From NCBI RefSeq assembly GCF_000429565.1, contig NZ_AUCC01000008.1, positions 1 to 64,000 of the forward strand: DNA of 64,000 nucleotides. Reading direction: 5' to 3'. Source of the DNA: Arsenophonus nasoniae DSM 15247 (GTDB taxonomy: Bacteria; Pseudomonadota; Gammaproteobacteria; Enterobacterales; Enterobacteriaceae). A model generated the notes under the pieces. That model saw only the letters and a list, made by a program, of their open reading frames with translations. It searched no databases and was not told the origin of the DNA. Positions within the stretch are counted from its first letter, which is position 1. The number at the start of each line of letters is the position of its first letter. The translations under genes and the position numbers were made by a program. Below, one piece after another: positions 1-64,000 of this stretch.

Positions 1-94
1 CAATCACCAGCAACAGACCAGCAGCGGTGAGCAACCAGCCGCTTAATCGCGGGGTTTTAAATGGGGGCAAGGTCAATTTTTTTCGCGTTTTCAT
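1..94 (-). CDS. Partial membrane protein, N-terminus only
   Basis: The leftward frame opens at an ATG at 94 (a second ATG lies at 100) and runs off the window without a stop, giving 31 residues. A GGAG sequence 6 nt upstream of the ATG at 94 favours that start. The N-terminus is rich in Lys and Arg and is followed by a hydrophobic stretch (SGWLLTAAGLLLVI) typical of a membrane anchor or uncleaved signal. It points away from the early region, so it may be the first gene of the late operon, perhaps a lysis or membrane gene. The function cannot be named from this fragment. Confidence 0.5.
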   Translation of the reverse strand, partial: MKTRKKLTLPPFKTPRLSGWLLTAAGLLLVI

Positions 95-371
95 CACCAT
101 CTCCCTGAGAATCAGGCAGACAGTGTGACAAGGCAGGGCGCTAAACGCTTTTAAAGCGGTTTACTAGTGGGAGGATGGGTGAACGGTTAGGTTAGGCGCA
201 GTGATTAGCCCCGAGCGGGGCAAGGGAAAAAGCGCGACCTACCCAGTGCACGAACACCGGACAGGCCGTCAACACACAGAGTTCGCCTGTGAGTCAACCG
301 TGGCGCTTTCCGTTCTCGAGAACAGGAAAGAGTCTACACGAATTTCCATTAGTGAAAAAGGCTTACAGACA

Positions 372-1139
372 ATGCAGCAACATTTTTTACCCATACTGCC
401 CTGGATAGGCGGTAAACGGCGGCTGGCCAAACAGATTTTACCGCGCTTCCCGGCGCATATCTGCTACGTGGAACCGTTTTGTGGCGCGGCGGCGCTCTTT
501 TTTATGAAGTCACCCAGCAAAGCAGAAGTGATTAACGATATCAACGGCGAGCTGGTCAATCTCTATCGGGTGCTGAAACACCATCTGGAAGAGTTTATGC
601 GCCAGTTTAAATGGGCGCTGGTCAGCCGGGCGATGTATCAATGGTTAAACATCACGCCGACCGAGACCTTAACCGATATCCAGCGCGCAGCCCGTTTCTA
701 TTACCTGCAAAAGCAGGCGTTCGGCGGCAAGGTGGCGGAGCACACCTTTGGCGTGACCACTACCAGTGGGCCACGCTTGAACCTGCTACGCATGGAAGAA
801 GAGCTGTCGCTCGCCCATCTGCGATTATCACGCACCACCATTGAACACCTGGATTGGGCCAGCTGTATTGCCCGTTATGACCGTCCGCACACGCTGTTTT
901 ACTGCGACCCGCCGTATTGGGGAACGGAAGGCTATGGGGTGGATTTTGGTCTGGATCAATATGAAAAACTGGCGGGAATGGGACGAGACCTGACGGGGAT
1001 GATGATTATTTCGGTCAATGATATTCCTGAAATGCGGGAAGTGTTTCAGGGGTTCGAGATGGAGAGCGTCCCGATTCGTTATAGCCTCAATAGCAATCAG
1101 CCCACCCAACGGCGTGAGCTGATTATCACTGTCAAATAA
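372..1139 (+). CDS. Phage DNA adenine methylase (D12 class, Dam-like)
   Basis: A 255-residue protein of the D12-class N6-adenine methyltransferase family. The SAM-binding region is near the N-terminus (PWIGGKRRLAKQI, with YVEPFCG about 20 residues later), and the catalytic DPPYWG motif lies near residue 180. The open frame extends upstream to 201, but family similarity begins at this ATG. Such enzymes in phages methylate GATC-type sites, either to evade host restriction or to control phage promoters. It is transcribed towards the repressor gene, with only 32 nt between their stop codons. Family assignment is firm; the target sequence is not deducible. Confidence 0.88.
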   Translation: MQQHFLPILPWIGGKRRLAKQILPRFPAHICYVEPFCGAAALFFMKSPSKAEVINDINGELVNLYRVLKHHLEEFMRQFKWALVSRAMYQWLNITPTETLTDIQRAARFYYLQKQAFGGKVAEHTFGVTTTSGPRLNLLRMEEELSLAHLRLSRTTIEHLDWASCIARYDRPHTLFYCDPPYWGTEGYGVDFGLDQYEKLAGMGRDLTGMMIISVNDIPEMREVFQGFEMESVPIRYSLNSNQPTQRRELIITVK

Positions 1140-1171
1140 CCCTCTTTCGCGGCAACGAATGCAGGGAAGAC

Positions 1172-2208
1172 TTAAGCGCGGTGACGAGTGGCTTTTTTCT
1201 CTGCCATTGCCGTCAAGGTACGTTTGGCCACTTCGCGTGTTTCGCCGGGAATATGGCGAAAGGCCGTTAACACCTCAGCCTCTTCTTCATCCCTCACCAC
1301 ATCGAGCGCACTGGCTTCATCGTGGCGCTCACCGGTCATCACATAATTAAGATCGACTCCTAACGCTTTCGCGGCGATTAAGTAGCCCGCATCAGGATGC
1401 CGCTCACTTTTTTCATAGTTGTACTGAGTGAGCTTTTTAACCCCGCACCGTTCGGCAAAGATCTCCTGGCTAAGTCCCAATCGCAGTCGCTCAGATTTGA
1501 GACGGTCTCCCACTCCTTCTAGTGTTAGTGTCACCCACTGCTGGGTATCGAGTGAGGCCTGTTCATTGCTTGTAGTCGCTGTAGAGGTCTTTCCAGTCAG
1601 TTGCTGGCTTAACTGTTGTAACTGCTTCTCTTTTTCGGCTACCAGTTGCTGGCTGCGTTTAAGCGCCGCTTCATCTTTACGTAATGCTGCCCGTAATTCC
1701 CGTACCGACATCCGGTCAACTTCGTCGAGGGTCAGACCTGCGATAGTGCCGCCTTCGGCGAGTTCAGCGAGGTCTTCATCGTCTTCCAACATCAGCTCAT
1801 AGAGTTTTGCCTTGCCGAGAGCCGCAAACGTCTGCGCTTTTCCACCTAATTGAGGTGATAAATATTTTAGAGATGCCTTCATCATAATTTGAGCGGTTCT
1901 TTCAGCTAGCCCTAACTGGCTTGTTACGATATTTACAAACTCTCCATGCGGCTCATTCTCTTTCAGAATAATCAACCGCTTTCCCGCCTCCAGCATGGCT
2001 TCGGCACTCTGTGCCATATAGAAGCGCGCTTCATGCACAATCCTCTCCCGTTCATAGGGCAGCCCATCGCCAAAACGTGCCATCACCTCCTGCTGGGCAC
2101 TGTTTGCTGCATTTTTTTCAGGATATGCAATTGCCTCCCCCCCCCCGCAATCGTGATATTGTCCGCGGTAGTTACAGGCAGGCTGGTTGCCGCTTTTTTC
2201 TTTGCCAT
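1172..2208 (-). CDS. Prophage repressor-like protein, frameshifted at a G tract
   Basis: A good ribosome site (AGGAG) precedes the ATG at 2208, which starts MAKKKAATSLPVTTADNIT. This frame runs into a run of ten G on the coding strand (plus-strand C at 2137-2146) and soon meets a stop. With one extra G it joins the long downstream frame, which encodes a DUF3102 domain, a charged coiled-coil and a C-terminal Xre/Cro helix-turn-helix (RLRLGLSQEIFAERCGVKK). An ATG at 2083 could start a shorter 304-residue protein, but its AGGAGG is only 2 nt away. Position and domains fit the lysogeny repressor of a Mu-like phage. Either the tract is phase-variable, the gene is broken, or the homopolymer is misread. 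Confidence 0.75.
1797..2002 (-). repeat. Inverted repeat arm 1 (206 bp, inside repressor gene)
   Basis: Read on the minus strand, this segment matches 3161-3366 of the plus strand with one mismatch in 206 bases by eye. Just outside, the similarity of the two genes drops to roughly 87 percent with mostly silent changes. The sharp step in identity indicates recent gene conversion or inversion between the arms. Confidence 0.85.
2137..2146. repeat. Homopolymer of ten C (G tract in repressor gene)
   Basis: Ten consecutive C on the plus strand form a G tract about 20 codons into the repressor gene. Ten bases leave the upstream start out of frame with the rest of the gene, and eleven would restore it. 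Such tracts are classic slipped-strand mutation sites. Confidence 0.9.
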
Positions 2209-2285
2209 ACAGGTCTCCTTTAGGCCGATAACAGCCCGTGCTTTTTAATAGTGATAAGGAATATACAAAAACAAACAAAAAAGAC

Positions 2286-2315
2286 TTTACATCATTTTGC
2301 ATATCAATGTATATT
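2286..2315 (+). promoter_or_regulatory. Candidate early promoter of the prophage
   Basis: In the AT-rich gap between the divergent repressor and first early gene, TTTACA (2286-2291) and TATATT (2310-2315) are separated by 18 bp, a good sigma-70 arrangement pointing into the early operon. The repressor promoter must lie in the same gap, so operators are expected here. Not tested. Confidence 0.5.
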
Positions 2316-2347
2316 TATTTTTAACTTTTTATGACGGAGATAAAACA

Positions 2348-2581
2348 ATGTCACTGCAACATCCAGCCGACTTTAAGCGCAATTTTTATGACCGTGTCTA
2401 TCAGAACTACCCGACGGTGGCGGCGTGGGCGCGCCAATCCGGCTTCAAACCCTATCAGGTTTATATGTTGCTTGATGGCTCCTGCCAGGGCTGGCGCGGG
2501 GAAGCACGCAAAATCAAACAGGCGATTGAACAGATAATGGGTTCCCCCATGCCATCGGGCAAAAAGCGCCATAAAAAATAA
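2348..2581 (+). CDS. Small basic Ner/Cro-like phage regulator
   Basis: A 77-residue protein, first gene of the early operon, with GGAG 8 nt before the ATG. The central part (VAAWARQSGFKPYQVYMLLDG) looks like a helix-turn-helix and the tail is Lys/Arg-rich (SGKKRHKK). Its place directly after the divergent repressor is that of Ner in Mu, which turns down the early and repressor promoters. Sequence similarity to Ner itself is not obvious, so the role is inferred from position and size. Confidence 0.55.
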   Translation: MSLQHPADFKRNFYDRVYQNYPTVAAWARQSGFKPYQVYMLLDGSCQGWRGEARKIKQAIEQIMGSPMPSGKKRHKK

Positions 2582-2638
2582 CATTCGCCTGTTTCGCTGA
2601 CGGTATCACAATTTCCATTAATGAAAAAGAGGCATCCG

Positions 2639-2959
2639 ATGAAAAACACCTTATTACTGCACCCATCTTCACGTACACGACGGGCGCTGCGTATTTTAAA
2701 AGCCATGAAGGGGCATTACCGAGACGGCTTGTCCAATAAAGCCCTGGCGGCGCTTATCAATGACTCCCCGGCCAATATCAGTCGTACTCTGCCATTTTTA
2801 GTCGAAGAGGGCATGGTTGAGCAGCGCTTCAATGGGAACTACGCCCTCAGCGAGGAATTGATACAGATTGCGCTAGCCTTTTTCGATGAAACCGAACGGG
2901 CGCAAATCAAGATGGCAGAAAAACGTGGCCGCTGCATAGCCTCACCGTCAAAATTGTAA
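2639..2959 (+). CDS. Winged-helix transcriptional regulator, phage
   Basis: A 106-residue protein. The ATG at 2639 is chosen over the one at 2621 because AAGAGG lies 6 nt before it. Residues 12 to 75 resemble an IclR/MarR-type winged helix: a first helix (RRALRILKAMKG), a recognition segment (NKALAALINDSPANISRTLPFLVEEGMV) and a wing (QRFNGNYALSEE). The likely role is early gene control. It ends 12 nt before the next gene and is part of the same operon. Confidence 0.6.
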   Translation: MKNTLLLHPSSRTRRALRILKAMKGHYRDGLSNKALAALINDSPANISRTLPFLVEEGMVEQRFNGNYALSEELIQIALAFFDETERAQIKMAEKRGRCIASPSKL

Positions 2960-2971
2960 GAGAGAAAAATA

Positions 2972-3925
2972 ATGGGTAGAAAAGCGTTACCGATGACGGC
3001 TGAAATCACCCCCGAACAGCCTTTGGCACCGGATTTAATGAATAACCTTAACGCGCTAGCTGAACATCAGCAGGCCATTATGGACAAGTACGGCGAGGGC
3101 CTACCCTATGAACGGGAAAGGATTGTGCATGAGGCACGTTTCTATATGGCACAAAGTGCGGAAGCCATGCTGGAGGCGGGAAAGCGGTTGATTATTCTGA
3201 AAGAGAATGAGCCGCATGGAGAGTTTGTAAATATCGTAACAAGCCAGTTAGGGCTAGCTGAAAGAACCACTCAAATTATGATGAAGGCATCTCTAAAATA
3301 TTTATCACCTCAATTAGGTGGAAAAGCGCAGACGTTTGCGGCTCTCGGCAAGGCAAAACTCTATGAACTGATGTTAGAAGACGATGAAGACCTCGCCGAA
3401 CTCGCCGAAGGCGGCACCATCGCGGGCTTGACGCTCGATGAGGTTGATCGCATGTCGGTACGTGAACTAAAGGCAAAACTGCGCGAAACCCGTGATAGCT
3501 TGGAAGCCAGCCGCCGCCTAGCCAACGAAAAAGACCAAAAAATCAATGAGCTGAGTGAAAACCGCCTGCTTAATCAGCATCGCCCGTTAGGGGAAGAAGG
3601 CATACGCCAGCTCCGTGAAGAAATCGGCCTGGTGGGCTTTGATGTTAAAGCCATATTGATGGGGCGCTTTCGGGAAGGGTTGGAAAAATTGCATAGCCAC
3701 AGTGGCGATATGACGTCTCACGCCGACTATTTAGCAGGCTTGCTTAATGATATTGAGTTTGAAATCAATGTCTTACGTAACGACTTTGCGTTACCCTACC
3801 ACGCGGTGTCAGAGGCGGTACCTGACTGGGTAAAGGCGGATGCCGAGGCCGAAGACGCGGATTTTCAGTTACCTGAACATTTACGCGGTACCGGACAGGA
3901 TAGCGGCGAGGAGGGGGTGTTATGA
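2972..3925 (+). CDS. DUF3102-domain phage protein
   Basis: A 317-residue protein whose residues about 43 to 165 form a DUF3102 domain nearly identical to the one in the leftward repressor gene. After it come a charged coiled-coil region (about 165 to 200) and a distinct C-terminal part with no helix-turn-helix that I recognise. Related proteins sit directly before the transposase in some Mu-like phages, and their function is unknown to me. Its stop overlaps the transposase start (ATGA at 3922), so the two are translationally coupled. Confidence 0.7.
   Translation: MGRKALPMTAEITPEQPLAPDLMNNLNALAEHQQAIMDKYGEGLPYERERIVHEARFYMAQSAEAMLEAGKRLIILKENEPHGEFVNIVTSQLGLAERTTQIMMKASLKYLSPQLGGKAQTFAALGKAKLYELMLEDDEDLAELAEGGTIAGLTLDEVDRMSVRELKAKLRETRDSLEASRRLANEKDQKINELSENRLLNQHRPLGEEGIRQLREEIGLVGFDVKAILMGRFREGLEKLHSHSGDMTSHADYLAGLLNDIEFEINVLRNDFALPYHAVSEAVPDWVKADAEAEDADFQLPEHLRGTGQDSGEEGVL
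3161..3366 (+). repeat. Inverted repeat arm 2 (206 bp, inside DUF3102 gene)
   Basis: Partner of the arm at 1797-2002, in opposite orientation and in the same reading frame of the shared DUF3102 domain. The single difference (near 3270) changes one residue (Thr here, Ala in the other copy). Recombination between the arms would flip the segment 2003-3160 without breaking either reading frame. Confidence 0.85.
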
Positions 3926-5709
3926 ACGCCATCCTGACCGAACGCGTACTGGCGATTGCCCAGGCCGCCGAAAAAGCCGGACATGGCGGCAAAGACGCGG
4001 TTTATCAAACAGGTTGCCAGGCACTCGGCATTTCCAAAGCCACGCTACTGCGAAAAATCAAACAGGTAAGCTATAAACCGCCGCGCAAGCAACGGGTGGA
4101 TTGTGGCACCAGCGCCCTGACCCGTGAGGAAGCGCTGCAAATATCCGGCGTGATGATGGCCTCGCATCGCAAGAACGGCAAGCGCCTTTACAGCCTGGAG
4201 CAGGCGGTTAATGACCTGCGGGTGAACAACCTAATTAATGCTGGGTATATTGATAACGAGACCGGCGAGTGGTTCCCCCTGTCGGTCGATGCCATCAGTC
4301 GGGCGTTGTACCAATATCGCCTGCACCCCAACCAGTTACGGGCACCAGCCCCGTGCGTCCAGTTAAAAACCGAGCATCCCAATCATGTCTGGCAACTGGA
4401 TGCGTCGCTGTGTGTACTCTATTACCTGAAAAATCCCGCCCAAGGGCACACCACGCGCGATAGTGGCCTGCGCATGATGAGTGAGGCGGAGTTTAACAAG
4501 AACAAGCCAAAAAATCTGGCGCGGGTGATTAACGACCGCGTCTGGTCATTTGAGCTGACCGACCATACCAGCGGCTGGATTTATGCCGAGTACCGCTTTG
4601 GCGGCGAAACGACACAAAACTTTACCGATGTGCTGATTAACGCCATGCAAGAACGCGGTGGGGCCGACGTCCTGCATGGCGTGCCGCGCATCCTTTATAC
4701 CGACCCCGGTTGCGCGCTGGTCTCGTCCACCCTGCGCAACCTGTGTAAAACCCTTGGTATTCAACTTATCGCACACAAAGCCCGTAATGCCCGCGCCACC
4801 GGCTCAGTGGAAAAAGCGCGCGACATTCTCGAGTGCCATTTTGAATCCGGGCTGCGGTTTGTGCAAGTCAATCATATTGATGAACTGAACCGCCTGGTTG
4901 GATTGTGGCGTAAAAAGTATAACCGCACCGCGCTGCATCGCCGTACCGGCATGACTCGCACCGACTGCTGGCTGCATATTACCCCTGGACAGTTAATCAA
5001 GGCACCGCCTGTTGACGTATGCCGTGAGCTGGCGGTGAGCCAGCCGGAAAACCGTAAGGTTAGCACCCACCTTCGCGTGTCGTTCAGGGGGAGTGAATAC
5101 GATGTACGGCAAGTCCCCGGCGTTTGCGTGGGCGACACCGTACAGATAGTGCGTAACCCCTGGCGTGACAGTGAGGCGCAGGTGGTCGTGATTAATGAGG
5201 ACGGACTGGAAGTCTTTTGCCGGGTGCCGGAAGTGGCGAAAGACGACTACGGTTTTGCCCTCAACAGCCCGACACTCGGCGAATCGTTCAAGGCATTACC
5301 CCACACCCCGGCGCAACACCATCTGTCGGAAGTCGAGCAGACCCTGTATGGCACCACCACGCCGGGGGAAACCGCCGCCGCGCAAAAAGCCAATGCCTTA
5401 CCCTTTGGTGGGCGCTTTAACCCTTATCTGGAAAATGAACGCGATACCCCACCGATTTATCTCCCTAAACAAGGGCAGGCCTCCCCGGTTTGCGCGCCGC
5501 GTTTTGAAGAGCGCTTAAACCCGGTCGTGGTGGTGCAACAGTTGCGGGCGCGTTTTCAGGCGGCGGGTAAGACCTGGCGCAGTGAATTTTACACCACACT
5601 AACCCAGCGCTTCCCGGACGGCATTCCCGCCGACCAGGTCGACGCGCTGGGTGATGAATTAATGGCGCAGACGGGCGATGTGGTGGTCAGCCTGGCCAGT
5701 CACGGTTAA
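3922..5709 (+). CDS. A: Phage transposase A (MuA/TnsB-like DDE integrase)
   Basis: A 595-residue transposase of the rve/Mu family. The DDE acidic residues are visible: Asp in VWQLDAS (about residue 158), Asp in YTDPG (about 254) and Glu in GSVEKARD (about 295). An N-terminal helix-turn-helix-like region (GCQALGISKATLLRKIKQ) should bind the phage ends, and a beta-barrel plus tail region follows the catalytic core. It performs strand transfer of the phage ends with ATPase B, encoded 12 nt downstream. The length is close to that of MuA (663) and of BcepMu-type enzymes. All catalytic residues are present, so it looks intact. Confidence 0.92.
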   Translation: MNAILTERVLAIAQAAEKAGHGGKDAVYQTGCQALGISKATLLRKIKQVSYKPPRKQRVDCGTSALTREEALQISGVMMASHRKNGKRLYSLEQAVNDLRVNNLINAGYIDNETGEWFPLSVDAISRALYQYRLHPNQLRAPAPCVQLKTEHPNHVWQLDASLCVLYYLKNPAQGHTTRDSGLRMMSEAEFNKNKPKNLARVINDRVWSFELTDHTSGWIYAEYRFGGETTQNFTDVLINAMQERGGADVLHGVPRILYTDPGCALVSSTLRNLCKTLGIQLIAHKARNARATGSVEKARDILECHFESGLRFVQVNHIDELNRLVGLWRKKYNRTALHRRTGMTRTDCWLHITPGQLIKAPPVDVCRELAVSQPENRKVSTHLRVSFRGSEYDVRQVPGVCVGDTVQIVRNPWRDSEAQVVVINEDGLEVFCRVPEVAKDDYGFALNSPTLGESFKALPHTPAQHHLSEVEQTLYGTTTPGETAAAQKANALPFGGRFNPYLENERDTPPIYLPKQGQASPVCAPRFEERLNPVVVVQQLRARFQAAGKTWRSEFYTTLTQRFPDGIPADQVDALGDELMAQTGDVVVSLASHG

Positions 5710-5721
5710 CGGGAGGCCATC

Positions 5722-6876
5722 ATGCTGAAACTGAAAACCCTGTTACAACAACACAACCTGACGCAAGCGGCACTGGCCCGCGCGCTTGACCTTTCCGAGG
5801 CGACGCTGGCGCAGATAGTCAATCACCACCAGTGGCCAAAACAGGACACCGACACGCTAAAACACCGTATCCGTGCCTGGTTACGTGACCAGGGTATCGC
5901 GGCGGACGACTGTTTTGACGGGGTCACGTCCGGCGGAAAGGAAAAACGCCCACTACCTAGCAATGAGGAAGACACCATGTTACTGAAAAAACAGGTATTA
6001 CTGCCTGCCACCAAAAAACATTTTGGGCTGTTTCGCGCTCCATTTGATGACAACGCAGTACAAGGTCATGACGATGTGTTTTTAACCCCGGAAAGCCGTT
6101 ATGTGCGTGAGGCGTTGTACCAGACCGCCCGCTATGGTGGCTTTATCGCCGTTATCGGTGAATCCGGCTCGGGTAAAAGCACGCTGCGACGTGACCTGAC
6201 GGACCGCATTTATCGGGAAAACGCCCCCGTGGTGGTGATTGAACCCTACGTGCTGGCGATGGAAGACAACGACCATCAGGGCAAGACCCTGAAAGCCGCC
6301 AGCCTTGCCGAGGCTATTGTCCATACCCTAGCCCCACTGGAAAAGCTCAAACGCTCGCCGGAGGCCCGCTTCCGTCAGTTACACCGACTATTAAAAGACA
6401 GCAGCCGCGCCGGGTACAGCCATGTGCTGGTGATTGAAGAAGCCCATTCTCTGCCCATCCCGACCTTAAAGCACCTCAAACGCTTCTTTGAGTTGGAAGA
6501 CGGCTTTAAAAAACTGCTGTCCATCGTCCTGCTGGGACAACCCGAACTGGGTGACAAGTTATCTGAACGCCTGCTGGCGGTCAGGGAAGTGGTGCAGCGC
6601 TGCGAGGTGATTGACCTGCCGCCGCTGGATGACCACCTGGCTGACTTTCTTGATTTCAAGTTTAAACGCGTCGGCGGCGACCTTGGCAACGTCCTCGGCC
6701 CGGATGCGATACCGGCACTGCGTCAACGCCTAAGCTGGCTGCGCCCGAAAAAAGACACCCCGGTCAGCCTGCTTTATCCCCTGGCTATCGGCAATCTGGT
6801 GACCGCTGCCATGAACCTGGCCGCACAAAACGCCATCCCGGTTATCGATGCCAATATTATTCACAGTGTGCATTAA
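5722..6876 (+). CDS. B: Phage transposition protein B (AAA+ ATPase)
   Basis: A 384-residue MuB-like target-selection ATPase. The N-terminus has a helix-turn-helix (NLTQAALARALDLSEATLAQI, residues about 12 to 32). The AAA+ core has Walker A GESGSGKST near residue 150 and Walker B VLVIEEAH near residue 236, and resembles ExeA/TniB ATPases. MuB forms filaments on target DNA and delivers it to the transposase. A strong GGAGG precedes the ATG, and the gene follows transposase A by 12 nt. Confidence 0.9.
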   Translation: MLKLKTLLQQHNLTQAALARALDLSEATLAQIVNHHQWPKQDTDTLKHRIRAWLRDQGIAADDCFDGVTSGGKEKRPLPSNEEDTMLLKKQVLLPATKKHFGLFRAPFDDNAVQGHDDVFLTPESRYVREALYQTARYGGFIAVIGESGSGKSTLRRDLTDRIYRENAPVVVIEPYVLAMEDNDHQGKTLKAASLAEAIVHTLAPLEKLKRSPEARFRQLHRLLKDSSRAGYSHVLVIEEAHSLPIPTLKHLKRFFELEDGFKKLLSIVLLGQPELGDKLSERLLAVREVVQRCEVIDLPPLDDHLADFLDFKFKRVGGDLGNVLGPDAIPALRQRLSWLRPKKDTPVSLLYPLAIGNLVTAAMNLAAQNAIPVIDANIIHSVH

Positions 6877-6887
6877 AGGAGGCTTTT

Positions 6888-7190
6888 ATGCTCAACCCCG
6901 CCGTGACCATTAAAAACCCGTCAGCGATGACCTACCAGGCCATCCAGCAGCAGTTCAGGCAATGTCTGTCGGTGATGGAGAAACTCAACCAGGAAGGTTT
7001 TATCGTCAGTCAGTTTACTGTTGATGGCTATAGCCGTCCGACCCTTACCCTGCTGCATGACCGACGGTGTGATGCGTTACATAAAAAGGGGCATGCCGTT
7101 CGCTATGCCCTGGGTACCGACCGTCAGGGCCGCTGGGAAAAATACCAGTTCCTGCAAGATAACTGCCGAATCACCTGGGAGGTACGTTAA
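6888..7190 (+). CDS. Small phage early protein, unknown
   Basis: A 100-residue frame with an excellent ribosome site (AAAGGAGG) 11 nt after gene B. The fold looks alpha then beta (TYQAIQQQFRQCLSVMEKLNQE, followed by strand-like segments such as ITWEV). There is no signal peptide, metal motif or catalytic signature. It lies where Mu carries semi-essential early genes such as kil and arm. I do not recognise the family. Confidence 0.55.
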   Translation: MLNPAVTIKNPSAMTYQAIQQQFRQCLSVMEKLNQEGFIVSQFTVDGYSRPTLTLLHDRRCDALHKKGHAVRYALGTDRQGRWEKYQFLQDNCRITWEVR

Positions 7191-7192
7191 TC

Positions 7193-7423
7193 ATGACAAC
7201 ACGACCTGTCCGTATTACCGCTCGCCAATCGGTTTATCTGGAAAAAACCGTCGATATTACCGAGCAGGACTATGAAACCTATTTATCGATTTGCGAAAAC
7301 TGCCGTGATGTTGATGAACAAGACCAGCGTCTTGGTGAAATCGCGGCCCGATATAACATGAATTTATTTGAGCATATTCAACACAGTGACGCCCTTGAAG
7401 ACATTATTTTCGAGCGCGTTTAA
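7193..7423 (+). CDS. Small acidic phage early protein, unknown
   Basis: A 76-residue acidic protein beginning MTTRPVRITARQSVYLEKTV, 2 nt after the previous gene, with GAGGT 9 nt upstream. Many Asp and Glu residues in the second half (NCRDVDEQDQRLGEI) would suit a DNA mimic or small inhibitor, but that is only a possibility. Unrecognised; called real because of tight operon spacing and a good ribosome site. Confidence 0.5.
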   Translation: MTTRPVRITARQSVYLEKTVDITEQDYETYLSICENCRDVDEQDQRLGEIAARYNMNLFEHIQHSDALEDIIFERV

Positions 7424-7456
7424 TTCCCGACGTTGTTAATTAAAAGGTAAAAAAAG

Positions 7457-7987
7457 ATGGCAAAGAAAATAACGCGGCTTAAAGCCGCGGCGGGTGCCTG
7501 CACGCCGCAAACCCGTGAACAGGTGATGGACGATATAAAACGGATGGGTGATATCCAGCGGGAAATGACCCGACTAGAGACACAGATTAATGATGAAATC
7601 GCACGGTTAACGCATCAGCATGCGGCTGATATTGAGGCCATGAAAGCCCGGATAACCCTGTTACAAAAAGGTATCCAGACCTGGTGCGACGCCAACCGAG
7701 AGGGGCTGACCCAAAACGGAAAAACCAAAACCGTTAACCTGATAACCGGCGAGGTGTCGTGGCGAAACCGCCCGCCGTCCGTGTCCCTCAAAGGGATGGA
7801 CGATATCTTGCAGGCACTGGAAGAAAACGGGCAACACCACTGCATTATTCGCAAGGCGCAGGTGGATAAAAATGCCCTGCTAAAAAATCAGGATACCATC
7901 AGGCACCTTAATATTCGCGGCATTACCTTTCATCACCAGCTTGAGGATTTCATTATTACGCCCTTCGAGCAGGAGGTGACCTCATGA
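7457..7987 (+). CDS. gam: Host-nuclease inhibitor Gam (Mu Gam family)
   Basis: A 176-residue protein with the long N-terminal coiled-coil of Mu Gam (residues about 20 to 80, MGDIQREMTRLETQINDEIA) and the conserved module around GKTKTVNLITGEVSWRNRPP. Gam binds double-stranded DNA ends and protects linear phage DNA from RecBCD. It is homologous to eukaryotic Ku. Length matches Mu Gam (174). It sits between B and gemA as in Mu, and its stop overlaps the start of the next gene. Confidence 0.9.
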   Translation: MAKKITRLKAAAGACTPQTREQVMDDIKRMGDIQREMTRLETQINDEIARLTHQHAADIEAMKARITLLQKGIQTWCDANREGLTQNGKTKTVNLITGEVSWRNRPPSVSLKGMDDILQALEENGQHHCIIRKAQVDKNALLKNQDTIRHLNIRGITFHHQLEDFIITPFEQEVTS

Positions 7988-8154
7988 GCTATCAGGAAAT
8001 AAAACCTCTGCGCCGTCAGATTGAAAGGCACATAAACCGCGCCATGCATCACCTGCGGGCAGACCATTCCGCCGCTGCGTATTGTGAATTTCAAAATGCC
8101 TTCGAGATATTGGCCGAACTCATCGTCGACTTAGATAAGGAAAACCCGTTATGA
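7984..8154 (+). CDS. Small phage protein, 56 aa, unknown
   Basis: A short frame starting MSYQEIKPLRRQIERHINRA, coupled at both ends: ATGA overlap with Gam upstream and ATGA overlap with the zinc-ribbon gene downstream. It is predicted to be almost entirely alpha-helical. Double coupling and phage-like codon use support it as real. The function is unknown. Confidence 0.55.
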   Translation: MSYQEIKPLRRQIERHINRAMHHLRADHSAAAYCEFQNAFEILAELIVDLDKENPL

Positions 8155-8384
8155 GTATTACCTGCATCAGCTGCCATCAGGCAACCCGACGCCTGAATCC
8201 TACCCAGGCAGACATTATCCAACAACCGGAAAGCGGCGAGTGGGGAATTGACCTGCTACTGGCCTGCCCACACTGCGGACAGTCGTATAGCGCCTGGGTA
8301 CTTAACTGGGATGTCGTGCCACTAAAAGGTATCACGGCAAATTCGCCATCAACGCCACACACTCACCATAAACCCGCCGATTAA
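8151..8384 (+). CDS. Zinc-ribbon-like small phage protein
   Basis: A 77-residue protein with two Cys pairs, CISC near the N-terminus and CPHC near residue 41, spaced as in a four-Cys zinc ribbon. The C-terminal tail is rich in Pro and His (STPHTHHKPAD). Such small ribbons often bind DNA or RNA polymerase. The role is unknown. It is coupled to the previous gene by an ATGA overlap. Confidence 0.55.
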   Translation: MSITCISCHQATRRLNPTQADIIQQPESGEWGIDLLLACPHCGQSYSAWVLNWDVVPLKGITANSPSTPHTHHKPAD

Positions 8385-8400
8385 CGAGGAGGACATCACC

Positions 8401-8580
8401 ATGTGGATATTAATTTTGGCCATGTACGCCAGTCCTTATAGCGATAATGCCTTTTCCACTCTGCATACACAGGAATTTGACACGGAAACCGCCTGTCAAC
8501 AGGCCGCCAGACTGTTTGCGAAAAAATTTGAAACCTTCAAGGATATTGATGCCAGGGCAATTTGCGTGAAGAAGTCATAG
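8401..8580 (+). CDS. Small secreted or membrane phage protein, 59 aa
   Basis: A short frame (MWILILAMYASPYSDNAFST...) with a consensus AGGAGG ribosome site 9 nt upstream. The hydrophobic start could be a weak signal. Two Cys (positions 35 and 56) could pair. It resembles the small DUF1482-type phage proteins in layout (MWxLxL... then a C-terminal ICVK), but I am not sure of that family. Confidence 0.5.
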   Translation: MWILILAMYASPYSDNAFSTLHTQEFDTETACQQAARLFAKKFETFKDIDARAICVKKS

Positions 8581-8633
8581 CGGAAAAGCGGCATGTAAAT
8601 CATTCAATTGTATAATAACGCTATTCATTTTAT

Positions 8634-8662
8634 AATCCTTCAAAACCCGAAGGATTATTTTT
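8634..8662 (+). terminator. Intrinsic terminator or attenuator in early operon
   Basis: Stem AATCCTTC (8634-8641) with GAAGGATT (8649-8656), a 7-nt loop, then a T-rich tail. It lies between the small-protein block and gemA, so it would stop or reduce early transcription before gemA and mor unless antiterminated. The AT-rich stretch before it (8606-8635) could hold another promoter. Confidence 0.6.
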
Positions 8663-8716
8663 TGCTCACTGCATAAGGAACCCTGACCCCGACCACAACG
8701 ATAAAGGAAGCCTCCG

Positions 8717-9139
8717 ATGACCCGACAAAAGTACCTGCAGTTAATCCATATTGGCGCCCACAATCTCAAGCTGGACGACACGACTTACCGCCAGATGCTG
8801 CACAGGCTAACCGGGAAAACATCGGCAAAAGCCCTGAATATCGGTCAACTGGCTCAGGTGTTAAACGCCCTGAAAGCCAAAGGCTTCCGCATCCAACCCC
8901 ATCACGCCAATACAAAAAAGCAGACTGACCGTCCGCAAATCCAAAAAATACAGGCCCTGTGGCAGGCAATGGCTCACGAGGGCATTGTCCGTGATGGGTC
9001 AGCAACAGCCCTGGCCCACTTTGTTAAACGGGAAACCGTCTGTGATTCGCCTTACTGGCTAGATAACCAACAGGCCAGCCAGGTTATCGAGAAACTCAAG
9101 CAGTGGCAAAAACGCGTGGCGAGGGCAACATCATGCTAG
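8717..9139 (+). CDS. gemA: GemA/Gp16 family phage regulator
   Basis: A 140-residue member of the Mu Gp16/GemA family, recognised from MTRQKYLQLIHIGAHNLKLDDTTYR at the N-terminus and the C-terminal WLDNQQASQVIEKLKQW. In Mu, GemA modulates host gene expression and DNA supercoiling. A GGAAG ribosome site precedes the ATG. The stop overlaps the start of the mor-like gene by 7 nt, so the two are coupled. Confidence 0.82.
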   Translation: MTRQKYLQLIHIGAHNLKLDDTTYRQMLHRLTGKTSAKALNIGQLAQVLNALKAKGFRIQPHHANTKKQTDRPQIQKIQALWQAMAHEGIVRDGSATALAHFVKRETVCDSPYWLDNQQASQVIEKLKQWQKRVARATSC

Positions 9140-9507
9140 AGAATACCTTTCGTAGCAAAGGGCCGGAGTTACTGGTTGAGCTGGCCGAACACACCGCCCA
9201 GACCGTCAGGCAGATTATCGACGTTGACCCCGCCGTTGCCAGCCAGATAGGCGATGCCGTCGCCAGTCAGATGATGGCGGTCTGGGGTGGGCAAAACGTC
9301 TATTTTCCGATGGGCCTGATATGGAAAGTCAGCCAGCGTGACCGGGAGATATTTGCCGACTTCAACGGTCATAACCACCACGCGCTGGCGCGTAAATACA
9401 AAGTCTCGCTACAGTGGATTTATTCCGTGGTGAAGCGGGTAAAAAAAGAAGAACTGGCCCGCATCCAGGGCAATCTGTTTGAAGATGAAGATAAGCCGCC
9501 TCGATGA
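9133..9507 (+). CDS. mor: Mor-like middle transcription activator
   Basis: A 124-residue protein of the Mor/C activator family. The dimerisation part includes NVYFPMG, and the C-terminal helix-turn-helix reads HNHHALARKYKVSLQWIYSVVK. Mor activates the middle promoter in Mu. The ATG at 9133 is chosen because GAGGG lies before it and similarity begins there. It is the last gene of the recognisable phage operon. No C or lysis genes follow, so the regulated late block must lie elsewhere, probably left of the window, or be lost. Confidence 0.85.
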   Translation: MLENTFRSKGPELLVELAEHTAQTVRQIIDVDPAVASQIGDAVASQMMAVWGGQNVYFPMGLIWKVSQRDREIFADFNGHNHHALARKYKVSLQWIYSVVKRVKKEELARIQGNLFEDEDKPPR

Positions 9508-9547
9508 CTGTTTCTTGTTTCACACAATGAAACATGAGGAAAGCAGA

Positions 9548-9871
9548 ATGACTAACACGATATCATCCACCTGTAAACCAGGTTTTCTTTTTGGGATTGA
9601 TGACGTCGGAGAGAAAAACATAATCTATACACTGAGCGTGTATGCCGGCAGCCCCTCTGAAGCGATAACAGATTTAAAAGTGGCACTGCTTGCTTTGGAA
9701 GAGAGGAGAAGCCATTTCTCTGAAGGCGAAAATAATACGATGATGATCGGCAATGTGGCCGCAACATCACGATACAAACGCCGCCAAAAGCGTGCTACCA
9801 TGGCATCTGCTGACCAATCAAGGCTGGAAGGGGAATTAGACATTCCCAGAACGGTTTTTCCCCTTTCTTAA
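9548..9871 (+). CDS. Small hypothetical protein near prophage terminus
   Basis: A 107-residue frame with GAGGA before the ATG at 9548. The first 55 residues look like a small alpha/beta domain (GFLFGIDDVGEKNIIYTLSV, then EAITDLKVALLALEERRSHF), perhaps related to small DUF3077-like proteins, though I am unsure. The last 35 residues are basic and low in structure. It is convergent with the next gene and their 3' ends overlap by 77 nt. It probably belongs to the cargo at the phage end. Confidence 0.45.
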   Translation: MTNTISSTCKPGFLFGIDDVGEKNIIYTLSVYAGSPSEAITDLKVALLALEERRSHFSEGENNTMMIGNVAATSRYKRRQKRATMASADQSRLEGELDIPRTVFPLS

Positions 9872-10358
9872 GAGGACTGGCCTCTCCAGACCAGTAAAGA
9901 TGTGCCCGGCGATACAGCTCCAGAACCGGGCAATTACTGTTCAATAGTCTCATATCACCACGATGAACTATTCCCTCAGTAATAACCTCATATATTGATG
10001 CTGTTCTTATTTCATCATCATCTTTCTCATCTGCCAGTAATTCCCTGAATTGCTTAACCTCACTGATTTGCTGACAAGCAAATAATGATTGATAGCGGGG
10101 TGGTTTCTCTGGAAAATAGCTGCGTCGCACCAGTTCAAATACCAAGCCAATCAGAAAAGTTTGGCTCAGATCGGTGTGAGCTCCCATCATGATGCTAGGG
10201 TTACAGAGATTGATGTAGCCGTGTTTTGACAGGCCTTCGGGATGTATTTGATTGAGAAAAGCGGCTAGTTCAGCTTCTTTAGGCGTATAGTGATATAACT
10301 CCACCTCGCAAAACTGAAACAGACCCTTTGCAGAATCAACAGTGTAATACACTTCCAT
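9795..10358 (-). CDS. DUF2441-like protein, prophage cargo
   Basis: A 187-residue cytoplasmic protein. Motifs such as IHPEGLSKHGYINL (about 43-56), VRRSYFPEKPPRYQSLFA (about 77-94) and WECLIPLP near the C-terminus resemble the DUF2441 family, whose pattern recalls ADP-ribosyltransferase-like folds. No function is established as far as I know. It lies next to the phage terminus, opposite to the early operon, which is the usual place for accessory genes. No clear ribosome site is seen before the ATG at 10358. Confidence 0.5.
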   Translation of the reverse strand: MEVYYTVDSAKGLFQFCEVELYHYTPKEAELAAFLNQIHPEGLSKHGYINLCNPSIMMGAHTDLSQTFLIGLVFELVRRSYFPEKPPRYQSLFACQQISEVKQFRELLADEKDDDEIRTASIYEVITEGIVHRGDMRLLNSNCPVLELYRRAHLYWSGEASPLKKGEKPFWECLIPLPALIGQQMPW

Positions 10359-10560
10359 TCAGGGAAGCGTCTTTATGAATAGTAACGCGCAACCACATAC
10401 TTTGATTGTTCTTTTTTGCATACGAAACATAGCAGTCTCCAACAGTGGTAGTCATAGTGATTGAGAGGTGGATTGTAATTCAGGCGAGGAGATTATTGCA
10501 ACAACAGAGGATTTGAGTACTGATTTCTGTTTCACTATGTGTAACTTAATCACCCTGACT

Positions 10561-10599
10561 TGTCCCAGATAGATCCAGTTTGTCCCAGGTAGATCCACA
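10561..10599. repeat. Tandem transposase-binding-like repeats at predicted prophage end
   Basis: Two direct copies of a 17-nt unit (TGTCCCAGATAGATCCA at 10561, TGTCCCAGGTAGATCCA at 10580) repeat with a 19-nt period and one mismatch. Read inward from 10599 the sequence starts TGTGGATCTACCTGGGACA, i.e. TG at the outer tip as in Mu-family ends. Multiple transposase sites at the tip are typical of MuA-like elements. The matching other end is outside the window. Confidence 0.6.
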
Positions 10600-10921
10600 T
10601 TTATCGCACGTTTCCCTTTTAAATATCTCACGTCCTATCAGCATCAATTTCATAATCCCTCCTATTTGGGATGAAAGAGAAACAAATTACTCTGTTAATT
10701 GTAGCGAGTTAAAAAAATACGAGGAAAAAAATAGGTTAGTTAGATGACAGAAAGATGTATTATTTATGACAGTTTTATGACTGTTAAATTAATATCCAAT
10801 TTATTTAAAAATATAGCTTTTAAAATAGATATAATAAATTTTTAAAATCAAAGAATTATATGATTTCATAAAATATAATAAAATTTTCCGTTAAATTACG
10901 GCTAAATAAAAATATAAATTT
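10600..10921. other. Intergenic, prophage junction to envZ
   Basis: AT-rich spacer after the predicted prophage tip. It is the 3' flank of envZ, where E. coli has pckA. I see no gene and no clear terminator hairpin. Confidence 0.5.
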
Positions 10922-12247
10922 CTATTTTTCCATTAATGGTAAAGTTGCCCGTATAGATAATCCTCCCCGTTTACTTTTATCTATAATAATTTCACCATCA
11001 TGAGCATCAATAATTCGGCGAATAATTGCTAATCCTAGTCCTGTGCCACCATTACTTCTTGCTCTTTCACCTTGCACAAAAGGTTGAAAAAGATGTTGAA
11101 TACTCTCTTTTTTAATTCCTGCACCATCATCCTCAACCTGAAACCAAGCATGATCTTTTATTACACCACTACTGACTTTTACCCAACCATTGCCATAGCG
11201 GAAAGCGTTAACCAGCATATTGGTTACTGCTCGTTTAATAGCAATTACATTAGCATTAATAATGATAGGTGATGAACTAATCTGCGTCTCAATATTAGGC
11301 AGGAAACTACTCTCAGCATTAACAGCTTCAAGTAGGACTTTGTTCAAGTCACAAAACTCCATATTCATTTCTCGGCCTGTACGTATATAGTCCATGAATT
11401 GCTCAATGATAGCATCACACTCTTCAATATCTTTGTTAATTGATTCTGCAAGATACTGATCCTTTTCATTCATCATTTCTGTCGCTAACCGAATCCGTGT
11501 TAACGGCGTTCTCAAATCATGGCTCACGCCGGCCATTAATATCGTTCTATCATTTTCCAGCATTTTTATCCCTGATGACATACGATTAAAAGCGCGGATG
11601 ACATAACGTATTTCTAATGAACCTTCTTCCTTGATTGCTGGAACCATGACACCTTTTCCCATTTGCTTGGCATAGTTTTCTAACACAAATAATGGCCTAC
11701 TCTGATAACGTATATAAAGCCATGTAATAGCAAAAATAGTTAAAAAAATAGCCAGTGTATAACGAAATACAACTGCAAACTGATTCTGTCCTATTTCAGT
11801 TAAAGGCAGTCGTATCCATACATTTGGGGCAAGATAAGAATTTAACCATAGAAAAGGATGTTCTTTGGCGATTTCAAGACGAACATCCGCCTTGCCACCC
11901 ATATATTCCGCCATCTGTTGGCTTAATTCCTCATAATGTCTCGCCCAACGTAAGCCTTTATCCATAGCAAGTGACTTGGTATAAAAATTAATACCTAGCT
12001 CTTTATAGATTTTCTTCTTAAATGATAGAGGCATCAAAATTGCATTTCCATCTTGTAATTCAATTTTCTCTGTTAATAACGTATGCACTTCATAAGCTAA
12101 GACTTTATTGAGCTGCTGAAGACTCGGCATCACAACAAAATTAAGTACAACCAAATAGCTGGTGACTAAACTAGCAAACAGTAAAGTAACAATAACAAAT
12201 AATGAACGAGAAAACGTGTTACGTCTGGAAAAACGCAATCGTTTCAT
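10922..12247 (-). CDS. envZ: Osmosensor histidine kinase EnvZ
   Basis: A 441-residue inner-membrane sensor kinase. An N-terminal membrane segment (residues about 15-38), a periplasmic loop and a second segment near 155-178 are followed by HAMP, the phosphoacceptor H-box ([16 protein letters not shown], His near 240), N-box ([12 protein letters not shown]) and G-boxes ([14 protein letters not shown]). It phosphorylates OmpR in response to osmolarity and controls porins. Its start overlaps the ompR stop by 4 nt. Length is close to E. coli EnvZ (450). It is the last gene of the operon and faces the prophage. Confidence 0.97.
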
Positions 12248-12963
12248 GCTTTACTACCATCCGGCACAAATACATAACCCAATCCCCAAACCGTTTGAAT
12301 ATAACGTGGGTGAGTCGGATCATCCTCAATCATTCGACGTAGACGTGAAATTTGCACATCTATCGAACGCTCCATCGCACTATATTCACGCCCGCGAGCA
12401 AGACTCATCAGTTTGTCGCGTGATAGAGGCTCACGTGGATAAGAGACCAGTACTTTTAAAACAGCAAACTCACCACTCGTTAATGGCATAGACTCATCAT
12501 CTTGAAACATTTCCCTTGTTCCTAGATTTAATTTAAATTTACCAAACCGAATTACCGCCTCATCCTGTGCCGGCGCACCCGGCAGCTCATTTGCCTGACG
12601 TCGCAATACGGCACGAATACGAGCCAATAATTCTCTAGGATTAAATGGCTTAGGTATATAATCATCCGCCCCAATCTCTAGTCCAACAATCCGATCTACC
12701 TCTTCACCTTTTGCTGTTACCATAATAATCGGAATAGGATTATTTTGACTTCTTAAACGACGGCAAATAGATAAGCCATCTTCACCAGGTAACATCAAAT
12801 CCAGTACAATTAAATGAATAGATTCACGCGTCAAAATACGATCCATTTGTTCCGCATTAGCAGTACTACGTACTTGAAAACCTTGTTCAGTTAAATAACG
12901 CTCTAGTAAAGAGCGCAAACGCATATCATCATCCACAACAAGAATTTTATAATTTTCTTGCAT
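12244..12963 (-). CDS. ompR: Response regulator OmpR
   Basis: A 239-residue regulator with a receiver domain (phospho-acceptor Asp in [14 protein letters not shown], about residue 55; conserved Lys in [10 protein letters not shown]) and a C-terminal winged helix ([18 protein letters not shown]). It binds porin and other promoters after phosphorylation by EnvZ, with which it overlaps by ATGA. Length equals the enterobacterial protein (239). The 142-nt upstream gap to greB should contain the promoter. Confidence 0.98.
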
Positions 12964-13105
12964 TTTTTGACTCCATAAATATTTTTAAGATCCCTATATA
13001 TAGTGCCTTAATAACAAATAAGACCATATAATAATATAACTAATTCCTATTAGACTTTTTTAGATTAATATTTACATTTTATTGATCTTTTTAATTTTAT
13101 ATCAT

Positions 13106-13588
13106 TTACAACTCAATCCCTTGATAATTAATTTCCAGAATCCAGTAAGTAATAATACCATTTGGCGTATTCACCGTAACTTCATCATCAATTTGTTTAC
13201 CTAATAATTCCCTTGCCACGGGTGAGTTAATAGAAATCCATTTTTTAATCGGATTAAATTCATCGGCTCCAACTAAGCGAAAAACTTTAATAACACCATT
13301 TTCATCTTGTACTTTTACCCAAGCACCAAAATAAACTCTACCTTCCTGCCGAGGATCGGGATCAACTATCTTTAATATTTCAAGACGTTTAGATAAAAAT
13401 CGAATACGTCGATCAATTTCTCGTAATCGTTTTTTACCATAAATATACTCGGCATTCTCTGAGCGATCACCAAGCGCCGCGGCCTCTGATACAGCTTGGG
13501 TGACTTTCGGACGCTCCTCTCGCCAAAGAAACTTCAACTCTTTTTCAAGCTTGTTCCAGCCTTCACGAGTAATATAATTATTTTTCAC
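13106..13588 (-). CDS. greB: Transcript cleavage factor GreB
   Basis: A 160-residue Gre factor. The N-terminal coiled coil carries the acidic tip (LGDRSENAEYIYGKKRLREIDRR) that enters the RNA polymerase secondary channel and promotes cleavage of backtracked RNA. The C-terminal FKBP-like domain follows. The pattern SENAEYIYGKKRLREIDRR and the length (E. coli 158) fit GreB rather than GreA. It lies divergent to tex, as in E. coli. Confidence 0.96.
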   Translation of the reverse strand: MKNNYITREGWNKLEKELKFLWREERPKVTQAVSEAAALGDRSENAEYIYGKKRLREIDRRIRFLSKRLEILKIVDPDPRQEGRVYFGAWVKVQDENGVIKVFRLVGADEFNPIKKWISINSPVARELLGKQIDDEVTVNTPNGIITYWILEINYQGIEL

Positions 13589-13776
13589 AATAAAAACTCA
13601 GTATGATTAACCTTAATTTAAACTAATTACTATATATAATTCAAAAAAAGTTTTTGTTGACTACATCAGGTTCTAATATCCAAATATAATGTTAACTGGA
13701 AATTATTGTTTTCAACACGTATAAATGTGCATATAAGCAGTTAATTGCGTCCTATTTAAGTATTGAAGAAACTAAA

Positions 13777-16101
13777 ATGATGAATAAATCCTTAAGCAAA
13801 ATTATTGCACATGAATTAGATACAACGCCAGCGCAAGTACTTTCAGCTATTACATTACTTGATGAAGGAAATACCGTTCCTTTCATAGCCCGCTATCGTA
13901 AAGAAGTCACAGGCGGGCTCGATGATAACCACCTGCGTAAACTTGAAACGCGTTTAAGTTACTTACGTGAATTAAACGAGCGCCGCCAAACTATTCTAAA
14001 GTCGATTAATGAACAAGGAAAGCTTACCGCTGAGCTTGCTGAAGCGATTAATAACACTTTTAGTAAAACTGAGCTCGAAGATCTCTATTTACCATATAAA
14101 CCCAAACGACGTACACGAGGCCAAATAGCAATTGAAGCAGGCTTAGCACCACTCGCGGAGCAATTATGGAATGACCCCCAGCAGATACCAGAACAAATAG
14201 CCGAAACCTTTATTGATCCACAAAAAAATATTAATGACACTAAAGCTGCACTTGATGGTGCCCGTTATATTCTAATGGAACGCTTTGCTGAAGATGCAAA
14301 TTTACTTAGCAAAATTCGTGATTATTTGTGGAAAAATGCCCACTTAACAGCCAAAGTTATCGAAGGTAAAGAAACAGTAGGGGCAAAATTTAGCGATTAT
14401 TTTGATCACCATGAGCTTATTGCGCATATCCCATCCCACCGAGCACTTGCCATGTTTCGTGGCCGTAACGAGGGTATTTTACAATTATCACTTAATGCCG
14501 ATCCACAATTTGAACCATCGCCAAAAGAAAGTTATTGTGAAGAAATTATTACTCGCCACTTTGGCTTACATCTAAATAATGCACCAGCAGATAAGTGGCG
14601 AAAAGCCGTTATTAGTTGGACATGGCGAGTCAAAATTCTGTTACACCTTGAAACAGAATTGATGGGTACCTTGCGGGAAAAAGCAGAAGAAGAAGCGATT
14701 CATGTTTTCGCACGTAATCTACATGACCTTTTAATGGCAGCGCCTGCCGGTATGCATACCACTATGGGATTAGATCCTGGTTTACGTACAGGCGTTAAAG
14801 TTGCCATTGTTGATGGGACTGGCAAACTCATTACTACAGACACTATTTATCCTCACACCGGACAAGCAACAAAATCTGCAGCAACTATTGCATCTTTATG
14901 CGAGAAATATAAAGTTGCCTTGGTCGCTATTGGTAATGGTACTGCTTCGCGTGAAACTGAACGCTTTTTTACCGCAGTTAAAAAACAGTACCCCGAAATT
15001 ACCGCCCAAAAAGTGATTGTTAGTGAATCTGGCGCTTCAGTTTACTCGGCCTCTGAGTTAGCGGCTCAAGAATTTCCCAATCTCGATGTTTCTTTACGTG
15101 GAGCAGTCTCTATTGCTCGCCGTTTACAAGACCCGTTAGCGGAATTAGTAAAAATCGATCCTAAATCAATTGGTGTTGGTCAATACCAACATGATGTTAA
15201 CCAAACCTTACTCGCTAAAAAATTAACAACGGTAGTCGAAGATTGTGTAAACGCAGTTGGTGTCGATCTCAATACCGCCTCTGTTGCTCTTCTTTCACAT
15301 GTTGCAGGGCTAAATAAAACAATTGCCCAAAATGTCGTTAATTGGCGTAATGAACACGGACGTTTTAATGACCGCAAACAACTATTGAAAGTCACGCGTC
15401 TTGGTACAAAAGCTTTTGAGCAGTGTGCAGGTTTTTTACGCATCATGGCAGGGAATAATCCTCTCGATGCCTCAACAGTTCATCCTGAGGCTTATCCGAT
15501 CGTAGAAAAAATTTTATTAACCACTAAGCAACCCTTGAAAACGATTATGGGTAACACGAGCGTGCTCAATAATCTCAAACCAGAACAGTTTACTACTGAC
15601 AAATTTGGTATTCCGACGGTAAATGATATTTTAAAACAATTAGAAAAGCCTGGACGAGACCCACGACCAGAATTTAAAACAGCCTCTTTTGTCGATGGCA
15701 TTGAAACAATGGAAGATCTTAAAGTAGGCATGATATTAGAAGGTTCGGTAACCAATGTGACCAATTTTGGTGCATTTGTGGATATTGGCGTTCACCAGGA
15801 TGGCTTGGTACACATCTCCTCCCTGTCCGATAAATTTATTAAAGATCCGCATTCTTTAGTCAAAGCAGGAGATATTATCACCGTTAAAGTCATCGATATT
15901 GATTTAAACCGTAAACGAATTGCGCTAACTATGCGCCTAGATGAGAAAACAGCAGATACATCACGACATCGTCATAAACAACAAACAGGCAGAAATACCC
16001 CCTCAGCCAGTTCAACTAAAACATCCCAACCAAACAATACGCCATTAGGTAATAGTGTTATGAGTGATGCGCTGGCGGCAGCACTCAATAAAAAGCGCTA
16101 A
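13777..16101 (+). CDS. tex: RNA-binding protein Tex (YhgF)
   Basis: A 774-residue Tex family protein. Visible parts are the N-terminal helical domain ([19 protein letters not shown]), the YqgF-like nuclease fold ([16 protein letters not shown]), helix-hairpin-helix motifs ([25 protein letters not shown]) and a C-terminal S1 RNA-binding domain ([21 protein letters not shown]). It binds nucleic acids and is thought to act in transcription and RNA turnover. The tail after S1 is low in complexity, as in E. coli. Gene order greB-tex-feoA is conserved. Confidence 0.96.
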
Positions 16102-16120
16102 TAGAAAATATTTATATAGC

Positions 16121-16149
16121 TAATAGTCTGATCTTGCATCAGGCTATTA
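16121..16149 (+). terminator. Hairpin after tex
   Basis: TAATAGTCTGAT (16121-16132) pairs with ATCAGGCTATTA (16138-16149) with one G-T wobble and a 5-nt loop. No clean T run follows, so termination strength is doubtful. Confidence 0.45.
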
Positions 16150-16238
16150 CCCTATTCAATTTTAGAAAATCGTTTTTTTAATAAAAATAATGAATTAACA
16201 CTAATTTTGATGCCAATAGCTCACTCACTAGGGAACTA

Positions 16239-16252
16239 TTGATCAATATCAA
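16239..16252 (+). promoter_or_regulatory. FNR box upstream of feoA
   Basis: TTGATCAATATCAA matches the FNR consensus TTGAT-N4-ATCAA exactly. It lies 174 nt before the feoA ATG. Anaerobic activation of feo by FNR is known in E. coli. Confidence 0.8.
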
Positions 16253-16300
16253 TTGCTGTCATTTAAAAAAAGCGCTAAATTAATTCGAGTAGCACATAAT

Positions 16301-16337
16301 TATGATTATCATTATTAATGTGATAATGATAATATTT
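16301..16337 (+). promoter_or_regulatory. Fur-type operator upstream of feoA
   Basis: Overlapping GATWAT-type hexamers in both orientations (GATTATCATTATTAAT and GATAATGATAAT) form an extended Fur box about 80 nt before feoA and downstream of the FNR site. It predicts iron repression of feoABC. Confidence 0.75.
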
Positions 16338-16412
16338 CCTATTAAATTTGCTATTCGTCTGGTACCCATTTACGGTATCTTTGTTTTTTTGGGCTTTATA
16401 GTGGAAGTGTCT

Positions 16413-16640
16413 ATGTCAATTCTTCCTAATCACCGATACAAAATTGTCGGATTTTCAACAGAAATAAATCCAGCTTACCGTCAGAAGTTACTCTCTTTAG
16501 GCATGTTACCTGGATCTTTTTTTAGCGTTATTCGTATAGCACCGCTCGGTGATCCTATTCAAATAGAAACTCGCCGTATGAACTTGATCTTAAGAAAAAA
16601 AGATCTTGCACTATTAAATTTAGACGATGCCGGCAACTAA
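16413..16640 (+). CDS. feoA: Ferrous iron transport protein FeoA
   Basis: A 75-residue SH3-like cytoplasmic protein needed for FeoB function. [17 protein letters not shown] and [13 protein letters not shown] are close to the enterobacterial sequence. The open frame extends back to 16302, but that part is hydrophobic, lacks similarity and overlaps the Fur site. The ATG at 16413 with GGAAG before it gives exactly the E. coli length (75). First gene of feoABC. Confidence 0.95.
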
Positions 16641-16707
16641 GCGGTATAAAAATATTTTTATGATAATTAAATAGCCTATTGCTTATTACTCATCTGACCC
16701 CAGAACT

Positions 16708-19023
16708 ATGAAATCATTAACTATTGGCCTTATTGGCAACCCTAACGCTGGTAAAACAACACTCTTTAATCAATTAACAGGCGCGCGCCAACGTGTTGGA
16801 AATTGGGCTGGTGTCACCGTTGAACGAAAAGTTGGCCGCTTTGCAACCTCGGAATACGATATTGAATTAGTTGATTTGCCTGGCACCTATTCATTAACCA
16901 CGATTTCAGAACAAACCTCACTCGATGAACAAATTGCCTGTCATTTCATCCTAAGTGGCGAAGCGGATATGTTGATCAATGTTATCGATGCCGCTAACCT
17001 CGAACGAAATCTTTATCTAACAATACAACTTATTGAATTAGGTATACCTTGTATCGTCGCACTGAATATGTTGGATATTGCTGAAAACCAAAATATTCAC
17101 ATTAATATTGATGAACTACAAACACGCCTAGGTTGCCCTGTTATCCCTCTCGTATCGACTCGCGCGAAAGGTATTAGCAAATTAAAACAAGCTATTGATC
17201 AACATAGTAATAATCTTATTGCAACCCTCATCCACTATCCCGATATTTTGCTCACTGAAGTAGAAAAATTAACTCAAATTATCGACCATAATAAATTCAG
17301 TCATCAACAGCGCCGTTGGTTAGCACTACAAATATTAGAAGGCGATATATATAGCCTCGAACGTACCGCTATTCCCACTGATAAATTAGGTAAAATTAAA
17401 GCACATTTGCAGTCCAAACAACCTGAAGAGCCTGAACTTATCATCGCTGATGCACGCTATCAAACTATTGCAACCATTTGCGAAGCAGTCATTAATACTG
17501 AAACGGCAAAACCGAATACCTTAACGCAATTTATTGACAAGATTGTCCTTAATCGCTGGCTTGGGCTGCCTACATTTCTTTTTATCATGTATTTAATGTT
17601 TATACTTGCTATCAATATTGGTGGTGCATTACAACCCCTGTTTGAAGGTGGCTCAGAAGCCATTTTCATTCATGGAATTCAATGGATTGGCCATACTTTT
17701 AATTTACCACAATGGCTGACGGTTTTCCTTGCCCAAGGGGTAGGCGGAGGTATCAACACGGTATTACCTTTAGTTCCTCAAATTGGTTTAATGTATCTAT
17801 TCCTTTCTATATTGGAAGACTCAGGTTATATGGCTCGCGCGGCATTTGTCATGGATAGGCTAATGCAAGCACTAGGTCTGCCTGGTAAATCTTTTGTTCC
17901 TTTAATTGTCGGTTTTGGTTGTAATGTGCCAGCTATTATGGGAGCACGGACATTAGATACCCCGCGTGAACGATTAATCACCATTTTGATGGCGCCCTTT
18001 ATGTCTTGCGGTGCAAGACTGGCTATCTTTGCTGTCTTTGCGGCCGCTTTTTTTGGCAAAAATGGGGCAAGTATTGTTTTTTCTCTTTATTTATTAGGTA
18101 TCATTATTGCTATCCTAACCGGATTGTTATTGAAATATACTATTGCACGGGGGGCTTCTTCGCCTTTTATCATGGAATTACCGGTCTACCATGTACCCCA
18201 CGTAAAAACATTACTATTACAAACTTGGCAAAGACTGAAAGGTTTTGTGTTAAGAGCGGGAAAAGTAATTATTATTGCTAGTATGATTATCGGTGCACTT
18301 AATAGTTTTTCTTTATCCGGTAAGGTTGTTGATAACATTAACCAATCAGCATTAGCGTCAGTAAGTAAAACCGTTACCCCGCTATTAAAACCTATTGGCA
18401 TCAACGATGATAATTGGCAAGCAACCGTTGGGCTTATTACGGGCGCATTAGCAAAAGAAGTTGTTATCGGAACATTGAACACACTGTACACTGCCGAAAA
18501 TATTACCCAAGCACCTTTTGATGCCGAGCAATTTAATTTATTAGATGAATTAAAGGATGCCGTGAATGAAACTTGGGATAGCCTGAAAGAAACATTTAGT
18601 TTAAGTGTCTTATCCAATCCTATTGAAGCAAGTAAAGGTGATGGTGACATGGACAGCAGTACAATGGGTGCCATGGCGGCACGATTCGGATCGACTTTAT
18701 CAGCCTATAGCTATCTAATCTTTGTGCTACTTTATGTTCCTTGCATTTCTGTATTAGGTGCCATTGCTCGCGAAACAAATCGAAGCTGGATGACGTTTTC
18801 TATTCTATGGGGCTTGAATGTCGCTTATTCGGTCTCTGCCTTGTTCTACCAAATAGCCACTTTCTCACAACACCCACAGTATAGTGCTGTGGTTATTGGC
18901 TTGCTCGTCGCCTTTAACCTGCTGCTAATCACACTGTTACGCCATTCACGTAAACGCATAACACTAAAACTTAATCATAATGTCCAAAAATGTAACCACC
19001 GTGAACGTGGTTCATGTCATTAG
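16708..19023 (+). CDS. feoB: Ferrous iron permease FeoB
   Basis: A 771-residue inner-membrane Fe(II) transporter. The N-terminal G domain has GNPNAGKTT (G1), a G3 region at DLPGTY and NMLD (G4). After a helical GDI domain come about ten membrane segments with two Gate motifs and conserved Cys (VGFGCNVPAIMGAR, APFMSCGARL). Length is near E. coli FeoB (773). It starts 67 nt after feoA and ends 10 nt before feoC. It looks intact. Confidence 0.97.
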   Translation: MKSLTIGLIGNPNAGKTTLFNQLTGARQRVGNWAGVTVERKVGRFATSEYDIELVDLPGTYSLTTISEQTSLDEQIACHFILSGEADMLINVIDAANLERNLYLTIQLIELGIPCIVALNMLDIAENQNIHINIDELQTRLGCPVIPLVSTRAKGISKLKQAIDQHSNNLIATLIHYPDILLTEVEKLTQIIDHNKFSHQQRRWLALQILEGDIYSLERTAIPTDKLGKIKAHLQSKQPEEPELIIADARYQTIATICEAVINTETAKPNTLTQFIDKIVLNRWLGLPTFLFIMYLMFILAINIGGALQPLFEGGSEAIFIHGIQWIGHTFNLPQWLTVFLAQGVGGGINTVLPLVPQIGLMYLFLSILEDSGYMARAAFVMDRLMQALGLPGKSFVPLIVGFGCNVPAIMGARTLDTPRERLITILMAPFMSCGARLAIFAVFAAAFFGKNGASIVFSLYLLGIIIAILTGLLLKYTIARGASSPFIMELPVYHVPHVKTLLLQTWQRLKGFVLRAGKVIIIASMIIGALNSFSLSGKVVDNINQSALASVSKTVTPLLKPIGINDDNWQATVGLITGALAKEVVIGTLNTLYTAENITQAPFDAEQFNLLDELKDAVNETWDSLKETFSLSVLSNPIEASKGDGDMDSSTMGAMAARFGSTLSAYSYLIFVLLYVPCISVLGAIARETNRSWMTFSILWGLNVAYSVSALFYQIATFSQHPQYSAVVIGLLVAFNLLLITLLRHSRKRITLKLNHNVQKCNHRERGSCH

Positions 19024-19033
19024 GAGGAACGAT

Positions 19034-19273
19034 ATGATCAGTTTATTGCAAGTTAGAGATATGGTTGCGCTGTATGGTAGAACGGATGCTTACCAAATTA
19101 GTCAGAAATGCTCTGCATCCTTACCTATGATTGAAGCTATGTTAGATAAATTAACCGCTATGGGAAAATTAGAACAAATTGATCAATCATCCTGTTTGAC
19201 AGGTCATAGTTGTAAGTTTTGCCCTGAGACAAAAAAGTGTAACCTAAAAATTTATCAAGTGACTACTGTCTGA
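19034..19273 (+). CDS. feoC: FeoC, small regulator or stabiliser of FeoB
   Basis: A 79-residue winged-helix protein with the FeoC cysteine cluster (SCKFCPETKKC), which can bind a metal or Fe-S centre. The upstream frame extends into feoB, but AGGAGG 7 nt before the ATG at 19034 and similarity (MISLLQVRDMVALYGRTDAY) fix the start. FeoC protects FeoB from proteolysis in Salmonella. Last gene of the operon. Confidence 0.92.
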   Translation: MISLLQVRDMVALYGRTDAYQISQKCSASLPMIEAMLDKLTAMGKLEQIDQSSCLTGHSCKFCPETKKCNLKIYQVTTV

Positions 19274-19280
19274 TTTATGC

Positions 19281-19318
19281 AAGTAAGCGTTAATTTTTTG
19301 ATAAATTAACGCTTACTT
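19281..19318. terminator. Bidirectional terminator between feoC and bioH
   Basis: A perfect 16-bp stem (AAGTAAGCGTTAATTT at 19281-19296 with its complement at 19303-19318) and a 6-nt loop. It serves the two convergent transcripts feoABC and bioH. T-rich tails are partial. Confidence 0.75.
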
Positions 19319-19363
19319 TATTAGCATAAGAAACGTTTTTAATTCTATTCTGACTCACCATAT

Positions 19364-20140
19364 TTATTTCTCCAATTGGCTAGAAAAATTTACTAACAGT
19401 TGAATAAACTGCTTAGGATGGGAAATAAAAGGGGCATGGGCAGCATGTTTTATTATCACTGAGGGCGAATTTGGTAACCATCCATCTATTATTGGTACGA
19501 CTTTTCTGGGCACTAAACCATCAAGATCACCATAAATGCGCAAAAAAGGCTTATTCAGTGTTAATAAAGATTGCCGTAAATCAGTTGTCCGCAAAATTTC
19601 TAAACCTGCGTTTAACACAGCTACGGAAGGTAACGGCTGTTTCAGTAACACTGTTTTTAATAAACGTATATCTTCATGTGCTGTTTTAGTGCCCAATGTT
19701 TGCAATGCCAAAAAACGTTCTACTGTACGATGAAAATTAGCCTGTAATTGTTGTTCAAAGCCTGTAAGCACCATAGGTTTAATACCTGGCCAGTTTTCTT
19801 GCTGACTAAAACATGGCGTCGAAGCCACAGTTATTAAACCCGCAATTTCAACTTGATGGTTAAGAGCAATGATACTGGCAATTAATCCGCCTAACGACCA
19901 GCCTAACCAAATAGCCTGCTTTGGCGCCTTTTGCCAAATGACTTCTGCCATTTGTTGTAACGACATCGGCGGGAAAAGATGACTACGACCATAGCCAGGT
20001 AAGTCAACAAGATGCAGACGAAAATGGGAACCACATCCCACTTCAATGGTACGCCAAACTTCTGCATTTAATCCCCATCCGTGCAATAGCACAATATCTT
20101 GTTTTCCTTTACCCGACTGCTGCCAAAACAGTGTTGTCAT
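19364..20140 (-). CDS. bioH: Pimeloyl-ACP methyl ester esterase BioH
   Basis: A 258-residue alpha/beta hydrolase. The nucleophile elbow is GWSLGG (Ser near 82), the acid is in GDLDGLVP and the catalytic His is in [11 protein letters not shown] near the C-terminus. The oxyanion region is [10 protein letters not shown]. It frees pimeloyl-ACP for biotin synthesis. Length matches E. coli (256). It is divergent from gntX with a 39-nt gap, as in E. coli. Its retention suggests the cell makes its own biotin. Confidence 0.95.
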
Positions 20141-20179
20141 AGTTATTCTCTCTTTATACTTATAAAAAAGGACATCATT

Positions 20180-20863
20180 ATGTTAACAATGGTTGGATAC
20201 TGTTGGCTATGCCACCAAACACTAAAATATCGCTTTCATGGCATTTGTCGCTACTGTTTAAAACATTTACCTTATCTAAGACAAGTTTGTCATCACTGTG
20301 CTTTACCCATCGAACAACTCACCCTTACTTGTGGTCGCTGCTTACAAACGCCACCCTATTGGCACAATCTTGTTGCCATTACTCCCTACATACCACCATT
20401 AAGTAAGCTAATACAGCAGTACAAATTTAAAAAAATTCCCCAAATTGCCTTTATTCTTGCACGCTTATTTCTACTTTATTGGCAACAAGGATATCGTCAG
20501 CAACGCTGGCGCAAACCCGATATCATAATAGCAATACCGCTTCATCATGGTAAACATTGGCAACGTGGATTTAATCAAGCTAGTTTAATGGCAACACAGC
20601 TAGCTTATTGGTTAGGATGCCAATATCAAATTAATTCAATTACTCGTACTCGTGCTACACTACCACAAACTCAACTTTCTGCTAAAAAACGCATCCAAAA
20701 TCTGAGTAACGCTTTTAGGATAAAAAAAACGTTTCAAGATTGCCATATTGCTGTACTTGACGATGTCATAACAACAGGAACAACAATGAACGAAGTGGCT
20801 AAATTGCTCATTAGTGCTGGTGCAAATTCAGTACAAGCCTGGGCAATATGCAGAACCTTGTAG
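20180..20863 (+). CDS. gntX: ComF/GntX family phosphoribosyltransferase-like protein
   Basis: A 227-residue protein, the E. coli GntX (YhgH) length when started at the ATG at 20180. The N-terminus has Cys pairs of a zinc ribbon ([20 protein letters not shown]), and the C-terminus has the PRPP-binding loop ([20 protein letters not shown]). The family is linked to DNA uptake and use (ComF). An upstream in-frame start overlaps bioH and is not supported. Confidence 0.93.
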
Positions 20864-20921
20864 AAAGTAATGAAAAGAGCGTATGATAAACATACTAAAA
20901 TGATAAAGTTGAGCATCGACG

Positions 20922-21500
20922 ATGATTAATATTACTGAAGCAGCACAAGCTCATTTTGCCAAATTATTGGCAAATCAAGAACCTGGTACACAAATTCGCG
21001 TATTTGTTATCAATCCTGGCACACCTTCTGCGGAATGTGGTGTCTCTTATTGCCCTCCTGATGCTATTGAATCGACTGATATTGAACTTAAATTTGCTAA
21101 ACTATCAGCCTATGTTGATGAAATTAGTGCCCCTTTTCTGGAAGAAGCTGAAATTGATTTCGTAACGGATCAATTAGGCTCTCAACTTACTTTAAAAGCA
21201 CCTAATGCTAAAATGCGAAAAGTTGCAGATGATGCGCCATTGATTGAACGAGTGGAATATGTTATTCAATCACAAATTAATCCACAGTTAGCTGGCCATG
21301 GAGGACGGGTTTCATTAATGGAAATCACTGATGATGGATATGCCATCCTACAATTTGGTGGGGGTTGTAATGGTTGTTCAATGGTCGACATCACTTTAAA
21401 AGAAGGTATTGAAAAGCAGTTGCTAAATATGTTTCCAGACGAATTGAAAGGCGTGAAAGATTTAACTGAACATCAGCGTGGTGATCACTCTTATTATTAA
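20922..21500 (+). CDS. nfuA: Fe-S cluster carrier NfuA
   Basis: A 192-residue protein: an N-terminal degenerate A-type domain and a C-terminal Nfu domain with the cluster-binding CXXC in [18 protein letters not shown] (about residues 147-155). It forms a dimer with a bridging 4Fe-4S cluster and repairs or loads target proteins, mainly under stress. Length is equal to the enterobacterial protein (191). It follows gntX, as in E. coli. Confidence 0.97.
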
Positions 21501-21594
21501 AATAATTACCCCTTTTTGCTAAAGATAGATACTCTTTAAGAGTATAGAGAGTATCTTATTTTTCCGAACATAAAATAATATAACACAGATTACT

Positions 21595-21921
21595 ATGGAT
21601 AATTTTCAATTACTTACAGTTGAACAAGCCTATAAACTTTGGCAAACAGATAATAGCATAGTGGTCGACATTCGTGACCGACAAAGTTTTCATTCAGCGC
21701 ATATTACTGGTGCTTACCATCTTACAAATGAGACCTTGAATAACTTTATTACGCAAACAGACCTTGACACGGCGGTAATGGTAATATGTTACCATGGCCA
21801 TAGTAGTCAAGGCGCAGCACAATATTTGGTTAATACGGGCTTCGAAACTGTTTATAGCATAAACGGCGGTTTTGAAGTATGGTCGAGAGAATATCCACAC
21901 ACTATCAATTCACTCTCTTAA
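21595..21921 (+). CDS. glpE: Thiosulfate sulfurtransferase GlpE
   Basis: A 108-residue single-domain rhodanese with the active Cys in [16 protein letters not shown] (about residue 65), as in E. coli GlpE (108 aa). It moves sulfane sulfur from thiosulfate to cyanide or thioredoxin. It is the first gene of glpEGR here, 15 nt before glpG. The AT-rich leader contains a small hairpin (ATACTCT/AGAGTAT near 21530) of uncertain role. Confidence 0.95.
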
Positions 21922-21936
21922 GCGATATAACAGGCT

Positions 21937-22791
21937 ATGATCCATTTAATTTCGATAGCAAATCCTAGATTAGCACAAGCATTTATTGATTATATGGCAA
22001 TGCAAAACATTGTTATTGAAATACGCGCTGAACCCCAAGGGAAATTCTTTGATCTTTGGTTGCAGGATGAAAATAAGTTTGAGCAAGCACAACAAGAACT
22101 AAAACTGTTTATGCAAGATCCTCTTAACTCCCGTTATCAGGCGGCAAGTTGGCAAACTGGACATATTGATAAAAAATTTGGCTACCGTAATTATCTCACT
22201 TTCGATTATTTAAAAAAACAATCTGGACCACTAACCATTATCGTTTTCTTTTTAGCTATTTTTATTTATATTTGGATGTTAATTTCCGGTAATGACGCCG
22301 TAATGGCTTATCTTGCATGGCCATCAAGTATTCAATACACTGAAATCTGGCGAATATTCACTCCTGCCTTACTCCATTTTTCATTAATGCATATTTTATT
22401 TAATTTAATGTGGTGGTGGTATTTAGGTAGTCAAGTAGAACGCCAATTGGGTACAGGTAAGCTATTTGTCATTACTATCGTATCAGCTCTTTTTAGTAAT
22501 TGGGGACAATCGCTCTTTAGTGGCTCTGCTTTTGGTGGCCTTTCCGGCGTGGTTTTCTCGTTAATAGGTTACGTTTGGTTAACCGGTGAACGTCACCCAG
22601 CAAAAGGTATTTCTATTCCTCGAGGGTTAATGATATTTGCTGTTTTATGGTTATTTCTTGGTTACTTTGACATTTTTGGTATGAAGATAGCTAACACGGC
22701 GCACACTGCCGGTCTAATTATCGGTTTATTAATGGGATTATGGGATAATAGACATAAACCAGATAATACAAAACATAACCAATATATATAG
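21937..22791 (+). CDS. glpG: Rhomboid intramembrane protease GlpG
   Basis: A 284-residue rhomboid protease. A cytoplasmic N-terminal domain (about 1-90) precedes six membrane segments. The catalytic Ser is in the [12 protein letters not shown] motif (about 203) and the His in [15 protein letters not shown] (about 256). The conserved WR motif ([15 protein letters not shown]) is in the L1 loop. It cleaves single-pass membrane proteins. Its stop is 17 nt before the glpR start. Confidence 0.96.
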
Positions 22792-22808
22792 TGATACTTG
22801 AGGTTTTT

Positions 22809-23567
22809 GTGAAGCAAACTCAACGCCATGATGCCATTATCGAACTTGCCCGTATTCAAGGCTATGTAAGTACTGAAAAGTTAGTTGAATATTTCAATGT
22901 CAGCCCACAAACTATTCGTCGTGATCTCAATGAACTGGCGGAAAAAAATAAAATTCAGCGTCATCACGGAGGTGCCGCGCTTCCTTCAAGTTCTGTTAAT
23001 ACGGCTTACCATGATCGTAAAATGATGTGGTCGAACGAAAAAGAACGGATTGCCCAACATGTTGCACGCCAAATTCCTAATGGGGCTACATTATTTATCG
23101 ATATCGGTACCACACCAGAAGCTGTCGCCTTTGCTTTGCTAAATCATAAAAATTTAAGGATCGTAACTAATAATCTTAATGTTGCAATCCTACTTATGCC
23201 CAAAGAAGATTTTCGTTTGATCTTAGCAGGAGGAGAAGTTCGTAGCCGTGATGGAGGAATTGTTGGTGAGGCAACCTTAGATTTTATATCTCAATTCCGT
23301 CTTGACTTTGGTATTTTAGGCATTAGTGGTATCGATGAGGATGGTTCATTACTCGAGTTTGACTACCATGAAGTACGGACAAAAAAAGCAATTATTGAAA
23401 ATTCTCGTTGCGTTATGCTGGTCACTGACCACTCAAAATTTGGTCGCAATGCAATGGTCAACCTAGGCAGTATGGAGATGATTGATTATCTCTTTACTGA
23501 CAAAGCACCTCCTGCAAACATCCACAAAATGATTGAGCATCATAATGTAACCCTTGAAATATGCTAA
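22809..23567 (+). CDS. glpR: Glycerol-3-phosphate regulon repressor GlpR
   Basis: A 252-residue DeoR-family repressor. The GTG at 22809 is chosen: GAGG lies 5 nt before it and it gives the E. coli start (KQTQRHDAIIEL) and exact length. The helix-turn-helix is STEKLVEYFNVSPQTIRRDLNEL, and the sugar-phosphate-binding domain includes IDIGTTPEAVA. It represses glp genes until glycerol-3-phosphate binds. E. coli K-12 laboratory strains often carry glpR mutations; this copy looks intact. Confidence 0.95.
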   Translation: MKQTQRHDAIIELARIQGYVSTEKLVEYFNVSPQTIRRDLNELAEKNKIQRHHGGAALPSSSVNTAYHDRKMMWSNEKERIAQHVARQIPNGATLFIDIGTTPEAVAFALLNHKNLRIVTNNLNVAILLMPKEDFRLILAGGEVRSRDGGIVGEATLDFISQFRLDFGILGISGIDEDGSLLEFDYHEVRTKKAIIENSRCVMLVTDHSKFGRNAMVNLGSMEMIDYLFTDKAPPANIHKMIEHHNVTLEIC

Positions 23568-23780
23568 TGTTCGTCTTATCGCAGGAAATTTTCTCATTTC
23601 CTGCTCTATTCTGTAGCTATACTTCTTTATAAGCTCATATTCTCTCCAAATTAAATACTCATTTTCTAAATTAGTTTGCTATTTTGGTCTATTTTTCCAT
23701 CAAATGATAAATGGCATTAATTTTATGGTTTTTTCCGCTTAATAATAGTTGGCTTTCGAATCTAATTTGATTAAAATTGT

Positions 23781-23817
23781 GAGCGAAAACGAACATATTT
23801 GAGCAATCTCGAACATT
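23781..23817 (+). promoter_or_regulatory. GlpR operator half-sites before glpD
   Basis: Two CGAACAT half-sites (23790-23796 and 23810-23816) with a related GAGCGAAAA element lie 10 to 46 nt before the glpD ATG. They match the half of the GlpR consensus (ATGTTCG/CGAACAT), so glpD should be repressed by the neighbouring GlpR. Confidence 0.6.
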
Positions 23818-23826
23818 GGGGGACGC

Positions 23827-25323
23827 ATGGAAATAAAAGATTTAATTGTGCTAGGTGGTGGTATAAATGGTGCAGGTATTGCCGCTGATGCTGCTGGTCG
23901 AGGATTATCAGTATTACTACTAGAAGCTCAAGATCTTGCTAGCGCAACTTCTTCTGCTAGCTCCAAACTGATCCATGGCGGATTGCGCTATTTAGAACAT
24001 TATGAATTTCGTTTAGTCAGTGAAGCCCTTGCCGAGCGTGAAGTTTTGCTTAAGCTTGCTCCCCATATCGCTTTTCCTATGCGTTTTCGCCTACCTCATC
24101 AACCTCATCTTCGCCCTGCCTGGATGATCCGTGCTGGCCTTTTCCTTTATGATCATCTAGGTAAACGTACCAGTCTACCTAGCAGTAAAGGGCTAAAATT
24201 TGGTAAAAACTCTGTCTTGAAATCAGAATTAACAAAAGGTTTTGAATATTCAGATTGTTGGGTAGATGATGCACGCTTAGTCGTCCTCAATGCACAAGAA
24301 GTTCTTAGACATAAAGGTGAAGTTCGAACTCGTACTAAAGCGACGAGAGCCTGGCGTGAGAACGGGCTCTGGGTCGTGGAAGCAGAAGACCTACGTACGG
24401 GTAAAAAAGAAACTTGGCAAGCAAAAGGATTAGTAAACGCAACTGGACCTTGGGTTAAATCTTTCTTTGATGAAGGGTTACAATTAAAATCTCCCTACGG
24501 TATCCGACTAATTAAAGGTAGCCATATTGTTGTACCTCGTGTCCACGACGGATCACAAGCTTATATTTTACAAAATGAAGATCACCGTATTGTCTTTGTT
24601 ATTCCTTGGATGGACGAGTTTTCTATTATAGGTACTACTGATGTCGAATACCAAGGTGATCCAAAAAATGTCCACATCGATAATAATGAAATCAATTACT
24701 TATTAAAAGTTTATAACGATCATTTCAAAAAACAGTTAACACAGCAAGATATTGTCTGGACTTACTCTGGGGTACGTCCATTATGTGATGATGAATCTGA
24801 TTCACCTCAAGCCATTACACGTGATTACACACTTGACATCCATGATGAACAAGGAAAAGCACCTCTATTATCTGTTTTTGGTGGGAAATTAACCACATAT
24901 CGTAAACTTGCCGAACATGCGGTCGATAAATTAGCGCATTACTACCCTAATACTGGCAAAGCATGGACTAAAGAAGCAACACTACCTGGTGGTGATATTG
25001 AAGGTTATGATCGTGATGGTTATGCTCAACTATTACGTAAACGCTATCCATGGTTACCAGAAGGAATTGCATTGCGATATGCCCGTACTTACGGTAGTAA
25101 CAGCAATTTGATCTTAAACCAAGCACAATCGTTATCAGATCTAGGTGAAGCTTTTGGGCATAATTTATATGAAGCTGAATTACGTTATTTAGTCGAAAAT
25201 GAGTGGGTTACAGAGTTAGATGATGCCATCTGGCGTAGAACTAAATTAGGCATGTGGCTCAATGACGATGAGAAGCAACGCATAACACAATGGCTAACTA
25301 AACTTACAACCATTACGCAATAA
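23827..25323 (+). CDS. glpD: Aerobic glycerol-3-phosphate dehydrogenase GlpD
   Basis: A 498-residue membrane-associated flavoprotein that oxidises glycerol-3-phosphate to DHAP and passes electrons to ubiquinone. The FAD Rossmann motif is at the N-terminus (VLGGGINGAGIAADAAGRG). SSKLIHGGLRYLEHYEFRLV and IGTTDVEYQGDP are family signatures. A GGGGA ribosome site lies 5 nt before the ATG. Length is near the E. coli protein (501). It links phospholipid and glycerol breakdown to glycolysis. Confidence 0.97.
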   Translation: MEIKDLIVLGGGINGAGIAADAAGRGLSVLLLEAQDLASATSSASSKLIHGGLRYLEHYEFRLVSEALAEREVLLKLAPHIAFPMRFRLPHQPHLRPAWMIRAGLFLYDHLGKRTSLPSSKGLKFGKNSVLKSELTKGFEYSDCWVDDARLVVLNAQEVLRHKGEVRTRTKATRAWRENGLWVVEAEDLRTGKKETWQAKGLVNATGPWVKSFFDEGLQLKSPYGIRLIKGSHIVVPRVHDGSQAYILQNEDHRIVFVIPWMDEFSIIGTTDVEYQGDPKNVHIDNNEINYLLKVYNDHFKKQLTQQDIVWTYSGVRPLCDDESDSPQAITRDYTLDIHDEQGKAPLLSVFGGKLTTYRKLAEHAVDKLAHYYPNTGKAWTKEATLPGGDIEGYDRDGYAQLLRKRYPWLPEGIALRYARTYGSNSNLILNQAQSLSDLGEAFGHNLYEAELRYLVENEWVTELDDAIWRRTKLGMWLNDDEKQRITQWLTKLTTITQ

Positions 25324-25330
25324 AACCATA

Positions 25331-25356
25331 TAAGCCTCATAAATTTATGAGGCTTA
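25331..25356. terminator. Bidirectional terminator glpD/pfkA
   Basis: A perfect 26-nt palindrome (TAAGCCTCATAAA and its complement) between two convergent genes. No long T run follows on either side, but the position is right for a shared terminator. Confidence 0.65.
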
Positions 25357-25398
25357 TATCGCAACTTTACCGCTTACAATCCAATCCGTTCAAGAAAG

Positions 25399-26376
25399 TC
25401 AATAAAGTTTCTTCGCCGTATCTAACCAATCCTGCTTAAACTTACGTTGCATGTTTTCAACTGCATCAATAATATCATGATGAACAAGTTTATCATTTTG
25501 GATACCAACACAGCGACCACCATACCCTTGTAAAAGTAACTGAATAGAGTAAGCGCCCATACGGGATGCCAGAACACGATCACTCGCTACTGGGCTACCA
25601 CCCCGCTGAATATGACCTAAAACAGTTGCCCGTGTCTCATGACCCGTTGCTTTTTCAATATATTTCGCCAATTCATTAACATCACAAATATGTTCAGTAA
25701 TAGCAACAATCGCATGACGTTTACCTCTTGCTAAGCCAGATTTAATTTCTGTTAGTAACTCTTCCTTATCAAAAGGTATTTCGGGCAATATCACAAACTC
25801 ACAGCCTCCAGCAATCGCCGCAGATAAAGTCAAATCACCGCAGTGGCGCCCCATTATTTCAACTATCGAAATACGTTTATGGGAAGTTGAGGTATCACGT
25901 AAACGATCAATTGCCTCAACAATGGTATCCAAAGCGGTGAAATAACCAATCGTATAATCAGTACCAGCAACATCATTATCAATCGTTCCAGGTACACCGA
26001 TACAAGGGAAGCCCGCTTCAGTGATCCTCTTTGCGCCGCGATAAGAACCATCTCCACCAATGACAACCAAGGCATCAATATTATGTTTTTTCATATTATC
26101 AATAGCTTGGGCTCTTACCTTCTCACTATCACGAAATTCAGGAAAACGGGCAGAACCTAAGAAAGTACCGCCACGATTAATAATATCCGAAACACTAAAA
26201 CGGTTAAGTTCTTTTATTCGATTTTCATAAAGCCCCATATAACCATCAAAAATACCATAAACTTCTAAACCTTCAGAGAGTCCCATTCGCACAACACTAC
26301 GAATAGCAGCATTCATTCCTGGCGCATCACCACCACTGGTTAAAACGCCAACTCTTTTTATTCCTTTTTTATTCAT
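25399..26376 (-). CDS. pfkA: 6-phosphofructokinase PfkA
   Basis: A 325-residue ATP-dependent phosphofructokinase. Motifs are [17 protein letters not shown] (ATP site), GGDGSYRGA, the catalytic [14 protein letters not shown] and ITEHICDV. The frame extends to 26424, but the ATG at 26376 has GAGGT before it and gives nearly the E. coli length (320). It commits fructose-6-phosphate to glycolysis. The gene is not next to its E. coli neighbours (cpxP, fieF, sbp), so this is a rearranged junction. Confidence 0.97.
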
Positions 26377-27013
26377 GGTGACCTCTGATTTAATATATCG
26401 CCATAAGTATAAAAACCATATCATTTATTTTACTTATGACCCTGACGGGCTGTATTGATTCGGCTTACTACATTATACGATAAAACTTTTACCGTGTGCT
26501 TTAATTATTAACTTTCTTTGATAAAGGTGAAATTTATTATAAATATTGCAAATACTCTCATTAAAATAATTAAATAAAAAATTTTCAATGATTATGTTAA
26601 TAAAATATATTTTTAGCGGATAATTCAGTTATCTTAATAAATACTTTAATTTTTTATACTATAAATATATGGATTACTTTCTTAAAACCAACGCTATCAA
26701 TAAAACGCTTTTTATGTCTTTTTAGTATAGCTAACTTCATCTATAAAAATTTTTAACTTTTAATTAAAAACTGTCTGATTAATTTACACCTCCGACTTAC
26801 ACTTCAACTAAAATATTCCTTATAAGTCAGTTAGTTCCATCTCAAAACTCACATATAAACTTAACACCACTAGTGTACAAAAAATTATAGAGAAGGCAAA
26901 ATATAATAGGCATTGTTACCCATAGTGGAAATCGAAAAATAGTATCGCTAGATAGAAATATTTTAGTAATTTTAAATATAGGATCTGCGAGTAAATGAAA
27001 TAATGGAGAAAAA
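26377..27013. other. AT-rich intergenic between pfkA and luxI
   Basis: 637 nt with no credible frame. It must hold the divergent pfkA and luxI promoters. The one structured element I see is the lux-box-like palindrome at 26862-26881. Confidence 0.5.
26862..26881 (+). promoter_or_regulatory. Candidate lux/esa box upstream of luxI
   Basis: The palindromic core CACTAGTG (26868-26875) is flanked by partly matching ACA/TGT arms, similar to the CTG-TACTATAGT-CAG type box bound by EsaR-class regulators. It lies about 135 nt before the luxI ATG. The outer arms are imperfect, so this is tentative. Confidence 0.35.
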
Positions 27014-27676
27014 ATGTTAGAAATATTCGATGTGAACTATAACCTTTTGACTGAAAAAAAATCAAAAGAATTATTTACGTTAAGAAAAGAAACATTTAAA
27101 GATCGGCTTAACTGGGCAGTAAATTGTATTAATGGCATGGAGTTTGATGAATATGATAATGACAAGACTAACTATCTATTTGGCGTAAGAAATAACACCA
27201 TCATCTGTAGTGTCAGATTTATTGAAATGCAATTTCCTAACATGATTACAGGCACATTTGCACCTTTTTTCAAACATCTCAATCTCCCTAAAGGAAACTA
27301 TATTGAATCAAGCCGTTTTTTTGTGGCCAAGGACCGAACAAAAGAACTAAATTGCGACAAATATCCCGTCTTTTTTATACTATGTCTAGCAATGATTAAT
27401 TATGCGCAAAAAGGCGATTATGATGGGATTCTTACTATTATCAGCCATGCTATGTTAAAAGTAGTAGAGCGATCAGGTTGGGAAGTTTCAATCATCGAAC
27501 AAGGTTTATCAGAAAAAAATGAAAAAGTGTATCTACTGCTTTTGCCTATAGATTCTAGAAATCAAAATAAGTTAATTGGAAGGATAAGGAGCCATTATGA
27601 CAGCCTAGTTAATAATAATTTAAAAAAATGGCCATTGATATATCCATCATTTGGAGACAGGTTTAATGAGTTGTAA
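27014..27676 (+). CDS. LuxI-family acyl-homoserine lactone synthase
   Basis: A 220-residue autoinducer synthase of the EsaI/YpsI/ExpI class. Conserved residues are visible: the Arg/Phe/Trp set in TLRKETFKDRLNWAV (about 22-36), the acidic patch FDEYDND (about 45-51), the Arg-Phe in CSVRFIEM (about 64-71) and ESSRFFV with the catalytic Glu/Arg (about 97-103). It makes a signal from S-adenosylmethionine and acyl-ACP. A TGGAG ribosome site precedes the ATG. The 3' end overlaps the convergent regulator by 30 nt, as in esaI/esaR. The acyl chain cannot be predicted. Confidence 0.92.
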   Translation: MLEIFDVNYNLLTEKKSKELFTLRKETFKDRLNWAVNCINGMEFDEYDNDKTNYLFGVRNNTIICSVRFIEMQFPNMITGTFAPFFKHLNLPKGNYIESSRFFVAKDRTKELNCDKYPVFFILCLAMINYAQKGDYDGILTIISHAMLKVVERSGWEVSIIEQGLSEKNEKVYLLLLPIDSRNQNKLIGRIRSHYDSLVNNNLKKWPLIYPSFGDRFNEL

Positions 27677-28384
27677 TTCGACACCAAGTCTTATTGCATG
27701 CTTAGCATTCATAACGCCTAATTTTTTCACAACACTGCCAATATGAAATTTTACTGTACCCAATTTTATGCCTAGTATGGTTGCAATTTCCGAGTAGGTT
27801 TTTCCCATACTAGCCCAATATAAAATTTCATTTTCGCGTGGTGAAAAACACTCTTTTCCACTTGCTGGGTTCTGATAGTTTTGTCTAATCATCTCTCGAT
27901 ACAGAGAGGTGATTTTTTCATGAACATCAAGAAGAAGCATATGCAAATCATTTTTATGCTCTTTTATCTTCTTTTTTATTTCCACAACTTCCGAACTCAC
28001 CATCATAATTGATAACATAGCAAGGCGATTGTTATAATCGTGTAATACAAAAGTGTAGCCATTTACAACATTATAATCTTTCGAAATATCAAAAATTTTG
28101 GAGAAATCAACATTAGAATTAATAGACAAACTTTCGTCCCACTCAAAAGGAGAAACTCTATTCAGAGCAAAGATAACAACGGGATCAATTTGTTGATAAT
28201 TCCTTTCCTTATATATTTCAACCCACTGATCTGGATAATTTGTTATCGCAAACAATTCCGCTGGATTTCTTTTATTCAGAATAATATATGCATATCTAAA
28301 TTCCCCAAAAACCGCTAATTCTCTATCTAAGTAGTTTTTTATTACATTATTTATCGTATCATTATCAAAAAAAGCCTTTGACAT
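27647..28384 (-). CDS. LuxR-family quorum-sensing regulator, EsaR-like
   Basis: A 245-residue regulator. The autoinducer-binding domain has the conserved Trp/Tyr/Asp set (YPDQWVEIYKERNYQQIDPV) and SPFEWDE. The C-terminal LuxR helix-turn-helix is FSPRENEILYWASMGKTYSEIATILGIKLGTVKFHIGSVVKK in pieces around residues 175-215. The frame extends to 28516, but the ATG at 28384 has GGGGGAG 7 nt before it and aligns with the EsaR start. EsaR-type proteins often repress without signal and are released by it. Convergent with the synthase gene. Confidence 0.92.
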   Translation of the reverse strand: MSKAFFDNDTINNVIKNYLDRELAVFGEFRYAYIILNKRNPAELFAITNYPDQWVEIYKERNYQQIDPVVIFALNRVSPFEWDESLSINSNVDFSKIFDISKDYNVVNGYTFVLHDYNNRLAMLSIMMVSSEVVEIKKKIKEHKNDLHMLLLDVHEKITSLYREMIRQNYQNPASGKECFSPRENEILYWASMGKTYSEIATILGIKLGTVKFHIGSVVKKLGVMNAKHAIRLGVELQLIKPVSK

Positions 28385-28510
28385 CCAGCTACTCCCCCAA
28401 AAATACATAACAACTTCCATGTAAGAACAAAAGTATAGTGCAAAACTAGACTTAAGTCTAACTACAATCGAAGCATAAAAAAAGGTAAAGTCACTATTAG
28501 ATTTATATAA

Positions 28511-28546
28511 AAACAATAAAAAAACCTGACCTCATCTAAGGTCAGG
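28511..28546 (-). terminator. Intrinsic terminator upstream of the luxR gene (leftward)
   Basis: On the minus strand CCTGACCT pairs with AGGTCAGG over a 6-nt loop and is followed by seven T (plus-strand A at 28518-28524). It would stop leftward transcripts from the yicC/dinD side, or act as an attenuator in a long luxR leader. Confidence 0.65.
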
Positions 28547-28591
28547 CTGCCAAGTTAGCCAACACCATGGAAATTTATTTCTTAATATCAT

Positions 28592-28646
28592 AAAGCCATA
28601 TCGTCAGTAGAAGCAAGATGTCTCTACTGGCTTTATAGCTTTTTTT
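28592..28646 (+). terminator. Rightward terminator-like hairpin
   Basis: AAAGCC (28592-28597) pairs with GGCTTT (28629-28634), and AGTAGA (28606-28611) with TCTACT (28623-28628). A run of seven T follows at 28640. No gene ends here on the plus strand, so it may end a small RNA or be a relic. Confidence 0.4.
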
Positions 28647-29268
28647 CATCATAATTTACTATTAGTAATTCTTTTTTCTTACTTAAAAATTTAATTTTTA
28701 CTTATATATCAATATATTAACCTTAACAAAGAAATAAACTTTTGCTTACAAATTTATTTATAATAAAATCAACATATCGGCTAATTAGCCATATTTCATT
28801 CTAAAAATCTATTTAAACTACATATCAATTGCGCTGTAAACTTCTCTCGGTTATATATTGAACATTCTACACATTCAAATTATCTAAGAATTTTACGATA
28901 CAAAAACATTATGAGTAGTTTAATCTTCATGAAAATAAATGTGCTAAATAAGTAACATTTTTCTGATAGACGCTTTTCATAATTAAATTTTTCAATACAA
29001 TGTCACTAATTAGCATTTTTTTACAAAAATAACATCATAGCACTACAAGTGTGTTATTTAACCATGCTAACAATTTTAGAAAATACCCTTAACTTAATAA
29101 ACTACTATGATTTTGAATACTGAATAGCGTCTTAGCAATATTATTTGATTATATTTTGCTAAGCTAATTTTTGATTAATTGTCTGATTTGACTAACGACA
29201 TGCAACGCAAGGATTATTCAACCAATTAAATCAATACAATTTATGTACCCACGTAACTACCGTGCCAA

Positions 29269-29671
29269 CTATTCAACAGTTTTTGCTCCCATAGCCGCTT
29301 CTTCTATTAAGTTTTCCAACGTATTATCATGGATAACCATTGCTGTCGAGAAAAGTGATGGTAACAAAAAATACTGAGTGCTTTTTTCCGTCATTAGAGA
29401 TGTCCTCAAGTAATAACAAGTCAGTATTACACGCTTTAATTTTCTTTGTACACTTGAGCCAATATTGACCATATCGAGAATATCTTCTAAATGGTCTTCA
29501 AGATTGTGTCCTATATGTATGGGACCAGTCATCTTTCGCTCATTCTAAAACAGGCGTAAATAACGGTATTCCGAATATTCTAGCTGCTTAGAAAGCGCTT
29601 TAACCGACCAAATTACTACCAGATTCATCAATTCTTTTTATTTCTTCAAATGGCTGGTGGTATTGAACCAT
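29269..29671 (-). pseudogene. dinD: dinD remnant, multiple frameshifts
   Basis: A start (ATG at 29671, AGAGG upstream) encodes MVQYHQPFEEIKRIDESGSN, like the DinD N-terminus, then stops. The next frame gives LSKQLEYSEYRY, a third gives PVLE followed by a stop and AKDDWSHT, and a fourth (open from 29532) gives HNLEDHLEDILDMVNIGS. These pieces follow the order of E. coli DinD (HQPFEEIK, YSEYRHFIPVL, DDHFEEILDMVKIGS). The C-terminal half is deleted or unrecognisable. The place next to yicC is that of dinD in E. coli. The 87-residue frame here is therefore a fragment, not a gene. Confidence 0.82.
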
Positions 29672-29705
29672 GTATCGAACCTCTTATATTTATTAGTGGT
29701 ATAGA

Positions 29706-29721
29706 TTGATAATATAGACAG
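29706..29721 (-). promoter_or_regulatory. Eroded LexA box of the dinD remnant
   Basis: On the minus strand CTGTCTATATTATCAA keeps the left half of the SOS box (CTGT-N8-ACAG) but has lost the right half. It lies about 35 nt before the remnant's ATG. Confidence 0.35.
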
Positions 29722-29907
29722 CTTACCGTAGTGTAATTCAAATACTGTTTATGCCATCCAAGAATAACCTGCTCGTCCCCCCCATAACGATTAAACTGTA
29801 ATGATCAACTAGAATTGTGTTTCTTTCTACCATGCTGCGATAGTAAAAAAGCCAGTCAATACAAGGTATCTTCTGGCTTATAATTTGTTGTGAATCGTTA
29901 TGAAATA

Positions 29908-30771
29908 CTACTCAATATTTTGGATCTGCTCACGCATTTGTTCTATTAATACTTTTAATTCAACAGCAGAATTAGTCACTTGGCTATTAATAGACTTAGA
30001 GGCCAAGGTATTTGCTTCACGATTAAATTCCTGCATCATAAAATCCAACCGACGGCCGACAGCTTCTTGCTTTTTGAGAATATTACGTGTTTCTTTAACA
30101 TGGGCATCCAGCCTATCAAGTTCTTCTGCAACATCAATACGTTGGGCTAACATGATTAGTTCTTGTTCTAATCGATTATTATCTATCTGAATTTCTGCCT
30201 CTTCTAATTTTGTTTGTAAGCGCTCACGCTGCCATTTTAAAATTTCAGGCATTTGACGACGAATGTCTTGAATTTGTTGACAAACAGCATCTAGCCGTTG
30301 CTCAATCATTATCTTTAGCATCTTACCTTCTCTTTCCCGACTGAGAATTAAATCATCTAAAGCAATTTCTAATTCTTTAAGTAAATGCGTACAAATAACA
30401 TCCAAATTTTGCTCCTGAGCTGACATAACCCCAGGCCAGCGAAGAATTTCTAATGGATTAATTTCGCCTTCACCACTACTCTTTTTTATCCAGTTAGCAG
30501 CGCTGATCAATTGGTTAGCTAACTCTTCATTCAGGACTAATTCGCTCTGCTGATGTGAGCTAAGTTCAAAACGTAAACTACACTCTACTTTCCCTCGTGT
30601 TAATCTGGCACGTAGACGCTCACGAATAACCGGTTCCAGACTTCTAAATTGTTCCGGTAAGCGAATATAAGTTTCAAGATAACGTTGGTTAACGGAACGC
30701 AGCTCCCAAGCCGCATTTCCCCATTCACTTTTTATATCTCGTCGTGCGAAAGCGGTCATACTATGGATCAT
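29908..30771 (-). CDS. yicC: YicC family endoribonuclease
   Basis: A 287-residue YicC protein, intact in length (E. coli 287) and ends (MIHSMTAFARRD at the start; REANTLASKS and VLIEQMREQIQNIE at the end). The family is an endoribonuclease that promotes decay of some small RNAs such as RyhB. It is divergent from rph with a 118-nt gap, as in E. coli. Confidence 0.95.
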   Translation of the reverse strand: MIHSMTAFARRDIKSEWGNAAWELRSVNQRYLETYIRLPEQFRSLEPVIRERLRARLTRGKVECSLRFELSSHQQSELVLNEELANQLISAANWIKKSSGEGEINPLEILRWPGVMSAQEQNLDVICTHLLKELEIALDDLILSREREGKMLKIMIEQRLDAVCQQIQDIRRQMPEILKWQRERLQTKLEEAEIQIDNNRLEQELIMLAQRIDVAEELDRLDAHVKETRNILKKQEAVGRRLDFMMQEFNREANTLASKSINSQVTNSAVELKVLIEQMREQIQNIE

Positions 30772-30847
30772 ATTTCGTTCCTATAAATAAAAATTAGATT
30801 ATAACCTTGAGTGAAAGCATAGGATAGGCATTCAATGTCGAAGAACG

Positions 30848-30862
30848 TATAATGCGCCACCA
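30848..30862 (+). promoter_or_regulatory. Candidate rph promoter -10 and discriminator
   Basis: TATAAT (30848-30853) followed by GCGCCACC, closely matching the rpmB promoter's TATACT and CGCCACC. A TTGAGTGAAAGC block (30807-30818) is shared too, but is 35 nt from the -10 here instead of 17. Confidence 0.5.
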
Positions 30863-30889
30863 ACATTATTTAACTAAGGAGATAACACC

Positions 30890-31603
30890 ATGCGTCCAGA
30901 GAATAGAGAAGCTGATCAGGTGCGCCCTATAAAAATCACCCGCCAATATACTAAACATGCCGAAGGTTCTGTTTTAATTGAATTTGGTGATACCAAAGTA
31001 TTATGTAACGCCACAATTGATGAAGGCGTTCCCCGTTTTTTAAAAGGCCAATCACAAGGATGGATAACAGCAGAATACGGTATGTTACCTCGGGCAACAA
31101 ATTCGCGTAATATACGCGAAGCGGCAAAAGGCAAACAAACAGGTCGCACCATGGAGATACAACGCCTTATCGCACGTTCTCTACGCGCTGCTGTTGATTT
31201 AAAACAATTAGGTGAATATACCATTACACTAGATTGTGATGTCATCCAGGCTGATGGAGGCACTCGTACCGCTGCAATTTCTGGTGCCTGTGTCGCTTTA
31301 ACTGATGCATTAAATAAAATGGTCGCAGAAGGAAAATTAAAACAAAGTCCGCTTAAATCGATGGTTGCGGCAGTTTCTGTCGGCATAGTGGATGGCAAAC
31401 CTATTTGTGATCTAGAATATAGTGAAGACTCTGTGGCAGAAACAGATATGAATGTTGTCATGATGGATAATGGTAAAATGATTGAAATTCAAGGTACTGC
31501 CGAAGGTGAACCATTTAGCCATGAGGAGCTGCTATCGCTACTTTCTTTAGCAAAAAATGGCTTACAAACCATTTTTACCGCACAGAAAGAAGCATTAGAA
31601 TAA
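30890..31603 (+). CDS. rph: Ribonuclease PH
   Basis: A 237-residue phosphorolytic 3'-5' exoribonuclease trimming tRNA 3' ends. Signatures are [34 protein letters not shown] and [20 protein letters not shown]. Full length compared with the family (238). E. coli K-12 has a frameshift in this gene that reduces pyrE expression; no such break is present here. pyrE follows after 72 nt. Confidence 0.97.
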
Positions 31604-31675
31604 TAAACTGTTACATCTTACTAGCTGTCTTTATAGCTGTTAAATTAAAAGAAAATAATTAAAGAGGAAAATTTA

Positions 31676-32332
31676 ATGAAAGGCTATCAGCGCGAATTTA
31701 TTAAACTCGCCATGAAAAAAAAAGCATTGGAATTTGGTGAATTTACGTTGAAATCTGGTCGCAAGAGCCCCTATTTTTTCAATGCTGGCCTCTTTAATAC
31801 AGGGAAAGATTTAGCTGCACTAGGTCATTTTTATGCCCAAGCATTTATGGATCATAATCCTGCTTGTGACATTATTTTTGGTCCAGCCTATAAAGGTATT
31901 CCGATCGTAACAACAATGGTGGTTGCACTATCTGAACATTATCACTTTGATAAACCTTATTGTTTCAACCGTAAAGAGGTTAAAAAACATGGAGAAGGTG
32001 GAGAATTAGTCGGTAGTCCATTAAAAGGAAATGTTGTGATCGTTGACGACGTTATTACAGCAGGAACGGCAATTAAAGAATCTGCAGAAATAATTAAACG
32101 ACATAAAGCTAAACTTAGCGCAGTTATATTAAGTCTAGATCGTCAGGAAAAAGGTGAAAAGAACCTATCAGCCGTGCAAGAAATCGAAAAAAAATTTAAA
32201 TGCCAAGTATTTTCTATTATCACTTTGAATGATTTAATTGATTATTTAAGTGAAAATCCGAATATGTCAACCCATTTGCCTATGATGAAAACTTATCGTG
32301 AGAACTATGGTACCACTCCTCTTACCAAATAA
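31676..32332 (+). CDS. pyrE: Orotate phosphoribosyltransferase PyrE
   Basis: A 218-residue enzyme converting orotate and PRPP to OMP in pyrimidine synthesis. The PRPP loop is [17 protein letters not shown], and [12 protein letters not shown] and [15 protein letters not shown] are family motifs. Slightly longer than the E. coli protein (213). An AGAGGAA ribosome site is present. I see no clear attenuator hairpin with a T run in the 72-nt rph-pyrE gap, unlike E. coli. Confidence 0.96.
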
Positions 32333-32360
32333 AAAATTAGTAATTTTTAACCCACTAGTA

Positions 32361-32394
32361 CAAAAAAAAACTCCGCCCAAATATCAGGCGGAGT
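32361..32394 (-). terminator. slmA terminator
   Basis: ACTCCGCC (32370-32377) pairs with GGCGGAGT (32387-32394). Read leftwards it is followed by a run of T (plus-strand A at 32362-32370). It lies 16 nt after the slmA stop. Confidence 0.8.
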
Positions 32395-32409
32395 GAGTAG
32401 TACAATTAA

Positions 32410-33009
32410 TTATTGTAGCTGCGCCAAAATCATAGGCCAGCGTGCATCAAATTCTTTAGTTGGGTAATAACGAAATTCTGAACGCACAAATCGTGATAAC
32501 ATACCCTCACAAAATACTAATAATTGAGATGCTAATAAACTCTCATCATAACTAAAACTTTGCTTATCACGTATTTTTCTTTCCTTTAAAACCTGTCTAA
32601 ATTGCGCTTCGATACGTTCAAATAATTGGCTAATCCTATCTTGTAACTGAACCTGCTCAAACATCAACGCATGTGCCGTCATTATTCGTGTTAATCCAGG
32701 ATTTTTCTCCGCAAAACCGAGGATCAACATTAAAATCAACCGAATACGCCTAATGGTGTCTTTCTCATCTTGCAGAATCAGATTAATACGCGAAATTAAA
32801 GAATTTTCAATAAATTCAATAAGACTATCAAACATTTTTCCCTTACTCGGAAAATGCCGGTAAAGTGCTGCCTCAGATACACCAACATGACTTGCCAACT
32901 TAGCTGTGGTAATGCGCTGGCTGCCATCACTCGTTTCCAACATTTGCGCAAGCGCCTGCAAGATTTCCTCACGCCTGTTTTTCTTCTTTGCTATCTCTTT
33001 TCCTGCCAT
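32410..33009 (-). CDS. slmA: Nucleoid occlusion factor SlmA
   Basis: A 199-residue TetR-family protein that binds SlmA sites on the chromosome and blocks FtsZ assembly over the nucleoid. The helix-turn-helix is [25 protein letters not shown] in part (residues about 32-56). [13 protein letters not shown] closes the protein. The ATG at 33009 matches the E. coli start (198 aa). It follows dut in the same direction. Confidence 0.96.
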
Positions 33010-33122
33010 GGCTAAACAAGCCCCCTGATAAAACAACAAAACAGACCATGCAATCCTTGCTTTTCATCATTTATAAAGCAAAAAAATTAACAAATTGATA
33101 ATATTTCATAAATAACAAGATA

Positions 33123-33581
33123 TTATTGGCGGCCTGAATGACCAAAACCACCACTACCACGTTTTGTGGTTTCAAAATCTTGCACAAGCTCAAACTCGGC
33201 TTGAACAATTGGTACAAAAACCATTTGTGCTATACGCTCACCCGGTTCAATAGTGAAACTTCTATCACCACGATTCCAGACCGAAACCATCAATTCACCT
33301 TGATAATCAGAATCAATTAAACCGACTAAATTTCCCAACACGACACCATGCTTATGTCCTAAACCTGAGCGAGGAAGAATAACCGCTGCCAATTGTTGAT
33401 CTGCAATATGTACTGCTAATCCTGTAGGTAATAGCTCAGTTTGTCCTGGTCCTAATTGAATAGCCTGATCTAAGCAAGCTCGCAGATCTAATCCAGCAGA
33501 TCCTTCTGTCGCATAAGTGGGCAAAGGAAATTCATTTCCTACACGAGGATCAAGAATTTTAATGTCTATTTTTTTCTTCAT
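33123..33581 (-). CDS. dut: dUTP diphosphatase Dut
   Basis: A 152-residue trimeric dUTPase, exactly the E. coli length when started at the ATG at 33581. Motifs: [11 protein letters not shown] (motif 1), [10 protein letters not shown] (2), [11 protein letters not shown] (3), [10 protein letters not shown] (4) and [10 protein letters not shown] (5). It removes dUTP and provides dUMP for thymidylate synthesis. Its start overlaps the coaBC end by 23 nt, as in E. coli. Confidence 0.97.
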
Positions 33582-34776
33582 AATGTTGAAGTATCTCATC
33601 GAGTAAACGGTGGCCAAGCTCTAATTTATGACTATGTGGTAAATATATCTCTTTATCTTCCCAAAATAAATTCAGAGCATTGCTTTCTGAATTAAATCCG
33701 TGATCAGCTAATGAAACATCATTTGCACAAATAAGATCCAGATTTTTTTGCATACGTTTATTACGAGCATATTCTTCCATATTTTGTGTCTCTGCTGCAA
33801 ATCCAACAACATAAGGACGATTTTTAGTCAATTTACCAACACTTGCCACAATATCAGGATTTTTTACCAATGTCAGAGTAATTTCATCTGCCTGCTTTTT
33901 AATTTTTTCTTTTGCAAACGCTTTAGGTCGATAGTCAGCAACTGCAGCACATCCAATAAAAATTTCTTGTTTATCAATTATATTATGTACTTGGTTATAC
34001 ATCTCCAACGCACTAACAACATTAATACGTTTAACGCCTACTGGCGTTGATAAATTAACTGGACCGGTAATAAGTGTTACATTAGCGCCTCGCTCTGCAG
34101 CCGCTTGTGCTATCGCGAAACCCATTTTTCCCGAACTATGATTAGTAACAAAACGAACGGGATCGATTTCCTCTTGGGTTGGCCCCGCCGTAATTGCTAA
34201 ATGCAGGTTTACCATATCTTGCTTATGCTGAAAACTATTCTCAGCTAACTCGACAATAGCTAACGGCTCTAGCATTCTACCAGGGCCAATATCACCACAA
34301 GCTTGACTACCTTCATCAGGACCCCAAATTAAAACATGGCGCTCTTTAAGTAGTGTAATATTTTGCTGAGTAATATTAGCGCGATACATCTGCTGATTCA
34401 TTGCTGGCACAACAGCTATTTTTGCCTCTGAAGCTAAACAGACCGTTGTTAATAAATCGTTAGCCATACCAACAGATAAACGAGCAAGCAAATCTGCAGT
34501 TGCTGGCGCTAAAATAATTAAATCTGCCCATTTAGCTAATTCAATATGACCCATTGCCGCCTCTGCGGCAGGATCCAAGAAATCATCAGCAACTGGATAG
34601 CCCGAAACAGCCTGTAGTGTCAACGGTGTAATGAAAGATTTGGCAGCATTCGTCATGACCACACGTACAATTGCACCATGATCACGCAAACGACGAACTA
34701 ATTCCGGAGTTTTATAAGCTGCAATACCACCACTAACGCCAAGTACAATATTTTTACCTGTAAGTTCTGCCATCAT
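33559..34776 (-). CDS. coaBC: Bifunctional phosphopantothenoylcysteine decarboxylase/synthetase CoaBC
   Basis: A 405-residue enzyme for two steps of coenzyme A synthesis. The N-terminal flavin-dependent decarboxylase has [10 protein letters not shown] and PAMNQQMYR. The C-terminal CTP-dependent synthetase has [24 protein letters not shown]. Length equals E. coli Dfp (406). Two ATG codons stand in tandem at 34776 and 34773. It is divergent from radC. Confidence 0.97.
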
Positions 34777-34966
34777 ATCTATCCAAATTCAAATGATGAA
34801 TTTACTGATATTACCATAAGCTGAAGTTTAGGTGAGAATAGCATCAATTTTTATCCATAAAAAAACTTTTTTGCAAAACGCTACGCAACTACGCTAGAAA
34901 ATTTTGGCGCATATTTTGGCATACTGTAACCTGTTAAAGCGACAGGGAAATAGATAGGAAAAATAT

Positions 34967-35635
34967 ATGGACGAAATAAATTATGCACTTCAACCTAGAG
35001 AAAAGCTTTTAGCTTATGGGGCATCATCATTAAGTGACAAAGAGCTTTTGGCCATTTTTCTTCGCACAGGGTTGCCTGGATTTCCGGTTTTAATGTTAGC
35101 AGAAAACTTATTAAAAGAGTTTGGTTCGCTTCACAAACTATTAACGGCTGATTATCAACAATTTTCAGCACATAAAGGGCTAGGGGTTTGTAAGTATTCA
35201 CAATTACAAGCGATTGGTGAAGTAGCTAAACGATTTTTCACACAACAACTTATTAATCAAAGTATTATGAGAAGCCCTAAGCACTTGAAAAAATATCTAC
35301 TTGATTTTTATCTTGGACAAGATAGAGAAATTTTTATTGTATTATTCTTAAACAACCAAAATCAAATTATCTGCTACGAAGAGATGTTTAAAGGTACCAT
35401 AAATCGAGTAGAGGTACATCCAAGAGAAATTTTAAGACAGGCCGTTAAGGTAAATGCAGTATCCATTATTCTAGCGCATAATCATCCATCAGGTAATCCA
35501 GAGCCCAGTTTAGCGGATAAAGTTGTCACTGAAAGAATCGCCAATGCTTGCCGTTTGATAGACATAAAATTACTTGACCATTTTGTCATCACCCATAAGA
35601 AATGCCTTTCATTTGTTGAGCTTGACCTACTCTAG
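34967..35635 (+). CDS. radC: RadC family JAB-domain protein
   Basis: A 222-residue protein. An N-terminal helix-hairpin-helix part (REKLLAYGASSLSDKELLAIFLRTG) is followed by a JAB metalloprotease-like domain with the HxHPSGNPEPS-x-AD zinc motif (HNHPSGNPEPSLAD, about residues 170-183). The function is not settled despite the old DNA-repair name. It sits between coaBC and rpmB, as in E. coli. Confidence 0.93.
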   Translation: MDEINYALQPREKLLAYGASSLSDKELLAIFLRTGLPGFPVLMLAENLLKEFGSLHKLLTADYQQFSAHKGLGVCKYSQLQAIGEVAKRFFTQQLINQSIMRSPKHLKKYLLDFYLGQDREIFIVLFLNNQNQIICYEEMFKGTINRVEVHPREILRQAVKVNAVSIILAHNHPSGNPEPSLADKVVTERIANACRLIDIKLLDHFVITHKKCLSFVELDLL

Positions 35636-35679
35636 TACTATTTTTTGACTAATAAATAGCAACTTTATTAGTTCTGGGC

Positions 35680-35717
35680 TTGAGTGAAAGCGCTAGAGGG
35701 CGTATACTACGCCACCT
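35680..35717 (+). promoter_or_regulatory. rpmBG promoter
   Basis: TTGAGT (35680-35685) and TATACT (35703-35708) with 17-bp spacing, followed by a GC-rich discriminator (ACGCCACC), typical of stringently controlled ribosomal promoters. It is about 165 nt before rpmB, the gap being lengthened by the hairpin element at 35743-35814. Confidence 0.7.
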
Positions 35718-35742
35718 TTTAGGATCTCGGGTTTGACAAGAA

Positions 35743-35814
35743 GGGCCTATCTCAGTAAATTTTTACTGAAGTTAAGTTGTTTTTTATATTAAGAAAATTT
35801 GCTGAGATAGGCTC
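35743..35814. repeat. 72-bp palindromic element (MITE-like) in rpmB leader
   Basis: Arms GCCTATCTCAGTAAATTTT (35745-35763) and its inverted copy (35794-35812) match at 18 of 19 positions, with a 30-nt AT-rich centre. Ends of the form GRGCCTATCTCAG resemble insertion-sequence termini. It stands between the promoter and rpmB, so the transcript would carry a long hairpin. No clear target duplication is seen. Confidence 0.6.
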
Positions 35815-35863
35815 CCAAGTCTGACGAGGCAGTCATTCCCGACATAGAGCTCGAGCTGATTAG

Positions 35864-36297
<434 letters not shown>

Positions 36298-36310
36298 CTT
36301 CTTTAATAAA

Positions 36311-36336
36311 AAACCCAGCTTGCGCTGGGTTTTTTA
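36311..36336 (+). terminator. rpmBG terminator
   Basis: AAACCCAGC pairs with GCTGGGTTT across a TTGC loop, followed by a run of T. It lies 14 nt after the rpmG stop: a classic intrinsic terminator. Confidence 0.93.
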
Positions 36337-36338
36337 TA

Positions 36339-37739
36339 TAGAAGCCTTGGTGTATAGAAGAGAGTTTTATATTATTCACATTTTATTCATTCTGTTCTGT
36401 TCACAGCAAGATCTTCGCCCTCATTTGAGAAATTTACATCTCACTTTTAATATTTTTTACTTCTTTTTAATCAAGAAATAAACTGTTAATGGTTTAAAAT
36501 ACATAATAAGTTATTTTCACTGACTAAAAGTATGCTACCTAACAAAATCTGTCCTATAGATCCATTATTAAAAATATTAAGACATTTTAGCCTTTGGGTT
36601 AGTCATGATTTAAGTAAGCTTAAATTCTCAGCTTTCTCTGATATCAGCTATTTATTAATTTATCGATAGTAATTGTTACTACTGTAGGTAGCAAAATAGT
36701 AATAGTCTAATGTATTTTTTTATAATTAGGATATAAACGACCAAGACAAGATCGTATCATCGCTAATGAAAGATCATCGATAACCAAATTGCTGATTAAT
36801 AGATGTCTAATCGATTATATAGAAAACAGCCGACCGAAACATTTTATCATGTGTTTACATCAGTAAAGAGAAAAGTAACTACCAGGCGTATTTTCGGTAT
36901 TTCACGACAGGAATACAGACTGAGTGCCAAAGAATGCGATGAACAATATGAATCACAATATAATTTTAATTAATACTTCAGTAGTAAATATCTCTTTTGA
37001 CTTTGTATTAAAATCAATTAAAAAATTTTTCGTTAATATAATAAATAACCTTTTGAAAAACTTAGCGAATATAAATAATTATCAAAAAAGAAAAAATTCT
37101 ATTATTTTATTTATTAAATTTGAGCTCATATATTCATATAATTTTTCTTTGAATAAAACATCATTTAGACGCTAGAGAATCACAATTTTTCGGGATAATA
37201 AAATAACCATCCAAAATTTTTATCTAAAATGAGATAATCAGTAACTTTAAAAATTATTACTAAAATTATTCAAACTGTTAACAAAAGGCTTAAGAATAAC
37301 AAAAATCATTCAATTTTTATTGTTATAATAAACTAAATTACGCCATCGACTTATCTTACTTTTATACTAACCAGATATTATAATCTCTCACCACTATCGA
37401 TTCAAACATACTAAAATATTTTGTGATATTTGTTTTTAAAAATAGTCGCATACCATTATGTGTAGAAAAAATAACATAGAGTAAATTACAAATCAGTAAT
37501 CTTATTGTTAATTCATTGATAGTATTTAAAATCCTTAACTTTGTACAACTTCAAATTTTTATTATTTTTTCAAATCTACTAAAAATTTTTAAAACAAAGG
37601 TTATTTCTAAGACTAAAAGGTAACCCTTTAGATTATTCTAATAAAATTAACTATCTTAAATTTGTTGAATTTATAGAGATAACATCGGTCAAAAATCAGA
37701 TAAACTTATAAACAAACAATTCAAGAGTGACTGCAGCAA
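36339..37739. other. 1.4-kb AT-rich spacer before the waa operon
   Basis: No credible gene. Two short frames exist (36803-36973 and 36924-37175) but lack similarity or a supported start. The promoter of the waa operon must lie in the last part. I see no JUMPstart/ops motif (GGCGGTAG) there. The length suggests decayed DNA. Confidence 0.5.
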
Positions 37740-38810
37740 GTGGATAAACAATTTAAAAAAATTCTGATCATTAAAATGCGATTTCATGGAGATATGTTGT
37801 TGACAACACCGGTCATTAGCACACTCAAAAAAAATTATCCAGCCGCTAAAATTGATATTCTTCTCTATCAAGATACAATACCTATCTTGTCTGAAAATAA
37901 AGAAATTCATGCACTTTATGGCATAAAAAACAAAAAAAATAACAATATAGCCAAATTAGTTAATTTTATTATATTAATCAATAAATTAAGAAAAAATCAT
38001 TATGATTTAATTATAAATTTAGCCGATCAATGGATTGTGCCTTTTTTAGTAAGATGTATTCCTGCCAAGATAAAAATTTCTCATCAATTCAACCATAGAG
38101 ATACAAACTATTGGTCTGGAAGTTTTACACATATTGTTAAACCAACGGGAAAACATGTTGTTGAGCAAAATCTCTCTATATTAGAACCTCTTCAACTTAA
38201 TACTTTGTATTCCAGTACAACAATGGCTTACCAACCAACTGATTGGGAAAAAATTAATCATCAATTAATTTCTCTAGGTGTACATAGTAGTTATGTTGTT
38301 ATCCAACCAACAGCTAGACAAAAATTTAAGTGCTGGGATGATGAAAAATTTGCGGAAGTGATTGATAATCTACAATCTAGAGGATATCGAGTTATACTAA
38401 CATCAGGTCCCAGTAAAGATGATCTAACCTGTGTGGCTAATATTGCACAACAATGTCGTCAATCACCCGTTACAGAATTTGCAGGAAAAACAACATTTTC
38501 AGAATTAGGTGCTCTAATTAGTCATGCCGCTTTATTTATCGGTGTAGATTCAGCACCAATGCACATTGCGGCAGCATTAGAAACCCCAATTATTTGCTTA
38601 TTCGGTGCTACAGATCATCAATATTGGAAACCATGGAGTAAAAACGTTATTCAAATTTGGGCTGGCAATTATGAAAAAATGCCAGAACGACATGAGCGTG
38701 ATCGTAATAAAAAGTATCTATCAATAATTCCCGCTAAAGATATTATCGCCGCTACAAAAAAAATGTTACCAATGGATATACAAACCATTAAATCTGAGAT
38801 AGAGATATAA
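37740..38810 (+). CDS. waaQ: LPS heptosyltransferase III WaaQ
   Basis: A 356-residue family 9 glycosyltransferase that adds the branch heptose (HepIII) to HepII of the LPS core. KILIIKMRFHGDMLLTTPVI, the nucleotide-sugar region (FIGVDSAPMHIAAALETP) and GATDHQYWKPW are WaaQ-like. The start is GTG at 37740, the only one matching the family. It begins the waaQ-G-P gene set, with waaG 4 nt after the stop. Confidence 0.93.
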   Translation: MDKQFKKILIIKMRFHGDMLLTTPVISTLKKNYPAAKIDILLYQDTIPILSENKEIHALYGIKNKKNNNIAKLVNFIILINKLRKNHYDLIINLADQWIVPFLVRCIPAKIKISHQFNHRDTNYWSGSFTHIVKPTGKHVVEQNLSILEPLQLNTLYSSTTMAYQPTDWEKINHQLISLGVHSSYVVIQPTARQKFKCWDDEKFAEVIDNLQSRGYRVILTSGPSKDDLTCVANIAQQCRQSPVTEFAGKTTFSELGALISHAALFIGVDSAPMHIAAALETPIICLFGATDHQYWKPWSKNVIQIWAGNYEKMPERHERDRNKKYLSIIPAKDIIAATKKMLPMDIQTIKSEIEI

Positions 38811-38814
38811 CTCC

Positions 38815-39939
38815 ATGGAAATTGCATTTTTTTTATATAAATATTTCCCTTTTGGTGGACTACAAAGAGATTTCATCCAGATCCTTTCTGCTTGCCAAAA
38901 ACGCGGACATCAAATACGTGTTTACACAATGGTATGGGATGGTGAAATTCCTGCTCATATTAACGTTATCATCATCCCAGTTAAAGCACATACAAATCAT
39001 GGGCGTAATGAAGCATTCTATCATGAGGTCAAAATACATTTAACCCAACATCCTGCTGATGTTATTGTTGGTTTTAATAAAATGCCAGGATTAGATATTT
39101 ATTATGCAGCAGATGTTTGTTATGCAGAAAAAGTTGAAAAAGAAAAAGGCTTTTTTTATAAACTGACCAAACGGTACAAGCATTATATCGCTTATGAAAA
39201 AGCGGTCTTTGATGTAAACAGTCACACTAAATTATTAATGTTGACCCAACATCAAATTGATGACTTTAAAAAACATTACAAAACACCTGACGCACGTTTT
39301 TATCTGTTACCACCGGGCATTGATCTCAGTAGAAAATATGACCAGCAAATTGCTAACGCTAAACAGATATATCGTAAAAAAAATGCCATCTCCAAAGATC
39401 AATTTCTTTTATTGCAAGTTGGTTCAGATTTTAAACGTAAAGGTGTAGATAGAACACTTAAATCAATAGCTTCCTTGCCTAACAGCATAAAAAATAAAAC
39501 TATGTTAATGGTGGTAGGGCAAGACTCACCTACCCGCTATCAACGATTAGCAAAAAAACTGGCTATAGATAAGCAAGTTTTATTTTTTCATGGGCGTAAT
39601 GATATAGCCGAATTGATGGCTGCTGCTGATGTATTAATTCATCCTGCCTATCAAGAAGCTGCCGGCATAGTATTAATCGAAGCTATTGCAGCGGGTTTAC
39701 CCGTCATTACAACCGAGATTTGTGGCTATGCGCCCTATATCAAACACGCCGATTGTGGCATAGTAATAAATGAACCTTATAGACAAAAAAATCTTAATAA
39801 TGCTTTGGCGACAAGTTTAGCTAATGAGTCTCTATTAAATCAATGGGCGAAATCTGCACGCCACTTTGCTGATACTCAAGACTTATATAGTTTGCCTGAA
39901 AAAGCTGCAGATATTATTTTGGGATGCCAGCATGCTTGA
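38815..39939 (+). CDS. waaG: LPS core glucosyltransferase I WaaG
   Basis: A 374-residue GT-B (family 4) enzyme adding the first outer-core glucose to HepII. The N-terminus [17 protein letters not shown], the middle [20 protein letters not shown] and the donor motif [20 protein letters not shown] (E-x7-E) match WaaG. Length equals E. coli (374). It overlaps waaP by 8 nt. Confidence 0.96.
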
Positions 39940-40729
39940 ACTGAAACAACCTTTTAAAAACTTATGGCAAGATAAAGATCCTTTTATTGAAATAGAAAAA
40001 TTAGATGGTAAAATTTTTCGTCAATTAGAGACACGCAAAACATTATGCTTTACGCTTAATGCAAAGAGTTATTTTCTCAAAATTCATTATGGCACTACGT
40101 TAAAAGAAATACTAAAAAACCTATTTTCTTTACGAACACCAGTATTAGGCGCCGATAGAGAATGGAAAGCCATTCATCGTTTAACTGAGGCCGGCATTAA
40201 TACGATGCATGGTAAAGCTTTCGGCCAAAAAGGAATTAATCCTTTATGCCGTAAGTCATTCATTATTACCGAAGCGCTTATTCCAACCATTAGCTTAGAA
40301 GAGTACTGCGTAAATTGGAAAAATTCAGCCCCAAAATTTAGTACTAAAAAAACATTAATTTGTCGAATGGCTGAAATAGTGCGTAAAATGCATGCATGTG
40401 GTGTCAATCATCGCGATTGCTATATTTGCCATTTTTTATTACATTTGCCTTTTGACGGCGATGAAAAAAAATTAAAAATTTCAATCATTGACTTACATCG
40501 CGCCCAAATACGGCAACGTGTACCAAAACGTTGGAAAGATAAGGATTTGATTGGGTTATATTTTTCTTCACTAAATATTGGGTTAACCCAACGAGATATT
40601 TTTCGTTTTATGCAAATTTATTTTTGTGATAGTTTAAGAAATATCCTCAATAATGAACAAAAATTAATATTCAGCGCTAATATTAAAGCAGAAAAAATAA
40701 AAGAAAGAACCGTTAGGAGAGGACTATAA
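39932..40729 (+). CDS. waaP: LPS core heptose I kinase WaaP
   Basis: A 265-residue kinase phosphorylating HepI, needed for outer-membrane stability. The kinase-like catalytic loop is [13 protein letters not shown] (Asp near residue 166), and [10 protein letters not shown] is the metal-binding part. The ATG at 39932 matches the family start ([12 protein letters not shown]); the longer frame from 39866 overlaps waaG and is rejected. Length equals E. coli WaaP (265). Confidence 0.95.
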
Positions 40730-40779
40730 CTCTAAACGTTTTGTTTTTATAAAAGATTCTATAAAGATGGGTATAGTAC

Positions 40780-41823
40780 ATGTATTTTGACAAGCACAAA
40801 GTTATTACACAAAAACTCTGCTTAACGCAAAATATGCATGCTGATTGTCACCCTAAATTCCATATTGCATATGGAGTAGATAAAAATTTTTTATACGGTT
40901 GCGGAATTTCAATAACATCAATTGCGCTACATAATTCTGATATTAATTACTGTTTCCATATATTTACCGATTATTTTGATCATGAGCAAGAAGCGCTATT
41001 CGACACCCTTGCACGGCAATATAAAATTGAAATAAATATTTATTTAGTTAACGATCAAAGCTTAAAATCATTGCCCAGCACTAGAAACTGGTCCTATGCC
41101 ACCTACTTTAGATTCATCATTGCGGACTATTTTACAAATAAAATAGACAAAATTTTATACTTAGATGCAGATATCATATGTAATAATAATTTAGATAGAT
41201 TACAGAAAATTCAATTCAATAATAATGAAATTGCTGCAGTTGTAACAGAAAAAGATGAAAAATGGTGGCAAAAAAGAGCATCCGAATTAGAAGTGGCAAA
41301 TATTTCACAAGGATATTTTAATGCTGGATTTTTACTCATTAATCTTATTCGCTGGGCAGAAGAAGACATTTCAACACAGGCAATGCAACTGCTTAAAAAT
41401 AATGCGTTAAGAAATAAACTCTCTTTTCTAGACCAAGATGTTTTAAATATTCTGTTAACAAATAAAGTAATCTATTTGGCAAAAAAATATAATACTCAAT
41501 ACAGTATAAATTATGGTCTGCAAAGTGTTAAACATGATACTTTTGCTCTTGATACTATTTTTATTCACTATATTGGCTCGACCAAGCCATGGCATGAATG
41601 GGCTATATCTCCCTTTTCACAACCCTTTATAAAAGCAAAAAATGCCTCTCCCTGGCAAAATAAACCGCTATTAAAAGCAGAAAGCGCACATCTTTTAAGA
41701 TATTGCGCTAAACATAAATTCAAACAAAAAAAATACCACGAAGGTTTAAAGAATTATACGCACTACTATTTAGCAAAATTTAGAATTCTCTTTAAAAGAG
41801 TTAAAGGGCTATGTTTATCATGA
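40780..41823 (+). CDS. LPS core family 8 glycosyltransferase (first copy)
   Basis: A 347-residue GT8 hexosyltransferase of the WaaI/WaaO/WaaR/WaaJ group. The N-terminus FHIAYGVDKNFLYGCGISI, the DxD metal motif LYLDADIICN (about residue 128) and the C-terminal HYIGSTKPWHEW are typical. It adds glucose or galactose to the outer core. Acceptor and sugar cannot be set without structural data. The next gene is a paralogue that overlaps its 3' end. Confidence 0.9.
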   Translation: MYFDKHKVITQKLCLTQNMHADCHPKFHIAYGVDKNFLYGCGISITSIALHNSDINYCFHIFTDYFDHEQEALFDTLARQYKIEINIYLVNDQSLKSLPSTRNWSYATYFRFIIADYFTNKIDKILYLDADIICNNNLDRLQKIQFNNNEIAAVVTEKDEKWWQKRASELEVANISQGYFNAGFLLINLIRWAEEDISTQAMQLLKNNALRNKLSFLDQDVLNILLTNKVIYLAKKYNTQYSINYGLQSVKHDTFALDTIFIHYIGSTKPWHEWAISPFSQPFIKAKNASPWQNKPLLKAESAHLLRYCAKHKFKQKKYHEGLKNYTHYYLAKFRILFKRVKGLCLS

Positions 41824-42824
41824 GGCATTTTATAAAACAAAAATTTAATATTGCAGGGGAAAAAAAGCTTACTGAAAATAATAAAAATTTTAACATTGCT
41901 TATGGTGTCGATAAAAATTTTCTACTTGGTGCAGCGATATCAATTAATTCCGTATTAATTAATAATACTGATACAGATTTCAATTTTCATCTATTCACTG
42001 ATTATATTGATGACGGGTATATACAACGTTTTCAAACAATGATAGCAAAATATAATTCTAATATAATTATCTACCTATTAGATGCTGCAGAATTAAAACA
42101 ACTATCAACCTCAGACTTCTGGTCTTACGCCACCTATTTTAGGCTAATCGCTTTTGAATATTTGAGTACTAACATACACGCTATTTTATATCTAGATGCT
42201 GATGTTATTTGCAAAGGCAGCCTAAAAGAAATATTTCAGCTAAATTTAGCTGATTCTTTTGCCGCTGTTGTACTCGATGTTGATAGCATGCAGCAATCAA
42301 GTGCTACTCGACTAAATTTAGCCGATTTAAATGGCAAATATTTTAATGCCGGCGTAATCTATGTGAATTTACAGAAATGGATCGAAAATGATTTTTCCAA
42401 AAAATCATTGGAGCTGGTACGAGGAAAAACAAATTTCGGTAAATTAAAATATCTCGATCAAGATGCCCTAAATATATTATTTCAGACGCAAAATATCTAT
42501 TTATCTCGCGATTATAACTGTATATATAAGTTGAAAAATGAATTGGCTTATCACGATTTGTCCAAATACAAAAATACCATTACAGATAGCACCATTCTTA
42601 TCCACTATACTGGCGTTACAAAACCCTGGCATACTTGGGGTATTAATTACCCTGCCAGTCAATTTTTTTTCAATTCATATATTCACTCACCGTGGAAAGA
42701 TCAGCCATTAAAAATGGCAGAAAAGAGAACGGAGCTGCAAGAGAAATACAAGCATCTATTTTTACAACATAAATATATGCAAGGTTTCTTATGCTTAATT
42801 AAATATAAACTATTAAAAAAATAA
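41811..42824 (+). CDS. LPS core family 8 glycosyltransferase (second copy)
   Basis: A 337-residue GT8 paralogue of the previous gene (FNIAYGVDKNFLLGAAISI; DxD in LYLDADVICK; HYTGVTKPWHTW). The start may be ATG 41811 or ATG 41820; the latter gives the ATGA overlap usual for coupled genes. Tandem copies are common in outer-core clusters, each making one linkage. A terminator follows. Confidence 0.9.
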   Translation: MFIMRHFIKQKFNIAGEKKLTENNKNFNIAYGVDKNFLLGAAISINSVLINNTDTDFNFHLFTDYIDDGYIQRFQTMIAKYNSNIIIYLLDAAELKQLSTSDFWSYATYFRLIAFEYLSTNIHAILYLDADVICKGSLKEIFQLNLADSFAAVVLDVDSMQQSSATRLNLADLNGKYFNAGVIYVNLQKWIENDFSKKSLELVRGKTNFGKLKYLDQDALNILFQTQNIYLSRDYNCIYKLKNELAYHDLSKYKNTITDSTILIHYTGVTKPWHTWGINYPASQFFFNSYIHSPWKDQPLKMAEKRTELQEKYKHLFLQHKYMQGFLCLIKYKLLKK

Positions 42825-42828
42825 TCTT

Positions 42829-42853
42829 AAAGCACCTCATAGATAGGTGCTTT
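42829..42853. terminator. Bidirectional terminator GT8/waaL
   Basis: AAAGCACCT (42829-42837) pairs with AGGTGCTTT (42845-42853), 7-nt loop, between convergent genes. Short A and T runs flank both sides. Confidence 0.75.
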
Positions 42854-42860
42854 AGTTTAG

Positions 42861-44075
42861 CTAATTAATCAATTTTTCATCACTATTCAGTGCTAATGCT
42901 ATTCCTATTATAATAGCCATATTTGAAACATTTACCGTTTCAAATAAACCTCTGACAATTATATCGCCAATGAATATTAACATCAGGATCAAAAAACCGT
43001 CTTTTACCGTATTATTACGATATCCATTAAATAAGTGTATAAAAATCGAAACAAAAAGATAGAGGATAGCTATTAGTCCAAATATTCCAGCGGCAAACCA
43101 AATTGACAAAACTGTATTATGAGGCCCAATCGATTGTTTAAAAATCCAGTCAGGATAATCGATTACTCTTTCATTATAAATTTTATAAAATAATTGCTCG
43201 CCATAGCCATAACCTGTTATTGGATTCTCTTTAATAAGAACTAAGGCTGAATCCTGAGTACCATTACTATATCGATGACTGCTATTTGTCTGTCCTAATT
43301 TATAAAATAATTTATCAAACTGACCTTGATTAATCATTGCCAAATAGGATAACAAGACACCTATGCCAATAACAGCAAGGCTGGGTAACTTAATCTGTTT
43401 TTTTACTACACACCAGATAAAAAATATTACCGCAATCGATAACCAAGTACCTCGTTGTAATGTCCCGATTGTAATAGCAACAAAAGTAACCGAAAGCAAG
43501 AAAAATAAGATTTTATTTTTAACGCCTTTATAAAACCAAAAAGAGAGTAAAGCGGGTAGAATGAAAATTAACCAATCGGAAATATATCGATGTTCAAATG
43601 CTGATAACGGCAGGATGCCCTGATGATATTCGTCAATATATTGCAGAATTTCCTTAATGGCTAATGGCAAAATAGATAAAATTAAAGAAAAAATCAATAG
43701 CTTGGTTATATGCTCTTTTTTCTCTTGATAGAGCACGATAGCAATCGCTACTGAGGTAATAAATAATTTTTCAATAACACCTTTATTAATAGCTTTTAAT
43801 GAAATGTTAATATCTTTAGAGATAATTAATGAATAAAGCATTGCTATAACAAAAAACACTAAAGACAAAAATAAATTATTCTTAAATATACTGAAAACGC
43901 GCTTTCTATCTTTAATTAAATAGATAATCGCAGTAAAGTAAATTAATCCTGCTAAGCCATGCTTATAACGCGTAACACCATCGAGAAAATAAATAGCAAT
44001 AAAAAAAAATACTACCCCTAAATTCCAATAAGAGCAGTAATTAAATCGTTTATTAATTATAGGGATAACCTTCAT
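42861..44075 (-). CDS. waaL: O-antigen ligase WaaL
   Basis: A 404-residue polytopic inner-membrane protein with about 12 hydrophobic segments and the Wzy_C-type periplasmic loop (NPITGYGYGEQLFY ... IGPHNTVLSIWFAAGIFG, with the conserved His in PHN). It joins O-antigen to the lipid A core. The ATG at 44075 is chosen because TGGAG lies 5 nt before it; the frame extends to 44129. Its presence agrees with the O-antigen cluster at the right end of the window. Confidence 0.88.
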   Translation of the reverse strand: MKVIPIINKRFNYCSYWNLGVVFFFIAIYFLDGVTRYKHGLAGLIYFTAIIYLIKDRKRVFSIFKNNLFLSLVFFVIAMLYSLIISKDINISLKAINKGVIEKLFITSVAIAIVLYQEKKEHITKLLIFSLILSILPLAIKEILQYIDEYHQGILPLSAFEHRYISDWLIFILPALLSFWFYKGVKNKILFFLLSVTFVAITIGTLQRGTWLSIAVIFFIWCVVKKQIKLPSLAVIGIGVLLSYLAMINQGQFDKLFYKLGQTNSSHRYSNGTQDSALVLIKENPITGYGYGEQLFYKIYNERVIDYPDWIFKQSIGPHNTVLSIWFAAGIFGLIAILYLFVSIFIHLFNGYRNNTVKDGFLILMLIFIGDIIVRGLFETVNVSNMAIIIGIALALNSDEKLIN

Positions 44076-44181
44076 TTCTACTCCAGATAACACATTAATG
44101 CATTCTATTCTATCGACTAAGCAACACAATATACAGTAGTATGTATTAAGATTAACGACTAGTTACATAATTAAGGAAACT

Positions 44182-44991
44182 ATGCCAGAACTACCTGAAG
44201 TTGAAACCAGCCGACGTGGAATTGAACCCTATTTGGTTGGTAATAAAATACAATATAGCATAGTACGCAATAGTCAATTACGCTGGCCGGTAGCGACAGA
44301 AATTTTACATATCGCCAACGAATCAGTCTTAAGTGTTAAACGGCGTGCTAAATACTTACTCATCCAACTCCAGCATGGCTGGATAATTATTCACTTAGGT
44401 ATGTCAGGTAGTATACGCATTTTAGCCAAAGAGCAATTAGCCGAAAAACACGATCATATCGACTTGGTTCTAGCCGATGGCAAAACATTGCGTTATACCG
44501 ATCCCAGACGTTTTGGCGCCTGGTTATGGACTAATGACCTGGATAATTGTCCGGTTCTTTTCCATTTAGGACCGGAACCCCTTTCTACCGACTTTAATGC
44601 AGATTATCTTTACCAACGAGCAAAAAATAAAAAAACCGCCATCAAGCCTTGGTTAATGGATAATAAGATAGTGGTTGGAGTGGGTAATATTTATGCCAAT
44701 GAAGCGCTATTTGCAGCCAAAATTCTGCCAACCAGGGCCGCCCATTCACTAACAAGAAAAGAGATAGATAATTTAGTTATCCAGATCAAACAGATACTTC
44801 AGTGTTCAATAAAGCAAGGTGGGATAACATTGAAAGATTTTTTACAGTCAGATGGAAAACCAGGTTATTTTGCTCAACAGCTGTTTGTTTATGGTAAAAA
44901 AGGTGAAGCTTGTTCACACTGCGGTCAACTGATTGAATCAATAAAACTAGGGCAACGCAGTACTTTTTTCTGCTATAACTGCCAAAAATAA
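44182..44991 (+). CDS. mutM: Formamidopyrimidine-DNA glycosylase MutM
   Basis: A 269-residue base-excision repair enzyme removing 8-oxoguanine. It starts [16 protein letters not shown], with the catalytic Pro2 and Glu3, has [12 protein letters not shown] and ends in the zinc finger (CSHC ... CYNC). Length equals E. coli (269). It is convergent with coaD with a 19-nt gap. Confidence 0.97.
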
Positions 44992-45010
44992 TCTTAAGTG
45001 TAATTCGTTT

Positions 45011-45795
<785 letters not shown>

Positions 45796-47073
45796 ATGTT
45801 ATTACGTCTATATCAAATACTTATTTACGTTATTCAACCTATTATTTGGTTACGTTTATTATGGCGTAGTCGCAAATCCCCCGCTTATCGCAAACGTTGG
45901 AGTGAACGATATGGCTTTTGTAATGGTAAGGTAATTCCCGGCGGGATATTATTACATTCTGTTTCAGTAGGAGAAACGTTAGCAGCTGTTCCGTTAGTTA
46001 GAGCATTACGCCATCATTATCCAACACTACCAATTACCGTTACTACCATGACCCCAACTGGTTCAGAACGTGTTTTATCAGCATTTGGTGATGATGTTCA
46101 ACATGTATATTTACCCTATGATTTAGCGGGTTCTGTACGCCGTTTTCTTAATCATGCCGATCCTAAATTAACCATTATTATGGAAACAGAACTATGGCCA
46201 AATCTTATTCTTCAATTAAAACAACGTAAAATTCCATTAATTATTGCTAACGCCCGTCTATCTGAACGTTCAGCGGCACGTTATCAAAAATTGGGTTATT
46301 TTATCGAAAAGCTATTGCAAAAAATCACCTTAATTGCGGCACAAAACCAAGAAGATGGCGAACGTTTTATTAAGCTGGGTTTAGCAAGAAAAAATTTGTA
46401 TGTTACAGGTAGTCTAAAGTTTGATATTTCTGTCACCCCGGAATTAGCCGTAAAAGCTATAACATTACGTCGACAATGGGCTCCTCATCGTCCAGTTTGG
46501 ATTGCTACCAGTACTCATGAAGGAGAAGAGTCAATTATTTTACAGGCTCATACTAAACTATTAAGACAATTTCCCGACTTATTACTGATTCTTGTTCCTC
46601 GCCATCCGGAACGCTTTGCAAAGGCAAAAGAGTTAACCCAAAAAGCTAAATTTCGCTATATTTGCCGTAGTGAAAACCTCGTTCCTAATACGGATACTCA
46701 AGTTATTATTGGCGATACCATGGGTGAACTCATGTTACTCTATGGTATTGCAGATCTCGCTTTTGTTGGAGGTAGTTTAGTCAAAAAAGGTGGGCATAAT
46801 CCTTTAGAGGCAGCCGCACATGCTCTGCCGGTTTTAATGGGACCTTACACTTTCAATTTTAAAGATATTTGTACCAAACTAAAACAAGCAGATGGCCTTA
46901 TTACAGTTAATGATAGTAAATCCTTAATTCTTACTGTTTCTCATTTGCTTAAGGATGAAGATTACCGTCTATATCATGGTCGTCAAGCAGCAGAAGTTTT
47001 ACATGAGAATCAAGGGGCATTGCAAAAATTACTTAAGCTACTGGAACCCTACCTGCCACCAGTAACCCATTAA
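45796..47073 (+). CDS. waaA: Kdo transferase WaaA
   Basis: A 425-residue family 30 glycosyltransferase that adds two Kdo residues to lipid IVA, an essential step. LHSVSVGETLAAVPLVRALR, IMETELWPNLI, TGSLKFDISVTPEL and GGSLVKKGGHNPLEAAAH are diagnostic. The frame opens at 45748, but the ATG at 45796 gives the exact E. coli length (425). An N-terminal hydrophobic segment anchors it to the membrane. Confidence 0.97.
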   Translation: MLLRLYQILIYVIQPIIWLRLLWRSRKSPAYRKRWSERYGFCNGKVIPGGILLHSVSVGETLAAVPLVRALRHHYPTLPITVTTMTPTGSERVLSAFGDDVQHVYLPYDLAGSVRRFLNHADPKLTIIMETELWPNLILQLKQRKIPLIIANARLSERSAARYQKLGYFIEKLLQKITLIAAQNQEDGERFIKLGLARKNLYVTGSLKFDISVTPELAVKAITLRRQWAPHRPVWIATSTHEGEESIILQAHTKLLRQFPDLLLILVPRHPERFAKAKELTQKAKFRYICRSENLVPNTDTQVIIGDTMGELMLLYGIADLAFVGGSLVKKGGHNPLEAAAHALPVLMGPYTFNFKDICTKLKQADGLITVNDSKSLILTVSHLLKDEDYRLYHGRQAAEVLHENQGALQKLLKLLEPYLPPVTH

Positions 47074-47217
47074 ATACGAGTATCATTAATATATTGAATA
47101 TCGCTCAATCCCATAGCGAAATAGCGTTTATGATAACTAACTAAACAGTAATAACTTAATAAATACTACATATTTTATTTTTTCTTTATTATAGTGTTAC
47201 TGGTTTAATCCAAATAA

Positions 47218-48732
47218 ATGGGATTTTTTACCCCACCAATTTTACAACTGACGATGAAAAATAATATGCCTTTATTTAGCACAAACTCAAAAATATTGCT
47301 TTACTTGTGGGTGTCAGTTTATGCAATTTTATGGATTTGTGGAAGTTATTCATTAGATCCAACTGTACCTTACGATGCTGTTGAAGCGGTTAACTGGGGA
47401 ATGAATGGCGAATGGGGTTCCCCCAAAAACCCTTGGTTTGTTGGTGCCGTTATGTGGCCCGCCATCTACTTAAATTTTTCCTACAGTTTTTATTGGTATT
47501 TTATTCACTTTGTTGGTATAGCGATTGGTATGATAGGCGTATGGCAGTTGGCTTACCGCCTTAGCCACAAAATTGAATTAGCTTGGTTTGCATTATTGAT
47601 ACTCAATTTATCAGGCATCATCAATTTTGATATCATCCCATACAATGATAACTATATTCTGGTCACGCTATGGCCCTGGGTGCTGCTCTTTTTCCTACGT
47701 GCTGTCTATGATCATCCAAAATGGTGGCTTGCCTTTGCACTGGTGTCTGGCTTAGCGACAATGGGTAAATATTCAACCTTGGCCCTTATTGGTACTGTTT
47801 TTTTATTAACCCTTTTTGTGCCTAAGGTGCGAAAAAGTTATCAACAACCACTTTTTTATATTGCCATTGCACTTTGGTTGGCCTTAATCTTACCTAATCT
47901 ATTCTGGTTAATAGAAAATGATTTTTCCGCCTTTAAATGGGTTGATTCACAGATCGAACAAGGGTTCAACCTCCATGTTGTTAGTTCAACATTATCTGTT
48001 TTCTATCCGTTAATTATTGCTACTATTATTCTCTATCTATTAGGCGGTAAAATCAGCTGGCCTAAAGAGCAACCTAATCAATTGGTTAACATTATTTTGT
48101 TACTTCCGTTAGCCGTAATTTTTGGTTGGTTTTTGTTTCATGATGGTGGGAGAATGACAGAATGGTTACAACCATTTATGATGATTGCGGCCCCATTGTT
48201 AATTGGTTCTATTTCCGCTCAACCGAAGAAATCATTACGAAAAACATTTTTTGGCTTGATTATTATTGGCGGCCTGATCTTTTTAGGTTACTGCCTAGTG
48301 TTAAATTATAATATTCGTGGTGCTGGCCAGAAAATGATCGGCATTAAAGCACTCACAGCAGAAGGACAACAGCGCTGGCGGCAAAAGTATGGCCAACCAT
48401 TAAAATATGTTGGTGGCGAAGATAATCTTTATCAATGGTTTATTATCTATGCTTCTGATAGGCCGCACACTATTCAGCCTTGGGATACCAGTGAAGCTCA
48501 GCCACCAAATGTTTATTATCGCGATATTACGGCAGAAACAATCAAAAAACATGGTGCTTTACTATTAGGGCGAAAAGGTAAAGATTGCAGCCAAGAAAAT
48601 TTTACTCGGATGTCAAAATATTGGCCACAATTTACGATTGAAAAAGAAACCATTATTTACCAGTCAGAACCAAGCGCTGATCCGCAATCCATGTGCTTAG
48701 GATTTATTGCGCCAGAGAAAAACAATTATTAA
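47218..48732 (+). CDS. Membrane glycosyltransferase, ArnT/PMT-like (GT39/GT83 type)
   Basis: A 504-residue polytopic protein with about 11 hydrophobic segments. An acidic first periplasmic loop (DPTVPYDAVEAVNWG) fits the polyprenol-linked donor transferases ArnT, PMT and RgtA. The C-terminal 130 residues are soluble. Such enzymes add a sugar (aminoarabinose, galacturonate or other) to lipid A, Kdo or core from undecaprenyl-phosphate carriers. It stands between waaA and waaC, which suggests inner-core modification. No arn genes are seen nearby. The start could also be ATG 47251. Confidence 0.7.
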   Translation: MGFFTPPILQLTMKNNMPLFSTNSKILLYLWVSVYAILWICGSYSLDPTVPYDAVEAVNWGMNGEWGSPKNPWFVGAVMWPAIYLNFSYSFYWYFIHFVGIAIGMIGVWQLAYRLSHKIELAWFALLILNLSGIINFDIIPYNDNYILVTLWPWVLLFFLRAVYDHPKWWLAFALVSGLATMGKYSTLALIGTVFLLTLFVPKVRKSYQQPLFYIAIALWLALILPNLFWLIENDFSAFKWVDSQIEQGFNLHVVSSTLSVFYPLIIATIILYLLGGKISWPKEQPNQLVNIILLLPLAVIFGWFLFHDGGRMTEWLQPFMMIAAPLLIGSISAQPKKSLRKTFFGLIIIGGLIFLGYCLVLNYNIRGAGQKMIGIKALTAEGQQRWRQKYGQPLKYVGGEDNLYQWFIIYASDRPHTIQPWDTSEAQPPNVYYRDITAETIKKHGALLLGRKGKDCSQENFTRMSKYWPQFTIEKETIIYQSEPSADPQSMCLGFIAPEKNNY

Positions 48733-48739
48733 AAACCGC

Positions 48740-48775
48740 GTGACAATGAAATAGGAAAAACATTTTCATTGTCAC
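48740..48775. terminator. Bidirectional terminator before waaC
   Basis: A perfect 12-bp stem (GTGACAATGAAA with TTTCATTGTCAC) and a 12-nt loop between the convergent glycosyltransferase and waaC genes. Confidence 0.6.
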
Positions 48776-48896
48776 ATCATTTCTACCGACATTGGCCTCA
48801 ACCAGACAATTTTGCCAAAGCTAGCTTCAATTTAATCGATAAAGCTCCCTATATTTGATTAAATTTAATTCTTCAACAAATAAATAAGCATTTTCA

Positions 48897-49871
48897 CTAT
48901 TTATTATCAATTTTTAAAATTAATTGTTGATAGACATCATTAGGTTCAATTGTTGCCATATTGCCATCAGCTGAAATAATGGCTTGTTGTGCTTCACCAT
49001 AACCGCCAATTAATCCCGGATCGGTCGGGCCATAGAGAGTAATATTCGGTTTGCTCAGTGCCGCTGTTAAATGGCTTAAACCTGTATCAACGGAGACGAC
49101 TGCTTTGGCTGCGACAATTTGTTGAGCTAATTCGTTTAATGAAAGCTTGGGTAAAACTTCCACATGCTTAAAACCGGCGGCAAGTCTTAGAGCACGTTGA
49201 TGTTCCAGAGCCGTTGCCCACGGTAATTTAACCGTTAATCCTTTAGCTTGTATAGCGGTGATCAATTGTCGCCAATGAGATTCAGGCCAATGCTTTTCGT
49301 CACGTGTGGTGGCATGGAAGAAAATAATATCAGCAGCGTTTTCCTTTGCCAAAACCAGTGGTGAAAAATAGGGGGCAATACCATAATCACCGGCAATAGT
49401 CGGTTTATTATAATGTAAACTCTTGGCAAATAATTGTCGGATACGTTCAACGGCATGTTGCTGTTTATTGACACGATAGCGATAGTCATAAAATAGACTT
49501 GCTAGCGGTTCACGAGCGCTTTTCCAATCATAACCATGACTTACACCACGAGCTATGCGTGTGATTAAAAAGGCACTTTTCAACAATCCTTGTGCATCGA
49601 TCACCGCATCGTATTTTTGCTGTTGTAATTGAGCCCGGAAAACTGCTCTTTGCTGTCTGACAGATTTTGCCAACCAGTTTTTTCGCCAGCGACGAATAGC
49701 TACCGGAATGACTCGCTTAACGGCAGAATGCCAGTATGGAATTTCGGCGAAATTCTCTTCAATAACCCAATCAAACTGGATATCAGGATAGTATCTGACT
49801 GCATCAGTCAGTGCAGGTAAAGTATGTAATACATCACCCATCGATGAGGTTTTAACGATCAACACTTTCAT
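48897..49871 (-). CDS. waaC: LPS heptosyltransferase I WaaC
   Basis: A 324-residue family 9 glycosyltransferase adding the first heptose to Kdo. MKVLIVKTSSMGDVLHTLPALTDA, VIDAQGLLKSA and SVDTGLSHLTAALSKPNITLYGPTDP (split over about residues 255-283) are diagnostic. It lies 2 nt after waaF in the operon hldD-waaF-waaC. Confidence 0.97.
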   Translation of the reverse strand: MKVLIVKTSSMGDVLHTLPALTDAVRYYPDIQFDWVIEENFAEIPYWHSAVKRVIPVAIRRWRKNWLAKSVRQQRAVFRAQLQQQKYDAVIDAQGLLKSAFLITRIARGVSHGYDWKSAREPLASLFYDYRYRVNKQQHAVERIRQLFAKSLHYNKPTIAGDYGIAPYFSPLVLAKENAADIIFFHATTRDEKHWPESHWRQLITAIQAKGLTVKLPWATALEHQRALRLAAGFKHVEVLPKLSLNELAQQIVAAKAVVSVDTGLSHLTAALSKPNITLYGPTDPGLIGGYGEAQQAIISADGNMATIEPNDVYQQLILKIDNK

Positions 49872-49873
49872 TG

Positions 49874-50920
49874 TTACTGACTCTCCGCCAATAACTTAGT
49901 TAATGCGGTCATCACGCGTTCAGGTTTTATATCAATCAAACTTTGATGATAACCACTCTCTGCACTCCCTGTCCTAACCTTATGATAGCCGGTTATTAAA
50001 CGGATAACTTCTACCCGATTTGTCAAGGGCGGCGTAAAATCAGGGCTACTTGGCCCATAAAGCGCCACCAGCGGTCGATTTAAAGCTGCTGCAATATGCA
50101 TTAAACCTGAATCATTACTAACCACCGCTCGACAAGATGCCAATAGATTAACCGCCTGCTCAAGGGTTGTTTTACCGGCTAGATTAAAACAATGTTGCTG
50201 ACAATCGACGGAAAGCGATTGTCGAATATCTTCACCGATATGACGATCTTTTTGCGAACCAAAGATTAAAATTTGATAACCGTGAACAGCAACCAATAAT
50301 TGTGCCAACTCAGCATAATGATAAGCAGGCCAGCGTTTAGCTGGACCAAATTCTGCACCTGGGCAAAAGCCAATAATAGGTAGCTGAGCTGGAATATGAA
50401 AAATGCGTTTACTCTGGCTAATTTCCCTTTCTGTCACGGAAAGTTGCGGCCATAAAATCGGTTTAGGCAGCTCATCGGCGTTATTAACTGAATCTTTTTT
50501 ATAAGCCAAAGCAACATAACGCTGAACCATTTGCGGAAAAGCGGCTTTGTCTAATAGGCGAATATCATTCAGCAACCAATAACGCATCTCACCGCGCCAC
50601 CCTGTACGTATAGGAATTTGAGCAAAAAAAGGCACCAGTGCAGATTTAAAAGAGTTGGGTAAAATATAGGCTTGATCATAACGTCGAGTACGTAACTGAA
50701 TACCAAGCTGACGACGTAAACTGATAGCTAAACGGCCATGACCCAAAGGCATCGATATGGCCTGGTTGACTTCAGACATTTTATTTAATAGAGGCCGGCA
50801 CCAATCAGGTGCCATAACATCAATTTCTGCCTCTGGGTGTAGAGTCTTCAAAGTACGGTAAAGACTCTGCGACATCATCATATCACCCACCCATGAAGGG
50901 CCAACGACCAATATCTTCAT
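49874..50920 (-). CDS. waaF: LPS heptosyltransferase II WaaF
   Basis: A 348-residue GT9 enzyme that adds HepII. MKILVVGPSWVGDMMMSQSL, FCPGAEFGPAKRWPAYHYAEL and SNDSGLMHIAAALNRPLVAL are typical. Length equals E. coli WaaF (348). It starts 11 nt after the hldD stop. The operon supplies and transfers ADP-heptose. Confidence 0.97.
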   Translation of the reverse strand: MKILVVGPSWVGDMMMSQSLYRTLKTLHPEAEIDVMAPDWCRPLLNKMSEVNQAISMPLGHGRLAISLRRQLGIQLRTRRYDQAYILPNSFKSALVPFFAQIPIRTGWRGEMRYWLLNDIRLLDKAAFPQMVQRYVALAYKKDSVNNADELPKPILWPQLSVTEREISQSKRIFHIPAQLPIIGFCPGAEFGPAKRWPAYHYAELAQLLVAVHGYQILIFGSQKDRHIGEDIRQSLSVDCQQHCFNLAGKTTLEQAVNLLASCRAVVSNDSGLMHIAAALNRPLVALYGPSSPDFTPPLTNRVEVIRLITGYHKVRTGSAESGYHQSLIDIKPERVMTALTKLLAESQ

Positions 50921-50931
50921 GCTATTTCCAT

Positions 50932-51870
50932 TTAATCATCGCAATTTAACCATTGCATATAATCAGCAACCCCTTCCGCCACAGTTTTGAACGGTTTATC
51001 ATAACCTGCAGCACGTAATTTGTTGAGATCTGCTTCGGTAAATGCCTGATAGCAACCTTTTAATTTATCTGGAAAGGCAATATATTCCACTGAGAGATTT
51101 TTTTCTTGATGAAAAGCGATTACCGCATCGGCTACCGCCTGAAAAGAATCAGCCTTACCGGTACCACAGTTAAATATGCCGGAGATTTTATTTTGCCAAC
51201 ACCATAAATTAACCGCCGCTACATCACTTACATGAATAAAATCGCGTTTGAATTTCTCACTACCCGCAAAAAGTTTTGGCTTTTGTCCTTGATTAATTTG
51301 GCTATTTAAATGGAAAGCGACGCTTGCCATATTCCCCTTATGACCTTCACGTGGACCATAAACATTAAAATAGCGAAATCCGCATACCTGTGATGTGATT
51401 TGCGGTAAAACTTTGCGGACATATTGATCAAATAAAAACTTGGAATAGCCATATACATTCAATGGCTTTTCATATTGCCGCTCTTCAATAAAATGCTCAC
51501 TACGTCCACCATAAGTTGCAGCTGAAGAAGCATACAAAAACGCAATATCCCGTTCAATACAGTAATGAAGTAACTCTTTCGAATATTCATAGTTATTATT
51601 CATCATATACTGACCATTCCATTCAGTGGTTGATGAACAAGCACCTTCATGAAAAATCGCATCAACATCACCCAGATTATCACCAGCTATAATACTGGCG
51701 ATAAAATCTTCTTTGTCGATATAATCTGCAATATCTAAATCGACTAAATTGACAAATTTAGCCCCATTTTTAAGATTATCGACCACCAAAATGTCACTAC
51801 GTCCTATATCATTCAGTGCTTTAACAATATTGCTGCCAATAAAACCAGCACCACCTGTGACTATGATCAT
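50932..51870 (-). CDS. hldD: ADP-L-glycero-D-manno-heptose 6-epimerase HldD
   Basis: A 312-residue short-chain dehydrogenase/epimerase. NADP site [15 protein letters not shown], catalytic Tyr-x3-Lys in [14 protein letters not shown] and [16 protein letters not shown]. It converts ADP-D-glycero- to ADP-L-glycero-manno-heptose for WaaC and WaaF, encoded downstream. Length is close to E. coli (310). Confidence 0.97.
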
Positions 51871-52171
51871 TGGATTTACCTCTATTCAATCGAGATCATT
51901 GTTGCTTATATTGATCTGATAATAACATTTATCCGGCGTTAACCACAGTAACTCATAGGATTTATCCAAACAGGATAACTAACCAGAGGTAATAAAACGG
52001 TTAAAATCCTCAATAAGTTTCTCAATTTTCTATGCTATTATACTAAAATAAATCACAGCAGAACGAGTCAGCGCAATTTCCTGTTATTTATTAAAGATAC
52101 AGAAAAAAGCATTATGGCGCGTCTTTTCACACCAACAAAGTGATGTGTCATGGTTGTCAGGTATTATTTTA
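51871..52171. other. Intergenic between yibQ and hldD
   Basis: 301 nt, the hldD promoter region. E. coli has kbl-tdh and waaH/htrL in this neighbourhood. I see no remains of them. Confidence 0.45.
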
Positions 52172-53149
52172 TTAGGATGAGGAAATTTTTTTGCCAAACA
52201 GTGGCTTTCTCTGTTGAGTAAATAATTTTTTAAAGTCAGGATCATGATAAATAGCATCCACAATATATATCATTAAATCAATACCCGATAATGCTGTTGT
52301 TACTGGTGATATTTTGCAGTAACCGATAACAACTTGCGGTAATTGCACGGGTCGTGCTGGAACTTTCTCCGGCTCTTGTCCAACCGTTCGACTAGCTAAT
52401 TTATCTTTTATCGTATTGTTAAGTAGTTTACTTACCGCCACGAGCTCAATATCGCTAGGTAACTCAAATAATGTTTGGTGTAATACTTGAATGGTAGCAG
52501 GATAGGGGTGGCCAATAACAATACTACTTCCCTGCTTACGGGCAAATGAAATAGCATGGGCAAACTGTTTACGAATTTGTGCTTCTGTTTTTACATCATC
52601 TAAAAAAACATTGCGACGCAAGGTTGGCAGCGCAAAAAATTTAGCTGCTTCATTGACCTTAGTGTTTGCTATTGTCACACTATCGAGAAAATAGAGATCG
52701 TAATGCGAGAGCACGTGCATAACATTTTTCATAGCCACTAAATTAGCCGTCATCGCACTACCCATATGATTATTCATACCTTTAGCATGAGGTACTTGCT
52801 TAATCGCAGCGATAATCTTCTGCTCTATTTCACTGGCACTCATCTGCGGCGTTAAAGTGTTTTTTTCAAGTGGTTGCTGGCTAATCGGTTTCATGGGCAT
52901 ATGAATTAAAATTTCTCGCCCTTGTTGATTGGCTTTTTCGGCCATTTCTCTGCCATAAGGAGAGTCTGGTAAAATGGCAATAGAAATTGCCACCGGCAAA
53001 GCTAATATCTGATTGTCTTCCTTTTTACGATAACCAATATCATCAATCACAATGGCCAATTTGCTAGCATTGACTTGTCCACTGACAAGTAACATGAGCG
53101 CCATGATTATCAAAACAATCCTTTTTAGCACGGTTATCTGCCTAACCAA
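52172..53149 (-). CDS. yibQ: Divergent polysaccharide deacetylase YibQ
   Basis: A 325-residue secreted protein. The signal peptide (KRIVLIIMALMLLVSGQVNA) is followed by a divergent polysaccharide deacetylase domain (KLAIVIDDIGYRKKED; ILPDSPYGREMAEKA; ILIHMPMKP; GMNNHMGSAMT; IVIGHPYPATI). The substrate is unknown. It overlaps envC by 16 nt, as part of the envC-yibQ unit conserved in enterics, and may act in the cell wall. Confidence 0.92.
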   Translation of the reverse strand: MVRQITVLKRIVLIIMALMLLVSGQVNASKLAIVIDDIGYRKKEDNQILALPVAISIAILPDSPYGREMAEKANQQGREILIHMPMKPISQQPLEKNTLTPQMSASEIEQKIIAAIKQVPHAKGMNNHMGSAMTANLVAMKNVMHVLSHYDLYFLDSVTIANTKVNEAAKFFALPTLRRNVFLDDVKTEAQIRKQFAHAISFARKQGSSIVIGHPYPATIQVLHQTLFELPSDIELVAVSKLLNNTIKDKLASRTVGQEPEKVPARPVQLPQVVIGYCKISPVTTALSGIDLMIYIVDAIYHDPDFKKLFTQQRKPLFGKKISSS

Positions 53150-54423
53150 GGCTGTGGATTAACGGTTTTACCTTGACGGCGGATCTCAAAATAAAGCGAG
53201 GAGCGCTGCTGTCCACCACTGCTACCCACTAACGCAACCGGCTGACCTGACCGAACTTGTTGACCCACGTTCACCAATGCACTCTGGTTATAACCATATA
53301 AACTCATATCTCCCTGACCATGATCAATAACCACCACTAAACCATAGCCTTGTAGCCAATCAGCAAGTAAAACACGGCCAGCAGAAATAGCTTTAACCTC
53401 TGTTCCTTCAGCGGCATTGATCACCATCCCTTTCCAGCGTAATTCATCGGAAATACTATCACCATAGTGATGTAGAATCTGGCCGTGAACTGGCCACAGA
53501 GCTTGACCAACAGGACGACCTAAACCGCCAGTACGCGCCATCAAAGCCCGTTCATCTTCGGTTGGACGATAAGTAGTGCCTTTTTGCTGTGCCTGCCGTT
53601 GTTTTGCTCGAATACGCGCCGCCTCTTTCGCTTCTCTTTGCGCCCTAACTTTTGCTTCTCGCTCGGCCTTGGCAATTTTACTTCGCAACAGTGTTTCGTT
53701 ACGTTTCATCACCGCCAAACTCTTTTGATCCGCTTTTAACGTCGATTCCAACGATAACAGGGTTTTCTTTCGAGCATCCTGAGCCGAATCTAGCGTTTTC
53801 TTTTCCTGATCTTGCTTAGCTAAGTTTTTTTTCTGTGCCAATTGCTTTTGCTGTTTCTGTTGTTTCTGCTCAGCAAGTAAGGTCGTGGTTTGCTGCAATT
53901 TAATAATCGTTTGCTGTCTAGCTTCATTTAAGTAGCTATAATAGGCTAGAATACGCTCTTCTCGTTGCCCTTGTTCACCTTTAAATAATAATTCAATCCC
54001 TTTTTGCTGGCCTAATCGAAACGCGGCATCGAGCTGCTTAGCTAACAATGATTCATGAATCTGCTTTTGTTGTTGTAAACGGCTAATATTTTCATTTAAT
54101 TGCGTCACTTCTTTTGCTAACTGCGAAAGTTTTTTACGTGTTTCATGTAATGCACGTCCAGCAGCAGCGATATTTTTTTCCTGACTTTTCAATTGATCGA
54201 GTAAATGGTTTCTCTCAGCTTGCTGCTGTTTAACACTTCTCTCTTTTTCGGCAATATTTGATAACAGATCTTTCAGTTTTACTTTATTGTCACTGATAGG
54301 ATTGGCAATGGTAATTGATGGCCAGATAAAAAATAGCGAGACAAAGAGTAACGGCTTAACCACTACTCTCTTTAGTAGAGCCAAAAGGATTAGGACTAAA
54401 CCATATCGGCTGGTATTGTTCAT
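53134..54423 (-). CDS. envC: Murein hydrolase activator EnvC
   Basis: A 429-residue periplasmic protein. A signal region (about 20-41) is followed by a very long coiled coil (about 45-270, many Gln/Lys/Glu) and a C-terminal degenerate LytM/M23 domain (GRVLLADWLQGYGLVVVIDHG; SLYFEIRRQGKTVNPQPWLGR in pieces). EnvC is recruited by FtsEX and activates amidases AmiA/AmiB at the division site. In E. coli gpmM precedes it; here that gene is missing. Confidence 0.96.
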   Translation of the reverse strand: MNNTSRYGLVLILLALLKRVVVKPLLFVSLFFIWPSITIANPISDNKVKLKDLLSNIAEKERSVKQQQAERNHLLDQLKSQEKNIAAAGRALHETRKKLSQLAKEVTQLNENISRLQQQKQIHESLLAKQLDAAFRLGQQKGIELLFKGEQGQREERILAYYSYLNEARQQTIIKLQQTTTLLAEQKQQKQQKQLAQKKNLAKQDQEKKTLDSAQDARKKTLLSLESTLKADQKSLAVMKRNETLLRSKIAKAEREAKVRAQREAKEAARIRAKQRQAQQKGTTYRPTEDERALMARTGGLGRPVGQALWPVHGQILHHYGDSISDELRWKGMVINAAEGTEVKAISAGRVLLADWLQGYGLVVVIDHGQGDMSLYGYNQSALVNVGQQVRSGQPVALVGSSGGQQRSSLYFEIRRQGKTVNPQPWLGR

Positions 54424-54764
54424 CTTAGTTCAGCATCCTGAAACAATATCACTTAAAATTATTGACAATTACTATAATTAGTAAACATTTCCGCTTCTTT
54501 TAGGATAATACTGAAAAAACTTAATTTCTTCATTTATACAACAAATCACAAAATAACTATAGGTTATTATCAATATTGCTTTCATTCAGCTACTTTTTAA
54601 GTGGTATCAATTAACTGATATCGATAGCAAATATCATCGGTATAAATCCTATTTGCAAAAAAACTCTAGCCAATTTATGCAAATTGGCTGTAATTGCGCA
54701 GCGACAAAGGTATACTTTGCAAACTAGATCTATCTATTATTAACTACGGGAGTAATTACCCCAC
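54424..54764. other. Divergent intergenic envC/yibN, gpmM missing
   Basis: 341 nt of AT-rich sequence with promoters for both sides. E. coli carries gpmM here. I found no remnant of that gene. Confidence 0.5.
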
Positions 54765-55202
54765 ATGATGCAAGAAATCATGCCATTTATTAGCCGGCAT
54801 CCAATACTCAGTCTGGCCTGGATCGCTTTGTTGATCATTGTGATTATTTTAACCTTTAAGGGCTTGTTCGCCAAAACAAAAAACATCACCCGTGCCCAAG
54901 CGATACAACTGATTAATAAAGAAGAAGCAGTCACTATTGATTTACGTTCCCGTGATGATTTTCGTAAAGGACACATTATTGATTCAATTAACCTGACTCC
55001 ATCAGAAATTAAAGACAATAATATCGGAGAATTGGAAAAACATAAGCAAAAACCCATTATTGTTGTCTCAACAAATGGCATGGAAGCATCTAAACCTGCT
55101 GAACAACTGGTGCAATATGGTTTTGAACGTGTCTTTATTCTAAAAGAAGGAATTACAGGCTGGTCTAGCGAAAATTTACCTCTGGCTCGCGGTAAAAAGT
55201 AA
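54765..55202 (+). CDS. yibN: Membrane-anchored rhodanese-like protein YibN
   Basis: A 145-residue protein with one N-terminal membrane segment ([20 protein letters not shown]) and a cytoplasmic rhodanese-like domain ([38 protein letters not shown]). Where the active loop Cys should be, the sequence reads [14 protein letters not shown], with no Cys, so sulfurtransferase activity is unlikely. Two ATG codons are in tandem. In E. coli grxC lies between yibN and secB; it is absent here. Confidence 0.93.
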
Positions 55203-55274
55203 TTCATCGGACACATCAGCAATTATATTTATAAAATTCAATATCATAAGGACATTTAAAAGGTAATTAACATT

Positions 55275-55751
55275 ATGTCAGAACAAAGTCATGAAGAGAT
55301 GGTATTCCAGATCCAGCGAATTTACACCAAAGATATTTCATTTGAAACACCAAGTGCCCCTAATATTTTTCAGCAAGAGTGGCAGCCTGAAGTCAAATTA
55401 GATCTAGACACCTCGTCTAGTGAATTGGCCGAGCATGTTTATGAAGTTATCTTACGCGTCACTGTTACCGCCACCGTCGCTGATGAAACTGCTTTCCTTT
55501 GCGAAGTGCAACAAGCTGGCATATTTTCTATCGATGGTATCGAACAAAGCCAAATGGCTCATTGTTTAGGCGCTTACTGCCCAAATATTTTATTTCCCTA
55601 CGCGCGCGAATGTATTACCAATTTAGTTAGCCGTGGAACTTTTCCTCAACTAAATTTAGCACCTGTTAATTTTGAGGCCTTGTTTATGAACTATCTACAA
55701 CAACAGCATACCGCCCAAACTGAAAATTCGGCAAATCATCAGGAAGCTTAA
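55275..55751 (+). CDS. secB: Protein-export chaperone SecB
   Basis: A 158-residue chaperone that holds preproteins unfolded and delivers them to Sec[36 protein letters not shown] and [20 protein letters not shown] are typical. Length near E. coli (155). Its stop overlaps the gpsA start (TAATG). Confidence 0.97.
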
Positions 55752-56773
55752 TGAACACTGTTTCGATGACAGTTATCGGTGCCGGCTCTTATGGCACCGC
55801 ATTAGCCATTACACTTGCCCGTAATGGCCACCGCGTTTTACTTTGGGGACATGATCCTCAGCACATTAAAAAATTACAACAAGAGCGCTGCAACCACGCA
55901 TTTTTACCTGACGTTCCATTGCCAAACAATTTGTTACCTGAAGCTTGCCTGAAGACGGCAATAACCTCGAGTAACAATATATTGATCGTCGTCCCAAGCC
56001 ATGTTTTTAATCAAGTTTTGCAAAATATCCAACCTTACTTGACGCCACACTCACGCATTATTTGGGCAACAAAAGGATTAGAACAGGGTACTGGACGTCT
56101 GTTACAAGACGTTGCCCGCGAAATACTCGGGGGCAAAATTCCACTCGCTGTCCTCTCCGGCCCAACCTTCGCCAAAGAATTAGCTGCCGGCTTACCGACA
56201 GCCATTGCGGTAGCCGCCTCTAATGCGGAATTTGGTGAAGAGCTACAGCAACTTTTCCATTGTGGTAAAATTTTTCGCGTCTATAAAAATCCAGATATGA
56301 TCGGTGTTCAATTAGGAGGGGCGATCAAAAACGTCATTGCGATTGGTGCAGGTATGTCTGATGGTATGGGATATGGCGCCAATGCTCGCACAGCACTGAT
56401 CACCCGAGGATTAGCTGAAATCAGCCGTTTAGGCATCGCTATGAGTGCCCAACCCTCTACATTTATGGGAATGGCTGGTTTAGGCGATCTGGTTTTAACA
56501 TGTACCGACAATCAATCGCGTAATCGCCGCTTTGGCATGCTACTCGGCCAAGGCATGCAGATTGAAGAAGCAGAAAAACAGATTGGTCAAGTAGTTGAAG
56601 GCTACTTAAATACCAAAGAAGTCCGTGCATTAGCGCAACGCGTTGGCGTAGAAATGCCAATTACCGAGCAAATCTATCAAGTTCTATACGGTAATAAAAA
56701 TGTACTCGAAGCGGCAAATACATTACTTAGCCGCGCAACTAAAGCTGAAATTAATGATACCGGTGTTTTTTAA
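55751..56773 (+). CDS. gpsA: Glycerol-3-phosphate dehydrogenase (NAD(P)+) GpsA
   Basis: A 340-residue biosynthetic enzyme reducing DHAP to glycerol-3-phosphate for phospholipids. NAD site [36 protein letters not shown], and the active Lys in [15 protein letters not shown]. Length equals E. coli (339). It overlaps secB by 1 nt and precedes cysE, as in E. coli. Confidence 0.97.
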
Positions 56774-56797
56774 TTATTAAAATGTCAGAGTGTGAAT

Positions 56798-57613
56798 ATG
56801 TCGCGACAAGAACTTGAAGAGATTTGGACGACAATTAAACAAGAAGGTAAAACTTTTGCCAATTGTGAGCCAATATTAGCCAGTTTTTTTCATGCAACAC
56901 TACTTAAACATGACAATCTTGGTGATTCGCTTAGCTATATACTAGCCAATAAATTAGCTACCCCGATTATGCCAGCGATTGCTGTTCGAGAGATCATTCA
57001 AGATGCCTATAAAAACGATAAACAAATGATCGCTTATGCAGCGCGTGATCTTAAAGCCATCGTACAACGTGATCCAGCCGTCGACAAATATTCAATCCCT
57101 TTATTATATTTAAAAGGCTTTCATGCTTTACAGGCTTATCGTATTGGCCACTGGTTATGGAAGGTAGACCGCAAGACATTAGCAATATATTTGCAAAGCC
57201 AAATATCCGTCTCTTTTGCGGTTGATATCCATCCTGCTGCTCGTATTGGTTACGGTATTATGCTTGATCACGCAACCGGTATCGTTATCGGTGAAACAGC
57301 GGTAGTGGAAAATGACGTGTCAATCTTGCAATCGGTCACGCTCGGTGGAACTGGCAAAACTGAAGGAGATCGGCATCCTAAAGTTCGTGAGGGGGTGATG
57401 ATCGGGGCAGGAGCAAAAATTTTAGGCAATATAGAAATTGGCAAGGGCGCCAAAATTGGCGCGGGTTCGGTAGTACTTCATGCTGTGCCCCCGCACACTA
57501 CTGTGGCGGGAGTACCGGCGCGCAAAGTTGGAAGGCCGAATAGCAAAAAACCTTCGCTGGATATGGATCAAAACTTTAGCAATTCAATCCATGGTTTTGG
57601 TGAGGGTATCTAA
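56798..57613 (+). CDS. cysE: Serine O-acetyltransferase CysE
   Basis: A 271-residue enzyme making O-acetylserine for cysteine synthesis. The N-terminal helical domain precedes a left-handed beta-helix of hexapeptide repeats (MLDHATGIVIGETAVVENDV; MIGAGAKILGNIEIGKGAKI). KGFHALQAYRIGHWLW and DHATG with the catalytic His are present. The ATG at 56798 is preferred to the GTG at 56792. Length is near E. coli (273). Convergent with trmL. Confidence 0.96.
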   Translation: MSRQELEEIWTTIKQEGKTFANCEPILASFFHATLLKHDNLGDSLSYILANKLATPIMPAIAVREIIQDAYKNDKQMIAYAARDLKAIVQRDPAVDKYSIPLLYLKGFHALQAYRIGHWLWKVDRKTLAIYLQSQISVSFAVDIHPAARIGYGIMLDHATGIVIGETAVVENDVSILQSVTLGGTGKTEGDRHPKVREGVMIGAGAKILGNIEIGKGAKIGAGSVVLHAVPPHTTVAGVPARKVGRPNSKKPSLDMDQNFSNSIHGFGEGI

Positions 57614-57639
57614 CCAACAATAGTTTGTGCAGAATAAAA

Positions 57640-58143
57640 TTACTCGCGTAACAGCGCACCTGAGTAATCTAACTGGCGCCATGCTTCAAATACCACTACC
57701 GCAACGGAATTGGACAAATTCATACTGCGGCTATCTGCTAACATTGGAATACGGATCTTTTGACTGGTTGGCAATCCATCAAGAACATAAGCAGGTAAGC
57801 CTCGCGTCTCCGGTCCAAACATTAAATAATCCCCCGGCTGGTATACCACACTACTATGGCTCGGTGTTCCCTTGGTTGTCAAAGCAAATAAGCGGTTACC
57901 AGATGGTGTCTTCAAATGCGCTTTAGATAAAGCCACAGCGGTTAGAAAAGCAAAATAATCATGATGGCGCTGAATATTAGCAAACTCATGATAATCTAAT
58001 CCAGCCCGACGCAGACGTTTGTCGTCCCAGGTAAAACCTAACGGTTCAATTAAATGTAACTGAAAACCCGTATTCGCACACAGACGAATAATATTGCCAG
58101 TATTGGGTGGAATTTCCGGTTCAAATAAAACGATGTTTAACAT
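57640..58143 (-). CDS. trmL: tRNA (cytidine/uridine-2'-O)-methyltransferase TrmL
   Basis: A 167-residue SPOUT methyltransferase acting on the wobble base of tRNA-Leu. [37 protein letters not shown] and [20 protein letters not shown] form the knotted SAM site. It is about 10 residues longer than E. coli TrmL (157) because of an insertion near residues 69-79 ([16 protein letters not shown]). In Providencia, yibK (trmL) flanks the O-antigen locus, in agreement with the genes to the right. Confidence 0.95.
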
Positions 58144-58227
58144 ACAGCCCTCAATAATAAGCGCTGTATTCTAACATAGTCATCGCTACTATTAAGTTTT
58201 TAACTAAGCAAAAAGTTTTTTATTAAT

Positions 58228-59181
58228 CTAATGATGTTTAAACTCAAACTGAACGGTATTTTCTATCCCTTTTGCCAAGGTTACCGGCGCTTCAAATCCC
58301 GTTTCAGCGATAGTATTAGATTTGAATTGCGTACGCGCACAGAATTTCTTCACCCGAATACTACTAACCGGAAAATTTTTACCCATTATTTTAGCAAGCA
58401 AGTCAAAACCATAACCTGCCAAAAGACCCAACGAATAAGGAATACGTAGATCAGATTTCTGTTTTTGTAATGCCAGACAAATAATTTCGGTTAATTGATT
58501 CATGGTAAAATCAGGTTTATCAACATAATTAAAAATATGACGACCCGCTTTTAATTGAGTAACGAAATATAAAAACGCAGCCACATTTTCCACATACGCC
58601 ATCGATTTCTGATTATTACCTGAACCAATCATCAAAAAACGCCCGGCAGCAATTTGTCTAAATAAATTATAAACATTACCGCGATTACCCTCACCGAAAA
58701 CCACTGTCGGTCGAATAGTCACTAATGTCCGTTGGCTATCTTTCGCTTGCCATCCATCATAGACCTGCTCCGCCGCCAACTTCGATTTACCATAATCATT
58801 AAATGGCTGAAATTTACCATCTTCGCCAGTTTCTTGTGCAACAAAACCATAAACCGCCACCGAAGAAGTAAAAATAATCTGTTTAATATTTAATTGTTCA
58901 GCAACCTGACAAACATTTTTCGCCCCATCCACATTCACGTCATAATAGAGACTGGTAGGATGAACATTATCTTGATGCTGCGCTGCTAGATTAATAATAA
59001 TGGAAGCGTCTTTTAATGGCTCCAATAGGGTTTCTGCTTTAGTCACATCACCAAATAGCCATTTATCTGGATGCAGCTGACTTTTTTTAATATCAATAAT
59101 TTTGAAATCAATGTGCTGTGATGCTAATTGATTAGCAAGACGGGTACCGATAAAACCGGAACCACCGAGGATTGTTAGCAT
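58228..59181 (-). CDS. NAD-dependent sugar epimerase/reductase, O-antigen cluster
   Basis: A 317-residue extended short-chain dehydrogenase. The NAD site is at the N-terminus (LTILGGSGFIGTRLANQL), FTSSVAVYG holds the catalytic Ser and YGKSKLAAEQVY the Tyr-x3-Lys pair. Related enzymes epimerise UDP-sugars (Gne, GalE) or reduce 4-keto-6-deoxy sugars in QuiNAc or FucNAc synthesis (WbpV type). The exact sugar cannot be told. It is the last gene of the leftward cluster, next to trmL. Confidence 0.75.
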   Translation of the reverse strand: MLTILGGSGFIGTRLANQLASQHIDFKIIDIKKSQLHPDKWLFGDVTKAETLLEPLKDASIIINLAAQHQDNVHPTSLYYDVNVDGAKNVCQVAEQLNIKQIIFTSSVAVYGFVAQETGEDGKFQPFNDYGKSKLAAEQVYDGWQAKDSQRTLVTIRPTVVFGEGNRGNVYNLFRQIAAGRFLMIGSGNNQKSMAYVENVAAFLYFVTQLKAGRHIFNYVDKPDFTMNQLTEIICLALQKQKSDLRIPYSLGLLAGYGFDLLAKIMGKNFPVSSIRVKKFCARTQFKSNTIAETGFEAPVTLAKGIENTVQFEFKHH

Positions 59182-59211
59182 GAAAAAACCTTTAAATTAA
59201 ATAATAAAATC

Positions 59212-60666
59212 TCAATTGAATTTAATGAGTACTTTTTTTATAAGACTTTGTGATATTTCTTCTTTACAAATAAATAATATCAAAGAATAGGTAATGGCAG
59301 AATATATAACACTAGAAAACATAAACAAATAAATATTATCGAAACATTTTCTAACAAATGGTAAAATAAAAATTGGAATTGATGCAAATAAATATATAAT
59401 AATACTAGAATTTAAGAGTTTAATAACTATCTTTTCTTTAAAATAAATATAAATATAAAGAAATAAGCACATTATAAACAGCAAAATCATAGTGATTAAT
59501 ATGCTTATTTCCGCTGTTTGATAATTTCTAATAAAAAACTTGATAAAAATATTTATTCCACCAAATATAAACAATAATAAAATAATTACTTTCTCTTTAT
59601 TTAAAGAAAATAGAACTTGACTACCTATAACTTTCAAAAAAACAAAAATCAGAAGATAAAAAGAAAAAATATGCATAATATTGACTGCACCAAAATATTC
59701 TACTGAACCAAAAAAATATAAAATTTCTTTTGATAAAAACAAAACACCAAATAAAGATGGAATAACTATCATCATTAATGCTGTATATATTTTTTGTACA
59801 AATATAGAAAATGCAACCCTATCTTGATTAGCAAGTATAGATAATCTAGGCAAGGTAACTTGAGTTAAAGTTGATGATAAAACAACAGTAATAAGAATTA
59901 TTTTTTGAACTAAACTATAATATGCAACTTCCTTATTTGATGCATATATACCCAACATAATCTTATCAAAACTAAAAAAGAAAAAACCAATATCAATAAC
60001 AAATAAAGTTGCAATTATATTTTTAAAATATTTTTTTATTAACGATAATTTTATTAATCGAAAAGAAAAAAATACTTTTTTTCTATAAATTAAAATATAA
60101 TATAAAGAAATTAAAGAGTTTGTTGTATCAAATAATACATTTAACCATACATAAATTAGATAATCTTCCTTTGTAGTAACTAAAAAATACATTAAGATCA
60201 AAGAAATTGACCTACAAAACATAGTTTTTATAGATATAAATTTATATTCTTCGTAAGCTTCATTAACCCATTCAATATCAAACAATAATAAAAATAATTT
60301 AAACATTAAAACAAGAGAAATTAAATAAACTTTATCATCAGATATAAAAAACAATAGAATTATTAAATAAACAAACAAAGAAAACAAAACCGTCATAATA
60401 TTTACGACAAAAATATTAGAAAAAAGCTGAGACGCTTTTATTTTTTTATTTCTTATTATACCTAATTCTCTAATTGCATAATACGATATTCCTAAAACAG
60501 CTAGAAAATTTATATATGAATATATACTTTCTGCGTAATCAACAGCACCAATATTATCAGCTGATATAGTACGATAGACATAGGGAATAATAACAACAGG
60601 TAAAGTAAATCTAAACAAATTTAAAACAAGCTTATAAATACCATTAAAAGTTATAGAATGATTCAT
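59212..60666 (-). CDS. wzx: O-antigen flippase Wzx
   Basis: A 484-residue polytopic membrane protein with about 12 to 14 hydrophobic segments of the MATE/MVF-type polysaccharide exporter fold. The start resembles Wzx proteins (LVLNLFRFTLPVVIIPYVYR; ISADNIGAVDYAESI). It moves undecaprenyl-linked O-units across the inner membrane. Strongly AT-rich with rare codons, as usual for O-antigen genes. It starts 241 nt after the preceding glycosyltransferase gene, a gap in which I see no gene. Confidence 0.85.
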   Translation of the reverse strand: MNHSITFNGIYKLVLNLFRFTLPVVIIPYVYRTISADNIGAVDYAESIYSYINFLAVLGISYYAIRELGIIRNKKIKASQLFSNIFVVNIMTVLFSLFVYLIILLFFISDDKVYLISLVLMFKLFLLLFDIEWVNEAYEEYKFISIKTMFCRSISLILMYFLVTTKEDYLIYVWLNVLFDTTNSLISLYYILIYRKKVFFSFRLIKLSLIKKYFKNIIATLFVIDIGFFFFSFDKIMLGIYASNKEVAYYSLVQKIILITVVLSSTLTQVTLPRLSILANQDRVAFSIFVQKIYTALMMIVIPSLFGVLFLSKEILYFFGSVEYFGAVNIMHIFSFYLLIFVFLKVIGSQVLFSLNKEKVIILLLFIFGGINIFIKFFIRNYQTAEISILITMILLFIMCLFLYIYIYFKEKIVIKLLNSSIIIYLFASIPIFILPFVRKCFDNIYLFMFSSVIYSAITYSLILFICKEEISQSLIKKVLIKFN

Positions 60667-60907
60667 ATTATCTCTATCTTATTTATCAACTTTATCAAAT
60701 AAATCGCTAAAAAGGCTATTAGTATCTTCTATATCAATTGTTTTTAACCATTATTACACTATAGTAAATTTTTATCATTTTTGTATAAACTAAGTTTAAT
60801 GACTTTAGATATAAAAATAAATTTACAAACATGTTTATAATTAATTATTATTTAGCAACTAACATATTTATTCAAATTCTCCATAAATTGCTAGATAACA
60901 AAATTTA

Positions 60908-61717
60908 TTATTTTCTTAATATCATATAAAATTTAGATAGTAGATAAGAAGGCATTAATCTGAATATTGCTCGCAAAGTAAAAATTGATATAGTAGAAAA
61001 ATTTTTACCTATTTTAAATTTCAATAAATATTTCAACATAATTATTTCAGATTTTAAATACAAAATACCTTTTCTTCTTTTTATCATTTTTATCCCGGTT
61101 CTTGCATCAACTAGAATTTCATTTATATTTTCTAATTTATATCCTTGTGCATAAAGCCTTATCCATAAATAATAATCTTCCATAAATTTGAAATCTTGAT
61201 AACCACCAACAGCAAGAATATGCTTTTTTCTGAAACAAACTGTCATGTGATTAAATGGGTTACGTTTGTTAATAACAGAACTAATTTCTTTGCCTATTGG
61301 TACAAACCGAAAGCCTATAATATTTGTTGGCTCATTATCAAATTCCGCAATATGTGAACCACACATAGTAATATCAAGGTTTTTATTCATATAATTATAT
61401 TGCTTTTCAAATCTATCAGTATGATTTATATCATCAGAGTCAACCCGCATAACTAAATCATTAGTGCATGCATTTAATCCTCTATTCAAAGCAATACCTA
61501 AACCCTGATTTTCTTGAAGAATAACATCTTTAATCGGTAACAACGTTTTCCATTTATTTATAATGTCATATAACTGTTGAGTTAATTTACCATCTTGAAC
61601 AACAATAATTTCATTTGGTAAAAAAGTTTGCCGATAAATACTGTCTAATGCCAAATCAAAAAATAATGGATTTTCTTTAGAATAAACAGAGATTAAAACA
61701 GAAAAATTATATAACAT
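60908..61717 (-). CDS. Family 2 glycosyltransferase, O-unit assembly
   Basis: A 269-residue GT-A enzyme. FSVLISVYSKENPLFFDLAL, IIVVQDGKL, NQGLGIALNRGLNAC and the DxD motif in RVDSDDINHTDRFEKQ (about residue 92) resemble AmsE-type transferases. It would add one sugar of the O-unit on the cytoplasmic face. Its start overlaps the end of the transporter gene by 11 nt, so they share an mRNA. Confidence 0.87.
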   Translation of the reverse strand: MLYNFSVLISVYSKENPLFFDLALDSIYRQTFLPNEIIVVQDGKLTQQLYDIINKWKTLLPIKDVILQENQGLGIALNRGLNACTNDLVMRVDSDDINHTDRFEKQYNYMNKNLDITMCGSHIAEFDNEPTNIIGFRFVPIGKEISSVINKRNPFNHMTVCFRKKHILAVGGYQDFKFMEDYYLWIRLYAQGYKLENINEILVDARTGIKMIKRRKGILYLKSEIIMLKYLLKFKIGKNFSTISIFTLRAIFRLMPSYLLSKFYMILRK

Positions 61718-62507
61718 TACAATATTTTCCTCTTTTAAACTTTTGTTTAATTAAATTATACAGCATATAATATATTATAAAAATTGCTAGCGTACCTGTA
61801 TAATCAATCTTTATAAATCCTTCTGATGAACTAATAAAACCTGTATAACCAATAAAAAATATCACTAATAGCAAATATGAAAACAATAAAGCATAATTAT
61901 ATTTTTTTAATTTAGTTGATTTCATCACTAAATCAGCACTTACCCTTAATATTGAATCAAAAGAATTGACAATAAATAATAAGCCTACAATACTCATTAT
62001 CATAAAATAATAAATTGGCACTGAATTATGTTCCAATGAAAAAAGATATAATACAGTAAACCAAATAGCCAATAATGCTGTTGGTACTACTAACATTAGA
62101 ATAAATAATCCTATTGGCGTCATTCCATTAGGGACAAAGGATGCAACAAATTTTCCAATCATCAAACTCCACGAAAACCACCAAAACATATAAAACTGAT
62201 GGTGTTCATTCATAGGAATAACAAACAAATATATGTTTTTAATATAATCAAAAATACCTAAAGATAATGTAGATAAAAATAATACCGCTGATTTATTAGT
62301 AATATTTAAGACAACACCAATAACAACTAAAACAATAAATAAAAAGATAGAAAAATAACTTAGTATTTTTATAAATCTAACTTTCAACGCAGAAAGTGTT
62401 GATAAAAATAGCAGTCCCACAGTTATCATGACAATTGTAGTATGCGTAAACAAATCTTGATATTGTTCTACAGAGAAATCAGAGAAATAAAATTTAAAAA
62501 AAATCAC
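61707..62507 (-). CDS. BCCT-type transporter, C-terminal part (split gene)
   Basis: A 266-residue membrane protein with the hallmark segment of betaine/choline/carnitine transporters (HHQFYMFWWFSWSLMIGKFV, then PNGMTPIGLF) and five or six further membrane segments. A GTG start at 62507 overlaps the stop of the upstream frame (TTGTGA). The frame is open upstream to about 62549, so a single-base shift between 62507 and 62549 would fuse the two parts. Together they give about 400 residues, shorter than usual BCCT proteins (about 500). It is either a two-piece coupled gene or a frameshifted one. Confidence 0.65.
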   Translation of the reverse strand: MIFFKFYFSDFSVEQYQDLFTHTTIVMITVGLLFLSTLSALKVRFIKILSYFSIFLFIVLVVIGVVLNITNKSAVLFLSTLSLGIFDYIKNIYLFVIPMNEHHQFYMFWWFSWSLMIGKFVASFVPNGMTPIGLFILMLVVPTALLAIWFTVLYLFSLEHNSVPIYYFMIMSIVGLLFIVNSFDSILRVSADLVMKSTKLKKYNYALLFSYLLLVIFFIGYTGFISSSEGFIKIDYTGTLAIFIIYYMLYNLIKQKFKRGKYCNVI

Positions 62508-62914
62508 AAATAAATTTGCTGTAAAAGCATAAGTAAAGCTAAAATAAACTTCATCTTATTATTTTCAAACAATTTTACTTTAACCTCAATATAAGCAAAA
62601 TAAAATGTCGTTAAAAAATAAAAAATCCATACTGCCCCCCCCCAAAAACCAATTTCTACAGATAATGGATTAATACCTAAATACTCTGGATTTTTATATT
62701 TATTAAATTCCATTAAAGGAAACATTATTAATCCTATATCCAAACCTGATGTAAAAAGAATACATGAAAATGCTAATTTGGATACAGGGGTAGCTGAGGA
62801 AACTAAAGAGACATTATATTTCGTATTTCTAAATTTTATTAAAACATATACTGTTAAGACTATTATTAATACACATGCTATTTTCAAGTTATTATTCAGA
62901 ATTGATTCTATCAT
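62504..62914 (-). CDS. BCCT-type transporter, N-terminal part (split gene)
   Basis: A 136-residue frame with four hydrophobic segments. It matches the N-terminal third of BCCT transporters (KLAFSCILFTSGLDIGLIMF aligned with the [20 protein letters not shown] region of CaiT, and IGFWGGAVWIFYF with LFHWGPLPWATY). The GG of FWGG is encoded by a run of nine G. Its ATG overlaps the stop of the kinase gene (ATGA at 62911). The likely role, with the next part, is import of choline for surface phosphocholine. The BCCT assignment is by motif only. Confidence 0.6.
   Translation of the reverse strand: MIESILNNNLKIACVLIIVLTVYVLIKFRNTKYNVSLVSSATPVSKLAFSCILFTSGLDIGLIMFPLMEFNKYKNPEYLGINPLSVEIGFWGGAVWIFYFLTTFYFAYIEVKVKLFENNKMKFILALLMLLQQIYL
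62635..62643. repeat. Homopolymer of nine C (G tract in transporter gene)
   Basis: A nine-base G tract on the coding strand within the codons for TGG GGG GGG GCA. With nine bases the frame is open through this point; gain or loss of one base would truncate the protein. It stands out in a very AT-rich gene. Confidence 0.9.
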
Positions 62915-64000
62915 TTAATCTCTCTAAGTTTTTTCTTATAAAAATTCATTTTTTCTATATACATTTTAACAAGATTTTCTTCATATTTTTCAGGATAATG
63001 CTTATACCAATTAATCCATACGATACATTGAAAAATAATAAGTAAAGAGACAAATTTAATATCAAATTCATTTTGATCCAAATCTGAAAAGTCAATAACA
63101 TCATTAATTACACAAGAAGCAATATCCATTTCAAAAGGAGCCATATCCGCATACTCCCAATCTATAAAAATTATTTCATTTTTGCTTGTTTTAATAATAT
63201 TTTCTCTGACTAAATCATTATGCGTCCAACACCAACTCCGTATATCTTCATATATTATGTCAAAGAATTTTAGCGTTTCCAAAAGAACAATATTTTTTTT
63301 ATCTATGTACTTCATTAATGCTGGACAAAATGCTTTAATCTCATTTTTTGCCTGCAATCCAGTTATAAAGTTTTTAGTATCCCTTTTTTTCTGTATAAAA
63401 TACTCTACAATTTCTTTACTATTAACGTGACCTACAATACCATCAATATATTGATATAATGCAAAAGTTCCGCCCAATATAATACAATCATGCCGTAAAG
63501 AAAAAGACTCAGCAGTCGACGATTGTAAATATTTTAGAACACACTTTTTAGCAAGCATCTTAGATGATATTTTCCATGCCATATTTGATATGCCGCCATA
63601 TAATGGCTCTACAATGAAATCTTCCCCAACTATATCTTTTAGCTTTGAAATACAAGATGTTGTTGACTCTATGGGATCTCGACCAATAAATCGGATTATG
63701 GATAAATCCTTACCTCCTTTGTAATAATCAATGGCACCAGCATCATCATCTCCTTGTACATGTAATGTAATACCAAAAAAATCATAAAACTGTTTATTTG
63801 TAAATAAAGGTGCTGTTATCACTTCATCGACAAAATCTAATGACTTTATCATCTTAATACGTTGCTCATAAGGAATAACAGGTTTGCGCTTATATGATTG
63901 AGTATCTTCATCGGTTGCAACGCCAACAATTAAAATAGCATCTTTTCCTCCTTGAGCTTTTGCTGACTTAAGTGCTCTGACATGGCTTGCATGTAATAGA
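62911..64000 (-). CDS. Fusion: TagD-like cytidylyltransferase and LicA-like choline kinase (partial)
   Basis: The frame stays open to the window edge, so the N-terminus is missing; 362 residues are visible. The first part is a nucleotidyltransferase of the TagD/CCT type: HASHVRALKSAKAQGGKDA, IVGVATDEDTQSYKRKP, IPYEQRIKMIKSLDFVDEV and a terminal STTSCISKLKD. The second part is a choline-kinase/APH domain: GGISNMAWKI (ATP loop), HNDLVRENII (catalytic loop) and IDWEYADMAPFEMDIAS (metal site). One protein could thus phosphorylate choline and activate it to CDP-choline. Ethanolamine or another alcohol is a possible alternative substrate. It is coupled to the BCCT gene by ATGA. Confidence 0.82.
   Translation of the reverse strand, partial: LLHASHVRALKSAKAQGGKDAILIVGVATDEDTQSYKRKPVIPYEQRIKMIKSLDFVDEVITAPLFTNKQFYDFFGITLHVQGDDDAGAIDYYKGGKDLSIIRFIGRDPIESTTSCISKLKDIVGEDFIVEPLYGGISNMAWKISSKMLAKKCVLKYLQSSTAESFSLRHDCIILGGTFALYQYIDGIVGHVNSKEIVEYFIQKKRDTKNFITGLQAKNEIKAFCPALMKYIDKKNIVLLETLKFFDIIYEDIRSWCWTHNDLVRENIIKTSKNEIIFIDWEYADMAPFEMDIASCVINDVIDFSDLDQNEFDIKFVSLLIIFQCIVWINWYKHYPEKYEENLVKMYIEKMNFYKKKLREIK

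Follow-up and report, generated by a model that had tools for sequence, protein, structure and literature searches.

Inverted arms in a B3-type prophage of Arsenophonus nasoniae: probable copies of an exchangeable DNA-recognition cassette matched by gene conversion

The window, i.e. the whole stretch of 64,000 nucleotides analyzed here, opens inside a B3-type (Mu-like) prophage. Genes for an rve transposase, an AAA ATPase B protein, Gam, GemA, and a Mor-type protein lie in one operon (Pfam, PHROGs), which places the element among the B3/Mu-type transposable phages. The following genes are relevant to this study:

1172..2208, minus strand: fused-type repressor gene, encoding a DUF3102 DNA-binding domain, then a linker, then a Cro/cI-type helix-turn-helix (domain searches, C-terminal match to the phage B3 repressor)
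2348..2581, plus strand: Ner-like helix-turn-helix gene (phrog_925; BcepMu_gp16 family)
2639..2959, plus strand: early regulator, IclR-type helix-turn-helix (Pfam, PHROGs)
2972..3925, plus strand: early gene for a DUF3102 protein (phrog_1748), immediately 5' of the transposase gene (Pfam, PHROGs)
3922..5709, plus strand: transposase A (rve) (Pfam, PHROGs)
5722..6876, plus strand: transposition protein B (AAA ATPase) (Pfam, PHROGs)
7457..9507, plus strand: remainder of the B3/Mu-type early operon with Gam (7457), GemA (8717), and Mor (9103)

The assignment of the early protein to DUF3102 derives from a match that falls below the Pfam curated cut-off and is the sole Pfam match in this protein. 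The repressor matches the phage B3 repressor in its C-terminal part (37% identity over 82 residues); its predicted structure is poor (pLDDT 53.6). Its domain composition shows a repressor that ends in a helix-turn-helix and has evidently acquired an inverted copy of the DUF3102 DNA-binding domain of the early gene. Two older-looking, decayed copies were observed in genome G047. In 84,980 species genomes, a search for linker and tail with two peptide patterns, which distant fusions would escape, returned 6 loci, none with a DUF3102 domain within its locus, and no fusion was apparent among the 11 matches (including that of the window itself) in 369 genomes drawn from the class. None of the 64 annotated phage records and 69 plasmid records with a match reached 80% coverage of the fused repressor, and no near DNA match was found among the plasmid records.

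The two genes share an inverted repeat:

1797..2002, minus strand: left arm, repressor copy (205/206 identical to 3161-3366)
3161..3366, plus strand: right arm, early-gene copy (205/206 identical to 1797-2002)
2137..2146, minus strand: G10 tract at about codon 22 of the repressor (length 7-13 across seven records)

It had been predicted that the arms are near-identical in inverted orientation, and this was confirmed at 205 of 206 positions, the sole mismatch at 1894 giving Ala in the repressor and Thr in the early protein. Together with their flanks, the arms form one 408-bp inverted repeat. The sharp step in identity at the arm ends is real, while the predicted flank identity of 87% was slightly high, as we counted 93/109 matches at 1688-1796 and 73/93 at 2003-2095. 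At the flank rate (36 mismatches in 202 bases), 206 bases would contain about 37 mismatches; the single one observed is far outside what chance would produce. Both copies are read in the same frame (paired positions sum to 5163, and the genes are offset by 96 bases in register), so that an inversion would leave both frames open. This part of the original prediction holds for the arms, but not for the beginning of the repressor: in this assembly, the G10 tract puts its likely start (ATG at 2208-2206, preceded by AAGGAG) in a different frame from the remainder of the gene. The tract ranges from G7 to G13 in seven fused records, with the frame kept in one of them and sequencing error as a possible contribution. 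Such length variation may phase-vary the repressor.

The original prediction took the repeat for an invertible genetic switch, in which recombination between the arms flips 2003-3160 and thereby swaps promoters and gene tails. The arms are indeed long, near-identical, inverted, and in frame, and RecA can recombine long near-identical inverted repeats. A serine recombinase gene was present in 2/5 fused records searched and in 0/2 single-copy records; these genes lie about 25 kb (G196) and about 11 kb (G197) from the repressor, and the Pfam scan of 10 prophage proteins from the window named no site-specific recombinase. Against a switch, all seven fused-type records (assemblies) show the same orientation, a uniformity that by the rule given with the prediction itself favors gene conversion. 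In addition, gene-specific markers stay with their own gene at 10/10 sites in the window, 10/10 in L023, 10/14 in L024, and 10/11 in L026; the remaining 5 sites show one type in both genes, and a swap was seen in none of the lineages. The core of the arm also varies in single-copy relatives that have no repeat at all. We consider a switch very improbable; the claim is unsupported by the compared prophages, although rare inversion within a population might escape assemblies.

The other part of the prediction, a recent exchange between the arms, turned out to be general. In all four fused prophage lineages, the two cores are 97-100% identical within a phage compared to 37-80% between phages (30-base windows), and copies are closer within than between genomes at silent sites as well, as expected under concerted evolution. 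The identical tracts measure 206 (with one mismatch), 257, 356, and 230 bp. Outside the domain, 13/15 and 43/71 of the distinct differences between repressor and early gene are common to at least two lineages (7 and 20, respectively, are fixed in all four); inside it there are 69 differences, of which 13 are shared and none is fixed in all four. When 9.9 kb of the four prophages were compared, indels aside, the deep dips in identity common to all six pairs were the two cores. Gene conversion between the arms is thus well supported by these comparisons. The strong mosaicism of these phages would also allow joint import of both arms from other fused phages instead of exchange within a genome. 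We regard this as improbable, as the tract ends differ in each lineage, the source pair would itself have required homogenizing, and silent sites match, too.

To describe how the cassette varies across phages, 62 of 80 loci were entered, 18 being omitted by eye as likely duplicates; one was dropped owing to a stop codon, 56 were left after removal of near-duplicates, and the window brought the set to 57 phages. There were 73 single-copy loci, two of which have short upstream DNA, so that a second copy there is unjudgeable or only partly judgeable (L082, 208 bases; L090, 1,839 bases). The regions compared are:

1820..1939, minus strand: variable cassette core, repressor copy (equivalent to early residues 85-124; identity comparisons)
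3224..3343, plus strand: variable cassette core, early copy (residues 85-124; identity comparisons)

According to these identities, conserved flanks of the early DUF3102 protein enclose a hypervariable core in B3-type phages, and this core has been exchanged between phages largely independently of the remaining early region. Median core identity stays at 0.53-0.57 while flank identity rises from 0.70 to 0.95; at flank identities of at least 0.95, most cores resemble each other (median 0.91, 30 pairs). Where the transposases of a single-copy pair share at least 90% identity, the cores are below 80% identity in 100/128 cases. No gene was found to co-vary with the cassette among segments of IclR, transposase A and transposase B (56 phages each), GemA (42), and Dam (31), where partial correlations were at most 0.31, compared to 0.78-0.90 inside the core in the same scan. 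Nor was there a link to the type of the stand-alone repressor in single-copy phages: in pairs with a transposase identity of at least 0.90, repressors were alike in 5/28 core-alike and 13/100 core-unlike pairs. This suggests that a match with the repressor is not generally required. In fused phages, an inverted copy of the domain sits in the repressor gene, and alignment shows the two cores matched within every phage.

The arm is predicted to encode a ParB/Noc-like helix-turn-helix, with helices at residues 82-92 and 97-110 of the early protein in the AlphaFold2 model. The codons of the predicted recognition helix and an adjacent palindrome are located as follows:

1862..1903, minus strand: predicted recognition-helix codons (early numbering 97-110), repressor copy (AlphaFold2 model)
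3260..3301, plus strand: predicted recognition-helix codons 97-110, early copy (AlphaFold2 model)
1820..1839, no strand: intragenic palindrome, repressor gene copy (7/10 pairs in the window phage)
3324..3343, no strand: intragenic palindrome, early gene copy (7/10 pairs in the window phage)

Structural matches to ParB/Noc DNA-binding domains had Z scores of 5.2-7.0, a range in which (Z < 8) similarity may reflect a common arrangement, and Raf1 equalled or exceeded them with 7.6. Foldseek by itself found nothing in the PDB at E 0.001, and a PDB sequence search gave no match at E < 0.1.

The palindrome of 20-26 bp lies just behind the recognition-helix codons; single-copy relatives have one per locus and fused phages two. 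With up to 3 mismatches allowed, the 3.67-Mb draft genome has no matches besides the two sites at 1820-1839 and 3324-3343. Under the same limit, the only extra site copies in the loci were the second copies of the four fused phages, and searches of records returned one place in 4/4 single-copy records and two in the fused record of L059. The palindrome is perfect (10/10 pairs) in 38/53 single-copy phages and has at least 7/10 pairs in 53/53. Among the four fused lineages, the window has 7/10 pairs and the other three have 8, 8, and 10, with a single perfect case. In phage B3, the site occupies NC_006548.1 7896-7915. It changes between phages yet remains palindromic, as shown by covariation across the 57 phages. 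Double-changed cells numbered 106 compared to 31.7 in shuffled data, and the covariation score was 0.428 compared to 0.126, a value reached by 0/500 shuffles, with slid controls at 0.067 or less. Two of the five measures were weaker than the others: pairs changed on both sides (8 vs 6.3, reached by 14/500 shuffles) and further pair types (15 vs 13.1, reached by 72/500). An out-of-sample set was formed from 68 loci (4 already-used records excluded), of which 58 had a match, one of them ending short of the site; removal of repeated or already known cassettes left 32 new ones, and the palindrome was absent in 9 of these.

The bases of the palindrome go with residues of the predicted recognition helix, as the aligned sequences show for three positions. 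At residue 102, R occurs with C (29/29) and I/L/V/K/M with A (27/27); at residue 101, Q occurs with C (34/34), R with G (14/14), and V/A/H with T (8/8); at residue 99, T occurs with C (41/42). These pairs were picked after the list of mutual information was known. Outside the codons of the site itself, mutual information with the site peaks at residues 96, 102, 101, 97, 90, 86, and 99, and the N-terminal flank has a mean z of 0.46. As one cassette transmits both residues and site, the association partly reflects common descent and the 57 phages represent far fewer independent events; the minimum number of changes per residue/base was 5-7 on a core tree built without residues 96-102 and 7-18 on a flank tree. 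In the 23 palindrome-bearing new cassettes, the code failed at 5/63 positions. That the helix-turn-helix domain may bind a palindromic site is a prediction drawn from the structural Z scores, the palindrome, and the residue-base association.

Instead of serving as a protein site, the palindrome could function in the early transcript, as an RNA hairpin or a weak terminator, and many phages do have a layout of AAAA, GC-rich stem, and TTTT. However, the palindrome has no loop, and the pair around its central two bases covaries (G-C 32 and A-T 20 of 54 rows); this covariation would be of no use to an RNA hairpin with a 2-base loop. Base identity further tracks the recognition-helix residues, and the imperfect palindrome of the window was not among the terminator-like matches of a window scan. 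We therefore give this explanation hardly any weight.

A more serious objection is that the conversion has no function, the repressor fusion being a neutral duplication homogenized by chance. The decayed copies in G047 and the out-of-frame start in the window would fit this, and the argument for a function is drawn from sequence. On the other hand, protein identity among the four lineages is 89-93% in the linker and tail of the fused repressor, and the same palindromic site occurs in both copies. We consider a functionless conversion unlikely.

Overall, we favor, with a probability of roughly 70%, that the arms are two copies of an exchangeable DNA-recognition cassette, comprising a protein key and a DNA lock, which was copied into the repressor and is matched by gene conversion. 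The helix-turn-helix would bind the palindrome as a dimer, so that key and lock lie in one cassette and a single recombination event in the conserved flanks would change the protein along with its site. Where the fusion is present, the inverted arms would undergo homologous exchange that carries a new cassette into the other gene, and repressor and early protein would retain a common target. The least certain steps concern the repressor: its DUF3102 domain may occupy the two intragenic sites, which are 1.5 kb apart and flank the divergent promoters, and may thereby block read-through into the transposase genes and compete with the early protein, while the Cro-type tail might act at the promoters.

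Extended to B3-type phages in general, the proposal is that helix codons and the site read by the helix form a self-contained specificity cassette of about 120 bases. One flank crossover would re-key both and could give rise to a new immunity or compatibility group; in fused phages, exchange with the inverted copy in the repressor would retune the latter to each new key, and the natural variants would spell out a residue-to-base code. This wider reading is, in our judgment, somewhat more probable than its negation. If true, it would explain how phage DNA-binding specificity can change with the protein-site match intact, since both travel in about 120 bases, and the natural residue/base pairs would constitute a protein-DNA recognition code that is directly testable in vitro. 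Fused phages would show a repressor following the specificity of the early protein via DNA exchange, and a function would be proposed for the DUF3102 proteins preceding the transposase in these transposable phages. Among the matches listed in a literature search, no description of the palindrome or cassette was found.

Several known systems resemble parts of this arrangement. Transposable phages of P. aeruginosa have modular genomes, and some of their individual genes are composite according to passages of a review (PMC3564109), which do not mention a cassette gene, a palindrome, or matched copies. RepC of the B3-type phage Fc02 has the same place beside ner and the early promoter and a Cro/cI-type helix-turn-helix, as described in part of its report (PMC9936078). 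Unlike the fused repressor, the proteins at this place in B3, KP12, and PhiKM are short, stand-alone, and without a DUF3102 domain. In switches of the Din family (Gin/Hin), inverted repeats flank a segment with promoters, and inverted repeats surround such a segment here, too; in contrast, the repeats here are coding arms of 206-356 bp, are found in one orientation only, and contain a site that occurs once in single-copy relatives.

In B. subtilis, a parS site is located within the spo0J gene. ParB/Noc with parS/NBS resemble both the predicted helix-turn-helix arrangement and the dimer-type palindrome. Passages of PMC7383237 describe that few interface residues set ParB/Noc specificity, similarly to the code proposed for the cassette. 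Unlike in ParB systems, no ParB N-terminal CTPase domain (Pfam; DUF3102 alone in the early protein) and no protein named ParA were found among the 10 early-region proteins scanned, the late region lying off this contig. Moreover, unlike in ParB/Noc systems, site and protein vary together between phages within one exchangeable cassette, and each of the 4 single-copy records searched has one site. In phage Mu, the repressor c and the transposase MuA share a DNA-binding domain for operator and enhancer. The fused phages are similar in that a repressor and a protein of the early transposition operon share a DNA-binding domain, which probably gives them a common target. Unlike in Mu, the domain belongs to another family, the early partner is a separate protein preceding the transposase, the sites lie inside genes, and the sharing is kept by recent DNA exchange.

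The window covers the opening 64 kb of a contig of 78 kb, in a draft genome of 3.67 Mb and 296 contigs. Its first ~9.5 kb form the early end of a B3/Mu-type prophage and encode a repressor, Ner-like and IclR-like regulators, a DUF3102 protein, transposase A, ATPase B, Gam, GemA and Mor. The G+C content is 51-55% across the first 8 kb, compared to 25-43% in later 4-kb steps. The inverted repeat reported in the original prediction was borne out, with agreement at 205 of 206 positions between the two arms and at 93/109 and 73/93 positions in the remainder of the 408-bp repeat:

1797-2002, minus strand: arm in the repressor gene
2972-3925, plus strand: early gene for the DUF3102 protein (phrog_1748 across residues 1-296; Pfam score under the curated cut-off)
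3161-3366, plus strand: arm in the early gene

Judged by its place and its tail, the leftward gene is the repressor. Its front half is the second copy of the DUF3102 domain, while its tail is a Cro/cI-type helix-turn-helix with 37% identity to the B3 repressor across 82 residues. Work on the related phage Fc02 used a temperature-sensitive mutant to identify the gene in this position as the immunity repressor (PMC9936078). A D12-class adenine DNA methyltransferase gene (366-1139) adjoins the repressor, and KP12 and PhiKM have the same neighbour.

Among 80 early gene loci, we found an inverted second copy in seven and one copy in 73, two of which have little upstream DNA. The seven fused records, obtained in IMG/VR scans, comprise L058, which equals the window across 9,455 bases, the nearly identical L064, L059, L063, and L060-L062, which are three prophages of one genome; we thus count four fused lineages. 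In L061, the genes for Dam and transposase A are incomplete (window 709-933 and 4225-4525), and this prophage is probably defective. Of 392 family genomes drawn, 36 match the repressor at E 1e-10. In the table for this sample, in which only some first-look candidates were scored, G047, from another genus, is the only genome besides the window's own in which a single match extends through the domain and on into the tail. Two prophages of this kind, both decayed, lie in G047; their fused repressors are broken (L179 5876-6763 and L180 7477-8286), and the early gene seems to have been lost beside both.

The repeat had been proposed to be an invertible switch. A comparison of orientation across relatives showed that all seven fused loci point one way. 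At 45 marker sites outside the domain or near its edges, 40 have the repressor type in the repressor and the early type in the early gene, five have one type in both genes, and none is swapped; hence, no net inversion is seen. Serine recombinase genes (PF00239) occur in two of the seven phage records searched (G196:C1:748-1146 and G197:C1:28427-28825), 11-25 kb from the repressor; our guess is that they perhaps encode tail-fibre invertases.

The pattern of identity is that of concerted evolution. Within any one fused phage, the two copies have cores (early-protein residues 85-124) that are identical or nearly so: the window has 108 and 97 bp flanking one mismatch, and the other three lineages have mismatch-free tracts of 257, 356 and 230 bp. 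Between fused phages, the same core is only 37-80% identical (30-base windows), compared to mostly 80-97%, dipping to 63%, for the flanks of the same gene. Across 9.9 kb of the four prophages, indels set aside, the cores are the dips common to all six pairs, and single lineages have extra dips. One of these is the Ner-like gene of L063 (window 2429-2578), which drops to 64-79% identity with neighbours near 90% and might be a second specificity swap. Outside the domain, 7/15 and 20/71 repressor/early differences are fixed in all four lineages and many are common to lineages; the 69 differences within it include none that is fixed, and 13 of them are common to at least two lineages.

The core also behaves as a cassette in phages with a single copy. 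In 57 phages (53 single-copy and four fused), residues 85-124 vary largely independently of the flanks: median core identity is flat at 0.53-0.57 while flank identity runs from 0.70 to 0.95, and at flank identities of at least 0.95 (30 pairs) it is 0.91, with a lowest value of 0.50. Cores are less than 80% identical in 100 of 128 single-copy pairs whose transposases are at least 90% identical. None of the other gene segments tested tracked the core (partial correlation ≤0.31), and the stand-alone repressor type of single-copy phages showed no link to it. Since nothing nearby tracked the core, a site was sought inside the core itself.

This search revealed a gapless palindrome at a fixed place, starting in codon 118. 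Compared to 60 synonymous-codon redraws per phage, the core's longest exact inverted repeat is longer at p < 0.05 in 45/57 phages; it sits at this place in 52/57 and elsewhere in the window, L059, L063, L127 and L134. All ten pairs are formed in 38 of the 53 single-copy phages and at least seven in all 53; the window forms seven, and the other fused lineages 8, 8 and 10. Flanks included, the palindrome spans 26 bp, of the type CAAAA-N5-..-CG-..-N5-TTTTG. In a covariation test (54 distinct rows, 13 pairs, 500 shuffles), in which cells count sequences and not events, 95.4% of cells are paired compared to 77.6% when shuffled, 106 compared to 31.7 are changed on both sides, and the score is 0.428 compared to 0.126, values reached by none of the shuffles; slid versions score at most 0.067. 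Two weaker measures, pairs changed on both sides (8 compared to 6.3) and further pair types (15 compared to 13.1), were reached by 14 and 72 shuffles, respectively. The bases flanking the central two covary as well (G-C 32, A-T 20), which argues for a double-stranded DNA element rather than an RNA hairpin. At up to three mismatches, each single-copy locus contains a single site, and in 4/4 single-copy records of 35-43 kb the site lies at a single place. The window's genome has exactly two sites, 1820-1839 and 3324-3343, and the fused record of L059 also has two.

The half-site is associated with residues of the predicted helix-turn-helix. Information on it outside the site's own codons peaks at residues 96, 102, 101, 97, 90, 86 and 99, which belong to this element, compared to a mean z of 0.46 for the N-terminal flank. 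Among residue-base pairs chosen after the sorted list was seen, Arg102 goes with C at position 7 (29/29) and I/L/V/K/M with A (27/27); Gln101 with C at position 4 (34/34), Arg with G (14/14) and V/A/H with T (8/8); Thr99 with C at position 6 (41/42), Ile/Ala with A (11/12) and Val with T (3/3). The window obeys this code (Thr99, Gln101 and Ile102 with AAGCGCA). As residue and site are co-inherited, change events matter: at least 5-7 changes per residue or base are needed on a core tree without residues 96-102, and 7-18 on a flank tree. With phages identical at residues 84-112 left out, the exact 6-base half-site is predicted correctly from five residues in 39/57 phages, compared to 21/57 from 82 flank residues, 12/57 by always choosing the commonest type and no more than 18/57 in 200 permutations. 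In 32 further cassettes, many with site types common to the first set, the palindrome (at least seven pairs) is present in 23, and the code is correct at 58/63 testable positions in these, tallied from the individual rows, and at 65/86 across all 32. Of the nine without it, eight are DUF3102 proteins that are more distant, and the ninth is L194, for which the length of the match suggests a frameshift. Phage B3, one of the 23, forms 10/10 pairs; its perfect palindrome (NC_006548.1 7896-7915; L005 4738-4757) has a half-site type new to the first set and would be convenient to test in the laboratory.

The AlphaFold2 model of the early protein (mean pLDDT 76.6; 72-88 by block across residues 81-130) places helices at 82-92 and 97-110. 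Recurring structural matches are ParB, Spo0J and Noc DNA-binding domains (Z 5.2-7.0) and Raf1 (up to 7.6); at Z values below 8 the likeness is suggestive only, and Foldseek itself turned up nothing in the PDB at E 0.001. ParB inserts its recognition helix into a palindromic site, and four residues fix ParB/Noc specificity (PMC7383237).

The front part of the repressor also contains a G run near codon 22 (2137-2146), found at the same place in seven fused records with lengths of G10, G12, G12, G7, G8, G7 and G13. The start ATG and ribosome site are kept in 7/7. The likely start is in frame in the G8 copy alone and out of frame in the other six; translation in the wrong frame would stop, in the window, L023 and L026, at a TGATG overlapping an in-frame ATG of the repressor. 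The length differences may reflect phase variation or, possibly, sequencing error: six indels separate two prophages of one genome, and one record, nearly the same as the window elsewhere, has two extra G in the tract. Runs of at least nine G or C occur at only eight places in the window's genome, all reading C on the contig forward strand.

Overall, we read the cassette as a combined key and lock, with a helix that would read a palindrome inside the gene that encodes it. If so, a crossover within the conserved flanks would re-key protein and site together. In fused phages, the repressor would have the same key plus a second lock, and exchange between the arms would bring back the repressor/early match after a change. 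The repressor could in this way occupy the two intragenic sites, which lie 1.5 kb from each other on either side of the divergent promoters, and also the promoters via its tail. Among the matches listed, in literature mostly without subscription journals, none describes such a cassette. Composite genes occur in transposable phages generally, according to a review (PMC3564109). At the repressor place, KP12, PhiKM and B3 each encode a short helix-turn-helix protein that stands alone, and none of the three has a long inverted repeat.
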